Source: Phyto melanocephala (lineage: Eukaryota > Arthropoda > Insecta > Diptera > Rhinophoridae). Taken from it: 64,000 bases of DNA. The DNA is taken from assembly GCA_941918925.1 (NCBI GenBank), contig OW799234.1:45600412-45664411 (forward strand), read 5' to 3'. Of this stretch, positions 1 to 64,000 are shown piece after piece. Positions within the stretch are counted from its first letter, which is position 1, and the number at the start of each line of letters is the position of its first letter. Position numbers and translations under genes: made by a program. The notes beneath the pieces were generated by a model. It was not told where the DNA came from. It saw nothing but the letters and a program-made list of their open reading frames with translations, and did not search any database.

Positions 1-99
1 ATTTAAGCAGTTTTTGGGGAGAAATATTGTTTTTGCTCACGAAGTATATATTTGAAGTTTCATGACTCTACGTTGATGCTGGTGGACACAACTTCATTT

Positions 100-303
100 T
101 ATTCGATGTTGGAAGGACACGGTTTTTGCAACCCACTCTTGCATTACGAGCTATAACTTTCTTCCTAATATTCCGATTCAGCCCATTTTCAATTTTAAAC
201 AAACCTTGTGTATAGAACATATTCGGTGGGACCCCTCTATCGTGCTTTCAACAGACGGACAGACGGATGGAAATTGCTAGATCGTCATCAAAAATAACCC
301 CGT

Positions 304-354
<51 letters not shown>

Positions 355-375
355 GTTTGGTGGCGGGTATAAACA
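100..375 (+). repeat. Hairpin-ended dispersed repeat, GGTGGCGGGTATA subtype, 3' part
   Basis: The stretch carries the landmarks of the family found throughout the window: a 'ttcaacagacggacagacgg' block, a following AT-rich block and a terminal GGTGGCGGGTATAAA. It shares 'cctctatcgtgctttcaaca' and the same end with 1490-1674, so these two form a subtype distinct from the GGTGAAGGGTATAAAA copies. An AT dinucleotide run interrupts it near the 3' end. No coding capacity is visible. Confidence 0.6.
304..354. repeat. AT dinucleotide microsatellite
   Basis: Nearly pure (TA)n with two interrupting G/C bases, inside the repeat copy above. Confidence 0.9.
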
Positions 376-544
376 CTAAAATACTCTGGTGCTCATGGTC
401 GGATCATCCCGGGCAAGTTCAACTAATCAGCTGATCGTTTTTTGCTCCCTATGTTTACTACTCGAAGTTGTCCAAATTTGTTTACCTTTTTAGGGTGACA
501 TTTATGTTTTTCAATTTTTCAATCTTATGATTGATAATTTTTCA

Positions 545-780
545 ACTTATGAATATATTTCCGAGCCGGACATGCTGGTAAAAGGCGTTTCTGTACCCAA
601 GGACTGAGCCACACCAACAGCTATAGCAGCCATTACTTGGCTCACAGGCCAAGAAAATACAACGATTAGCTATTTTGCCTTCACGCACCATTTGTACAAC
701 ACCAACAGCGAAACGAGCATCTTTCTGGCCCAACATACCTTGTGAAACAGCACGCTTCTTCAAGACATCGTCTAGACTTC
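545..780 (-). pseudogene. rept: Reptin (RuvB-like 2) pseudogene fragment
   Basis: On the minus strand the translation begins SLDDVLKKRAVSQGMLGQKD and continues through VGVVQMVREGKIANRCIFLA. This is the stretch just before the Walker A loop of Reptin, the AAA+ ATPase of the INO80, SWR1/Tip60 and R2TP complexes. The P-loop is broken: CEPSNG is followed by a frame change, after which the next frame reads AIAVGVAQSLGTETPFTSMS and GSEIYS, again Reptin. The break fits a deletion of about 5 nt removing the GKT of the loop. Similarity stops at about 545 and 780, so only about 75 codons of a roughly 480-residue protein remain. No intron is seen inside. It may be a retrocopy fragment or a captured exon. 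Family assignment is from remembered motifs. Confidence 0.82.
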
Positions 781-790
781 TATTTTATCT

Positions 791-1489
791 TTATCAGCCA
801 TATTATTAGCAAATATTTACTATTAACACAATTTATTTTTGTTGTCTTGAAAAAATTGTTAAACAAAATCAAAACACAAAATTTAATAGGCGTTGGGCAT
901 ATTCATACAGGTATATGCAACGACGAATTTGCTGTGCTGCTCTCTGTCAAATACCTCATACAAAATAATTTTTTATACATAGAGTTTGACAGTAACGTTT
1001 CCCATCAGATGGACTGATAATTTCACCTGGATGAATTTTTTGGTATTTTAGTCAGCTGTTTTTGACTACCTTAGAGTAATTTTACACTAACAAAATGCCC
1101 GTATATTTTTTTTGCTTTTTGTTTTTGTAGAGTTGCACAGACCTTATTTAATAGACCTTGATCCCGGGTATACAATTGGGTGTAGAGTCTCCTCTATCTA
1201 CTAAATGGTGCTAATTTCTTTTTGTTATCTTATGTTTTGTAGAAGTAATGCTCTATTAAAAATGGGAATTTAGGAAAATTTTGACCTAAGTAAAAAAAAT
1301 TATCTCTAAACATTATAAACAATTTATTTTCATGTACTAATGTCTAACAAATTTTAAAATTATACAAAACTTATTTTGTTTGAAAATCTTTTAAAAGCAA
1401 AAAGTTATAGAAGTTTAAAAAATTAAAAATCTTACTAATAAATTTCCCGTTTTAGCAAAATGCTGAGAATGTTCATTTTGAATCCCTCT
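791..1489. other. Unassigned AT-rich stretch
   Basis: No supportable gene or element. The open frame at 742-1017 has no family motifs and overlaps the Reptin relic on the other strand. Confidence 0.6.
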
Positions 1490-1674
1490 AGCTTTTTCGG
1501 TGCGACCTCTATCGTGCTTTCAACAGACGGACGGACATAGCTAGATCGTCATAAAATGAAACCCTGATTCAGAATATATATACTTTATGGGGTCTAAAAT
1601 GATATTTCGATGTGTTACAAACGGAATGATAAAATGAATATACCCCCACCATTTTTTTGGTGGCGGGTATAAAA
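1490..1674 (+). repeat. Hairpin-ended dispersed repeat, GGTGGCGGGTATA subtype, 3' part
   Basis: Contains 'cctctatcgtgctttcaaca', the acggacggaca block, 'atatatactttatggggtc', an 'aaacggaatgataaa' block and a terminal hairpin: TATACCC, CCACC, T-rich loop, GGTGG, CGGGTATA. The block order is that of the 44.7, 58 and 61 kb copies, but the hairpin stem has a different sequence. Confidence 0.7.
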
Positions 1675-1772
1675 ACCTCAGTTGAAGGCTGTAGCGACCT
1701 TTGTCCAGGGGCTAGTCTTGAAGTAATACGGGCTTCTGAGCTTCCACTGAGGCCAATAGTGACATATAGTCA

Positions 1773-1960
1773 GTGTTAGCCAACCAGAATGAGGATCTCA
1801 AAACAGACCAATGGAAGCTGGTGACTTCGCTGGTCTGTAAGGAGAATGCTGGAAGGGATATTAGATTCGCAGTGGATAGAGAATCCCTTGGTAAATTGGA
1901 AGCGGCAACGGTTATCAGATTCGGTCTTGGAACTGTACGGTTTAGGTTCCCTAGATCTGA
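1773..1960 (+). pseudogene. LINE ORF1 C-terminal fragment
   Basis: Reads NQNEDLKTDQWKLVTSLVCK, then AVDRESLGKLEA and a GLGTVRFRF strand. The pattern (conserved Trp, a D-x-x-S-x-x-x-L helix, then G-x-G-x-V-x-F) matches the C-terminal domain of ORF1 in I/LOA-type elements. The adjoining endonuclease start is in another frame, as expected for ORF1/ORF2 overlap or for decay. The antisense frame over the same bases is a shadow. Confidence 0.65.
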
Positions 1961-2008
1961 CAAATCCACCTATAACAGATAACTCACCTTGCCAAATTCC
2001 AAGAGGAT

Positions 2009-2834
2009 GTGGCCCTAATCCAAGAGCCTTGGATAAACAAAAATAAGGTGGTTCGCGGATTAGGGATAAAGGACTACATGCTGTTCGTCACGTCGACGGA
2101 TGATAAGGTTAGAACATACATACTTGCTAAGAAAAATTTGAACTTTGTTTTAATTTCCTCTTTTAGCTCAGGTGACATAACTGTCGTTGGGAGAGAGCCC
2201 AAAGGTCAACCAGCTTTGACACTGGTCTCAGTATACTATATATCTTATGAGACTACAGATCCACCAGGCATGGACGTTTGAAGGCTAGTCGAGTACGCGA
2301 GGAGAAGGAAGTTTGGTTTGGGTGTCTTTTAGGGAGACTACTATGTATGGTATAGGGGATATATCAATGGGGGAGTGTAAAACCTCTGATATAGATTCGG
2401 TGGTGGGGAGACTAACTGACACTCTTATGGGGAGTTACAGGGCGGAATGTCCATTAGTCTTTCCAGGGAAAAGAGAACAGCCGAAATGGTGGACCAGAGA
2501 ACTGGGTGTTCAAAGGTCTATGGTTAGAAAGAAATTTAATAGGGCGAAAGCCAGTAGGAAGGCCGACGATTGGGAGAGCTATAAAGTATGTTTCAATAGG
2601 TATAAAGGGGAACTTAAAAGGGCATCGTGGACGAGGTTTTGCGAGTCCACAGAGTCTGTAAATGAGCTATCAAGGTTCAGGAAAATATTATCCAAAGACC
2701 CTATGGTACCTGGTTATATTCAGAGAACGGATGGCTCGTGGACAGAGCCTTGGTCGGAGACCCTGGATCTACTTATGGAGACACACTTTCCCGGCTGTGT
2801 GAATGACAGAGGTCGACCAGGGATCGATCGATAG
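2009..2834 (+). pseudogene. LINE ORF2 fragment (endonuclease start plus RT linker)
   Basis: The first block reads ALIQEPWINKNKVVRGLG and then FSSGDITVV, the opening strands of APE-type LINE endonucleases, including the E in QEPW that contributes to metal binding. After a deletion near 2281-2340 the frame resumes with KWWTRELGVQRSMVRKKFNR and continues through YKGELKRASWTRFCESTES, RKILSKDP and ETHFPGC. That is the conserved basic linker ahead of the reverse transcriptase in R1/LOA/Jockey elements. Catalytic His and Asp residues of the endonuclease and the YADD box are absent, so the fragment cannot be active. Confidence 0.8.
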
Positions 2835-2888
2835 GGAACGGGAGATAGTTGAGAAGATGATAACGACGGATAAAGTAGCATGGGCGGA

Positions 2889-3430
2889 CCCATATACACA
2901 TGTATATTGCCCGCCATTTTGTAGTAGCGGCCAACATGAATTTTAATTTTTGTATAGTGCTTATATTGTGCTAGTCCAGTCCTTTTAGACGATTCCAAGA
3001 TTGACTCTCTTGGTTGTCTAAAAGCTGAAAAAATTGATTTTCGTTTGTAAATTTTTGGAATATACATTTAAAAAAAAATATTTTACCTATAACCTTACCG
3101 ATTAGACTAAGATTTATCCAAAAATTTTCACAAATATCTCTAGAGGCATATTATATCTACAAATAGTAGCAAAGGTATAAATTATTATATGGCTGAAAAT
3201 TTTAATTTTGGTGGTAAAAAACAGAGGCAGTCGTGTTTTTTTGCTCATATCTCAGAAAGTTATGGGGCGATTATGCTGAACCAACACACGGACAGAAGGT
3301 CAGGGCTTAATCGACTCCTCTATTTATAAGCTCTTAGAAAATATATACTTTATGGGGTCGGAAATGAAAATTGTAAAAATTAAAAACGGAATGACAAAGC
3401 TTGTGCACCACTGGTGAAGGGTATAAAAAG
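2889..3430 (+). repeat. Hairpin-ended dispersed repeat, 5'-truncated
   Basis: Closely parallels 18470-19096: both have 'gccattttgtagt', a 'gcggccaacatgaatttta' block, 'cagaaagttatggggcgatt', the acacggacaga block, 'aatatatactttatggggtc' and 'aacggaatgacaaag', and finish near ggtgaagggtataaaa. The 5' half of the family is missing. It abuts the LINE relic. Confidence 0.85.
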
Positions 3431-6400
3431 AAATCAAAAGCAAAGCGAAAATATGTGAGTGCATTGATATTTGAAACAAAACTTGAAGTAAAAGATTTGA
3501 ATTCTGACCCCAAGTAAATTAGAAGAGTTAAAAGTGGTAAAAGCACCACGACTGATATATGTATGTATATATTTTTTTCCCCCTATAAACGTTCTCTAGA
3601 CTTATAAAATGGTAATATATAAATAATTAGCTTTACCTCGTGAATTTTCGGAACATTTTTGGGGCACACTTAACAAGGTACACGCATAGGCGAAATCTAC
3701 TAAATTTGCTGTCTCAATAATAAAAACATCAAATGTAAAAATTTACTAAACGTGACATTGACAAGATGGTGAATTGGAAAAATAAAATTTGTTGTGATAT
3801 GCTTTAGTTTTGCCTGATATTATGCAAGCGAACACGAATTTGACTGTGAATATTACCCTTAGAGAGCATTTATTACAATAGGGAAAATTGTTGCGGGAGC
3901 GTGCCCATGCCTTAGGCGAACCGGGGTGAAGGGGAATTTTTGTTTCGTGGGGGTACTCTAGGTACTGTCAGGAGGCGGAGATTACGCTGCCTCAATCTCT
4001 TATGATGAATTTTGGGGATGGGCCTCTGTGGAATTGGAGGAACCACTCTCCGGCCACAGTCCCAGTTATTGTTAGGGTGTTTCTGTGTAGGCTGCTAAGC
4101 AATTACTGGGTTACGTTTTTTATTTGTGCAGACTGGCGAGTGAGGGAATTGTCAATTTTTTTTTATTAAATGGACCACGTTTTGGTACAAGCAGGCTATC
4201 CTGCTGCAGTGGAACCATTTCTGTTGATGACAATTGGCGGCTGAGCAAAACCGCAAACTTGCAATGCTCATTTTTTTGTTTGTGTGGTTAGGCTGAAAGA
4301 AAAATGGAAAAATAGTTAATTAGTGTAAAATATTAGGAAAGTAACAATACTTTACCCTTTACCAGGTCCTCATGGACATCGTTCAGTGAAATTCTGAAAA
4401 TATAGGATGGGATATTAAATTATTAGGAAAGATTAAATGAAATATAACAAAATTTATACCTTACTTACCTCGCGTGTGCTGTGTTTTTCTTATAGGTAGA
4501 GTTGTCCATGTAGTTGTGTGTGCCATTTTTATTGTACATAGTTGATTTTAATGAATGACGTTTAACAATATAAGTTGGCAACGTATGTAATTTGCGTAAA
4601 GTGCAGGGTTGTGTGTTTTTTTTTATGTTTTTTTTTTTACGTTATTTTCAATAATTTATTTTTTGTGAATGAAACGGTTTTGTTGTTAATTTGCATGAAA
4701 GCCTGGTATTATGGGGGGATATTACTTAATAGTTTAATGATGATATATCGTGATAGGAGAGGAGCAACGGGGTGGAACAATTATATGGAATTTGTTTTAA
4801 GGATTTTGTTGGTTTGTGCGGTAAATAGGGAAGAAAAATGAAGCGGTAATTTTTTTTTGAATAAGTATGAAAAAATTATGTAATATGGAGGAATTTATAT
4901 ACACTTATATATACCTAGAAAGTTCTGGAAAAAAATTCCGTAATACTTATGGGAAATGAAAGAAGTTATAAAAGGGGTTATAGCGTGAAAAAGGGAGTTG
5001 ATTTTGAGTTTTGAAGTTAGTAAGACCAGAGGTACTGCGGTTGGTTTGAGATTGTATTGTGAATATAAAATTTTTTCTTGTGTAAGCAAATAAATGGCTG
5101 GAAAAAAAAAAGGATATAAAAGAAAACTTTAAAACTGTGGTGGAAGATAATTAAAATTAAATTGCACTTAGAAAAAAACTATGATTGCTAGAATATGAAA
5201 AAAATATAACTTTTAAACTAAATTAAAGTGAAGCAAAAACTTAAATAGACATTGAGAAGAGTAAAAACGTAAATGTGCAAAAGATAAATATTTAAGCTGT
5301 ATTCGAAAACCAATTACTAAGAAGAGGAAAAGGCCATAGTTTAAATGTGAACTGTCTGTTTTTATTAGAAATAAAACTAGAAACTTAAACGAAAAGAACA
5401 TTGAACTAAAATTTATATATTGGCTTGTAATACACCAACAACAAAAATAATATAAGAAATAAGTAAGTCGTTTAAATAAAATTGAAGCTGTGCCCAGTGT
5501 GAAGTCTACAAGTCCAGTGGTGCTGTCTCGAGAATATTGTCCAGAGAATGAATAACATAATAGGCGCCTGTAGGAGATGCGAAGAGAAAAAGAAGTAACT
5601 AAAATGTTGATAAAATGTATTTATTAGACATATTTTTTTTTTCGTGTGTTATATATATATAGAGAATTATTATTTTTGAAAATTGAAGATTTATTTTTAT
5701 TTACGTATTTTTTTTTTTGTTCGTTATATATACTTATAAAGAATTATTATTTTTGAAAAAGTGAAGGTTTATTTTTATGTTTTAATTAAAGTAGTGGATA
5801 AGGTAAATTTGTGCTATAGTGAGAAAATGTGTGTTTTTGTGAGTGTGTCAATGGAAAGTATGTGTTTAAATTAAAATTTATAGATTTTAACTCAAATTTC
5901 AGTTTTGGCTTTGTACAAAAATAAGGGTTTAATAACTCAAATTGTTCGCGAATAAAATAAGATATTATAGGATAAATTTATCCATACTAGTGAATTTGGT
6001 AGATGCTATTAGGGAGCTCCTTCATGCAGGAAACAAAGAATATATAATTTAGAATACGAGATAAAAGATTAAGAACGTATATGCAGAAATGAATATTGTT
6101 TTTTTTTTGAGTTATTAACACATAGAGAAAAGAGAATAAAATTTTATTGTTAAACTATTATTGTGAGGTATAGGATAGGAAAACCAGGTTAAATTAATTA
6201 AATAAGAGAATTTGAATTTTTGATAAGTGTGTGTTGTTTAAAAAGAAGAAAAAATTATTTATATATTAATGTAGTAGTAGTTCATAAGAGATTTTTAATA
6301 AAAAAAATGTATTTATATAATTCATGAAGAGAAAGAAAATATAATGTCGGTTTAATTTGTTGAATATTTGGCAATGTAGGACTGGTAAGTAAATAATTCG

Positions 6401-6844
6401 TGTCATGCGGATATAGGGTCGTAGCAAAAGAATCATGTAGGGAGATATACTACGACAAGGTAGGGTGGGCTGAATGAAGACCAACACCTGTCTTCCGGTT
6501 TCAATGTGAGGTATTGCGTTAGCGTTGTGTTAGTAGTTTGTTTACCTTTTTTTTTTTTATGTTGCTGGTGCGACCTGACATCAGGGTTGGAACCGCCTGA
6601 GACCTTAAGGCTAGCTGGAAAAGTCGTCAGGAGATCGACCGTAACAAAATCGTTGATTTGAATAAATACGTGAGCAATTGCAAAAAGACTATTAATAGAT
6701 TTGTGCGTATAATACGGCATCTTTATAAATGATTGTTCTCAGAAAATAAATCTGGCATCATTTATAAGCGCCAAATTTTGGTTATTAAAATTCTGTGGTT
6801 AATATGGATACAAATTTTTAGTTTAAAAATAAAAAAAACAAACA
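3431..6844 (+). other. Unassigned region with strong G-over-C skew
   Basis: No gene or classified element recognised. 3890-4270 is unusually G/C-rich for this window (for example 'ggcgaaccggggtgaagggg') but gives no long frame. From about 4560 to 6480 the plus strand is strikingly poor in C: several 60-base lines hold 2-5 C against 14-21 G. A short GC-richer block at 6560-6650 includes 'gcgacctgacatcagggttg'. The skew and the bounded GC-rich blocks would suit an old retroelement, but no LTR pair, reverse transcriptase motif or target duplication was found. The last 60-100 bases presumably hold the torsin gene's 5' UTR. Confidence 0.5.
5631..5778 (+). repeat. Tandem duplication, two units of about 75 bp
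   Basis: Two successive units share a T run, a ttatatata block, 'gaattattatttttgaaaa' and 'tttatttttat'. They are diverged, with several substitutions and small indels. Confidence 0.75.
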
Positions 6845-9423
6845 ATGGAAATTGACAATCCAGTTGTTAAAAAAGAAACAATGGAAAGTAATATAGACGA
6901 CTCGGTCAAAATTGGTGGGCTTAACAATATTAAAGAGGTAACAAAATAAAATCTGAAGTCAATATACTTAAAAAAATTGGAAAATTATGTGTATTAAATG
7001 TCAAAATTACGGAAAACAAATCAATAGTTGAAAGAAAGGATAAAATGTAGTGTTTAAAATATACTTAACATTTTTGCTTACTAAAAGTCAGATCAAAATG
7101 CATTCAGGTTTCGCAAGCAATCATTTCAATTTATTTTATGCCAAAGAGCACATATTAAAAAATTTATATTTATGTATATACCTAGCAAAAAAAAATTGGA
7201 AGTAGTGCAAAGCGAATTACATTTACAGGACTTCTAAATCAATTGTGTAAAAGCATTAATTCTAAATGACTTCTAAACTGCAAAATAAATTGTCATAAAT
7301 GATGTGCTTAAAAATTAATGCAACATCATGCAAAATATCTTAAAGAATTCATGTAAACAAACAAATTTAACACATGAAATATCCGATAATTGTCACCAAA
7401 TATGCGTGAGTTCCATGCACTTATTAGAATGGAGTGCAGTTCATTAAAATATTCATGTAAACATATGATCTCCAATGACACGCTAATGTTAAAGTCATTA
7501 GTGTTTTCACCTAAATTTGATCACTTCGTCACCAGTTGAACCCCTGCAAAATCACTTTTTTCTCATAGATTTTTTTGCTGGGTATATTCAGAAATCTACT
7601 TAGAAGTCTCCGAATGAAACCACATTGCTCATATACATATGTATGTTTAGAAATGTAGTGAAAATACATATATCGATTGTCACAGGTAGAGGCCCTAACA
7701 AATACTCCTTGATACAAAAATCTACCGCAATAGTATCAAAAATAATTGTTTTACAAGCAATTTTACAATATAAATTGTATTTTAGTACTGTTTCTATTAC
7801 GTTTTTACATTACACTGTTTATACCTGTGACTATTGATATATATAAATGAAAACTTTGGTAGTCTATAACTCGAAAACTAAGCGTTTCCTCGAAAGAGAT
7901 CTGCTCTAAACACATGTCGTCAGCGGCTTGCCAAAAAATCATCGGTGATGGCTTAAATTCGCCTTAAACTCGAGTTAAGTTTTGAAAAATTAGCAATAAT
8001 AACTATTTCAGCTAAATCCAGTAAGAGTGCTATATTCAACCGTGCCGAATCTGACGATATCTTTTATAGTATGCTAGATAGTTGGCCTAGATTTTGAAGA
8101 ATACAAAGCCATAATGACTGTATTTGAACCATATACCCGCAATTTTTTTTAGGATGCAATCTTTGATTTATCTTTTTCATAGTTTACTATAGTCCTATGA
8201 GTTCCCTGGATTAGTTTACGAAATTAACAGTTTTAGTCATTTTTCAAATGTGTGCTGTGAATAATAACAAATTTAAAATTTACTTATTCTAATCTCAAAT
8301 GGTATTTAACATGTTCTGAATTTGTCTAAGAGATCATCTATAAACCTATTAGCATTAAATTAGCCAATAGCAGAGTCCATTACCGAAATTTTAAAATTAA
8401 AAAAAAACTTTAAAATTTGTGTTGTAAAAAAACATTAAAATAATAAAATACAAACTCTTTCTTTGAATATTGCAGAAGCCTAAAACGCATAAACGTAAAA
8501 AACTACGACGATTAGTGCGTACTAGCGACTTAGAAAAATGCAAAAATAATTCATCCAGTAAATATAAAATTATGTTAATTATCACATTTTTAATAACACT
8601 CACTGCTGCGCTTCTTATGGGCTATAATCTTACACGAAATAATTTTAACACACAACAAATGCTCAAGGAATTTCTAAGAACCTATCGTAATCAATACTTT
8701 GAAATACTGCATGGTAACAGTAATTACTGTGATCAAAAACAGCAGCTTGACACTGTATCGTTATTTGTACGTATAAAACAAAGCCAAATTCTGAATCAAG
8801 ACCAGGCAATGCAACAGATTGAGTTGACCCTTAGAAATGAGAGCGGTCTGAACGCTATTGCACTGGTGGGGCCAACAGGTGTAGGGAAATCTCTATTTAT
8901 GAGATCCTTACAACAAAACTTCCCCTGGCAAGAGAACGTGCATTCGTACGCTTGGAATACATATGTTAAAGATGAAGCTAAAAAAATCCAATTAATTAGA
9001 ATTATCATTGAAAATCTCTCCGACTGTGGGCAAAATCTGTTGGTCATAGAAAATTTGCAAGCCTGTGATCTTGGTGCTGTCGCTATAATCAATAGGTTGT
9101 TAATTGAAGCGAATAAAAACCAACATAGGCGTGTTATATTATTTTATGTATTTAATTTAAATACAATGTTAACTCTTGAAGCATATGAGACTCAAAATAA
9201 TTTATTACAATCTTTAGATAACTGTACTGTGATAAATTTTAAATCTTTCAAACAGTCAGAATTAAGAGACTGTATACAACGTGAAGCGGAATTGGAGAAT
9301 GTGACATTAACCGAAACAAATTATGACGAAATTGTTAAAACAATTGATCCATTCATATCGGGATGTAAAAATGTTAATGCCAAAGTCTTAATGTATGGCA
9401 CAATTAAAGCTAAAATTATATAA
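6845..9423 (+). CDS. Torsin-4A-like membrane-anchored AAA+ protein, two exons
   Basis: Exon 1 is 6845-6937 (MEIDNPVVKK... to KE) with donor gag|gtaaca; exon 2 is 8476-9423 with acceptor ttgcag|aag. Both junctions are phase 0, giving 346 residues. The start has the fly-like context aacaATGg. A lysine/arginine-rich cytoplasmic segment (residues 32-50) precedes one membrane helix at about 63-83. An AAA+ domain follows with Walker A GPTGVGKS (163-170) and a C-terminal GCK (327-329), the torsin sensor-2 hallmark. Torsins are ATPases of the ER and nuclear-envelope lumen. The layout (basic N-terminus, helix, GPxGVGKS) resembles torsin-4A more than torsin-1. The Walker B position reads LLVIEN (219-224) where active relatives have an acidic pair, so hydrolysis may be impaired. 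An N-glycosylation site NES lies at 152. Family call is firm; subtype is inferred. Confidence 0.85.
7181..7582 (+). mobile_element. Possible MITE in the torsin intron
   Basis: Left end cctagcaaaaaaa and right end ttttttgctggg are near inverted repeats (CCNAGCAAAAAA). TATA lies outside each end and could be a 4-bp target duplication, though this is weak in AT-rich DNA. The interior has no coding capacity. Confidence 0.4.
8017..8056 (+). repeat. 5'-end fragment of the hairpin-ended repeat
   Basis: Reads 'agtaagagtgctatattc' followed by 'aaccgtgccgaatct', matching the first 36 bases of the copies at 57946 and 60066. The hairpin is damaged (attcaacc in place of attcggcc) and the rest of the element is absent. 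Located in the torsin intron. Confidence 0.65.
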
Positions 9424-9583
9424 GTTAAATTGTTATTTAAAACGACTGATATTGTAATTATTAGGAATTATTTAGTTAAACTTTTTATACTTATATGCAT
9501 GTATGTACATATTTATTTAAATGAGCTTAAAAAAGACAAAAAGCGAAGAAAACATTATATTGCTTTATTAAAAAAAAACAAAA

Positions 9584-9589
9584 AATAAA
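9584..9589 (+). promoter_or_regulatory. Probable polyadenylation signal of the torsin-like gene
   Basis: AATAAA about 160 bases after the stop codon, followed within 40 bases by a T/GT-rich stretch (ttcttgttttcc, gttttgttttattttg), as expected of a downstream element. Confidence 0.6.
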
Positions 9590-9750
9590 TTTCTTGTTTT
9601 CCAAAGTTTTGTTTTATTTTGAATGTGTTTTTATAAATGTTGGTTGATAAGTATGCACTAACAGCTATATGCTTTCATGATATCAAGTGATTATATATTT
9701 TATATTTAATAGAAAGAAAAAAAAATATATTGTTTACTTACATAACTTAA

Positions 9751-10765
9751 TGAAGACGTGCATAGAATATATCATTGGGCTTCCGCAAATGGCTTAAGCA
9801 TAAATCCACATAAGTCAAAATGTATTATCGTTAAGCGAAGATCAACAACAATTGGAACTTTGCCTCAAATTCTTCTCAATAATCAGCCAATTAATATTGT
9901 CAGTTCAACTAAAAATCTTGGTATAATCTTTAACAGTAATTTAAATTGGAAGGATCATATTATATATGCTTGCGTTCGCACGTATTCAATTCTACGAACT
10001 CTTTGGAAATCACAACACTACACCTATTAAAATAAGAATGCTTCTTGCCAAATCGTATCTTATACCAACTTTACTTTATGGTTGCGAACTATTTGCTATC
10101 AGCGACGCAATTAGCAACTTAAAACTGAAAGTACTATATAATAACATCGCACAGTATGTATTCGGCTTAAGAGGCCGTAATAGTGTATCCTGGTTTTCAC
10201 GACATTGTATGGAATTAATTTTGAAAACCTATTAAAAACAAAAGTTTTAATAATGATACACAAAATTATATATAAACGACAGCCTGATCACCTTTATAAA
10301 AGGCTTACTTTTTCAAGATCGAACAGAGGCAGAAGACTTACTACCTTTCATTATGCTACTCTGACATCTGAATGGAAATTCTTTATTCATGCCATCCGTC
10401 TTTGGAACACTTTACCTTATAGCGCACAAACACTTAGCAATGAAGTGAATTTTAAAAAAGCCGTCCTACATTTTTATTCAAATTGATCTCTATTAATAAT
10501 CTTTTTATTTATACACAAATTAAATTTACTTCTTTTTTTTTTCTTCATTTTCAACTTCTTTTTTAATAACTTATTAATTTATAATTTTTCAAATTTTGTT
10601 ACTCTTAGTTATTCTTTTAATTGTTATTTTATTTTCTTTTTATTATTATATTTATTTGCCATTTGTTATATTGTAAATACTAATTTCTGTGCTGTAATAT
10701 AAGACTTCAAGTCTTGTGCATAGATTTACATATTAAATAAAATAAAATAAAAAATAAATAAATAA
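9751..10765 (+). mobile_element. Jockey/CR1-type LINE, 5'-truncated 3' end
   Basis: Only the region after the reverse transcriptase palm survives. The first frame (about 9751-10020) reads HWASANGLSINPHKSKCIIV and later NLGIIFNSNLNWKDHI, the thumb region of Jockey/CR1 proteins. After a frameshift near 10020 it reads AKSYLIPTLLYGCELF; after a second near 10210 it continues through MIHKIIYKRQPDHLYKRLTF to RLWNTLPYSAQTL, with a stop at 10484-10486. A 3' UTR of about 240 bases ends in a taaaataaaa-type A-rich tail at 10735-10765. Two frameshifts make it dead. Confidence 0.85.
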
Positions 10766-11110
10766 TGTCCTTGCGAAATTCGCAATTGTAATTGACATGT
10801 TTGTTGTCACTGACTTTTTCTGTCTGTGAGAAGCTTTTGATTATATAAAGATAAAAATAAAGTAAATAATCTAAACACGTTGATCTAGTTTGTTCCTTCC
10901 ATAGCAATTAGCAATGCTTGCTGTGAAAGGACTTAGCATTTTAAATAACCTTTATCTCACAAGAAATGAATATAATGTTCTTTTACCTTATGAAGGCTGA
11001 AATTTTGATAACAGTAAATTTTTAAAAATATTTACTTAAGACTAAAAAAAAGTAACTATATTCTGTAAACCAAAATAAAAATATATGTATGTATGTCGCA
11101 ACGAAAATAG
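10766..11110. other. Unassigned AT-rich stretch
   Basis: Nothing recognisable between the two LINE copies. Confidence 0.6.
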
Positions 11111-11193
11111 ATAATTATTTATTTATTTAGGCCTATGGATTCAAGATCCTTACAGACTTTTAGACAGTACAAATAGTTACATACTTTCAGTTA

Positions 11194-12010
11194 TCTATAT
11201 ATATAAAAGTGAAACTCTGTGTGTGTGTGTTAGCTATAGACTCCGAAACTGTAAAACCGATCGGACTCAAACTTTGGCAAGTTGTTGTACACATACCAGG
11301 GAGTGTTTATGGGTGGAAAAAAGTGGGCGGGGCCACGCCCATAAAAATAAGTTATCAGTTTTAGCTACTTGCACTTGACTGATTTTTCTGAAACTTTGCA
11401 CACATATCGAGCTGTCATGACTAAATAATTTCGTGATAAGAAAAGTGGGCTGGGCCACGCCCATAAAAAACTTTTAATTTTGAGGTACTTGCACTGGACC
11501 GATTTTTCTGAAACTTTGCACACATACTTAGCTGTCATAACCATATAATTTCGTGATTAGAAAAGTGGGCATGGCCACGCCCATAAAAAAAGGTTATAAT
11601 TTTGAGGTACTTGCACTAGACCGATTATTCTGAAACTTTGCACACATATTGAGCTGTTCTGACTTTACAATTTCGTGATTAGAAAAGTGGGCAGGGCCAC
11701 GCCCATAAAAAAAGGTTATAATTTTGAAGTACTTTCACCAGAGACATTTTTCTGAAACTTTGCACACATATCGAGCTGTCATGACTAAATAATTTCGTGA
11801 TTAGAAAAGTGGGCACTGCCACGCCCATAAAAAAAGGTATCATTTTGAGGTACTTGCACTGAACCGATTCTTCTTAAACTTTGCACACATAGTGTGATGT
11901 TATGACTTTACAATTTCGTGGTTAAAAAAGTGGGCAATGACACGCACATAAAAAAATTATAATTTTTAGGTTTTTGCAATTGCGTAGCAACGCACGCCGG
12001 GTTTGGCTAG
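11194..12010 (+). mobile_element. Non-autonomous Helitron, copy 1
   Basis: Begins TCTATATATATAAAAGTG and ends with a GC-rich terminal segment (gcacgccgggtttgg) and CTAG. It sits exactly between A (11193) and T (12011), the Helitron 5'-TC...CTRR-3' layout with AT target and no duplication. The interior is a tandem array of about six units with a period of 120-123 bp. Landmark aaactttg is at about 11268, 11391, 11511, 11633, 11755 and 11876. Each unit also holds a gtgggc...gccacgcccat motif. No Rep/helicase coding. Inserted in the 3' part of the minus-strand LINE, where its last bases create the frame's apparent stop. Confidence 0.9.
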
Positions 12011-12404
12011 TTCAAGATACAAATTATTTTAGACTTTACAATATTAACATTTAAAGAAAAATCACCATATTGATAAAATTTATCAAATTCAGTACAAATT
12101 CTTAAAAATGGATTATAGTTGGCATAATTTCTTCTGAAAACTTTGACAGATAGTGGATAAAAATAACGTGTAGAACAAGATGGTACATTAAAAGAGATAT
12201 TGGAAATCAAAAAATCTGAGCATACATTTCCCTTTATTAAGTTGAGAACAAACGTGACATTTAGCATCGTTCTTCGACTTTATTTTAGCGTTGGCAGCTT
12301 TATAAGAGCAAGTCTATTTGTGTAAGGCGGCATGTTTAACGGATTCCAGTTAAGGCCTTGAAGACAAAATAACAGTAATTGTTTTTGTACAGATTCAAGG
12401 TCAA

Positions 12405-12447
12405 ATACGAATAAATCCAGTTAAGACAGTTTTCCGTAAATCAAATA
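12405..12447 (-). repeat. Second copy of a duplicated 46-bp LINE segment
   Basis: Virtually identical to 12717-12762 (shared start 'aaatacgaataaatccagtt'). The copy at 12717 encodes the expected NCLNWIYSYLTNRRQN stretch ahead of the PQGS block. The copy here joins the YADD block directly to the C-terminal tail and marks a deletion of the intervening coding sequence. Confidence 0.85.
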
Positions 12448-12764
12448 CGAAAGAAACACATGTATTTGCATTTTTCAGGATTCAGCTCCATTAGGTTAAG
12501 ATTACACCAAGAACAAAAAGCATCCAAGTCCTTTTGAAGGAGGATATGATCAGCATGATGATTATAACTAAGGAATATTTTTACGTCATCAGCATACATT
12601 AGAACATCCGAGAATTTAATCGAATTTGACAGATCGTTAATAAATAGGGAAAACAGCAATGGACCAAGATGACTACCCTGTGGGACACGAGAAACAAACA
12701 TTCTGCCTTCTATTCGTCAAATACGAATAAATCCAGTTAAGACAGTTTTCCGTAAATCAAATCA

Positions 12765-13409
12765 GGGGCCGAATTACGGCATTCGAACGTGATCGAAATT
12801 GTAAAATTCTTATTATACCCTGTTCAGACAGATATTTTTAATTGTTTCAATTAACTGTTGATTGAGCAATTAAAATAAGTGTTCACACATACTCAATTTA
12901 TCTTACTCAATTAGCATTTGATAGCTGAAAAATACGAAGTATTTATACCAAATCAAATAATGCCTTCTTTTCAGTGTTTTTCCTGTTGATAAAATATATT
13001 TACAATTATATTTACATATGTATATACTTATATGTATGTATTTAAATTTATTTAAAAATTTTTTTTAAAATTTCATCAAACATTTTCCATTTTATTAATT
13101 TTTATTTTTTGTATATTTATTTGTTTGACATTAGAAATGCCACCTATAGAATTTTCTTCTCACTGAACATACTTCTCAAGAGTTGTATTTCGAGTTTTAG
13201 TGAAACAATTAAGTATATATTGCTCAATTTAAAAATAATTTTTAGTATGGCATATTGAGCTCAATATGGCCTTTAATTGCGAAAATATTATAAATTGACA
13301 ATTAAGGCGCCTGTGTGAACATAGTATTAGAATCTCTATACCTAAAGCACAGCGAACTCGATCGTTCGAGTAAAATTTCGATCGTGATCGAATGCCGTAA
13401 TTCGGCCCC
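12765..13409. mobile_element. MITE with GGGGCCGAATTACGGCATTC termini
   Basis: The 20-bp left end (ggggccgaattacggcattc) recurs inverted at the right end (gaatgccgtaattcggcccc), and similarity continues inward with gatcg motifs. Interior about 600 bp, non-coding, rich in tcaatta motifs. A 125-bp relative lies at 14265-14389. The target duplication cannot be fixed: tgat/atca occurs near both sides but out of register. Confidence 0.85.
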
Positions 13410-14264
13410 AGATCAAGTTTTTTATTAGAAGTTTGTGATTGACTTTAACAAAAGCTTTACTAAAGTCGGTGTAAATTGCATCAGTTTGCTTCTGTTCAAC
13501 AAAACCACGATTTACTAGCATAGTAAAGTGCAGCAGATTAGTTACAGTTGAACAACCCTTTTGAAAACCATGTTGTAAAGGAGACAAGATAGCTGACACT
13601 TGATGACAAAGATGGTCTGTTATGATTTTCTCAAACATTTTGGGTATGATACTAAGTTTAGCAATACCTCTATATTTAGCAATGTTATTTATGCAGCCAG
13701 ATTTATATAATGGAATAATGAAAGAATCTTTCCATGAAAGAAATGAAATGTTGAAAATTAAAGTAAGAGGGGCAGCGAAAGCCTCAGCACAATTAATAAT
13801 TCCATCCATTCCATTCCATCAGGTCCGTATTTATAAGAAAATTTAAGCTTTTTTAAACTGGTTAGAACTGTTGATTCATCATGAAATGGAATTGATATAG
13901 CTGGATTTAAGCATTCTGTTAGCGGATAATTATTTGATTCATCAAAATTCGCATGGGAATAAGTGGTAGAAAAGAAATCAGCGAACATATTGCTTATTGT
14001 TAAGTCATCAACGGATTCAAGATTTTGGTACTTCATAACTGATGGAAATGCAATTGTATTTCCTTTGGAATTTACAAACTTATAGATATGTATGTACATA
14101 TGTATACTTTTTTTTGTGATTGAAATTAATTTACACACATGTAATATGACTTAAGACTGAATTTTAATTGTTACTTATCTTTGTTTTTTTGGTTTTATTT
14201 CTCTACAAAAAAATTTTAAAAAAATTTTGTTTTTTTAACTATCAGTGCATTTTTAAATTGTCCT

Positions 14265-14389
14265 GGGGCCAAATTACGGCATTCGATCACGATCAAATTT
14301 TACTCGAACGATCGAGTTCGCTGTACTTTATAGAGAATCTAATAAGAATTTTTACATTTCGATCACGTTCGTACTTGCAACTTGCCCCC
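14265..14389. mobile_element. Short copy of the GGGGCC MITE
   Basis: Left end ggggccaaattacggcattc and a degenerate right end with gatcacgttcg and gccccc match the element at 12765-13409. It also retains 'actcgaacgatcgagttcg', a perfect palindrome. The long interior is gone. Confidence 0.75.
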
Positions 14390-14725
14390 AGATATTTTTT
14401 TAAAATCCAGGTGAAATTTTTCCATTGTCCGGTTATTTGACTTTTGATATTTAACTGTTTAAATTCTCAGATATCAGGCCTTTGCAAAATTATATTATTG
14501 AATGAATACAATTAAGAAAGGTTCCTCCTCGATATAAAAAAAAATTGTAGTAGTCACGACACAGAAAGATGCTACAAATATACATAAAAAAGTATCTAGA
14601 GAGAATATTGTAACAAACAAAAAATTAAAAAAAACAGTACATACATACAAATATATTTGTAAACTAGCTTGTGCCCGCGACTTCGTCTGTGTAGTTATCG
14701 GGATAAAAGGAAGACTTAGTATTAA

Positions 14726-15866
14726 CAAGTAAGAGCGCTATATTCGCCCGTGCCGAATCTTATATACCCTTCACAACGTGTAGTTATGCAATAACAGTAG
14801 TTTGCATTACCATTCATCCCATATGAAATACGTACATACATAAAAAAAAACACACATATATAAAAACATCCCATTGTAAAATTATAAATTTACGTATGTA
14901 TGTTAAAAAAAATAAATTTAGAAAATATTAAAAAAAAAATTAAAAAAAAAATAATTAAAATATTGTTACAGATTTATTTTAAAGTAGCTTAATTTACATT
15001 ATAATTTATTTTAGTTGTATCAGTTAAAGTTACTGTAGTTGTATTTGTATTAGTTTATTTTGCTGGTTTTTCGAACATGATGTTTGTTGTTATGTGTAGC
15101 ATACTTTTAGGCACATCTATTATTCGTACCTATTACCGAACACCACTATGTTACTATAAATAGCCGAACAACACAGCTAATGTAATCAGTATTACAGTAG
15201 AGCTTGTAAAGCGCGTATCAAAGTGTGTTTGATAATCAAAGTGTATAACCATAAGTGTAATAAGTAAAGTGATATTAAAGTAATCTTTGAGTGTGTTTAA
15301 GTAAATAAAGTGCTCTTAATTTTATAAAGAATTTCAACTGTTTTTGATTGCAATAGAAGAACTCAAGAGGTTTATTTAAAGGAAATAATCCAACGTTTAT
15401 AAAAGGTATAAACGTAACAATATATATAATAAATATAAAACAAAAAAAAAAATTAAAAAAATATAAAAAAAAATAATAAAAATATATTAAATAAAAAATA
15501 ATTAAAAAAAATAAATATAAAAAAAATAAAAAAAAAATTTTTTTGGCCTAGCTGAAATTCGATGCCACGTTTTCTCGTGGGTTTTTGCTCATATCTCAGT
15601 TGTTTATGTTGTTTCAATACCAATCTACTACCGAATATTTCTGATATTTTAATACCTCACCCAGGTCCAAGCGATGTCGGGGGGCTTCAAAAAGTTGATT
15701 TCAAAATACACACGGACAGACGGACAGACTGACAGAGCTTAATCGACTCCTCTATTCATAAGCTTTAAGAAAATATATACTTTATGGGGTCGGAAATGAA
15801 AATTGTAGAAATTTCACACGGAATGGCAAACCTATTTATACCCTTTTTCACTGTGTGAAGGGTATA
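14726..15866 (+). mobile_element. Hairpin-ended element holding a solo LTR
   Basis: Starts aacaagtaagagcgctat and ends gtgtgaagggtataaaa. The block order matches 60066-60961: attcg...cgaat hairpin, tatacccttcacaacgtg, 'catcccattgtaaaa', AT-rich block, 'gattcgatgccacgttttct', 'gtcggggggcttcaaaaagt', acggacagacgg block, terminal hairpin. The AT-rich block is interrupted by the solo LTR at 14964-15419. Itself inserted in the 14655-16115 repeat. Confidence 0.85.
14964..15419 (+). mobile_element. Solo LTR, 456 bp, with ATAT target duplication
   Basis: Begins TGTTAC and ends GTAACA, perfect 6-bp inverted termini of the TG...CA kind. ATAT precedes (14960-14963) and follows (15420-15423), a 4-bp duplication as made by Gypsy-type integrases. 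Inside are a TATAAATA box (15155-15162), a transcribed-region-like segment and AATAAA (15304-15309), the expected LTR order. No internal retroelement sequence adjoins it, so it arose by LTR-LTR recombination. The AT-rich target makes the duplication less telling than usual; the termini and the interruption of a known repeat support the call. Confidence 0.75.
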
Positions 15867-16115
15867 AAAACAAAAATAAAAATTATTACAACACAAACAA
15901 CCCGTTTAGGATGTGTGTTGATAAGTTTTCCAACGACTTTGCCTGGTTATCGTGATAAAAAGTAGCCTATGTGTTAATCTAGGTTGTTATCTATCTATGT
16001 GCCGAATTTCATTTGGTTACTTTCAGCCGTTTTTGCGTGATTGAATAACAAATATCCAAACATACAAACATTGACATTTATTATATTAAGTAGGAGGATA
16101 TGCACATACATACAT

Positions 16116-16574
16116 TTGTATATGTGGTTACATTTACGAAGAGGAAACACTTGTTGATTTCGCAACTATTCTTTCTTTGCAGATATAATTTTTATAAACA
16201 ATAAAAGTATTTTCATTCATGAGAATTGAGTGATTAAATATCAAAAACAATAATAAGAATTCTTATAAATAAGTAACGTGTTTTATTTTATCAATTCAAA
16301 CTCAAAATCACAGTAAAATAATAACAATAATAAAAACTCAACTTGTTGCATGTGCAGACAAGTGCGCAAAATCCCTTAAACTGAGATTGAGTGATTGTTG
16401 AGATAAAGGATATCCTTTATCCTTCTATAAGCAAACAAAAAAAAAAATAAAAAATTAAAAAAACACACAAATTGTTAACTCAATGAATGTTAATATTAAG
16501 TGCAGTGTTATAATAAGCACACAACACGTGCATTTAAACTTTTTTTATTTTTATTTTTAAATTTTTTTTCTTCG
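16116..16574. other. Unassigned stretch
   Basis: No gene or element recognised. Confidence 0.55.
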
Positions 16575-16895
16575 CCGAGTGGTCTGCTCATCATTTTTGT
16601 ATGTAAGGGCCCTTCTTTTAATGGTGAATAACTGGCATCAATTAAAAGTTAAGTTAAAGCTTCTCTAGGAACTGCTTTGGGGTGTTTTGTAAAATAATTC
16701 TTGATTTTCCGATCTTCTCTTACAGTTGTAACACGGGGTCTAACACCTTTATAGGTTGTATAGATGTTACCATTATAAACAATGCGCGAAATCGTTGATT
16801 TTGAAACAGAGTTCTTTGTAGAAATTTCTTTTTGAGAAAGCCCATTTCTAAAATCATGTAATACTTCTTATTTAAAATCAGAATTAGATAATAAA
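16575..16895 (-). pseudogene. Tc1-type transposase N-terminal relic
   Basis: On the minus strand it reads LHDFRNGLSQKEISTKNSVS, then KSTISRIVYNG, TTYKGVRPRVTTVREDRKIK and NYFTKHPKAVPREAL. This is the paired helix-turn-helix DNA-binding domain of Tc1-like transposases followed by the GRPR-like linker (here GVRPR) and the start of the second HTH. The DDE catalytic domain is absent. A stop lies upstream of LHDF. A Tc1-type terminal sequence at 17860-17885 probably marks the 5' end of the same element. Confidence 0.75.
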
Positions 16896-16917
16896 TTAAT
16901 GTTTTCTACCTTTTTAA

Positions 16918-16984
16918 TTTATTTATATAACAGTTGTTTGTTGGTCTCAAGCTCAATACAAAAAACAACTGTTATATAAATAAA
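16918..16984. repeat. Perfect 22-bp inverted repeat with 23-nt loop
   Basis: Arms tttatttatataacagttgttt style at 16918-16939 and 16963-16984 are exact reverse complements. The loop includes tctcaagctcaataca. It could be two head-to-head copies of a Tc1-type terminal sequence or a stem-loop of other origin. Confidence 0.8.
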
Positions 16985-17859
16985 ATCAAAATTGTTTTTA
17001 TTTTCTGATGATTTTAACGCTTTCAACAGTTAGTAATAACTATTAAAGAACAATAGTTTTAGTCAATTTATTTTTAAAATATAACGGCCTGAATCTCACA
17101 TTATTAAAAAGGATTGCGATTACCGTTATTTCCTAGCATTTGCTAGTATAAATTGCTTCGTAAAGAGTAAGAGTACTGAGTGTTGCAAATGTTTTGAACA
17201 CATGCATTTTGAAATCACCCAATGTAATTAATTTTTTTTTGTTGTTTTAATTTAATGTTATTAATTTATGTTGTAGATTTTTGTTTGGCTTTAGGTCATA
17301 AAAATTAAATTTTGTTTTTTTATTTTTAAAGGAAAGATTTTAAATTTCTTTATTTATTTTATTTTTTAATTTATTTTATTTGTTTAACAAAAACAATGTA
17401 TGAAGAAATAAAAAAAAATTTTTACTTACTTATTGTTATTTGAACCAAGGCCAATTTATGCAGGTGAAATTATCAGCCCAGCTGATGGGAAAACTTTTTA
17501 TCAAAATTTTATTTAATTCGCCTTGATTTCATTTATTATAGGAAATGTGATTTTGGTTTCTGTATTAAACAATTAACTTGAGTATACTTTTTTGATAATA
17601 AATGTGCTTAATTTATGTTTATTTGTTGCTTTGGCGGCATTAATAATGTGTTTAAAAATGTATATCCTTTTTTTAATCAAATTTTATTATATTTAATATT
17701 TAAAAACAACTTTTCTATCCCTGATATACAAATTGGCCTTGACATAAAACATCCCATGAAAAGTTGCTTTGTTGTATCAATTCGCCGTTGCATATACCTT
17801 ATGGATATGTCTTGATTTGAACAATATAAATCAATGAAAATAACAAATTCAATCCCAGT

Positions 17860-17885
17860 TCCCAATGTTTTGACCAGTACTGTAT
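17860..17885 (-). mobile_element. Tc1-type terminal repeat
   Basis: Reads ccaatgttttgaccagtact then gta; its reverse complement begins TACAGTACTGGTCAAAACAT, a typical Tc1 end starting CAGT after TA. A related tgttttgaacaca motif lies at about 17190, possibly an internal direct repeat of a long terminal repeat. The opposite end was not found. Confidence 0.55.
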
Positions 17886-18131
17886 GTACATATGTACATA
17901 CATACATATGTATATGCATTTAAACGTAAACGTTGGAAAAAAGTTGTTAATTAACGCATACGTAAAAAGAATTGTAGTAAATATAATACACCATTTGGGT
18001 ATTAATTGGAATTTGTTAAGGAACAAATAAAACTTATATAACTTGATCGCAGCACCTCTTATCGGGTTAAGTTGCGAATTCAATAAACTTAAGGATCTAC
18101 CTGAATGAAAACACAAAATTAAAAAAAAAAA

Positions 18132-19096
18132 CAAGTAAGAATCTGGTAATACCCTTCACCATCATGTACATAGGTATAATCCCACATCGTAGCTATATTT
18201 GATGTTATACGCTATTTTTCCTTATTATTTCCGACGCCATCCTTGAGCTTAAATTTTAACGTAGTTTACTGTATTTTACTAGTCAAGCCCTTTAATTTGA
18301 TACTCATATTGATAGGGTTAAAAAAATTTGATACGCCATTTTGTTTTAGACAACATTTTACATTTTTATTTTACATTTACATTTTATAATTTACTGTATT
18401 CTACTGGTCAAGGCTTTTCATTTGATACCAATATTGAGGGGATTCAAGCAGTTACATTTTAAAATACCAGATTTTACCCATATAGAAATTTTTGATCCGC
18501 CATTTTGTAGTGGCGGCCAACATGAATTTTAATATTTTTATAGTGCTTATTTTGCGCTAGTCAAGTCCTTTCAGATGATACCAATATTGAATCTCTCGGT
18601 TGTCTAGAAGCGGAAAAAAAATAATTTTCGTTTGAAAATTTTGGGAATATATATTTAAAAAAAAATTTGCCTATAACTTTAATATATAACACGAATATCT
18701 CCAGAGGCATATTATATCTACAAGTAGTAAATTATTCTATGGCTGAAAAATTCTAATTTCGGTGGTAAAAATATGGGAAAAAACAGAGGCAGTCGTGTTT
18801 ATTTGCTCGTATTTCAGAAAGTTATGGGGCGATTGTGCTGAATTTCAATAGCGATTCATTCCCGAATATTTCCGAAAGATTGATACCATACACAGATCTG
18901 AGGAACATATAGTTGCTTCTAAAAGTTGATTTTAACCAACACACGGACAGACGGTCATGGCTTAATCTACTCCTCTATTTATAAGCTTTCAGAAAATATA
19001 TAGTACTTTATGGGGTCGAAAATGAAAATTGTAAAAAGTACAAACGGAATGACAAAGGTATATATACCCTTGTGCACCACAGATGAAAGTTATAAA
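18132..19096 (+). mobile_element. Hairpin-ended element, long diverged copy
   Basis: Starts aacaagtaagaatctggta followed by atacccttcacca, and ends 'caccacagatgaaagttata'. The middle contains two or more degenerate units of a roughly 110-bp motif (tcaagcccttt, catttgataccaatattgag, gccattttgt), seen again inverted at 43320-43830. The 3' half matches 2889-3430 closely. The terminal stem is slightly damaged (gaaagttata for gaagggtata). Confidence 0.8.
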
Positions 19097-19739
19097 AAGG
19101 TGGAACCCAGTTGGCAACGTCTTCAAAACGTTTTAAGTGACGGTTTTAAATGAACAGAAAATGTTAAAAGATATATCGAGGCTGATTAACCAAATCGTTT
19201 GCGAAAATTAGAAGCAGTTAATCACGAAATCATACAATATAAAGTAACCAATAAAACTAAAATATAATTTAAAAAAAAATAATTAACGATATTTTTAAAT
19301 AAAAAAATTAAGAATTTTTAATGTATGTATGTATGCATGTATGTATGTATTAAGCCGTTTGCCTACTTTTGTGATAAAATCAAATTTTTGAAGACTTAAT
19401 ACCATTGTAAATTGTACACAATATACAAAAGCATATGAGCGAAAATAAAAATAATATTAACTGCCATAAATTTGTATTTTTATTGTTTTGGAATTCACTT
19501 AAGTTTGTACAAAAAGTTTTTCGCGCATATTATAAGTAGGAAATATCTGCTTATTTATACTATCTCGTGGTAATATGATCATTGTAATTTTGCATTACAT
19601 TTCCATTAACAGGTGTGTGTTTGTATGTACATAAATCCTTTTAATATATTTATTCATACGGATGTATCTAGAAATGAATGATACATGGGCATGTTATAAA
19701 GTTTTAATTGGCTAACTTTTGCACTAAGTACATATTCAA

Positions 19740-19770
<31 letters not shown>

Positions 19771-20762
19771 CATACATACATACCTACAAACATACATTAC
19801 ATATAATATCATACATTTAATTTTTTTTGGATAACAAAATATTCATATACATTAGGGTCTATAATTTCCTTTATCCAAGTAATTTTACCATAATATCGAT
19901 AAATTTAACTTAAAGACTACTACTGCTCTTGTTAATAAATAAAATAAATCAAAATATTTTTGAAAGACAATTTTGAAAATTTTTTGACCGAGTAAGGGTC
20001 TTTTTGCGTTGCATTTGTAACTATCAGAACAAAGTTAGTATAAAAGAAAAAATATTCAAAAGTGTTCATAGCAACCCATATACAGTTGCTGAATGTTTGT
20101 AAAAGCATAAACTGATAACTGCTGGACCATTAGTTACCAGAACAAAGTTTGATTAAAAAAAAAAAATAAGAAAATATGGCGTGTATCTCAAATACCAGAT
20201 TTATGTAGTTCATAAACGAACTGGTTCAATTGAACGATTCAGTTGATTAAACTTTATGAACTAGTTCAATCCTTTATTTTAATTAGACTTAGTTAAATTG
20301 GTGAATACAACAAAATGAACTTAACATATGTTGATACGAATTAAACTACATTTACCTATTATGGTGTTTCCTTTCACACTTTTTCTGACAGAAATTAAAT
20401 ACATTTTGCTCTAAAATTAATTAATCGCATTTTGATTTAAAACTGGTATGTCCGCGTTATTGTAAGCAATTCTTATTTTGTTTTCTGAAAATTTCTTTAA
20501 TTTTCGCTTTGTTTATTGTAAATATTTTAATTTTTTGTCGCATATACAAATTTTTATTTTATATGTATGTACATATGTCTCTTTCTAAAGCTTGTGCTTA
20601 AAAGTAAATTAATTAGTTTAAAACAGAACACATAGCTTAGAATAAGAAATAGATAGCGATTGAACTTAATAAACGACCTAGTTGATTTTTTAACTATGAA
20701 TTAAAATGAATTATTTAGCAAAAGTCTACCAAACACAAATATATATTTGTTTTAAGGAATAA
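19097..20762. other. Unassigned AT-rich stretch
   Basis: No gene recognised. Contains tatg/cata tetranucleotide runs at about 19321-19350 and 19739-19800. Confidence 0.6.
19739..19800. repeat. CATA tetranucleotide microsatellite
   Basis: Mostly (CATA)n with short TA and CCTA interruptions. Confidence 0.85.
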
Positions 20763-21288
20763 GGTGATTCATCGTGAGGTTTGATTTTCAATAGGCGTTT
20801 TTTATCAGATTACGCATAACACATTTTCTGCTTAATGGATACATTAATAAACAAAATTGCCGTATTTTACCAAGAGCTTCAACGATATGGTGTGGTTTAT
20901 GGGCTGGTGCAATGAGGCAAATCAGAACCATTTTGGTAAGCGATTAATTTAACGTTTTGCTAATGAATGGCCACCTTAATTATGTGATATCACACCTTTG
21001 GTATATTTGCTATGGGCATTTGTAAGGTCTGAGGTCTTCAGCAATAAGCCAGCTACGATTGGCGTTTTGGAAGCCTTCATTACTCGTATTATTTGCGATA
21101 TAAAAAAAATCGGCAAAAATTTTACCTTTCGAATGGGCCACCTCAGACGTAGTCATAGCCTACATTTACATAACATAATTTTTAAACAGAAATGCTATAA
21201 ATTGTTATTTTAACTGATAATTTCAAGTTCACTTTCATGTTTATGTGTTTTATTTTACAATATAAATTAAACCTCACGATTAATCATA
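20763..21288 (+). mobile_element. Mariner-type element, internal deletion derivative
   Basis: Left end ggtgattcatcgtgaggttt and right end aaacctcacgattaatca are inverted repeats. The interior keeps the transposase C-terminus at 20998-21213: LLWAFVRSEVFSNKPATIGV continuing to an IRR-like helix and a RRSHS...NIIF terminus, matching the FLWGYVKS...KPATI...GGH..EIIF end of insect mariner-like transposases. The catalytic triad region is deleted. The right-end sequence closely matches the left end of the mariner at 52921, so they are one family. Confidence 0.8.
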
Positions 21289-21522
21289 GAATATAGACCG
21301 TTTATAGAGGTAAAGAATTTTTTTTAAATTAAAACACAACCAATTCCAATGGAATCACCAGCAATATTTGAGCAATTTTCAGGGAAAGATATTTTTTTTT
21401 ACTCAGAAAATATGCATTCGAGGGTTGAAAATTGGAAAAAAATTTTGACAATTTTATGTTTTTAAGCAGAATGCAATGCCTTTTCTGTAACTTTTTTAGT
21501 TCAGCAAATGTAAAGTTACCAA

Positions 21523-21713
21523 CAAGGCGAATTCAATAAGGTGAACTCGTCGCTAAAACAACTACAAAATGAAAAAATACAAACGTGTATTTTGTTAGTG
21601 TAAAACAAAACGATATATCAAAAATACACAAAAATTTGACAAGTGGTTCCTAGAAGTAGTCAACAGCTGATGATCAGCTGATCTAATAAGTTCACCTTAT
21701 TGAATTCGCCTTG
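21523..21713. mobile_element. MITE, 191 bp, with 8-bp target duplication
   Basis: Termini CAAGGCGAATTCAATAAGGT and its exact inverse bound a non-coding interior. GTTACCAA lies directly outside both ends (21515-21522 and 21714-21721), an unambiguous 8-bp target duplication. An additional palindromic cagctgatgatcagctg lies near the right end. The CAAGGC start resembles the 9-bp-duplication MITEs at 28232 and 36258. Confidence 0.9.
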
Positions 21714-21721
21714 GTTACCAA

Positions 21722-23748
21722 TTTTACCCAGTTTAATTACCTAACAACAAAATTTTCAAAGGAATGAATAAAAATTGATTTATAAAAATTTCTAATCAAA
21801 TTTTTTGTCTGTTTAGGGTTTATATTACGGTACTATTTATTAATAATTGAATGAAAAAAAAACAAATTGCTTTAATTATTCTTAAATAATTAGCAAAATT
21901 TTCGAGAAGAAAATAAAGATTTTTGGCAAATTGCAAAATACGTATGATTCGAAGTAATCTAAATGCTAGCAAGCACAACATATAATTTTTTGTACAAGAA
22001 ACTCACGCTTAATACACAATCAACTTGGTCGAAAACTCTCAACGTTGTCAGGAGGTTTAGGTAAATCAGCAAACAAAACTAGAAGATACCAGTTAACTCT
22101 AATATCCGATGAAAATCGAACAACCATTCAAGCAACTCTGTGGTATGGCAATATCACCCAGATTCAAGGATGATCATCAGTCACTTAAGCGTTCACTAGT
22201 AACCAGAGCTACAAATTGGCCTCCGAAGAGACATCACAATAAATCATTATGGTAAAATATATGGACTCTCGTCAGCATTAAGCTAAAATTCTCCAATTGT
22301 TTGTTGTCTCTGTGCTTTGTAATTTACAACAATTTAGAATTATATAAAAAAAACAGTAACTAACACATATTTCGATTACTATTATTTTTAATCTATTTTC
22401 GCTTAACCGAATTTGACTTTAAATTAATTTATCTAGCGGATTTTGAATGTTAATATTTATAAGAATTTTCTTTTTTATATTGTACGTTATTTTTTCTTAA
22501 AGCCTATTATGTGTAAATAACACTTTAAATATAAATTGCAACAAAACAATATACAAATTTAAAAATTCTTAAAAAAAAAATTTGTCATCTACTGGCATCC
22601 CTAAAAATAAACAACACTCAATTAAATGCCGTCAAATCCACTCATCTTATTAAAAAAGCACTCAATTAACTAGTAATGCGCTCATTGGTAAAACAAACTG
22701 GCACTCAGTTGTAATTTGTGTTTCGTTGTGAGAATATCGTAGACGGGTGGATGGCGGCAGATGGTTAAATAGTATTTCATGTTTTTCTTTCAAACAAACT
22801 ATCTTTTAACAACAAAAGTGTTAAGAAAATGTACACAAAATCTATAAATATGTATGTAATGGTGTTTAAATGAAAGTAAACAAATTATTTAATAATTATA
22901 AATAAAACGAGTGTTCTAATGTCTGGTAGAAAGAAAAAAATAAAGTTAAAAGAAGAAGAGGAATGTGCATTAGTTTTAAATTATTGTGTCACTACACTAA
23001 CAACAACCACAAGAAAAGTTGTTTAACCACTTTTAGTAAACAACAAACCAACCGTTTCAACAGAAAAATGTTAAAATAGAAAAACAACAAAAAAAAAAAA
23101 AAAATAAAGTTGAAGATACAAACAAAGCATACTAAGAAAATATTTAATTAAGTACGTACCTAGTAGGTACTTTACCTATCTATGTACATACATACATACA
23201 AACATGCATACATACGTATGCGTGTACATATTAAATTGTAGTTTTGTGAGAAAATTATTAAAATTTCCGAAATTTGTGGCAATTAAGAAGTAATTTATTT
23301 AGAAAATTTCTTTATAAATAGGTACATATGTACCTATAAGATATAATAATAAAATAAACCACAGTACATATATGCATTTCAATTTGTACCTACTCCTATT
23401 GTTAATTCTTCTTTACCACGATTCTTGGTACAAGTAGTTAGCTGTAAGAAAATTAAAAAAATTTAGAATTGAGCGCGAAGCAGGTGCGTTTTTAGAGAGA
23501 GAAAGAATGAGCGTCTAAAAAGATCGTTATTTTAACTCTTTTACTCAAAATAGTTATGGTTTGATCTCATCTAGCCAAATGGCATATGGCATAATATAAA
23601 AATAAAAATCATAAAAATCCTAAAATTTTTATTAAAATAATAAAGATTTGTGTACCTATATTTGTGTGAGTTTTAAATACAGATTTATGTATGTCTGTAC
23701 AATAATATCCTCGTTTTATTAACAAACATATCTACATAACAACAAATT
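21722..23748 (+). other. Unassigned stretch; may hold 5' UTR of the next exon
   Basis: No coding region seen. Contains an A-rich block at about 23085-23105. If the exon at 23749 is real, its promoter and 5' UTR lie here. A tcagttg initiator-like motif at about 22697 was noted but has no well-placed partner element. Confidence 0.5.
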
Positions 23749-23911
23749 ATGGAGGAACTTGAAAGGCGATTTATAAACAAATTCTTCTTAAGCTGCCATA
23801 ATTGCAAATTTACAAAAATGCTGCCCCTGAATACAAACACAAAGATTAATTTTTGGATTATTTTAATAATCTTTGCGGTGCTGCTGCAATTGGACAGCTG
23901 TCATTCTTTAG
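23749..23911 (+). CDS. Candidate first coding exon of a secreted or membrane protein
   Basis: Two in-frame ATGs, at 23749 and 23818. From the second the protein begins MLPLNTNTKINFWIILIIFA then VLLQLDSCHSL, a textbook signal peptide: short polar start, about 14 hydrophobic residues, then small/polar residues. The frame stays open to G|gtaagtaag at 23911/23912, a perfect splice donor, in phase 1. The first ATG would add MEELERRFINKFFLSCHNCK ahead of it, hiding the signal, so 23818 is the likelier start. No second exon was identified downstream, so the product is unknown. If correct, a very long first intron follows, as in many fly receptor and adhesion genes. This is a composition- and motif-based call without homology. 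Confidence 0.5.
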
Positions 23912-24944
23912 GTAAGTAAGTAAATGCAATTCAAATTTGTTTTTTGTTCTAGGTATACATGTACATATTTACCTACTTATGTATGTATGTAGTAGCAATT
24001 GTAAATATGATACTAGTAGTAGAAAACTAGTATCTGATTCCTAAATTTCTCGGAAATCTAACAAATTCATTTAAATTTTTATTGGATTTTACGTTCTCAT
24101 GGTGTGATTAATAAAACGATCTTGAAATAATTAGAGTTGCCAGATTTAGCTAGACACATAGATACATTTAGCTGTGCATTAGCGTATTTGCCTAGTACTC
24201 AATAGTGCAAACGTTATTTTTGGCGCCTTTTTTAAAATATAAATGCATATATAAAAAAATTATTAAAAAAAAAAAAATATTACAAACAATCCTGTGTATT
24301 CATTATCAGTTTTAAATCTATCGAGGTTACTGGGAATCAATCAAAAAGTAATCATTAATGCGTATCTTTCAATTTTTTATTTTTTGTATGATGAAAGCTT
24401 TACCTAAATAAGAGCGTTAAGCTTAATGGGTTAACATTTTTCATGTGTTTTATTGTTGTAACAAAAACAAAACATATGCAAAACTCCAACGCTTGACATG
24501 GCCGCTCTTATTCAGGCATGGGTGTAAGGCTTTACTTAGTATGAGCTAATATGCAGTTTTGCCTGAATTTAAGGAACGAAATTTTTCATTTATCTCTACG
24601 CGGAAGAAAAAAAATATGTGGATGTACAAAAAAATAAGAAACACCAACAATTTCTGAACTACATTAACAATTGTCAAAATATTATTTTTATTCGAGTTTA
24701 GGAAAAAGCCTCTAAAAGATGATTTCACACACACGGATAGGCATACAGGCAGACGGACATTGCTTAAACGACTCTCCAAGTAATAAGCTTTCAAAAAATA
24801 TATAAGAAAATATTGTGGAAATTGCAAGCGAAATAACAAAGATATGTATCGATGGTATGCGATATACAATATAATAAATACAGTAATAATACTTTCGCCT
24901 AAAATGAAAAACTTTCAAAAGTACGCGTTTTATTTCTAATAAAC
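23912..24944. other. Unassigned AT-rich stretch, possibly intronic
   Basis: No gene recognised. A decayed hairpin-repeat-like block with 'acacacacggataggcatac' and an agacggacat motif at 24725-24850 may be an old copy of the hairpin-ended family. Confidence 0.5.
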
Positions 24945-25503
24945 CATGCAATTTTTTTGCTTATACGAACCCGTTTAAAGCGAACTTTCGGTTATAATTA
25001 ACTTTATTTGCAATCAAAACTTGTTTACTTTTCGGTTAAAACGAACCAAAAAGTGATGCTATGAACGAAAAATATATTTTTGCACTGGCAGTGTTGTTTT
25101 TCCAAAGTTCTCGATTCCGGGAATTTCTCCAAGTTTAATGTTTTTTTGTGCAAAGACGATGTGCAGACTGCAGTTGAAAATTGCAAAGTTACAAGATGGA
25201 CGTAGTACAAAATAAAAAACAAAAAAAATGTTTTTTTTTAAAGCGAAACATGAAATAATAAAACGCTTACAACAAGGTGTAAAACAATAGTAAATATGCC
25301 AAGAATTAGGCCTCAGCAAGTCAACAATTGCTACAATTTGTAAAAATAAGGAATTGGCCCAAACTAATTTTGAGCAGGAGTTTCACATGCATGTGCACTT
25401 ATATAAATGGGTTTTTTCAAGTCTTCATGTATAGCGAACTTCGTTGAAAACGAACCATTTCGCCCAGTCCCTTCAAGTTCGCTATACGCGAAAAGTACTG
25501 TAT
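24945..25503 (+). mobile_element. Pogo/Tigger-type element relic
   Basis: Between 25240 and 25370 the plus strand reads KHEIIKRLQQGVKQ, two stop codons, then ICQELGLSKSTIATICKNKE, the CENP-B-type N-terminal helix-turn-helix of pogo/Tigger transposases. Flanks carry gcgaac/gttcgc motifs (cgtttaaagcgaactttcgg on the left, caagttcgctatacgcgaaa on the right), and the right end finishes gtactgta, fitting a TACAGTAC terminus at TA. The left terminus is poorly preserved and the catalytic domain is deleted. Confidence 0.7.
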
Positions 25504-26329
25504 ATATAAATATGTTTTAAAGAATATCACGATTTTTTTTAATCAAAATTAAAGGTTAAAGAATTTTAAATGATAATTAAAAAGCATTTCACACAAAAAT
25601 ATTAGTAAATCAGTTACGATTTTTTATGCAGTTGTACAGTCTTTTAAATAACTAATGGTTATGCATGTCTGAACCCCCTTGAAGGTCTTGTGGTTATTTT
25701 TATTCCTTAAAACTACAAACACCATTATGCAATGTACGCTTACTTGTTTTTTTTTTGTTCTGACAATCGTCCATCCCCATAGCTATCAGCTTTGTTATTT
25801 TCAAATATAACGGGTGCTTTTTTGCAGGGGAGTTCAAAATTTTTTTTTACTTTAGCTTTTTTTTTTTGCGCTTTCATTTATAATTTATTAAATATTTTTT
25901 CAACAATTTGTTTTGAAAATAAGTTATAGCTTGTGAAATAAATACAGGAAACTTACAAGTTTTAGTAGTAGCAATAAATTGGCTACCAAAAATATGTATT
26001 TTGTGTGCATAGGTCAAGGATTTTAATGAAGCGTAATACCCTACGAGGCAAAGAATTCGAATTGCCCATTGGCGTAATAACACTAAACTATAGAAAATGT
26101 AATCTCCTTGTGCAGAGTGCCGGGCAATTGCAGAGGCGGTCTCATCATCCAAATCTCAAAACCGGCACATAACTACATACTTTCGAACTGCCAGTTTTAC
26201 TTAAATGGTTTCTGAGATTGCAATGCTTAGTCAGAAAACCTGTTAATACCCTTAGGCTCAGGGAGGGACGTCCACTATGTTTGGCCCTTGAGAGGAACAC
26301 AAACCTTTTTTTTATTTAGGTAAAATAAT
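25504..26329. other. Unassigned stretch
   Basis: Nothing supportable. The open frame at 25874-26152 on the minus strand has no recognisable motif. Confidence 0.5.
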
Positions 26330-26853
26330 GCTATAAACACATAGACGACAGCAGACTGCAAGCAGCAATATGTCAAAAATAAAATCCATGTGTTTAAATG
26401 AAAACGATTATTTTGACGGCAGCACAGCAGCACGACTGCACAACAGCATTTGCTGCTGCTGCCAACTTAGGCTATTTTCTATTTTGACGGGCAGCAAGAA
26501 ACAAATATAGTGTTGCCATTATATATATTAAATTGGAAAAAAAGAACAAAAACTTATTTTTGATATTAAACATAAAAGAACATTACAAAAATACAATAAA
26601 GAAATAAATTTATGTGATTTTATAGCTTTTCGTGATATTATTACATATTTTTATCAATAACTTTAATTTTATTCATTATAAAATATATATGCGGCATCCC
26701 TGAAATTTGTATTGGTAAAATACACATCAGCTGATTATTATGTTGTGGCTGTCTTCAAAATAATTATGAAGCTGACTTCAGAGCAGCATTTGTAGTTGGC
26801 AGCATTTGAAGCCGTGAAGTTGTGAAGTCTGCTGGCGTCTATGTGTTTAGAGC
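26330..26853. mobile_element. TIR element with gctataaacacatagacg ends, CAG-rich interior
   Basis: The left end (gctataaacacatagacgac then agcagact) and the inverted right end (agtctgctggcgtctatgtg then tttagagc) match over about 27 bp with few differences. The interior has CAG/CTG-rich patches (cagcacagcagcacgactgc, tttgctgctgctgcca). No coding and no clear target duplication. Confidence 0.7.
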
Positions 26854-28222
26854 TTAAGATATTATTAAAATTTTTCAGTGTCTGATGTAAGCTTTCTTCC
26901 TTTCACTTTTATATCATTTGACAAATTTCTACATTAGTAGTTGAAGAAATGGTAAAAAATTATTATTATACATACATACATACATACATATTTTTTTTAT
27001 ATTTTCTATAATTTTTCAGGTTATGTTGACACAATCCATTATATGAATATTTCCTTTTTTCGAAGCACAGGTTTCTAATATGCTTGTTAAAATGACTATA
27101 CAACCACAATTATATTGCAACACTATATACAAAATACCGGAAGCTTATAAATAATACAATAAAGTGTTTTTATAACGTAGTCAAATTTGAAAATATCCCA
27201 ACTATATGGCGGTAAATATTTAAAAAGGATACATGCATCTTCTAAAGTTAATATACATAAATAAAGTATTGAAGTAAAATGATAGTCAGGCATCTCTATT
27301 TTGTTTTAAATATTTTTTTTCTGCCAACTGCTAACTGAGCATTTCAGTTCTCTTATTAAAAATTCAGACAAAGGGATTGATATAAAATATTTTGCACGTC
27401 TTTCTTTATTTTTTTTTCACTGAAAATGTGAAGATACATATTATATTCTGCTTATTATGCATATTTCTGTTTTCCAGTCTACATAACTATATGTAGTTTA
27501 ATTTTCTTTGTTTTCTACAATCAAGCAATTATCCAAGTAAAAATATATTAATGTAAACATAATTTTATTGACGATTTATCGCATGTGTGAAAAATAAAAC
27601 ACCTACAATTATTTGTTTACGTATTAATAACAAAAAAAAAAACGAATTTTAGATTATAATACAGTTGCACTTCTTTAACTTGAACTTCTCTAAGTTAAAG
27701 AAAACATCATAGCAATAGCAGTATTGAGGCAAATTTCTTTAGTCTTTATATCTAGTTATCACGAAAATTCTCTAAAACTTGAAAAGAATACACAAATACA
27801 TCTTGATAAATGTTTAATTTTATCAATTATTAACTGCTGTATTTTTAAATAATCGAGAAATTATTGACTATTGTAAAAAATCAATCAACCAAAAATTACT
27901 CATTCATAAATTAATTATATAACCGACTTACCAGCAATACTTAAGCAGAAAATGGAATTAAGTAATTAACATTAGTAACATTTGGTTAATTGATATTTTT
28001 AAAAGGCAACAGTTTTACATTTTAATCGAGAACCGGAAAGAGTTTTTTATATTTTTTTTGTAATACAAATATCTATCATAGAAGTAAAAAAAAAATATTA
28101 TACATAGAAAGACGACAAATAGTGTATACAAGGCCTCTTGAGGATCTTTTTCTTAATGTTTGCTTAAAAGTTAACAGATATGGTATGTATGTATACATAT
28201 ATACATCGATAGAATATTGTTC
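26854..28222. other. Unassigned AT-rich stretch
   Basis: No gene or element recognised. Confidence 0.6.
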
Positions 28223-28231
28223 AATTTAAAT

Positions 28232-28685
28232 ACACATTTATTCATCAGATAGTCTTAATTCGTCAGCTGAATATTTTATTCTTTATTTATTTTAAGCTTC
28301 AGCTGTCAAAGTCTATATATAAAAAAACAAATTTCTCCCTTCTCTCTTCTTATTGCTAACGTCAAACTTCATATCGTCGCTGCTCTAACAAATTCAGTTA
28401 TGTGTTTTTACTGAGTTTTCAGGAGAGCCAAAAATGCATTTTATTTTGTTACTTTACAGTATTACACTTACACTTACGCCTACTGACTATTGTTTATTTT
28501 AGAACAAATCAAGATATCCTTTAACGGTTTGGTGAATAGATAGATGTACGATCAATAATGTTTCAAAATAGAGCAATAAAAATTGTTACTAACCGATTAT
28601 GTCAGAGCAGCGATGATATATAAAAAATATATATAAAAAAAAATTCTCTCCGAACAGTCATTACCTGATGCGTAAATATGCCTCG
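28232..28685. mobile_element. MULE-like MITE with 9-bp target duplication, internally expanded
   Basis: Ends resemble 36258-36465: left tttattcatcagatagtctt and cgtcagctga, right ttacctgatgcgtaaatatg. AATTTAAAT lies outside both ends (28223-28231 and 28686-28694), a perfect 9-bp duplication. About 250 extra bases sit inside, bounded by an inverted repeat (atatcgtcgctgctct and agagcagcgatgatat), so a second element may be nested at about 28371-28622. Confidence 0.8.
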
Positions 28686-28694
28686 AATTTAAAT

Positions 28695-30172
28695 ATTGTT
28701 AATCGGAAATTTGTATATGAATTGTGTACTTTATCAATCAACCATCTCTTAATATAAAATTTTCAATAAAATATCTATTTATGGTCTAAGTAAGAAGAAG
28801 GTTAGAAATCTCTGCCTTAACAATAGAATGTGATCAAAATTTACAACAACAACAAAAGGTAAGGAAAAATGTTTATTTTTAATGTAAAACATTTAAAAAA
28901 GCACGTGCATCGTCAATGAATTTTGTTTATATAATTTTTTCCATTGATTTGTCCGTTAATTGTTATTTTCGATTTTTTGCTTGTCCGTGTATGTGTTAAC
29001 CGGGTTCTTAAGTTTTATTGAGTGTCAGCAATTTTGTAAAATTAAATTTGTTTACAATTTAATTTGAAATTCATTGGCATTTCGATTTTTTTTTACTTAA
29101 AATGTTTGTGATTTTTTTTTGTTAATTTTTTAATAGTAAAATTCTTTAAATATTAAGAGAGTAATTCTTGATTAATAAAAATTGCCGGCGAAATTTTTAT
29201 TTTACAAACCAACACACAGACAATTTGATTTTTTTTCTCGAATTGGTAAATTGCACAGACAACAGAGTGTTACAATTTGTTAACTTATTTATTATTTGTT
29301 ATGCCTAAATGTCAGTATTCTGTTTCTATCTGTGCATTCAGGATAAAATCAAATAAATGTAATAAAGAACCCTGGATATAGCAAGTGTTCATTTATTTTG
29401 TTCTAACTGAAAAATAAGAGAAAAAACAATTTAAACAAAAAATTCTATAATTTAAATTTCGTTTAAACAGTAAGGTGATAGTTGGATGAAGGGGTGCCAG
29501 AAGTACTGTCTTGAGCAGGTCAAATGTGCTGTTTTGTACGGTTTTTAGTTGGAATCCCGCCTGAACACAGGCTGTTCCCGAAATCCATAATAAGGTGTAT
29601 CAGTCCAAGACGAATTGACTATAAGGTGGTGGTTAATCTACAATATAACAATATAAAAAAACAACAGAAATTGGTTTGACGATTTTCTTAAAACATGAAC
29701 AGCTTAGAATGAAGTAGAAAAATTAATCACATTTTTCTAAAAACGTATAAAATTTACCACTTTCATTGCCACCACAGACTTGGTTCATTGGTTTGGTTTT
29801 TTGCACCAATTAAGCCTTGACACTGAAAAATGCGTACAAAAATTCGCTATCTATACGTAATAACTGTTAAAAAAACTTGTCCACTTGTAATAAAAAGGGG
29901 GAAATTTGAATCCGACACTAATGTTGGGATAACCAGATAGATAGTCTTGAGTTGACTTGAATAGTTATGTTTGCCTTAAAAATTGTGCTATTTTTTTCTT
30001 ATTGGTAATGTTTTTTTGACATGGTTATACTGTTGTTCCGAATTTCAAAACTGACTACTCTATTTCCATCAGAAATTGGTAATGATGAAAAATAAGTAAA
30101 TGCTCATATTATTTTCTTATTATCGCAATGAAAATATCGCCTTAAATTTTTTTTTTTTGCATAATCTAGCTA
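28695..30172. other. Unassigned stretch
   Basis: No gene recognised. 29460-29660 is slightly less AT-rich (for example 'ggaatcccgcctgaacacag') but gives no long frame or known repeat. Confidence 0.55.
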
Positions 30173-30448
30173 GTGTAATGGATTTTTTTTGACCTATAGA
30201 AATTCAAATAGTGATAACTGTAAAATTAGCTGTCACACTAATAAATCATTATGAAAAGACTTGCACCAGAACAACGATTACAAAGCGTATAGGATGACAT
30301 ACATAAGGCACATTCGCGGAGGTCATATGCCAGAAATTATTTTTAAATATTAAAAACCATACAACGTGAAAGCTTATAAAGCCAAAAATATTGACATTCC
30401 ATTGAATGTGTTGTGTTTTATTCTATACCTCTAAAAAAACACTTTACA
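30173..30448 (+). mobile_element. Mariner-derived MITE fusing transposase start and end
   Basis: Inverted ends (gtgtaatggattttttttga and, inverted, ctatacctctaaaaaaacac) enclose 276 bp. It keeps ATG and MKRLAPEQRLQSV, the first 13 residues of a mariner transposase, joined to HIRGGHMPEIIFKY and a stop, the last residues. Everything between has been deleted, producing a transmissible miniature element. Confidence 0.8.
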
Positions 30449-32113
30449 TAAGTTGTATTAATTTTTTTTTTTAAATTAATATACCTTGCGATGTTTTTTT
30501 TTGTCAGTTACTGACATCATTAAATGTTAATTTATTTTATAATCAAGTGCAAAAATATATATTTACATAAAAAGACAAACTATTAAACATCAATTAAAAT
30601 TGTTGTTCATTTAAAATCATTAACCGCTACAAATTTCAAACCTTAAATAAAATATTATCTTTCCGCACTTTCGTGGGCGCTTGCCTAGTTTAACCATAAC
30701 TGAACCATGGGCAACAATTAGAAACAATCATTACCTCCTAACTCATTACTAACTACAAATTTAGAATTGTTGTGGTTTGGATTGGAAACTTTTTATTGTT
30801 GTAATCATAACTCAACGGGCAGCTTTTTCTTTAATTGTTTGTTTTTAATTGCAAAACCCGTTAGTTAGTGAGTCTTTTTATAAAATTTTAATAGTTTCCT
30901 TTTTTAATTAATAAACATATTTTTCAATTTATGGTTTTATTGTGTTGTATTGCATTTTCAAAAAACAGTTTAAAATTAATGATTTAAATTCAATACATAA
31001 GTATGTATGTGCGCCACCTATTTATGTTCATAAGTCCGAAGTCTAATGTAAATCAAATATTAATTTAGCGGCTTTAGTTATTATTGTTATTATTATAAAC
31101 TCTAGAAATGTTTTGCATGTGTACGTGTATTGTATTTTAAATTGTTTTGTTATTAATTATTGGCAAGAATTTATGTGTGTTATGTGTGTGGATTTCATTT
31201 ACCTACGTTACGTACATGTAACATACATACTTATACACCTCTCGTACCACTATTTTTAGAACTCACACCCAAACTTAGGCAGCAGCAAAAGCTATCAAGG
31301 CTTTTTATTTCAAACCTTCTGAAAAGCGAATTTACGTATTATTTTAGGTTTGCAGTCTCAATCTAACCTGCCTGCCTTAAAAGCCTTCTTGAAAGCTTTT
31401 GAACTCCCTTTTAAAGATCGGACAGTCATTATCATTATCTTTTTTATTGTTTGTATTTTTGAAAACAACAAAAAATAATAAAACCGTTATCGAAACCGGA
31501 TAAAATTTAAAAAAAACCTTAATATAAAAAAAAGCTAAAAAACAAAAATTAAAGAAAAAAAAAAAAAACATGGAAAAATAAACAAGAATTCATTTAGTTT
31601 TGTTTAAAATTTCTAAAGAGTAAGTTTAATAGCGCTAAGCTTAAAGCTGTAAGAAAACAAATTGAAAATGTATAAAGTGTTTAATGAAAATAGAAATAGC
31701 AAAAATTTTAAAGTCCTTGCGTTTGCTAAGTAAGGCCTTTTTTAAGGCCAACTTACCCCTTCTTTATACAACTGGGAATGCATTTTTTTTTGTATTAATG
31801 TATGCTACAAATTGAGTTGCATACAAGCGCATATATTTAGAATTATCTAACTACATATAAGTTATTTTTAGATAATTTAAAATGACCAAACTTTGCGGCA
31901 ATTTTTCATACATAATTACATACATATTTTTATTATACCCTTTACCCGTTATGGCAAGGGCATACATTGTTTTGTCCTGCCGTTTGTAATTTCTAGAATA
32001 CATATTTCCGATCCGATGTATATATTTTCAGAAGCCTTATGAATATGAAATCGATTATGTCAGCGCAGTTTTTTAGTGTTTTTAAAAACATCGTAAACAT
32101 GTTTACTTTACTA
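30449..32113. other. Unassigned AT-rich stretch
   Basis: No gene or element recognised. 30660-30860 has several aacc/ggtt motifs but no frame. Confidence 0.55.
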
Positions 32114-32324
32114 GATTCATATCACCCCTTTCTGACTAGGCAAGTCACTTGCTCAAGTTAGTTTTTTATTTTCTTTTATTTTTCTTTGAACTTGCTTTTA
32201 CGTTCAGACTCAGCAATTGACTTGCCCAAGTTTCGTTCTCTTTTACTTATTATACTCTTCACACAGTGAAAAAGGGTATATATAGGTTTGTCATTCCGTT
32301 TGAAATTTCTACAATTATCAATTA

Positions 32325-32834
32325 CACTGCTCTGCAAAAAATAATTTTTTGTCTTCCCATTTAATAAAACTATGTGGACTATATGGATTTTGACGCGCTG
32401 AACTCAAATCCGTTGTCGGTTTTTTCCATCAGATCGGGATTTTTTTTATGGGCGTGGCAAATTTTTCCCCCTAAATTAGTCAGGTACGGAGACTTATTTT
32501 CTCCTAACTCGAGAACCAGTCATCCAATTTTCAAAAATAAAACACCGAAAAATGTGTAATGAAATTGTATTTATTTTAGTGGAATAAAATTTTTCTCTAT
32601 CTCTTATCGCTTTGGAGTTATTTAGAAATTAATGGAGAAAAAAATTTTTTTCTTGCAAAATTCGTAATATTTTTCAATTTAAAAATGGAATTAAGAAAAA
32701 TATAAGGCAAATATTCAACATTTTAATTTTTTCTGAGAGATACTTGTCTTAGAAATAAAAAAAAGCCATAAACCATAAAAATCGGTTAAAAAATGTGTAT
32801 TTTATTGTTAATTTACCGCAGGTACACAATATTG
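32325..32834. repeat. Left terminal inverted repeat of copy A
   Basis: Matches the inverse of 34794-35275. Shared landmarks are 'cgcgctgaactcaaatccgt', 'cgggattttttttatgggcg', 'aattcgtaatatttttcaat' and 'aatttaccgcaggtac'. Confidence 0.9.
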
Positions 32835-33148
32835 ACCAAATATGTGTAATGCAGCAAACAAGGTCAGAGTGGGCGCACTAAAGCGCCTTGTAGTATAAAT
32901 AAATGGCAACTTTTAACTTCTATCTATTTTCGTACAACAAAAACAAATACAAGCAAACAAATTTTCCAAATTGTAATTTTGTAGCAACTCCTCGCATAAA
33001 GCACCCACCCTGTCGTCACCCGTAGATAACTTCAGATTACAATAAAAAATCAAAATATTTACAGGGTATTTTACTTAAAATAACACAAAAATGTTGTTAA
33101 TAATTATTAATTTTTATTTAGGAAACATTGTTAAAATAAAAAAGTAGC

Positions 33149-34465
33149 TTAAGCTGCCCATGCCCTTTTGTCCACATCATTCAATTTCGTCCTGAAGACC
33201 TCGTCCTTCATAAGCTGTCGTATTTGTGGACCTACAAATATGACTTCTTTTACTTTAGCACCTCTGATTCTAGGAAATTTGCTCTTAATGTATAGAAAGG
33301 CTTCACCATCCTTGTTTATTGCTTTGACAAAATTTTTCATTAGGCCTAGCTTTATATGAAGAGAAGAGTTTGTTCCTTTTGTGTTAAAGGCTCTTCTGCT
33401 ACAATTTACTCCTGGAATACAATTTACTCTTTTTGGTCAAATTTTAACATTGTAGTGTTTTTCTTTTGCGCGGCTATCCCATTTACATAAGAAGCAATAA
33501 AACTTAGAATATCCACTTTGCAATCCATTTAACATTGCTACGACTTTCAAATCTACACATACGTTCAATGAGTAATGTGAATATTTAATTTTTTGTAGTA
33601 TCATCTTCATGCTACAATAGTTTTCTTTCATATTTCTTGCATACGCGAGTGGGACCAATGGAAATTTGTTGCCATTGTGAAGTAAAACGGCTTTCAAAAT
33701 TGTCTTGGATGAATCAATAAAAAGCCGCCAATCCACAGATTTATGACTGAAACACAGTTGTCGCAAAAGTCCATCAGCATTATCACAAAATACCAAATAA
33801 CTGAAATACCAAATACTGAAATAACTCAAAAAAGGTTGTTCTTTATTTCGAAAGTAAGAGACGTTAACGTCCGTTTGCACCAAACTCCATTCTTTTCATT
33901 GGGATGCAAGAAGCTCAGACTTGGTTTTTTTAAAGCCTTGATTTACAAACTAAGTTATTCATATCAGTTTAATTCGGAAAATACGAAGAAACACCCATGC
34001 TGGCGTAAGTGGATTCAGTTGCTGCAGAAAGCCCATCTTCTTCATCGTCTGTAGGAGGCAATGGAGGTAAAAATTTACTTGTAAACTGGAAAACTGGTCG
34101 TTTGACGTATGAAGTATTTGGATATGTAACTTTATTTTTGGTTTTTTTGGTAAGCCCACGTGCTTTAGTATGGCAAAAGTATCAATCATTTTGATGATTT
34201 TGTGGTTCACTCCAAATCGCTGGCTTCATAAACGGCTTCATAAAGACTTATGACTTCCATTTAACCAACCTCTTAAAGACTTACTACAGCTACTACAACA
34301 TATTTTCGGCAGCCAATTTTTATCTCTATCATCGATAGGAAACCCAAAATAACGGCAATAAGCATCTTTAACCGTGGAAGATATTGTCTCCCGTTGAGAA
34401 CTTAAAGTTAGATCGCCACATACGTAACAAAATAAATTTGGAGATTTATTACAAATCCTTGACAT
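33149..34465 (-). pseudogene. Transposase-like protein of copy A, frameshifted and truncated
   Basis: The start at 34465 gives MSRICNKSPNLFCYVCGDLT, a CxxC finger, then a second Cys pair (WLPKICCSSCSKSL). After a deletion and frame changes a short segment reads SYPNTSYVKRPVFQFTSKFL. From 33883 the core reads DVNVSYFRNKEQPFLSYFS, VDWRLFIDSSKTILKAVLLH, VDLKVVAMLNGLQSGYSKFY and CFLCKWDSR. After another frameshift it reads LHIKLGLMKNFVKAINKDGE and FPRIRGAKVKE, with a stop at 33149 after RAWAA. The C-terminal SDEHGERFH block of the family is missing. Shared DWRLFIDSSK, DLKVVA, CxxCxWxxR and LHIKLG show homology to the protein at 53832-55526. The element could move only with a functional relative's enzyme. 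Confidence 0.85.
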
Positions 34466-34793
34466 TTTGTAATATGAAAGCGTTTGTGGATTCTTTAATT
34501 GCTTTATTTCTTTACACAATAACAAAGTACACTATAAGATCTATTTACTGTTGCCGATTTTAAGCGCACGATATTCAAACTAAAAGTGACTTACATATTG
34601 CCCATTAGCTTCTATATCTACAATAAATACCAAAATCTACCCTAATTTTCTTAATTTGAAATCACAGGTAATAAAAAAATACTGTTACAAATATTAATTC
34701 CAAGAACTATGTAAAATACCCTTGTACTTTAGTTCCATTACCTGCTCACCTAACGAAATGTTACATATATCATATGTACGGCTGGTTGCATTA

Positions 34794-35275
34794 CAATATT
34801 GGGTACCTGCGGTAAATTGACAATAAAATCCACATTTCTTAACCGATTTTTATAGTTATTAAGTAGCTCTCAGAAAAAAGTTTAAGATGTTGAATATTTG
34901 CCTTATATTTTTTTTAATTCCATTTTTAAATTGAAAAATATTACGAATTTTGCAAGAAAAAAATTTTTTTCTCCATTAATTTCTAAATAACTCCAAAACG
35001 ATAAGAGATAGAGACAAATTGTATTCCACTGAAATAAATACAATTTTGTTACACATTTTCTGGTGTTTTATTTTGGAAAATCGGATGACTGGTTCTCAAG
35101 TTAGGATTAAATATGTGTCCGTACCTGACTAATTTAGGGGGAAAAATTTGCCACGCCCATAAAAAAAAATCCCGATCTGATGGAAAAAAACCGACAACGG
35201 ATTTGAGTTCAGCGCGTCAAAATCCATATAGTCCACATCATTTTATTAAATGGAGGATTTTGCTGCAGAGCAGTG
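34794..35275. repeat. Right terminal inverted repeat of copy A
   Basis: Inverse of 32325-32834. The inner boundary is at caatattgggtacctgcggt; the outer end is ctgcagagcagtg. Confidence 0.9.
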
Positions 35276-35295
35276 TTATCTACACATACATACAA

Positions 35296-36033
35296 ACGTG
35301 GTATACTGGTTAGAGTGAGCCAAAATTTTTTTTTATTTTATATATTATTCAAATTTTTATTGTTTTATTTTTAATTTTTCTTTTAATTTATTTTTTTTTA
35401 ACACATATGTAAGTAAACTAAATTTATAATATTACAATGGGATGTTTTTATATATGTATGCACGTATTTCATATGAGATAAATGGTGATATAAACAATTA
35501 TTGTTGCATGATTACACGTTGTGAAGGGTATATAAGATTCGGCATGGCCGAATATAGCACTCTTGTTTGTTTTTATTTCTTTTTTGTTTTTGGTTTCTCA
35601 ACAAAAACTTGCTCGTACTTGCGAGTACAGGCAAGTGTGTACTCAAATATGAGCAAGTTTCTTCCTCTTAACCCGGTAACGTGGTATACTGGTTAGAGTG
35701 AGCCAAAAAAATTTTTTTTATGTTATATATTTTTAATTTTTGTTTTAATTAATTTATTTTTAAACACATAAGTAAACTAAATTTATAATATTACAACGGG
35801 ATGTTTTTATAAATGTATGTTTTTTATATGTATGTACGTATCTCATATGAGATAAATGGTGATATAAACAATTGTTGTTGCATGACTACACGTTGTGAAG
35901 GGTATATAAGATTCGGCATGGCCGAATATAGCACTCTTGTTTGTTTTTGGTTTCTCAACAAAAACTTGCTCGTACTTGCCGAGTACAGTTAAGTGTGTAC
36001 TCAAATATGAGCAAGTTTCTTCTTCTTAACCCG
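35296..36033 (-). repeat. Tandem duplication, two units, period 383 bp
   Basis: Unit 1 (35296-35675) and unit 2 (35679-36033) both start acgtggtatactggttagag and both end with gcaagtttctt followed by cttaacccg. Each contains the 5' end of the hairpin-ended element and part of the outer TIR element (acaaaaacttgctcgtactt). The duplication therefore postdates the insertion of the hairpin-ended element into the TIR element. Confidence 0.88.
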
Positions 36034-36257
36034 ACCTTACCCCTTTTGTCTATAAACATAAGACTTGCGCAAGTCTATTGCGCAAGTGACTTGCCTAGTC
36101 AGAAAGGGGTGTAAAATGCATACTTTATCTGCATGTTTTAAAACATACATAATTTCAAAGACAATCAATAATCATTTTTGGATTTTGTGTGGATTTAATG
36201 CTCAGATTTAAATGGTTTTTAAAATTGATTTTTTATGAGATTTTAAAGGTATTGAAT

Positions 36258-36465
36258 CAAGGCATATTTATTCATCAGGTACTCTTGACTCGTCAGCTGA
36301 TTATTTTTTTTATTACTTATTTTTAATTTCAGCTGTCATAATACATAAATAAAAAACAATTTTCTCTCTTTTCTAATTAATTTCAAATGTCAAACTTCAT
36401 ATATAAAAAATATAAACAAAAAATTCTCTCCTAGCTGCAATTACCTGATGAATAAATATGCCTTG
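36258..36465. mobile_element. MULE-like MITE, 208 bp, 9-bp target duplication
   Basis: Ends CAAGGCATATTTATTCATCA and its inverse, with GTATTGAAT immediately outside both (36249-36257 and 36466-36474). A 9-bp duplication is characteristic of Mutator-like elements. The non-coding interior includes cgtcagctga, shared with 28232-28685. A related copy lies at 45696-45851. Confidence 0.9.
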
Positions 36466-37194
36466 GTATTGAATTATTTTTCTAAATACCGAGCCGACTT
36501 AGATTAAAAAATTTCTTTGAAACAAATTTTTATAGTTAAAATGTTTTTTTTTTCGCACACATTCACAAAAAAGGTTGTTCTTCTATTCGATTCTGTTTAA
36601 TTTGAATTTTCCTGCTAAAAGTAAAGCCAACACTTTGTTCTATAAAACAAACGTGTGTATTATAAGTAAGAAATTGTATTGGAATAAACATAAAGCATAT
36701 ATGTATGTATGTATGAATCTATGTACTTATGCACAAAATCAATGCAAAGCCGATAGATTATTGTATGTTTTCACAAATCTGTACACATACGTACGTAAGT
36801 AAATGCATGAAAACAAGCACAATTATGTTAGATGAAAGAGGATGGCCGCCATAGCTGCCAGATGAAATAGGGGTAAAATCGTCTAATTTGGGGAAAAAAT
36901 CGTTAAAATCGTCATAAAAACGTCAAAATGAAGAAAAGCATTTTTCAAAACAAAATATTTTTTATTTAATGCATAACATAACAAACTTTTTAAATCGAGG
37001 GAGACCAGTGGTTTTTTTAGACCCTTTTAAGTTAAGAACATGACTATTAATAAAATACAATTTAGAATTCATTTCGAAAAATAAATACAAAAAATAATAA
37101 ATTGGCTGCATCTTTTTGGACTATTTGACAAATAATTTTAACCATTTATTGCTAAAGTTTCTACCGATTAAGGTAGCTTTAGACAAACGTAAGA

Positions 37195-37301
37195 CGAGCA
37201 CAACGCCAAAAATAAACTACATCGTTGCGCTTTTCAGCCCATAAATTTATTTCTGGATCTGCAAACCAGTCTTCCTTAATTTTCTTCTTCTTGTTGGTTA
37301 C
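37195..37301 (-). pseudogene. Possible exon of a hAT-type transposase (zinc-finger start)
   Basis: After a plausible acceptor (tttttcacag) the minus strand reads NKKKKIKEDWFADPEINLWA then EKRNDVVYFWRCARLTFV. A basic start, W-x-x-D-P-E, a second Trp and then aromatic-Cys resembles the degenerate BED/TTF-type finger before hAT transposases. Only one of the usual Cys pair is present, so this is tentative. Confidence 0.45.
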
Positions 37302-37703
37302 CTGTGAAAAACACCATTAAAACTTCATTTTAGCTACTACAAAGTTTTGTATAAAAAATGGTTGAAATTTCTACTTGCTACAATTTTCATCATCCTGGTT
37401 CTCTATTGAAAATATAATGTTTGATTGTTAAGGTTTTAATGTATAATTAAAAAGAACTTACCTTTTTTTAAGTATTTAAGCTATTAATTTGTCACTTATT
37501 TTTAAATAAATTTACTTAAAAAATTAAAATTGTTTTACACGCATTTCCAAATTTATATTTGTTCGTGTTGTAGTTATCAGTTGATAAAATGTGGCATATA
37601 CTGTAGTAAAAATGTACAAAGTGGAAAAATTATCAACACAAACACATTAAATAGTGATAGATTTATCTCTTTCACTCTGTTCTATCTATCTATCTATCTT
37701 CTA

Positions 37704-37723
37704 TCTATATATATAAAAGTGAA

Positions 37724-37776
<53 letters not shown>

Positions 37777-38596
37777 GCTATAGACTCTGAAACTGTAAAA
37801 CCGATCGGGCTCAAACTTTGGTAAGTTGTTGTACACATACCGGGGAGTGTTTATGGATGAAAAAAAGTGGGCGGGGCCACGCCCATAAAAAATTAGTTAT
37901 CAGTTTTAGCTACTTGCACTTGACCGATTTTTCTGAAACTTTGTACACATATCGAGCTGTCATGACTAAATAATTTCGTGATAAGAAAAGTGGGCGGGGC
38001 CACGCCCCTAAAAAAGTTTTAATTTTGAGGCACTTGCACTGGACCGATTTTTCTGAAACTGTGCACACATATTAAGCTGTCGTGACTTTATAATTTTAAG
38101 ACTAAAAAAGTGGGCGGGGCCACGCCCATAAAAAAAGGCTATAATTTTGAGGTATTTGCACCAGACTGATTTTTCTGAAACTTTGCACACATATTGAGCT
38201 GTCATGACTAAATAATTTCGTGATTAGAAAAGTGGGCAGTGCCACGCCCATAAAAAAAAGGTATCATTTTGAAGTACTTGCACTTGACCGATTATTCTGA
38301 AACTTTGCACACATATTGAGCTGTTATGACTTTACAATTTCGTGATAAAAAAAGTGGGCAGGGCCACGCCCATAAAAACAATTTTAATTTTGAGGTACTT
38401 GCACTGGTCCAATTCTTCTGAAACTTTGCACACATATTGAGCTGTTATGACCTTACAATTTCGCGACTAGAAAAGTGGGCAATGCCACGCCCATAAAAAA
38501 TAAAATTTTTAGGTTTTTTCACTTGATATTCAATTAAAATTCAGAATGCATTTTGATACATTAAGGGGCGTAGCAACGCGCGCCGGGTTTGGCTAG
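37704..38596 (+). mobile_element. Non-autonomous Helitron, copy 2
   Basis: Same family as 11194-12010: start TCTATATATATAAAAGTG preceded by A, end gcgcgccgggtttggCTAG followed by T. It has six tandem units of about 120 bp with the gtgggc(n)gccacgcccat motif, landmark aaact near 37813, 37936, 38056, 38178, 38301 and 38422. A (GT)n run of about 46 bases in the 5' region accounts for much of the extra length. No coding capacity. Confidence 0.9.
37729..37774. repeat. GT dinucleotide microsatellite
   Basis: About 23 uninterrupted GT units inside Helitron copy 2; copy 1 has only about six at the same place. Confidence 0.95.
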
Positions 38597-38773
38597 TTAT
38601 TAATAAAATAAAAAACCGTTACAATTTATTTTTATTTAGTTTAAGGTTGATATAAAAGTAATAAAAAAAGTTGCAAACTTGAGTTTTAAAAAATCGTCAA
38701 AAACAAAACAAAAATCGTCAACAAGTATTTTTTAGCACGTCAAATCGTCAAATCTGGCAGCTATGATGGCAGC

Positions 38774-39319
38774 TAAAAGCTACCAAACGAGCGAGCGAAC
38801 AAGCTAACAAACTCATTAAATAACAAAACCCACTGTGACATTTGCAAGCTCAACAGCCAAACAACGCGGTTTGCATTTTTGATTGTCAATAACTATAGTA
38901 GGCAACAAAAAGAACAACTAATACGAAATATTGTACAACAATTGAACAACAAACACATTGTTGTAATATACATAGTTTTAATATCGTATTGAATCGAGTA
39001 AGAAGAATAAGATAAAGAGGGAATGAGAGCGTGTGGTGTCGAGAGATGTGAATATGACCAAAACTCTAGTTATTGTTGTTATGGTCTTTTGCTTATTGAC
39101 GGTTTGGGTAGTATGTAAAACGTAGGACGACAAACACATGTTTTACAACATATGTAAGCATGACGACGGCAATCGATAATAATCTTTTGAAGTTCACTCT
39201 ACGACACTCTACGAGCTAAAATAAATTGAAATAAAAATCAAGTAAGAGCACTATATATTTGGCAGTGCCTAATACAATATATAACATTGATTTCACTCAT
39301 TTTCAATACTATTGATGTA
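38774..39319. other. Unassigned stretch
   Basis: No gene recognised. A weak hairpin-repeat 5'-like fragment ('aagtaagagcactatatatt') occurs near 39240. Confidence 0.5.
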
Positions 39320-39978
39320 CCGGGTGTGTTTTTTTTATAGAGGTATAAAAATTTAAGTTGGCACTACCTTTTTGACTGCTGGCCATTTTGTCAGCTGTCA
39401 TGTGATTTATGTTTATGTTTGATTGACATTTCAAGATGAACAGCGTAGCAGGTCGTATTTGGAGTGATGATTATCCTCAAGCGTATGTTGAGACACCGTT
39501 TCATTCAGAAAAGCTGACTGGTTCTTGTGGTTCATGGGCTGGTGGGAACATTAGTGTGTAAGGCTCGTACTTCTTTGAACACGATGCTGGTTAGAACGTT
39601 ACAGTCAATGGTGACCGCTATAGAGCCATTGTCACTGACTTTTTCGTTCATCAGTTAAACATCCATTATGTACAGTAGCTGTTTTAACAAGACGACGCAA
39701 AATGACACACAGCTCGTGCCATAATTGATTTATTGAAGAAAACATTTGGTAACCGCTAATATACGGCCTTAAATCTTGGAAAAAGCCATCGAAAATTTAA
39801 GCTACAGATTAGACTACGTCCGAGCAAGCCATGGCGGTCATTTACCAGAAGTTATGTTAAATTTTATAACGCCAGAAGATTATCTTCAAATAAAGTAAAT
39901 TTAATATTAAATAGTTTTAAAAATTCATCTTTGTTTTATTCCATTTCAAAGTTCTAAACATCAATAAAAAAACCTTTT
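39320..39978 (+). mobile_element. Mariner-type element, internally deleted
   Basis: Left end ccgggtgtgttttttttata follows TA; the right end is degenerate. A reading frame from 39436 gives MNSVAGRIWSDDYPQAYVET and SEKLTGSCGSWAGGNISV, matching the RIW..D.P.A...P...EK.TVW..LWAGG segment of insect mariners. Later blocks give RAIVTDFFVHQL, ARAIIDLLKKTFG and, near the end, RASHGGHLPEVMLNF. The transposase N-terminus is missing, stops and frameshifts are present, and the segment around the third catalytic Asp is lost. Same end type (tatagaggtata) as 49207-49674 and 30173-30448. Confidence 0.82.
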
Positions 39979-41982
39979 TGTTAAAAATATTTTAGCAATA
40001 TTTTTTTCATAATATTGTTTTTGTTGAGCTGTATTCTGCTTTCAACATCGATAGGTCTATTTAATGTATATTCACTTTAAGCAAATATTCAAAAAATAGA
40101 CGAAGCTACTAAAATGTGTTTATTTCCATCGTAATTACAAAATGTTGATTAACATAAATATTTTCTTGATTTATTCAAATATATCATGTTATATATCATT
40201 GACGATATTTAGTGTAAGAAGACCAACATAACATTAAATAATTATTTAACATATACAGTGGTCACGCTTATCACATAGCATTAGAATCATATAAGAACAT
40301 ACTTATGGGTTATTAAAAGATAATTTCGATTTGCCAAAAATGCTGTGCTACATTTAATGTACTCCTAAACTATTTTTTATGGTGGGAATAATTACAACAA
40401 TCAAGATTTAGGTGAGCTTTCAAAAACCACTTATGCACAGAATCTTTACTAAGTGATTCCGGTTTCATGAGCACGCCACTTTTCCACTATCATATTCTTA
40501 TTAAATACTCTTTAAACTGTCCTCGTATTATATTAATGTTTTTCTTTTTAATTTTTTTTTTTGTAATGCTGCTGCATTTTTTAGTTGCTGGTAAAAGTGG
40601 TATGACAGAGGTATTTTAATTTTTTTTTTTTTTCATTTTCCACATTTAAGTTTTAAAAAAAATGGTTTGGTTTTTAAAAAGCATTACGGATTCTGAATAT
40701 CCTGCTACATGCAATATACTAACAAAGTCATGCACACACAAATACGTACATACATATGTATGTACACATTTGCATTCACAGTTTAGAATAAAATGCACAT
40801 GTTTTTACATCAAGTGGTTGTGCATCGAGCACTCATACATAAGTTTGTATATATGTACGTACATGTGTAATATGATATTTTATTGTAATTTATTTAGGAT
40901 CATGCATTTGTTGCGGGTTTTAGATTTTTTTATGTTTTAGTTTTGCGGGTTTTTGATGTCGAGCTTCCAAAAATGTATAATACATTATCAATAGTTTTTT
41001 GAAAAAATATATTTATTTTTTCTCAATGTTTAAAATACAGGAAGACTGAGCCCATGAAACTATGCCAAACTGCTATGCGTACGTACATATGTATTTACAT
41101 ACATTCGTACATTAGATATTTACACATAAAACGTCTAGTAGAATTAAGTAGTACTAAAATAATTTATACATTATTGTTGCCCTAATATTTAATATAAACA
41201 AAAAATAAATCGTTATAAATGTGTTAATTTTATCATGAAATGCTTTGCGAAAAATATTGATGAACATTCGAACTAAACTGATCCATTGTGATTCAGATCA
41301 GATTGAACTCTATGAATTTCGCTAGAAAGTTCTTAAGGACAAGATTACGGTATTAAGATTACGGTAATTTTTTTTCGTAATCCCGGATAACTTTTTCTTG
41401 AGTTTCTATATTAAGTAATCTTTAAATTTGAAATATTTATATAATAACTTTAGTACATAATACTTAATATGTGGAAGCTATTTTAGTAACATTGGCACAA
41501 AAATAAAAAATTTAATGCACTCGAAGTAATTAAATTTATTTTTAATAAAGAAACAATTAAATTTTTTATTTTATCAATGTAGACAATATTCCCGACAGCA
41601 AACGGATACATCTTTCCTCTTACGTGGTAAAAAAGTTCGAACCGTATGTTTGATGGTGAACACATTTTCACAAAGTTTGTTGAAATTGACAATGATTTAG
41701 GTGGCATTTAAAACACCACATCCACCCCCTTAGTCTTCCATTGGGCCTACACAAACAAATATATGCTTTATATCGATATTTGTTTTTGGAAGCCTTATCT
41801 ATGTTCAACAATCTGAAAAATTTTTAAATGAGGTGCAATAGAAAATGGATTTTTAGCGATTTGAGTAGATTTTGAAATATAAAAAAGACTCCCACTTGTT
41901 GCCGCCAACTCGAATCAAATAGGACCGAATGGATAGAGTTCCTTGTGGCCCATTGTTTCTTAAAGCATTTATAGGACATATT
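39979..41982. other. Unassigned stretch
   Basis: No gene recognised. Minus-strand frames at 41483-41707 and 41824-42015 have no family motifs that I know, though 41640-42010 is less AT-rich than its surroundings and may belong to an unrecognised element associated with the inverted repeat at 41983. Confidence 0.5.
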
Positions 41983-42232
41983 TCTGTGGCTTGGAGCTAA
42001 AAGGGCCAATGTCACTTTTTTGCTCTTCTGAGTTAATCATTGCATTAGATTTGTTTTCTTGCTCTATTTCATTATGGTAAAACAGCTAAAGTCAGACACA
42101 AACCCAGAACAGTTTCATAAATAAAATGCTGGCTAATGTCACTATGAAAGCACCTATAAAAGTTAAAGTTTAATTCCAATTTTCTCAAAAGTAAATATTT
42201 TGACATTGGCCCTTTTAGCTCCAAGCCACAGA
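41983..42232. repeat. Inverted repeat, 32-bp perfect arms, 250 bp overall
   Basis: The left arm begins tctgtggcttggagctaaaa and ends gggccaatgtca; the right arm (42201-42232) is its exact inverse. The arms are much more GC-rich than the spacer. It may be a MITE or part of a larger element; no target duplication is evident. Confidence 0.85.
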
Positions 42233-42727
42233 CTTATAATATGTTAAGCGAGGATAAAATAACTCAGAATTAGTTTAACTCAAAAGTGCGTGGTCTTCAA
42301 GGTATTAAGTTAATGTAATACCATTTCTGTTGTACTCTTTCCTTGAAATTTTATTTCCCGATGAATACAAATCTGTCGCACTAAATTATTTGTGCTTGAA
42401 GAATTATGTGTGCATACTTTATATCCTTATTGTAAATATAATCGACCTTTTGTAAAAACACACAACCAAAGTAATATTTGTTAAATAAAGTTATTTAAGT
42501 GACAATTATTTAAATACGTACGTTTGGTAATATTTTTGTTTATTGGCGGTCAGTCATTCATACTAGTTTGCTATTTACAATTCATACAATATAGATGATT
42601 ATAAAATACTAAATTCGTATTAGGGAAGTTAAATTTTATAAAATTTAAGTAATTTTTTTTTTAAATAAGGACATACCGATTAAAAGCTCTTATAAGTTAA
42701 TAATGAGTTAAAAGTTCTTTAGTACTA

Positions 42728-44469
42728 AAGCTCTGTACAGACGGTTGTCAGATTTTACTTAATTGCTACACCTAAACATATGCTAACAATGGAATGACAA
42801 TGAAGAATTGCTTCCATAAGGTAAATTGTCAGTTCTGACGGTTGTAAGACTTTTGTCAGAAAAGCTGACAATTTCATTGGCAGATGTTGTTCTGACAATA
42901 ACATTATCTGACGATGTTGTCCGACAAAAAATTGTAAGTTTAGACGGTTGTCAGATGACGGTATAAAAAAAATTGGCAGATCTGTTGTCAGAAATTGCTT
43001 TGGTCATGTTTTTTTTTACAATCTTAGATTCCGATAGCGTCTGGGGATCTAGAAAAGCTTTCACAAATTTAAAAATGGAATACTCTGTACCGTCCTCTTC
43101 ATATTTACAATAATTTTTATTATTTTCATTTTGTTCTCCACTTATTGACACAAATCTAAACTGAAACAAGAAACACGCAAGAAAATTAACAATTTTTTTT
43201 GCACAACAGCTGTTGCATTGAAAGAGCGTTTTGCAGTGATGCCATATGAAGATACATACTTAAAATTCCCACGTTTTTAAAAAAATCTCCTAAATTTTTC
43301 CTAGTATACAATTTATGTAAAAAAATTATGAAAAAGGTTCAAATTCAAGATGGCCGTCATGACAGAATGGCGAACAAATTTGTATAATGAGTGAATTTTA
43401 GTTATTAAAAATTTATCTAATTTACCCCCTGCAATATTGGGATCAAATTAAAGGAACTGACAAGTAGAATACAGAATATCATGTATAACCTATAAAAATC
43501 AAGATGAACGCCATGACAAAATATCAAACAAATTTGTATACATAAGATGATTTTTGTAATTAAAAACTTACCGCCATCAATAGTGGTATCAAGTGAAAGG
43601 TCTTGACCTGTAAAATACAGTAGGCTTAACAAAAATTCTTTATTTAAGACGGCGTCCAATACAAAAGGGCGAATTACATATTTGTAATTCAATATGGGTA
43701 TTAAATAAAAGGGCTTGAATAGTAAAATAGATTACGCTATAAATCAATAAATATAATTAAATATATTTTGATAATTAAAATTTTACTCTCTACAATATTG
43801 GTATCAAATGAAAAGGCATAGTTAGCATGTATTATTTCGTATATGCAAGTATGTATGAACGTATAGAAGTCCGAGATTATGTAGTTTGTATATGTATGTA
43901 TAGACGTCTATGATTATAGTGTTTATATATATTTATGCATATACTACAAACATATGTATGTATATTTTTGCTATCAACTTTTCTTTGTAAATTATGATAA
44001 AGTTAATATCTGCATAATTCAAGCGAGTGCTGGTGACATATATAGTAGATTAGTCATGGTCGAATATAACGTTCTTAATTGTTTTTATGTATAAATATAA
44101 TAGAAAGTACAAGAAAATTCCTAAAAACAACATTCTATTCAACAATACTAAAAGCAACATTTTAAACATCTGACATCACTAACTTGTATGACAATGACGC
44201 CATTGTCATATGCACAAAACTTGTACATCTGCCAATATAAAATTATCTGACAACATGTTTCAATGGTCTGACAATAACGATGAAGGTTGTTCAGACGATT
44301 GCAATATATCTGACAATATTGTTGTCAGGTTGCCGTCTATCAATGGTATGACAATGACTTTTCTGCCAACATTGTTATGCAAACATTGCCAGTTCACACG
44401 GTTGTAAGGTATTTGCTACCAATTTTTCACACAATATTGTCCGATCTGACAACCGTGTGTACGAAGCTT
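42728..44469. mobile_element. TIR element with clustered TTGTCAGA motifs, split by another insertion
   Basis: Left end aagctctgtacagacggttg and inverted right end caaccgtgtgtacgaagctt match over about 26 bp, continuing into ttgtcagat. Both flanks (42728-43000 and about 44165-44469) are packed with ttgtcaga / tctgacaa motifs in both orientations, typical of transposase-binding subterminal arrays. The centre holds a hairpin-ended copy (about 43320-44082). No coding. Confidence 0.8.
43320..44082 (-). repeat. Hairpin-ended element, diverged minus-strand copy
   Basis: Contains at least three degenerate units of about 110 bp with atattgggatcaaatt / ttggtatcaaatgaaaagg and 'aagatggccgtcatgacaga' type blocks, matching inverted 18240-18480. 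The plus-strand right end reads 'gtcatggtcgaatataacgt' followed by tcttaattg, the inverse of the family's 5' end, with the hairpin decayed. Confidence 0.65.
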
Positions 44470-44667
44470 AACAATTTGGCATCTAAGCGACATCAATGTC
44501 ATTGAACGCAAGTACCTGCCACGCTCGCTTAAAAATAGGGATTTAAATAAATACTTACCACAAACGCCTACAAACGGGTATTGCAATGATTACTTACTCT
44601 TGTGGTATTAAATAAATACCCGATTTAAATAACCTAAATAACTTGTATGAACTTGCATATCGCGTTT
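44470..44667. other. Unassigned short stretch
   Basis: Nothing recognised. Confidence 0.5.
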
Positions 44668-45446
44668 ATTATACCCTTCACCTGTGGTGTACAAGGGTAT
44701 ATATAGCTTTGTCATTCCGTTTGTAATTTCTACAATTTTCATTTCCGACCCCATAAAGTATATATTTTCTGAAAGCTTATGAATAGAGGAGTCGATTAAG
44801 CCCTGACCGTCTGTCCGTCTGTCCGTCTATCCGTCTGTCCGTCTGCCCGTCTGTCCGTGTGTTGGTTGAAATCAACTTTTAGAAGCAACTATATGTTCCT
44901 CAGATCTGTATATGGTATCAATCTCTTGGAAATATCCAGGAATGAATCGCTATTGAAATTCAGCACAATCGCCCCATAACTTTCTGAGATATGAGCAAAA
45001 AACCACGACCACCTCGTTTTTTTTCACAATTACAACAACAACATACATACATAGATACATGTAAAAAACATACCAAACAAAAAAAATTACAAAAAAAAAA
45101 TATTAAAAATAAGAAAAAAATAATAAAAAAAACTAAAAAAAAAAAATTTTAAAAAAATTTAAAAAAAAATTTAAAAAAATTTTTTAAAAATTTTTCTAAA
45201 AAAATTTTTTGAAAAAATTTAAAAAAAATATAAAAAAAAATAATAAAATATAAATAATATATTAAATAAAATAAAATAAAATTTTTTTGGCTCAGCTGGG
45301 ATTCGATGCCACATTTATTCTAACGTGTACGTATGCACGTATTTTATATGGGATGAATGGTGATACAAACAATTGTTATTGCATGACTACACGTTGTGAA
45401 GGGTATATAAGATTCGGCACGGCCGAATATAGCACTGTTACTTGTT
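44668..45446 (-). mobile_element. Hairpin-ended element, full-length minus copy
   Basis: The inverse of the 57946 and 61021 copies: terminal hairpin tatacccttcacctgtggtg then tacaagggtata, aacggaatgacaaa (inverse), 'ttccgaccccataaagtata', repeated gtctgtccgtctgtccg, 'tcgccccataactttctgag', a long A/T block, 'ctcagctgggattcgatgcc', 'acacgttgtgaagggtatat', 'gattcggcacggccgaatat' hairpin and gttacttgt. No coding. Confidence 0.92.
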
Positions 45447-45695
45447 TTTAGGTTTATTTAGTCTGCAATATGTTTTTATTGACATAAAATTCAATGACAA
45501 TCTATTTATAGCTTCATCGCCACTGCAGAAGATATTATTATTACAATACTTATATCTTAAATATGTTTAACTCAATGAGAATTATTTAAAGTTTTTTTAA
45601 TGGCTCCTAAAAAACACAACTTTCATTATCATATTTAAAACTTTTTTATCCGAAAAACGATATATTTAAATATTTTTTATACACACATTACACAT
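45447..45695. other. Unassigned short stretch
   Basis: Nothing recognised. Confidence 0.5.
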
Positions 45696-45851
45696 CAAGG
45701 CTAATTAATTCATCGGGTAGTCTTTATTCGCCAGCTAATTATTTTTTCTGCACTTATTTTAAACTTCAGCTTTCAACGTCAAACGTCATATACAGAATAC
45801 AAAAAAAAATTCACTCCGAACGGCGATTACCTGATGAATAAATATGCCTTG
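45696..45851. mobile_element. MULE-like MITE, third copy
   Basis: Left caaggctaattaattcatcg, right ttacctgatgaataaatatg then ccttg; the interior keeps a gccagctaatt block and cgtcaaacgtcatat, as in 36258-36465. No clear 9-bp duplication is seen outside, so the flanks have changed. Confidence 0.75.
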
Positions 45852-46519
45852 GTACATATAAACAAAGTTTGACGAAAAAAGCAAAATTTAATAACAAAAA
45901 TAAAAATAAATTATTAAAAACCTTGAAAGACAGGGTAGTATTGACGTAGCTACACCCCCTCAGAATAGGCTAGTTACGGCAATGTGGGTAGTTAAATATC
46001 TTATAACAAATCGCTTAATTTAGAGTAAACTTTATTACTCTAATTAAATATATTGTAAAAACTGTTTTAGCACCTTTTTCAAATTTTAAGAAAAATAGGA
46101 TAAAGTTTCGTACAAGTAGAACGCCAGTAGATGAATATTTTAAATATTTATTATGCTCTTAAAAAGTGTGTTCATTAATGTGTTATTTAAATTTTAAATT
46201 ACTTTTTTGGTTTTTCTTCTTTCTTTACTTTTTTGTGACAGCTTATTATGACAAACTATTGATGAAAAGTAGAGAAAAAGACGGTACTGATTTTATTACA
46301 ATTCAGGTGGTGATTCTAAATAAATTACCTACAAAAGAGGTAATTGGGGTGAACATTTTTAATTGGAAAATTATTTAATTTGCCTCGTTATTAGGCTTCG
46401 AATTACAAATAAGAACATTTTCATGTTTCAGTTGAAAACACAGAACTTTGAAAGCTCTAATTTCAATAACAAAAAATATGTATTTTATATATTTTTTCAA
46501 TAAAATGTTTTATTGCGTT

Positions 46520-46591
<72 letters not shown>

Positions 46592-49206
46592 TTTTACCAA
46601 GAACTTTATAAAATTCAAATAGACCAACAAAGCTACCAAGTTATGCAAAAACAAACAAACAAAATTTACCAATTTTGTTTCATTCAACCAAAGTGTCATC
46701 CCTAATTGTCAATAACACTCTATGTAGTGGATAAATCTAGTTTGGCGGTTTGTTCATCTTTTATATGGTTATTTTAAAATGAATAAAAATTAAAAAAAAA
46801 AACAAATTCCAATTAAAAATCATTTTGGTAGAATATCCATAGTGTTTTAATGAGTATTTTAAATTAATGCACAGCAGGTTTAACGGTCATACACAAACAA
46901 ATACATCAGCATTTACTTTGAGAACTTTATTGATTTCTAAAGAGCACATGGATGAGAGTTTTTTGTTAAACGATTTTTTTTTTTCAATTATATTGTAATT
47001 TAAATAATAAATTTTATAACGATATAAACTCTTAATACAACATCTATTAGGAATTAATTTGTCATCTGTCTGTATATGTATGCACACATAAATATGAGTT
47101 GCCAGCTATTATGGTTAACCTCGTAATAACAATAGCTGCAATAAGCGTACAACGATAGTAATAGTACTTTAAGTAATGAAAGTGTGCTCAACGAGTTTAC
47201 GTTTGCCTACATACATGCCAGCTTTACTGCCGGTGTGTTTGTGTTAATTCAACTTAAAACGTTCAGCATCGCAATGACACGTACATTCATAGTCATTGTT
47301 GTCCTTTCTACATGTTGTTTTATGGTCTTGTTTGTAGATGTTTTGTTTTTCGTCTTCTTAAGATAATTATTGTTGTTGTTATCCACTGTTCGTGGTGTTC
47401 CTGTCTAATTGTAGGTGAGAGCGTCTAGTATTATACGGTGCAATTGTAAGTTCATCTTCCTATTTCACTTCTTGTGTTCGTCTTTAGTTACTTGTTAAAT
47501 GTACTTTTTCATTTAATTCCCCCTTTTATTTAATTTCTTTTGCAGAGGAAATGGGACAACAAAATTATTACCGATCTTTTGAAACTTTCTCTATATTTCC
47601 TAACAAGTTCTTTTTTTTTACCTAAAAATTTGATTTCGAAAATAGTTTTTATCGAATTATTTTTTTTAACATTTTTAATAAAAAAAAAAAACTTTATAGA
47701 TTTTTTTGTTAAACCATCATATACATCTCCGTGAAATTTGCTCTTGATAAAAGAGTAAGTAGATGAACTATTATACTTAAATTTGTACTCTGTCAAAAGC
47801 GACTGCTCTAATTTTAATAGAGCACTTCCATTCTAATATCGATAAACTTACAGCCTATTCAACTGCATGTCAGGTATTTGTTTGAGAAAGTTTTCTCATG
47901 CATATTATAGCCAAGGTGTCGCTGATTGACGTTATCTGCATTATTTTTTTTCCAAAAATATGTAGTTTTGTATATCATCATAATAATTTTGTTACTTAAT
48001 ATGTAACACAACTTTTATAAAAAAAATTAAAAATTCACTACTTTTTAAACTAGACGTTCTGCAGTTATTTGCTAAAACCTATAGATATCTTTTAAGACAT
48101 TTTTATTCATTCATTTATTTATCTTTGTATTCGGGCAGCCCACTTTAGTTCTTGTTTAAAAGGTGCAAAATATTTGCCAGTTATTTATTTAGTTTATTCT
48201 GCTGTTAGTCGGTCGGTCGTTTAAACCTTAGGTTGTGCCGGTGTCTTTTAAGCAATCATTAGACATTTCCGGTGCTTGTGAACTTGTGTGTACGCAAGGG
48301 CCTTGTGGCCCTTAGCTTTATCTACAGCAACTTTGGTTGTTTGTTGTATGTACTTTTCTTCTGTACATAGCTAAAGGTAATTTGGCTTTGTGAGAGGCTC
48401 TTTAAAAATATCCAATGTACTCAGGCAACAAATAAAACACGTAGTCAGAGATGTGTTTTAATTGTTTTAAATATAAAAAAGTACTTTTATTAGGAACAAT
48501 AAGGAAGTATTTTAAGCGTTTTTTAAATTGTCGAGAGATGTGGAATAAATGGCATAAATTATTGGCCAATGAAAAGACGCATATAAACTATCTATAAAAC
48601 AGGTAATTTTCGTTCTCTCGTTTTAGAATTAATTTTTGAAAAAATTCAGTACTTTTAATGTTGTTTATCTATTTCACAAACTCTAAGGGAATAATAAAAC
48701 AGGAATTGTACACTTCTTTTTTGATATTTTCATTCTACTGTTTGAACTCAGTTAATTTTTTATCCATTTTTATGAGCAAAATTTACAAGGATTTGTTTTG
48801 TGTTATCGTTGGTACCTCTTGATCTTCAATTGTACCCAAAACTGATTACGATTGAAACAGTTTAGTACCTATGATGACAGACAGAGAAGAAAATGTTTGT
48901 TTAGGATTTTTGATACGTTTTGTGTTTCTTATGAATATTTGCAAGGCTTTGTTTATATAACGTTTAATTTTCCCTATTTTGATTGTGTCTTGTTTTCTTC
49001 TTTAATTGTCAGGCATTCATTGCATCCATTTGTGCTTTTATATCAAAACAAGTGTCCCCCACAGCCTTTTATTCCACCCTCTCTTTAAAAGTTCAAAACG
49101 AATTTTAAAACATGCCTATAAAATATTTATGTAAGTGCATGTAAAACTTTTTTTATATTGGTATGTAAGTATGTACATATATGAATATATTAGCTTTATA
49201 TGTAAA
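45852..49206. other. Unassigned region
   Basis: No supportable gene. Frames at 46166-46378, 47184-47366 and 48852-49088 lack motifs and mostly lack ATG starts in good context. A long ATA microsatellite lies at 46520-46592. Confidence 0.55.
46520..46592. repeat. AAT trinucleotide microsatellite
   Basis: About 24 uninterrupted ATA/AAT units. Read through as poly-Ile in one frame, which is not a protein. Confidence 0.97.
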
Positions 49207-49674
49207 GGGTGATTTTTTATAGAGGTATAGAATTTTAAAATGGAATAAAACAAATATGAATTTTTTAATATGACATGAAGTTTACCTTATTCGAAGGAAA
49301 ATCTTCTGGCATTATAATTTAAGTATGACCTTTGTCCACGGCTGGCTCAAACGTAGTCTAATCTGGTGGCAAAATTTTCAATGACTTTTCCAACACGGCG
49401 AATGTTGTTCTCCATGTGGTCCATCGTTTCGGGCTTATCGGCGTAGACTAGCAGCTTCACATATCCCCACAGAAAATAGTAAAGCGGCGTTAAATCGCAC
49501 GATCTTGAAGGTTAATTCACGGGTCCGAAAATTTAAAGCTATAACAAATCAATTGTGGCACGAGCTGTGTAACTTATTGCGCCGTCTTGTTAAAACCATA
49601 GTTCCAAATTTCTGTTCAATTGAAGAAAAAGTGTTGCCAACTTAAATTGCTATACCTCTATAAAAACCACCCGG
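49207..49674 (-). mobile_element. Mariner-type element, internally deleted
   Basis: Left gggtgattttttatagaggt and inverted right acctctataaaaaccacccg ends, with TA beside the right end. On the minus strand: WGYVKLLVYADKPETMDHME, NNIRRVGKVIENFATRLDYV and, after a stop, a degenerate terminus: the C-terminal half of an insect mariner transposase. An upstream block resembles HTARATIDLL. The catalytic core is incomplete. Confidence 0.82.
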
Positions 49675-52409
49675 TATAAAGTATTAAGTAAGAAGGGTTG
49701 TATTGCTGTATACGATGAAATGAATATCTTCTGCCTAAGAATTTTATTAAGAAGTTGAAGTTGATGAAGTACCATCACTCTGTACTTCGTTAACTTCAAT
49801 AGCGAAGCAAGTCGCATGACTTACGATCAAGTAAGCGTGCATGCATATACATACTTATGTGGATGATTTTTAAAGTGAGAAAAAGTTAACAAAATGGCAT
49901 AGAAATTTGCATAGTAAAGAAGTTGTATTCAAATGTATGTTTATATTCTTAAATTCTGTATAAATTTATACTAAAACTTTTATAGATTTCGATTGATAAT
50001 AATTAGTGGTGACTAACAGATCTAAATGGCTTGGTGGCGCTGTATTTGGTATTACATTCAAAAAGTCGAAATTGCTTATTCTATTAAACTTTCGTAGTGA
50101 CACTTAATCTCCCGCTCTGTGAAGAAGAGTTAAAGCATACGATTAAGTAAAGTTTTTAAAAAATTTTATTTCTTAAAATGCATCGATAAGATAATAATCT
50201 ACTGCAAATTGTGTGTAGAGACATTTTTCGAAATATCCTTTCTTACTGCAAGATACAGCACAGTAAATGCCACAAACGTATACTCTGAAAATAAGCCTCA
50301 ACTGCTCTTCATCTGTTAACTAAATGGTTGAGAAATTTTAATAACGCTACAGAAGTATTGCTTATAACGCACTACCTTTAAACAAATATAATTGGGAATG
50401 AAATGTTTGATGAAATAAGTTCTGGTAAAAAAACTTAGAGTTGTTTTAGAAAATATGTTGGTGGGAGCTAAGATTCTTTGGTCAATGGACTTATGAGAAA
50501 GTGGAGAAAATCAATTTCAGGCAGGTTCAAAAGCCTATCACAGGAGGCCAGTAAACGTACTCTGTTGTTATTATAATACACATAGTTGGTTAATTGGACA
50601 TTTCAAATACTATCTGACCGAAATAAAATTTGGGGAGGATGTGACTAACAACCCCATAGTGTAAATGCTAGTAGTTCCTCCGTTATGAGAAAGGTTAACA
50701 GCAACCGTCGACAGTCTTATTACACAGCGTAAATACCAGCGTCCTGTCAGATTCAGCTCGGTACTATACATTTTGAGTATGATACTGAATTTGGGGGCAG
50801 AGCTCATTTAAAACTCCTGAGTCACAACACCAAGTTGCAGTGCAATTCCACATTAAGCTGACGCTTTTTCTAAAATTTGTTTTTGAATCACAATCACACA
50901 ATCTTTCCAAGGCTACGCTCAGTAGTCTGGTAGGTACCTTACATCCGCGGACTTCCGATATCTGTAATATCAGGCTTTGTAGCCAAAATTACTATCAGTT
51001 GATCTCCAAATAGTTTATGGACAGGTTGCCTCCCGTAACCGTCAGTCGCAACTAAAGTTTCTGATAGTGGTCGCCCTAGGAACCACAATAAATCAAGCAC
51101 AGAACATATAACAGCGAACTGCCGCTATCTCGAGTGATATTTTGGTCCTCTTATTGGGTGGGTCAAAGTTGTTTAATATAATCAGTAAATGCAACAATCA
51201 ATTGTATTTCAGGTATAACAGTCTCGCTAAGGACGTTATGCTTAATAACAAATTGTATGCTAATATAGGCGCACAGCTCAGTAAAGTAATGAATCCGTCG
51301 ATAACAGTCGAATGTATACCAGCTAAAAACTGTTGCTGGCTATGAACATCACATTGCAATGTTGTCTGCGATAAACGCACCTTGTGAATATCGATTCATT
51401 ATACAGTACGTTGTCTTAACTATAATTTTCGATTTGAGTTCCTCATTAAATTTAGATTTAGGTGCAGGGTCTGCTAAATAAATGTTTTTTTTTTGATAAA
51501 AATTATTGTAGAATAATAGGCCAAGTGCAAGATGTTAAAAGTGAATTCACTGTTTTGTTTTGAAAAAAACGTTTGTTCGGAAAAACTGAGAGTTCTGTAG
51601 CACGATCTATTCTTTTATGAATAATTTAATCGGAAAATCAAAGATACAATTTAAAATAAATATCTAAATAAGTCGTTTAAGTTTTACAATCAAACGTTTT
51701 GTACAACTTTACTATGCAAATATTTGCCCACTAAAACATTTTTCGAATTTTATAAGCAGTGCAGATTTCATTCTCTTACAATATTGCATCCATGGAAATG
51801 GATAAATTGTGTGCATACGATGCACAATAAAGTATATATGTACTGCTTATTATTTCAGAAGTGGAATAATGGAGACTGATTTCAATAGTAATTATTATTA
51901 GTTTTTCTCCCTTAACTGTTGCTACCTTTTTCAACAGGAGAATACATGATAAAGCTATTTCTAATAGGGTTGAAATTAGCGCTCGTTAATTACAAAAAAG
52001 AGACCCACGAACTGACACATCGCATATAAAAATCATGTCTTCTAGAAGCGTCCTTGGACGCAGGTAAGCACTAAATAAGCGACTTAAGAAGCACTTTTTT
52101 TTTAAAATAAAGTTTTTCGTGGCAATTCTCTTCAATACTAAAAAAACTGAGAATTACAAAAGTGTCGAAAAGAATCATTTAAAGTCTATGCAAAAATATA
52201 AAATATTGAAAAACGTGTTATAAAAAGTTATAAAAAGAAAAACATTTTAATATAATTATTGCACAAATGACTTATTCTTTAATATTTTTATTGTCTATTT
52301 GCCACACTTTTTTATGAGTATTAATGACATCATCATAATTTCTTTAATATCAATTTGTAATAACTACAAAAACACAGGCTAACACTTTTTTTACACGCAC
52401 AAACAGAAA

Positions 52410-52448
<39 letters not shown>

Positions 52449-52920
52449 TGTCGTGTAAGCGTTGAAAGTCCCTGCAGTTTTTGTCATGACAGATTTTTTA
52501 CAGATTTTTTTCTTTGCTAAAGCTACAAAAATTACAAAGTTTTAAGTTTGAGAAAAGACAGTTGTTACTAAATTTATTTAGTTTTGGGTCTTAAGTTATC
52601 TCTTGAGCTACATTCGCTTTTGCTAAATGTAGTTTTTATATTAATGTTACCTTTCGACTGCTTAATATGAAAATGGGCGAATTTTTTCTACTTTACCGCA
52701 GAAGAAGAAAACTGAATTAAATTTAAAAGAATCAAATGAGTGAAGCCTTTTTATGTGGCTATAAAACCGTTATTTTCAATCACAGCTCGTTAGTTAATTT
52801 TTTTAAAGTTTGTATGTGGCCTACCAGAAAACGTTTAAGACGCGATTTCATTTAAAATTGATTTATACCCTTTTCATATTAAGCCATCGATATGTACTCT
52901 TTCTTTCACCAAACATATAG
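49675..52920. other. Unassigned region with a less AT-rich block
   Basis: No gene recognised. 50600-51400 is noticeably less AT-rich (for example 'cgtaaccgtcagtcgcaact') and gives short frames on both strands, none with motifs that I can name. It may be an old element or a fragment of one. The rest is ordinary AT-rich sequence. Confidence 0.5.
52414..52445. repeat. CA dinucleotide microsatellite
   Basis: About 16 CA units. Confidence 0.95.
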
Positions 52921-53013
52921 GGTGATTCACCGTGAGGTTTTATTTTTTATGTAAAATTAAACACATAAATTTCAAAGTGAACTTAAAATTTTTATTATTG
53001 AAACATATAATAA

Positions 53014-53709
53014 CACTGTGCATGAAATTGACACTTTTTTTTCGTGACAAGCTGGGCACCTAGCGTTTTAACATAATTCGGGTACGCTAAATCCAGTGGT
53101 GCCCTCGGTTTTTTAAGATTGGCTCTGGTTTTCGAGATATACCGTTATTTCGAAAATGGAGGAGGTTGCACCACATATGTTCGCGTAACTCAAAAACGCT
53201 TTAGCCTATTCCAAAAACTTAAAAAATCGAAATTCCGCAATAAAATTTCCTTTAAGAAAAGTAAAATTTCTTTCTAATATTTGTAGTCGTTTTAGAAAAA
53301 TAATTTTTTTTTTGAAAAAAAAATTAATTTTTTTATCAAAATTTCGAAATTTTTGTTCTTTAAAAATTCATAAAAAATTAACAAATGCAGCTAGGCTTCT
53401 AATTTTTTGCAAACATATAAAAAACAAAGCTGCTAACAAAACAAGCCATAAATGATTAAAATCTGTTAGCAACTTTTGATTTTATTCACAAAAGTCGACA
53501 AATTTTAATTAATTTAAGAATTTCATAAAACGCAATATTTGTATGGGAGCCCCCCTAAGGGATTGTGATAAAGGGAAAGTATAATTTAAGAAAATGTTAA
53601 GAACAAAAAACAATGAAGGTCGGTCATACATTTTATCCCCCTAGGAGTGAATCCTAGGCCTTAGAAACAAATGATGGGAATGAAAAATAAAGTTGCGCAG
53701 GTGCAAAAT
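53014..53709. repeat. Left terminal inverted repeat of copy B
   Basis: Matches the inverse of 55641-56367 almost throughout; landmarks 'ggtacgctaaatccagtggt', 'tatgggagcccccctaaggg' and 'gagtgaatcctaggccttag'. Confidence 0.93.
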
Positions 53710-53831
53710 AAGCTATTTGTGATTAAAGTCTGTCTACAACTTTTGATTTTTTCAGAAAAGATGAAATTTTTGAATTTTTTATATAACCAAACTAAAAATT
53801 GTTTGTTGTTAAGTAGTTTTTATTTAGAAAT

Positions 53832-55526
53832 TTATTCTTCTTCCTCCTGCAGATTCCAACAAATATCCCCTAATAGCGAATCAAGTTGTTTGCCGCTATA
53901 CCAGTGTTCGAGCCTGGCTGTTACTTGGTGAAATCTCTCGCCATGTTCATCAGACTCGGCTGGTGATTGTTCATTAAATTTTTCGGCATGGCAATGCAAA
54001 AAATGTATTTTCAATGACATTCGAACGTTTAAGTTTTTAAATGCGGTTAGCATATTTTTGATTAAAATTCGCCAGTTTTTAGACCGATGATTTCCTAATA
54101 CATTTTCTATTACTGATTTCACACAATTCCAGGCCAATAGCTCGATATCATTCAATGCAACCTCAAATTGATGGTCCTTCATAAGACGGCGAATGTCCGG
54201 TCCATTAAGAATTCCTGTAAAATAGAAACATTATGAAATGAAATATAAATCTAATTTAATAAAGTAGTTAGAGTTCATACCTTCTTTTACTTTCATGCCG
54301 CTTAATCGTGGAAAAATTCGGTGCAATTCGGTAAAAGCAACACCATCTGGGCTCAATGCTTTTATAAAATTTTTTACAATACCCAGTTTGATGTGGAGTG
54401 GAGGAAGCAAAATCTTTTCCATGGGCACAAGTGGTAATTCAGTAACATTGTTTCTATGAAATCTGCTTTCCTCACGTAAAGCCCAATCCCGTGTATTGTA
54501 CTGGTCGCCATCGAAACGCGTATTCCATAAGCACATGAAGCACATATTTTTAGTATAGTCCAATTGCATGCCTCTTAAAAGAGCTACCACTTTTAAATCT
54601 GCGCATATTTTTCACTTGTGGTCTTTATATTTAATTAAATGCATTATTTTTTTCATTGATGCGTATGTCTCTTTAGTATTTGTGCTAAGTGCTATCGGAA
54701 TAGGGCTTTTTAAATTAGTGACATGTAGCAAAACTGCTTTTAAGCTACTTTTGGAAGAATCAATAAATAAGCGCCAATCTCCAGGATTATATTCATTTTG
54801 CATTGTTGAAACCAATCCGCGGATGTCAGTACAATACGCAATAGAATTATTCTCAATAGATTTAAAAAAAGTCGTAAATCGTCTATGGCGATTGATAGCC
54901 CCGTATGTTTGTACACCTGGTGCTAAAATATTAGCTCGTTTTAACTCTTTTGCCAAGAGAATGCTCTGTCTTTGAGATAATTTTAGACGCCGTACCATTA
55001 TATCCAGACGATCTTGCGTGATTTCATTGTGACTGCATGGAACCGTGATGCATGACGGTTGATACATTGAAGTAGCTGGTCTATCCGCTTCAACAGAATG
55101 AATTATTGAGGGAATATGTTCTGTTGGTATATGGCTACCCGGAAGAGTAATTTCATCAGAATGTGGCAGCGGAAATCGAGCATATGCTGTTTCAGTATAA
55201 GAAATATAAGTCATTTTTCTTCTGTTTATACCCGCTGTATAATTTATGCACGCATAACACTCATCTTCAACATGAACTATGGGATCTCTCCAAATCATTG
55301 GAACACCAAATGGCATGGTATCTCCATTTTTTCCCCGCTTATTTAAATGGTAAATGCAGTGTGTACACACTATTGATGGTGTCCAACTCTTACCATATAT
55401 AACACTTAAAGAAAAATATAATTCATACAAGGTACTTGTTTCAGTAGTGATTTTACGGCGACTTGGTATATTTTTATATTTCCCACACACATAACAAAAG
55501 TAATTAAACTTTTTACACGGCCCCAT
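53832..55526 (-). pseudogene. DDE-like transposase of copy B, two exons, one nonsense codon
   Basis: Exon 1 55526-54281, intron 54280-54215 (66 bp, gtatga...ttacag), exon 2 54214-53832; joined length 542 codons. Start chosen at MGPCKKFNYFCYVCG; an upstream ATG at 55559 is in frame. Cys pairs lie at 11/14, 54/57 and 90/93, with MPFGVPMIW at 71-79 and CYAC at 90-93: an N-terminal zinc-binding region. Core blocks are GDWRLFIDSSKSSLKAVLLH (Asp 256), ICADLKVVALLRGMQ (Asp 310), CFMCLWNTR (Cys 329/332), LHIKLGIVKNFIKALSPDG and, across the splice, KVKEGILNGPDIRRLMKD, then SDEHGERFHQ (503-512). D, D with CxxC behind it, then E/H suggests an RNase-H-type DDE transposase, by analogy. The only visible lesion is TGA at 54614-54612 (residue 305). 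Proteins with these blocks are, to my memory, widespread and uncharacterised in arthropods and cnidarians. Confidence 0.85.
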
Positions 55527-55640
55527 CTTAGATATTTCAATATAACTGTTTAGATACAAGACTGCCAGAGGCTTTAAAATTCACTAATCACTTTCGCAAG
55601 CACTTTTCATATGACAGTACGCGTAGAACCCTAGCCTTAA

Positions 55641-56367
55641 ATTTTGCACCTGCAGCGCCTGAGATACCCCTAAACGGGCCAAATGTATGACCAGCGCAAC
55701 TTTATTTTTCATTCCCAACATTTGTTTCTAAGGCCTAGGATTCACTCCTAGGGGGATAAAATGTATGACCGACCTTCATTGTTTTTTGTTCTTAACATTT
55801 TCTTAAATTATACTTTCCCTTTATCACCATCCCTTAGGGGGGCTCCCATACAAATATTGCGTTTTATGAAATTCTTAAATTAATTAAAATTTGTCGACTT
55901 TTGTGAATAAAATCAAAAGTTGCTAACAGATTTTAATCATTTATGGCTTGTTTTGTTAGCAGCTTTGTTTTTTATATGTTTGCAAAAAATTAGAAGCCTA
56001 GCTGCATTTTTTAATTTTTTATGAATTTTTAATGAACAAAAATTTCGAAATTTTGATAAAAAAATTAATTTTTTTTCAAAAAAAAAATTATTTTTCTAAA
56101 ACGACTACGGATATTAGAAAGAAGTTTTACTTTTCTTAAAGCAAATTTTATTGCGGAATTTCGGTTTTTTAAGTTTTTGGAATAAGCTAAAGCGTTTTTG
56201 AGTTACGCGATTATATGTGGTGCAACCTCCTCCATTTTCGATATAACGGTATATCTCGAAAACCAGAGCCAATCTTAAAAAACCGAGGGCACCACTGGAT
56301 TTAGCGTACCCGAATTATGTTAAAACGCTAGGTGCCCGGCTTGTCTGTTTTTTCAACTAGCACAGTG
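55641..56367. repeat. Right terminal inverted repeat of copy B
   Basis: Inverse of 53014-53709, plus about 46 bases (around agatacccctaaacgggcca) not present on the left. Likely contains the promoter of the minus-strand gene. Confidence 0.93.
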
Positions 56368-57060
56368 TAATTAATGGCATTTACTACTTGAAAATTTTAA
56401 CAAGTAAATGTTGGTTGGCCACGACAACGTCTGAGGTGGTCTATTCAAAAGTTCCAAATTTGGACAACTCGTTCGCCACACGTTGGCTTCCAAAGCGTTA
56501 ATCATTGCTGGCTTATTCCTTAAGACTTCTGACTTTACATATCCCCAGAGAAGATAGTATAAAGGTGTGATATCGCAGTATTTAAGTAGGTGGTCAATTT
56601 ACTTACTTAAGTGTTCAGAAAAATGATTTCTCAACAAGCCCGTTGTTTCACGTGCTGTATGACTCGTAACACTGTATTATTGAGATCAGAGCTCACCGAA
56701 ACCATGCACTTGAATTTCCGTTAACATTGTGTGATAACTGTAACCATTTCAGTAACATTCTGATTTACCTCGTTTTTGAAGAAATATAGACCAATGATAA
56801 CACCCGCCCATAAACCATACCACATCGTTGTTTTTAATGGATATAATATGGTCGCTCTTAGTAATCATCGAATTGATAATCAGGCAATCTTGAGCCCGAG
56901 ATGTGCTTTATCACTGAACAAAAATTCACATTAAAACACCGGCGAAAAAATTTTCACACAACTCATTGGAGACGCTGTTGTCGTCTGAGTCTTTCCATGA
57001 AGACTTGCTAAACGATACTAAGCAAAAATGTCATAGCAGATTGATATAAGTCATGTATGA

Positions 57061-57845
57061 TCTGTAAAAAATGCGTGATATATTTAAAATGAAAAAAACA
57101 TTTGTTTAATAGGATTTAGATTAATACGTATAAGTGATTATCTTTATTCCGTTAAATATTTGCCAAACGCAAAGATAGTATTGTGTACCAAGCACATTTT
57201 AAGATATTTGTAACTGTACTTAAGCAGCAAGCTGATTTAGCAGGCGCCAGAACGGTCGGGGTTTTTAAAGCCAAATATTGACTTTGCGCTTATGTTACAA
57301 AGCCCTTGCTCAATAATATCTTTATTCACCCATATCATATACAGACGTTGTTTCGTGTTATACTTTTTTTTTTTTTTTTGGTATTATAACAGTTGTTTTG
57401 TTTGAGCTTTGGCTTTTTTTCTTCTTTTATTTCATAATTTAAACAATATTAACAAGAACAACAATAAAAGCCGATTTTTAATAATAACTTTTGCATACAT
57501 GATACTGTTGTTATTTTTATGCTTGACTTTTTCCTTGAATTCGTTTAATGTTGTGTTTTTAGTTTCCCAACTGCATGCTTTTGATATTATCTGGTCTTAT
57601 CTACAGTCATCGAAATGTTTATAAGGCCAACATTCTTTTTGAAATAATATTGACATTATTGCATACATATATTCTGTTACAGTTTGAAATAAAAATTAAT
57701 TTTATAAAAATAAAATAAGTAAACATTTAATGTAAATATATATAGGACCAATTACTGCGTGCTGCATATAAAATTTACATATACATACATATCTACATAT
57801 GTACATTTCTTATTTCTAAGAATTGTATCCCATTTTTATATAATA
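57061..57845. other. Unassigned stretch
   Basis: No gene recognised; includes a T-rich run at 57366-57379. Confidence 0.55.
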
Positions 57846-59030
57846 CTAGCTGAACCGGCGAACTTCGTACCGCCTTATAATCAAGAAAAGTTTCCAACAC
57901 TACATATATTAATTTGACTAACCTTGTTGAACAAACACTTCAGAAACAAGTAACAGTGCTATATTCGGCCGTGCCGAATCTTATATACCCTTCACAACGT
58001 GTAGTCATGCAATAACAATTGTTTGTATCACCATTCATCCCATATAAAATACGTGCATACGTACACGTTAGAATAAATGTGGCATCAAATCCCAGCTGAG
58101 CCAAAAAAATTTTATTTTATTTTATTTAATATATTATTTATATTTTATTATTTTTTTTTATTTTTTTTTTAATTTTTTTAGAAAAATTTTTAAAAAATTT
58201 TTTTAAATTTTTTTTTTAAATTTTTTTAAAATTTTTTTTTGTAGTTTTTTTTATTATTTTTTTCTTATTTTTAATATTTTTTTTTTTTGTAATTTTTTTT
58301 GTTTGGTATGTTTTTTACATGTATCTATGTATGTATGTTGTTGTTGTAATTGTGAAAAAAAACGAGGTGGTCGTGGTTTTTTGCTCATATCTCAGAAAGT
58401 TATGGGGCGATTGTGCTGAATTTCAATAGCGATTCATTCCTGGATATTTCCAAGAGATTGATACCATATACAGATCTGAGGAACATATAGTTGCTTCTAA
58501 AAGTTGATTTTAACCAACACACGGACAGACGGACAGACGGACAGACGGTCAGGGCTTAATCGACTCCTCTATTCATAAGCTTTCAGAAAATATATACTTT
58601 ATGGGGTCGGAAATGAAAATTGTAGAAATTACAAACGGAATGACAAAGCTATATATACCCTTGTGCACCACAGGTGAAGGGTATAAAAACACACAGTACA
58701 AATTATCCTGTAGAAACCAATGTGAAAAGTACACTAAGAAATGGTAAATGAATTGTGCAGGTATTTTGTTATTATAACTCCGACCACAGACCAACTCCGA
58801 CCGATATATTTGCAAAGAGCATGTAAACTACGTTTCTTTGTTTTAATGTCAACTACGTGAATATTACTGCCAGTGACACATTATTATTATTATTATTTTC
58901 TTACATAAGAACCTTCTCCTAATAATAACAAATACAACAGAAAAGAATTAGTGAAATCGGTCCAGCCATTCACGCGTGATGCCGTGACCAAGGGAAAAAG
59001 GGATTCATTTTTATATACATATATAGATAT
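57846..59030 (+). repeat. Dispersed repeat (CTAGCTGAACCGGCG type), split by an insertion
   Basis: Left part (57846-57945) opens ctagctgaaccggcgaactt then cgtaccgcc; right part (about 58690-59030) carries gaaatcggtccagccattca, cgcgtgatgccgtgacca and a final attcatttttatatacatat. Both halves belong to one short non-coding repeat type familiar from insect genomes. A hairpin-ended element sits in its middle. Confidence 0.7.
57946..58689 (+). mobile_element. Hairpin-ended element, full-length copy
   Basis: Starts acaagtaacagtgctatatt, then the attcggc/cgt/gccgaat hairpin and tatacccttcacaacgtg; ends with the hairpin tatacccttgtgcaccacag gtgaagggtata plus aaa. A/T-only block at 58100-58300. Near-identical to 61021-61779 and to the inverse of 44668-45446. 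Non-coding. Confidence 0.92.
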
Positions 59031-60065
59031 AGATATATGTATATATAGATATATGTAGATATAAAAAGTTTTCCAAGTTTATGTGAACAAGGTTTGGCCT
59101 TACAAAATTTTAGATGAGTGTATGTAAAACCATTAATATTATTAAATCAATAACTACATTAAAAAAATGTTGTTCAATATAAAAAAAAAACTAATGGAAA
59201 AAGTTATCTTTAGTATATCGTTTATAAAACCTATTTGGGATAATACAATCAATTTATAAAAATGTGCTAAAAATTAAAAACGTTAAAAAAACATGCAATC
59301 ATTATGAAAAACTCATTTTAATGGGATATGTGCTAGATTGTGGCGACTCATTAGTACTCTTTGATTTAAAAAGATCTGACTTTGTGGACCAACAGCATAT
59401 TACTAATTGATTTTTCGGTTAATTCAAATAAAATTTTGTGCGAATTGTTTAATGAAGTTTTGTTATTGTTTTTTGTAAAAAATTGTCGTTTGTCTTTATT
59501 TTACAGATATTGCTTAGATTTTAAACGTAACCAAACACATGAGAAAAAGCATTTAAATAAGGGGGTTTCCCTTATTGTGTTTCGTTTTTAAATATCAAGT
59601 TAAAAAATGTATTACATTTAATCTGTTTATATCAGATTCATATTATATAAAAATTTTTTAATGGCAATGGTTGCAAACTCGTTCACCACAAATTTCTGCA
59701 AAAAAGCAATTACAAAAATCCAGTTAATTCAAGTTATCACAATTAATGGCTTGAAATAAACATTAATATTTCTTGTGTTACTGATTGTTGATAACTGACA
59801 TTCCCGTGACATTACTTCACCTGGTAGTATTGAAAGAATAAATGGATATAAAAGGTATAACAAAAATGTATTAAGAATATGAAAGAGTTATAAACATTAA
59901 GAAAATGTCATTTGATAAGAAAAAAAGTAAACATTTAGAAATGATTCCCATTTTCTTATTTCATTAAATTAAAAAAAAATAGTACATGTTTTCAAATAAC
60001 ACATGAGTGTATCAATAGAAAATGCTGATGATAAAATCCTTTTGATTTAACAATGTTAAATTAAA
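59031..60065. other. Unassigned stretch
   Basis: Nothing recognised. Confidence 0.55.
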
Positions 60066-60961
60066 ACAAGTAAGAGCGCTATATTCGGCCGTGCCGAATC
60101 TTATATACCCTTCACAACGTGTAGTCATGCAATAACAGTAGCTTGTGTCACCATTCATCCCATATGAAATACGTACATACATATAAAATATGATTTGAAT
60201 AAAAAATCCAATAAATGCATATATAAAAACATCCCATTGTAAAATAATAAATTCGCGTATGTATGTTAAAAAAACAAAAAAAAAAAAAATAAAAAAAAAT
60301 TTTAAAAAAAATTTAAAAAAAAAATTTAAAAAAAATAAAAAAAAAAAATATTATATATATAATATATATAAAACAAAAAAAAAAATAAAAAAAAAATTAA
60401 AAAAAAAAATTTAAAAATAAAAAATAATAATAAAAATATAAATAATATATTAAATTAAAAATTAAAAAAAAAATAAAAAAAAACAAAAAAAAATTTTTAA
60501 AAAAATTAAAAAAAAATTTTTTTGGCTCAGCTGGGATTCGATGCCACGTTTTCTCTAACCAGTATACACGTTTGTATGTATGTATGTTGTTGTTGTAATG
60601 TTGTTTTTGTGAAAAAAAAATCGAGGTGGTCGTGGGTTTTTGCTCATATCTCAGTTGTTTATGTACCGATGTTTCTGATTTTCAATACCGATCTACTCCC
60701 GAATATTTCTGATATTTAAGTATCTTACCCGGGTCCAACCTATGTCGGGGGGCTTCAAAAAGTTGATTTCAACATACACACGGACAGACGGTCAGACGGT
60801 CAGACGGACAGACGGACAGACTGACAGGGCTTAATCGACTCCCCTATTCATAAGCTTTCAGAAAATATATACTTTATGGGGTCGGAAATGAAAATTGTAG
60901 AAATTTCACACGGAATGACAAACCTATATATACCCTTTTTCACTGTGTGAAGGGTATAAAA
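60066..60961 (+). mobile_element. Hairpin-ended element, full-length copy, gtcggggggc subtype
   Basis: Starts acaagtaagagcgctatatt with an intact attcggc-cgt-gccgaat hairpin; ends tatacccttttt / cactgtgtgaagggtata. Its middle holds 'catcccattgtaaaataat', a 250-bp A/T block, 'gattcgatgccacgttttct', 'gtcggggggcttcaaaaagt' and a run of acggacagacggtcag. Same subtype as 14726-15866. Confidence 0.92.
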
Positions 60962-61020
60962 AAATTATTTATAAATTAAAAAAAATGATTTACGGCAAAA
61001 TAAAATGATCTTATAATAGA

Positions 61021-61779
61021 ACAAGTAACAGTGCTATATTCTTCCGTGCCGAATCTTATATACCCTTCACAACGTGTAGTCATGCAATAACACTTGTTTG
61101 TATCACCATTCATCCCATATAAAATACGTGCATACGTACACGTTAGAATAAATGTGGCATCGAATCCCAGCTGAACCAAAAAAATTTTATTTTATTTTAT
61201 TTTATTTAATATATTATTTATATTTTATTATTTTTTTTATATTTTTTTTTAAATTTTTTTAAAAAATTTTTCTAGAAAAATTTGTAAAAAATTTTTTTTA
61301 ATTTTTTTTTAAATTTTTTAAAAATTTTTTTTTTTTAGTTTTTTTTATTATTTTTTTCTTATTATTAATATTTTTTTTTTTGTAATTTTTTTTGTTAGGT
61401 ATGTTTTTTACATGTATGTATGTATGTATGTTGTTGTTGTAATTGTGAAAAAAAACGAGGTGGTCGTGGTTTTTTGCTCATATCTCAGAAAGTTATAGAG
61501 CGATTGTGCTGAATTTCAATAGCGATTCATTCCTGGATATTTCTAAGAGATTGATACCATATACAGATCTGAGGAACATATAGTTGCTTCTAAAAGTTGA
61601 TTTCAACCAACACACGGACAGACGGGCAGACGGACAGACGGTCAGGGCTTAATAGACTCCTTTATTCATAAGCTTTCAGAAAATATATACTTTATGGGGT
61701 CGGAAATGAAAATTGTAGAAATTACAAACGGAATGACAAAGCTATATATACCCTTGTGCACCACAGGTGAAGGGTATAA
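61021..61779 (+). mobile_element. Hairpin-ended element, full-length copy
   Basis: Starts acaagtaacagtgctatatt (5' hairpin damaged: attcttc for attcggc), ends ggtgaagggtata. Block order as 57946-58689. It lies 60 bases after the previous copy and directly abuts the 61780-62117 repeat. Confidence 0.9.
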
Positions 61780-62117
61780 TGAATGTGAATGTTTGGATGT
61801 TTCGAGATTCATTGCTCAATCACGCAAAAACGGCTAAGCAGAACTACATACATACATACATATATAAATGAAATTAGGCACACAGACAGATAACAACCTA
61901 GATTAACTACTTTTTATCGCAATAACTATACAAAGTCAGAGGCTCACGCGAGTATCTCATACCGATAAAGATACATGAAATTGGGACAGTTCCTCTTCTC
62001 ATAAATAGATCCACTAGGCACTTTTTTAATTATTGTGGTACTGTGTTTTATTTTCTAAGTTTATTAATCTAGAATTTAATCATGTTAACAAAAGTCGCAG
62101 GTACATGCTAGTTTGCA
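61780..62117 (-). repeat. Dispersed repeat (CTAGCTTGTGCCCGCGAC type), minus copy
   Basis: Inverse of the 14655-16115 repeat without its insertion: 'tgctcaatcacgcaaaaacg', 'caggcaca'-like aggcacacagacagataaca, acaaagtcagaggc and, at the end, gtcgcaggtacatgctagtt. Confidence 0.7.
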
Positions 62118-64000
62118 CTAAAAATAAAATTTTAATATTTAAATCATGAAAAATTCCCATAACTAAAATTTTAATTTTATTTTCCATATGTACTATTTTA
62201 TTTAAATTATCGTAGTTCAGTGTTTTTCTTTCTAATTTTATTTTACACCCGTTCAATCATTCATCAGGTGACATTTTATGAATTTTCTTGTCAACGCCAT
62301 TTCTGTGCATATTATTAAAACTGACAATGAGAATAATAAAAAAAATTCAAATTAATTTAATAGCAAAAAAACGGTTTTATAAAAAAAGTGTGTAACAGCA
62401 AAATAAACTGCGACCACATCTGTAACAAGGACCTTAACGATTATCAAGTTAATTAAAAAAAACATCCATTGCATACTATATTTGCATTTGCGTTAGTATG
62501 TATAATATGTATGTACATATGTATGTATGTATATGACTTTAATGATTGCAAAAAAATTAAATAGAATTTTTATAATTAAATTGTTACTAGAGCCATATGT
62601 TTTTAAAGGTTTGCAAAATACCACAAAAAAATAATCATAAAACAATTAACAGCAAAACAGTTATTTCAGGTCGACATTGTTACGTGACAAAATTATCGAA
62701 TGTAGTGCAAAACAACAAAAAAAAAACAAAAAGTGACACATGATTAGAAAAATATATGATTGACTGTTCCATATTCCGAACAAATTGCAATACGGACCAA
62801 GCACGATTGATCACAACAAAGAACTTAGAGCAGAATTTTAGCATTAGATTGTTTTGAAATTATTCTTATAATCCATATAACCAAAAAAAAAAACATAGAA
62901 AACTCGTATGTTCGAGTTGAGAAATTTCGTTCACTTTCGATGGAAGAATTTCTCCCTTGATTTAAACCTACACGGACTGATTTCAATATACAAATAATTG
63001 ATGAATACAAAAAAAAAAAAAAATTGTTTGGATCAAGGAACATTTATACCAAGCTGCGTTATATGGCCCCAAATTTAAAAAAAAATTTTAAATGGTTTTT
63101 ATTATTATGAAATGTTCGTACAAATTTAAAATTAAATATTATCCGAAAAATAATAAAAAAAAATTGCTCAAAAATTTAAATGGAATATGGCCCAAATTAT
63201 TTAGATGATTTTTTGTTATAAAATGTTGCTTTAAATCAGTAATGAAATTTCGCACACAAAAAAAGGTTAAAACTAAAAAATAGAAAAGAAAACAGAAAAA
63301 GATAATGTCTTATTAAGGTCTGATAACTTTTTAATTTTATTCCAAAATAGATTAATAAGGTACTCGTCAGCTGACTGTATATTTTTATATACGATTTATC
63401 AGCGTTACCAACTTTTTTTTTAGTATGTTTGCATCTGTCAAATTTAATTCTTAATTTTTTTTCTATAATAAAAAATTCGCAAATTCAGTTGGTTTAAAAC
63501 GTTTAAAAAATACAAAACCGCGAATCAAAAGTTTTTGCTTTAAAGTTTTTTAAATTATCAAAATTAAAGAAAAATTTAAAAAAAAATTGTGTGACATATG
63601 CGGACATAAATATGTATGTATATACAAAAATAAAATGTGTGTGTTTTTAATTGTTGTGTTTATTGCCGCGATGCATAAACCTTAGAATATGCCTTGTTTT
63701 ACACCGAATTAGTTTAAACACAAAGTAAATTCAATGAAAGTTGTTAATACTTAAAAAAAAGTGCTGCCTTCGGCCACGCCCAAAAATTTAAAGTCATAGA
63801 TTTGAAACGCCGGTTTTGCAGTATCCTCCGGCTATGGAATGTATAATACCTTAGACTTACGATAATATGTCACTTTAAGTTGCGCTAATGGATGCTATAA
63901 AACTGAAAGGTATGGCAGCAGAGTTTTAAAATAGTTTTTTTACGGATAAATTAAAGAAGAAAAGTTCAAGTACCATGAACTTTTGAATTTCATGTACGGT
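62118..64000. other. Unassigned AT-rich stretch
   Basis: No gene recognised. A cattcatcaggtgacatttt block at 62260 and a cgtcagctgac block at 63367 may be remnants of the MULE-like MITE family. 63770-63840 is briefly GC-richer (cttcggccacgccc). Confidence 0.5.

Follow-up and report, generated by a model that had tools for sequence, protein, structure and literature searches.

The 64,000-nucleotide stretch of the Phyto melanocephala genome examined here (the window) most probably carries a member of Chapaev3, a group of cut-and-paste DNA transposons in the CMC superfamily. The element is a damaged copy from a family that is young and numerous, and it would have been moved in trans. We give this reading a probability of about 0.92, with the group assignment made from hallmarks of the sequence. 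More important than the element itself is the geometry of its ends, which are lopsided in a manner that recurs in six families of this genome.

The borders of the element and its internal features are listed in Table 1. An earlier note on this DNA had placed it at 53014..56367 with a TAA duplication, and these borders proved correct, with TAA on both sides, A before and T after. The element opens with CACTGTGC and closes with GCACAGTG, its outermost 8 bp being identical at both ends. Between these 8-bp tips and the arms lie spacers of 24 and 14 bases that are unlike in sequence, and the arms themselves are 97.6% identical over 657 columns (alignment of 53046-53702 with 55690-56345). The terminal inverted repeats of about 0.7 kb described previously therefore stand as long inverted arms but not as one continuous repeat from the tip inwards, since the unlike spacers intervene. 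Within the window there are 89 CACTG..CAGTG pairs 80-6000 bp apart, four of which have an identical 3-bp flank; only two of those four, 53014-56367 and 32325-35275, lie between copies of TWA that are preceded by A on the left and followed by T on the right, and both enclose the same kind of gene. Because only two such pairs exist and each has this kind of gene, we consider the window element to be more than a chance arrangement. No Rfam match at the gathering score and no tRNA gene was found in the window.

Table 1. Positions in the window of the Chapaev3-type elements and their parts.
Feature	Position	Strand	Details
Chapaev3-type element, window copy	53014..56367		3,354 bp, gene on minus strand
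Left target-site duplication, TAA	53011..53013		base A just before
Long end	53014..53045	+	terminal CACTGTGC + 24-bp spacer; inner homology from offset 32
Left long inverted arm	53046..53702	+	97.6% to right arm
Putative transposase, exon 2	53832..54214	-	H486, H491 = H(4)H; E505, E508
Putative transposase, intron	54215..54280	-	66 bp, GT-AG
Putative transposase, exon 1	54281..55526	-	Cys-rich N-terminal part, D256, D310, C329, C332, H378; in-frame TGA at codon 305
Right long inverted arm	55690..56345	-	partner of left arm
Short end	56346..56367	-	terminal CACTGTGC + 14-bp spacer; inner homology from offset 22
Right target-site duplication, TAA	56368..56370		base T just after
Second, older Chapaev3-type element, other family	32325..35275	-	tips CACTGCTCTGCA, target-site duplication TTA, offsets 32/22

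The single two-exon minus-strand gene with one TGA that had been read from the sequence is borne out by a spliced frame of 542 codons, joined across a 66-bp GT-AG intron and interrupted once, at codon 305. Its product contains the motifs C(2)C (C329/C332), LH (H378) and H(4)H (H486/H491). A protein search with it returned 1,563 clusters at E <= 0.001. In 81 full-length homologues chosen from the 120 of these clusters that were listed, the equivalents of its D, C, H and E motif residues are invariant (81/81), except for the second D (80/81). None of the 120 has a precomputed Pfam domain and few have names; proteins of this type are thus common and mostly unnamed in the databases, as the earlier note had said, but they have already been described as transposons. 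The window protein itself matched no Pfam family significantly (there was one non-significant match), and a sequence search of the PDB gave nothing significant. Regarding the N-terminal Chapa zinc domain, which in Chapaev3 is like that of RAG1, a profile hit to the RAG1 N-terminus had an E of only 0.83; 19 of the 81 homologues gave zf-AD hits with E no higher than 1, the best at 0.00084, which falls below Pfam's cut-off. Using tblastn, no relatives were detected among 124 pattern stretches of viral contigs, where a bracovirus copy of Garfield had been hoped for, or among 56 pattern stretches of prokaryote genome contigs, and four protein motifs, searched as literal text, had no match in the literature searched.

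The fold was examined in a model of a homologue (P0006) that is 54% identical to the window protein. In this model D257, D311 and E508/E511 are placed as RNase-H/DDE residues by strand order and positions, and the predicted catalytic core superposes on RAG1/Transib over ~360 residues. In a plain Foldseek search with the homologue model the best match was the P element transposase (E 6e-4), and no RAG chains were among the best 50 matches listed. The RNase-H core that had been proposed, with D256, D310 and an acidic residue in 503-508 (E505/E508), has its layout in the homologue model, which supports a predicted RNase-H/DDE layout for the window protein and, with it, the proposal that the gene is likely the transposase of the element. 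We infer that the encoded protein would be catalytic.

Additionally, we searched the 740-Mb assembly of the host genome (9 contigs) for related copies. A search for the terminal 21 bp of the long end, at no more than one mismatch, gave 555 matches; the same sequence read backward, used as a control, gave 0. The sample of the first family, that of the window element, was drawn from 30 loci (L009-L038) chosen for their similarity to the transposase; both ends were found in 27, with L024, L028 and L038 left out as lacking one or both, and the window copy brings the total to 28. All 28 have CAC..GTG termini and measure 3,354-3,872 bp. In 24 of them the same TWA stands on either side and in four a matching pair is absent, while A stands before the element in 27/28 and T after it in 27/28. 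Identity to the family majority is 98.7-99.6% in the 22 copies of usual orientation and 93.8% in the window copy; the 65.5-68.4% obtained for five copies whose interior is flipped relative to the ends (L010, L012, L021, L032, L033) is not comparable, owing to orientation. Interiors are also flipped in two copies (L054, L055) of another family, F_d, and such flips are a sign of recombination between the long inverted arms. The spliced frame of 542 residues is uninterrupted in 17 of the 28 copies and broken in nine; in the remaining two the splice motifs gave no call. Copies of the family in this genome have ends and lie in different flanks. At one sampled locus (L062, position 2768) a second short end lies 32 bp past the right end of the sampled element, its partner being outside the fetched stretch.

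In order to find empty sites we joined the flanks of 40 insertions, and obtained junction-crossing matches for L015, L021, L035 and L037. Those for L015, L035 and L037 are repeats at 63-81%. L021 lies inside a copy of the second family, to which the other element of the window belongs, and its joined flanks, with one duplication, align without a gap at the junction to the uninterrupted L040 and L057; this empty site was checked base by base and confirms the 3-bp duplication. Since L021 is nested in a second-family copy, it must be younger than that copy.

The TGA of the window gene is common to five other sites (L002, L003, L004, L005 and L007), which were fetched as having the arms closest to the window's and so are not a random sample. 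The six stop-bearing copies are 99.3-99.95% identical over 2,150 bp, and their flanks are alike in only 16-25 of 60 bases. The codon is covered in 42 of 48 loci, with the stop in 7, among them the locus of the window element itself and L060, a repeat of L005, and without it in 35. Near-identical stop-bearing copies at six different sites could mean that the TGA is read through or recoded and that these copies make their own transposase, but 17 complete open-frame copies in the same genome make supply in trans the simpler account, and we regard read-through as very unlikely. In our reading, the single gene of the family would encode a RAG1/Transib-like DDE transposase, which would cut at the CAC ends and integrate the element at TWA sites that have A before and T after, duplicating 3 bp; the window copy, its own gene stopped by the TGA, and the five near-identical copies with the same stop would most likely have been moved by transposase from intact copies elsewhere.

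That the element is a transposon, as the earlier note held, is supported by its ends, its duplication and its gene, and we place it in Chapaev3 because the published marks of that group that are testable here are present. According to the accessible text of PMC4079192, these marks comprise termini of CAC and GTG, duplication of a TWA that has A before and T after, and the motifs C(2)C, LH and H(4)H. Two elements described there, Garfield and Merrow, share with the window family the CAC..GTG ends, TWA between A and T, the three motifs and a two-exon transposase of ~550 residues (556 in Garfield). They are shorter, Garfield_BM measuring 2,289 bp and lamprey Merrow about 2,450 bp versus 3,354-3,872 bp here, and they differ in the position of the intron, which is near codon 415 here (about 415+127 residues) versus 78+478 and 78+484 in Garfield and Merrow. 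The window family is not assigned to Garfield, Merrow or Conan. The original descriptions of Chapaev3 are in Repbase Reports, as cited in the portion of PMC4411706 consulted. As a separate observation, at least 30 of the listed host-genome matches to another protein, P0101, over its residues 76-551 have no in-frame stop (for example C4:32335886-32337307, of family F_d); these matches start near residue 76, close to the intron position of Garfield and Merrow.

The earlier note had correctly pointed to the CACTA/CMC neighborhood, as the element matches Chapaev3 of CMC. Its view that this type of protein lacked a known mobile context does not hold, since the features match a published transposon group (PMC4079192; PMC4411706, both in the text accessible), and its appeal to PIF/Harbinger for TWA is not needed, TWA between A and T being reported for Chapaev3. 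We consider it very unlikely that the element belongs instead to CACTA/EnSpm proper, with which it has CACTR tips and a 3-bp duplication in common. To our knowledge there is no fixed TWA target in CACTA/EnSpm, and no EnSpm-type Pfam model was matched by the window protein or its homologues (25 of 41 weakly matching families listed). The CACTG/CACTA tips, the 3-bp duplication and the C(2)C and H(3-4)H motifs that would favor EnSpm are common to the CMC(T) clade (PMC12730594, accessible text), whereas duplication of a TWA flanked by A and T is a reported Chapaev3 trait (PMC4079192). A PIF/Harbinger element is hardly credible: the 3-bp TWA duplication, which the copies do have, is the sole point in its favor, whereas the ends are CAC..GTG, the core is RAG/Transib-like with Cys and His pairs, and no Harbinger DDE match was found in Pfam (in the homologue search, among the 25 of 41 families listed). 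PIF/Harbinger elements have a second gene with a Myb-like domain, and no second gene was recognised among the element's ORFs of >=60 aa.

In the second element of the window, decayed transposase matches run from 34465 to 33152, and the ends have the same 32/22 offset pattern as those of 53014-56367, with unrelated sequence. The window also contains a 318-aa open frame at 8467-9423 (+) with weak AAA/NB-ARC-type ATPase matches in Pfam, which we take to be torsin-like in appearance; a reverse transcriptase fragment at 13345-13818 (-; RVT_1, E 1.7e-8); and, adjoining the 53014-56367 element, a 75-aa frame at 56374-56598 (-) with no Pfam match at E 0.01, which presumably resembles the C-terminus of a mariner transposase.

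Families beyond the window's own were found in the same genome using other Chapaev3-type proteins. The offsets of the two ends differ by 10 or 11 bp in all six families of this one genome, F_e, F_c and F_g being represented by few copies. In the first family the offsets are 32/22 in 20/28 copies, 31/22 in 7/28 and 24/22 in 1/28; arm alignment alone gives 31-32/22 in 25/28, with L031, L032 and L036 elsewhere owing to gaps. The second family has 32/22 in six of six copies, and F_d (CACTAGG tips) has 29/19 in the four of five copies in which both ends were found. In F_e (CACAGG/CACAGC tips) the block TTTGCTT lies at 17/27; L052 has it at each end, and the undeleted left end of L044 has it together with its full continuation. 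The arm alignment of L052 gives 24/47, as one arm is deleted further in, and L050 compared with L051, both of which have other gaps, would yield a value other than 10. F_c has CACTAGTATACAA tips and lacks long arms; a 10-mer is common to its two ends at 13/24 in two of three copies (L056 has the 10-mer, L048 is without it at one end). A match of this length occurred 21 times in 2,000 shuffles and never with an offset difference of 10-11. Generic alignment of F_c gave 77/43, 41/54 and 43/78 at low scores with the difference absent, and the family is counted on the 10-mer only. F_g was found last and used as a test: its single copy, which is old and has non-matching TAA/TTA flanks and a mutation in the left tip, shows a 4-mer at 12/22 and an arm at 18/29. 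L046 has one end only, and L069 is a fragment that gave no ends.

Transposases of different families are 37-46% identical pairwise (one copy each, partial matches), the end sequences past the CAC tips are unrelated by eye, and the inner blocks have no visible common sequence in the six families. When one copy of each other family was examined with strict motif patterns, the complete set was found in F_d and F_g. Partial matches in single decayed copies missed LH and the E pattern in the second family and C(2)C and the E pattern in F_c; in F_e the second D and E were found and all other patterns were missed. Facing end pairs in the first family join a long to a short end in 36/36 cases (27 from L009-L038 and nine from a one-in-ten sample of 100 long ends listed), with no pair at 4 of 40 loci, and two sampled elements of 1.0 and 1.2 kb still have both end types. 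A fixed link between the long end and the 3' side of the gene was considered and rejected: the relation is reversed in F_e, F_g, five of the 28 first-family copies and two F_d copies. As the gene side of the long end is not constant, any rule would apply to how the ends are paired, independently of the gene.

RAG, the enzyme of antibody-gene rearrangement, pairs a signal with a 12-bp spacer with one that has a 23-bp spacer. Its signals thus differ by 11 bp between ends, and those of the Chapaev3 families here by 10-11 bp, about one helical turn. We propose, at even odds, that Chapaev3 transposases follow a one-turn asymmetry rule, by which the partner of a short end is an end that has its inner recognition block 10-11 bp deeper in the element. 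The lopsided ends may instead be an inherited accident, in which an ancestral 10-bp spacer insertion persisted, gene conversion kept the arms alike and the spacing had no role; we see this as a tentative but real possibility. All six families come from one genome and may share one asymmetric ancestor, the likeness of the arms (97.6%) and the flipped gene in 5/28 copies indicate that exchange between arms occurs, and pairing of long with short is also expected from plain descent. However, the difference stays at 10-11 bp despite the 37-46% transposase identity and unrelated-looking ends, and indels should alter it without selection; conversion, moreover, should reach the tips in some copies, yet every one of the 36 pairs is long with short. 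For a single asymmetric ancestor to account for this constancy, indels must have been prevented by selection, or the time must have been too short for them.

With Transib/HzTransib and RAG1 the Chapaev3 element shares the predicted core superposition of ~360 residues, the CAC tip, and the Cys and His pairs inside the core; it differs from Transib and RAG in its 3-bp TWA duplication (seen in the copies and at the empty site) versus 5 bp there, and from RAG in that a RAG2 gene is absent. Most Transibs are reported to be symmetric, and ProtoRAG of amphioxus has asymmetric bipartite ends like those found here, but with 27/31-bp spacers, a 5-bp duplication and a RAG2-like partner (PMC8289069, accessible text). 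A hypothesis article of 2021 (PMC8355894) states, in the portion available, that outside V(D)J recombination only some Transib families are known to transpose with 12/23 asymmetry; it mentions as well that RAG-like elements of oyster and amphioxus have asymmetric ends. A search of literature other than the Chapaev3 Repbase Reports turned up no description of lopsided ends in Chapaev3.

The biology of Chapaev transposons was called largely uncharacterized in a 2014 paper (PMC4079192, accessible text), and the window family adds to the group a young, numerous family with many open frames. If the asymmetry rule is true, asymmetric pairing of ends would be older than RAG and RAG2, or would have had a second origin in a distant relative whose core is RAG1-like. 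The six Chapaev3 families, with their 10-11-bp difference and a predicted RAG1-like transposase, would offer a system in which asymmetric pairing may be studied without RAG2.
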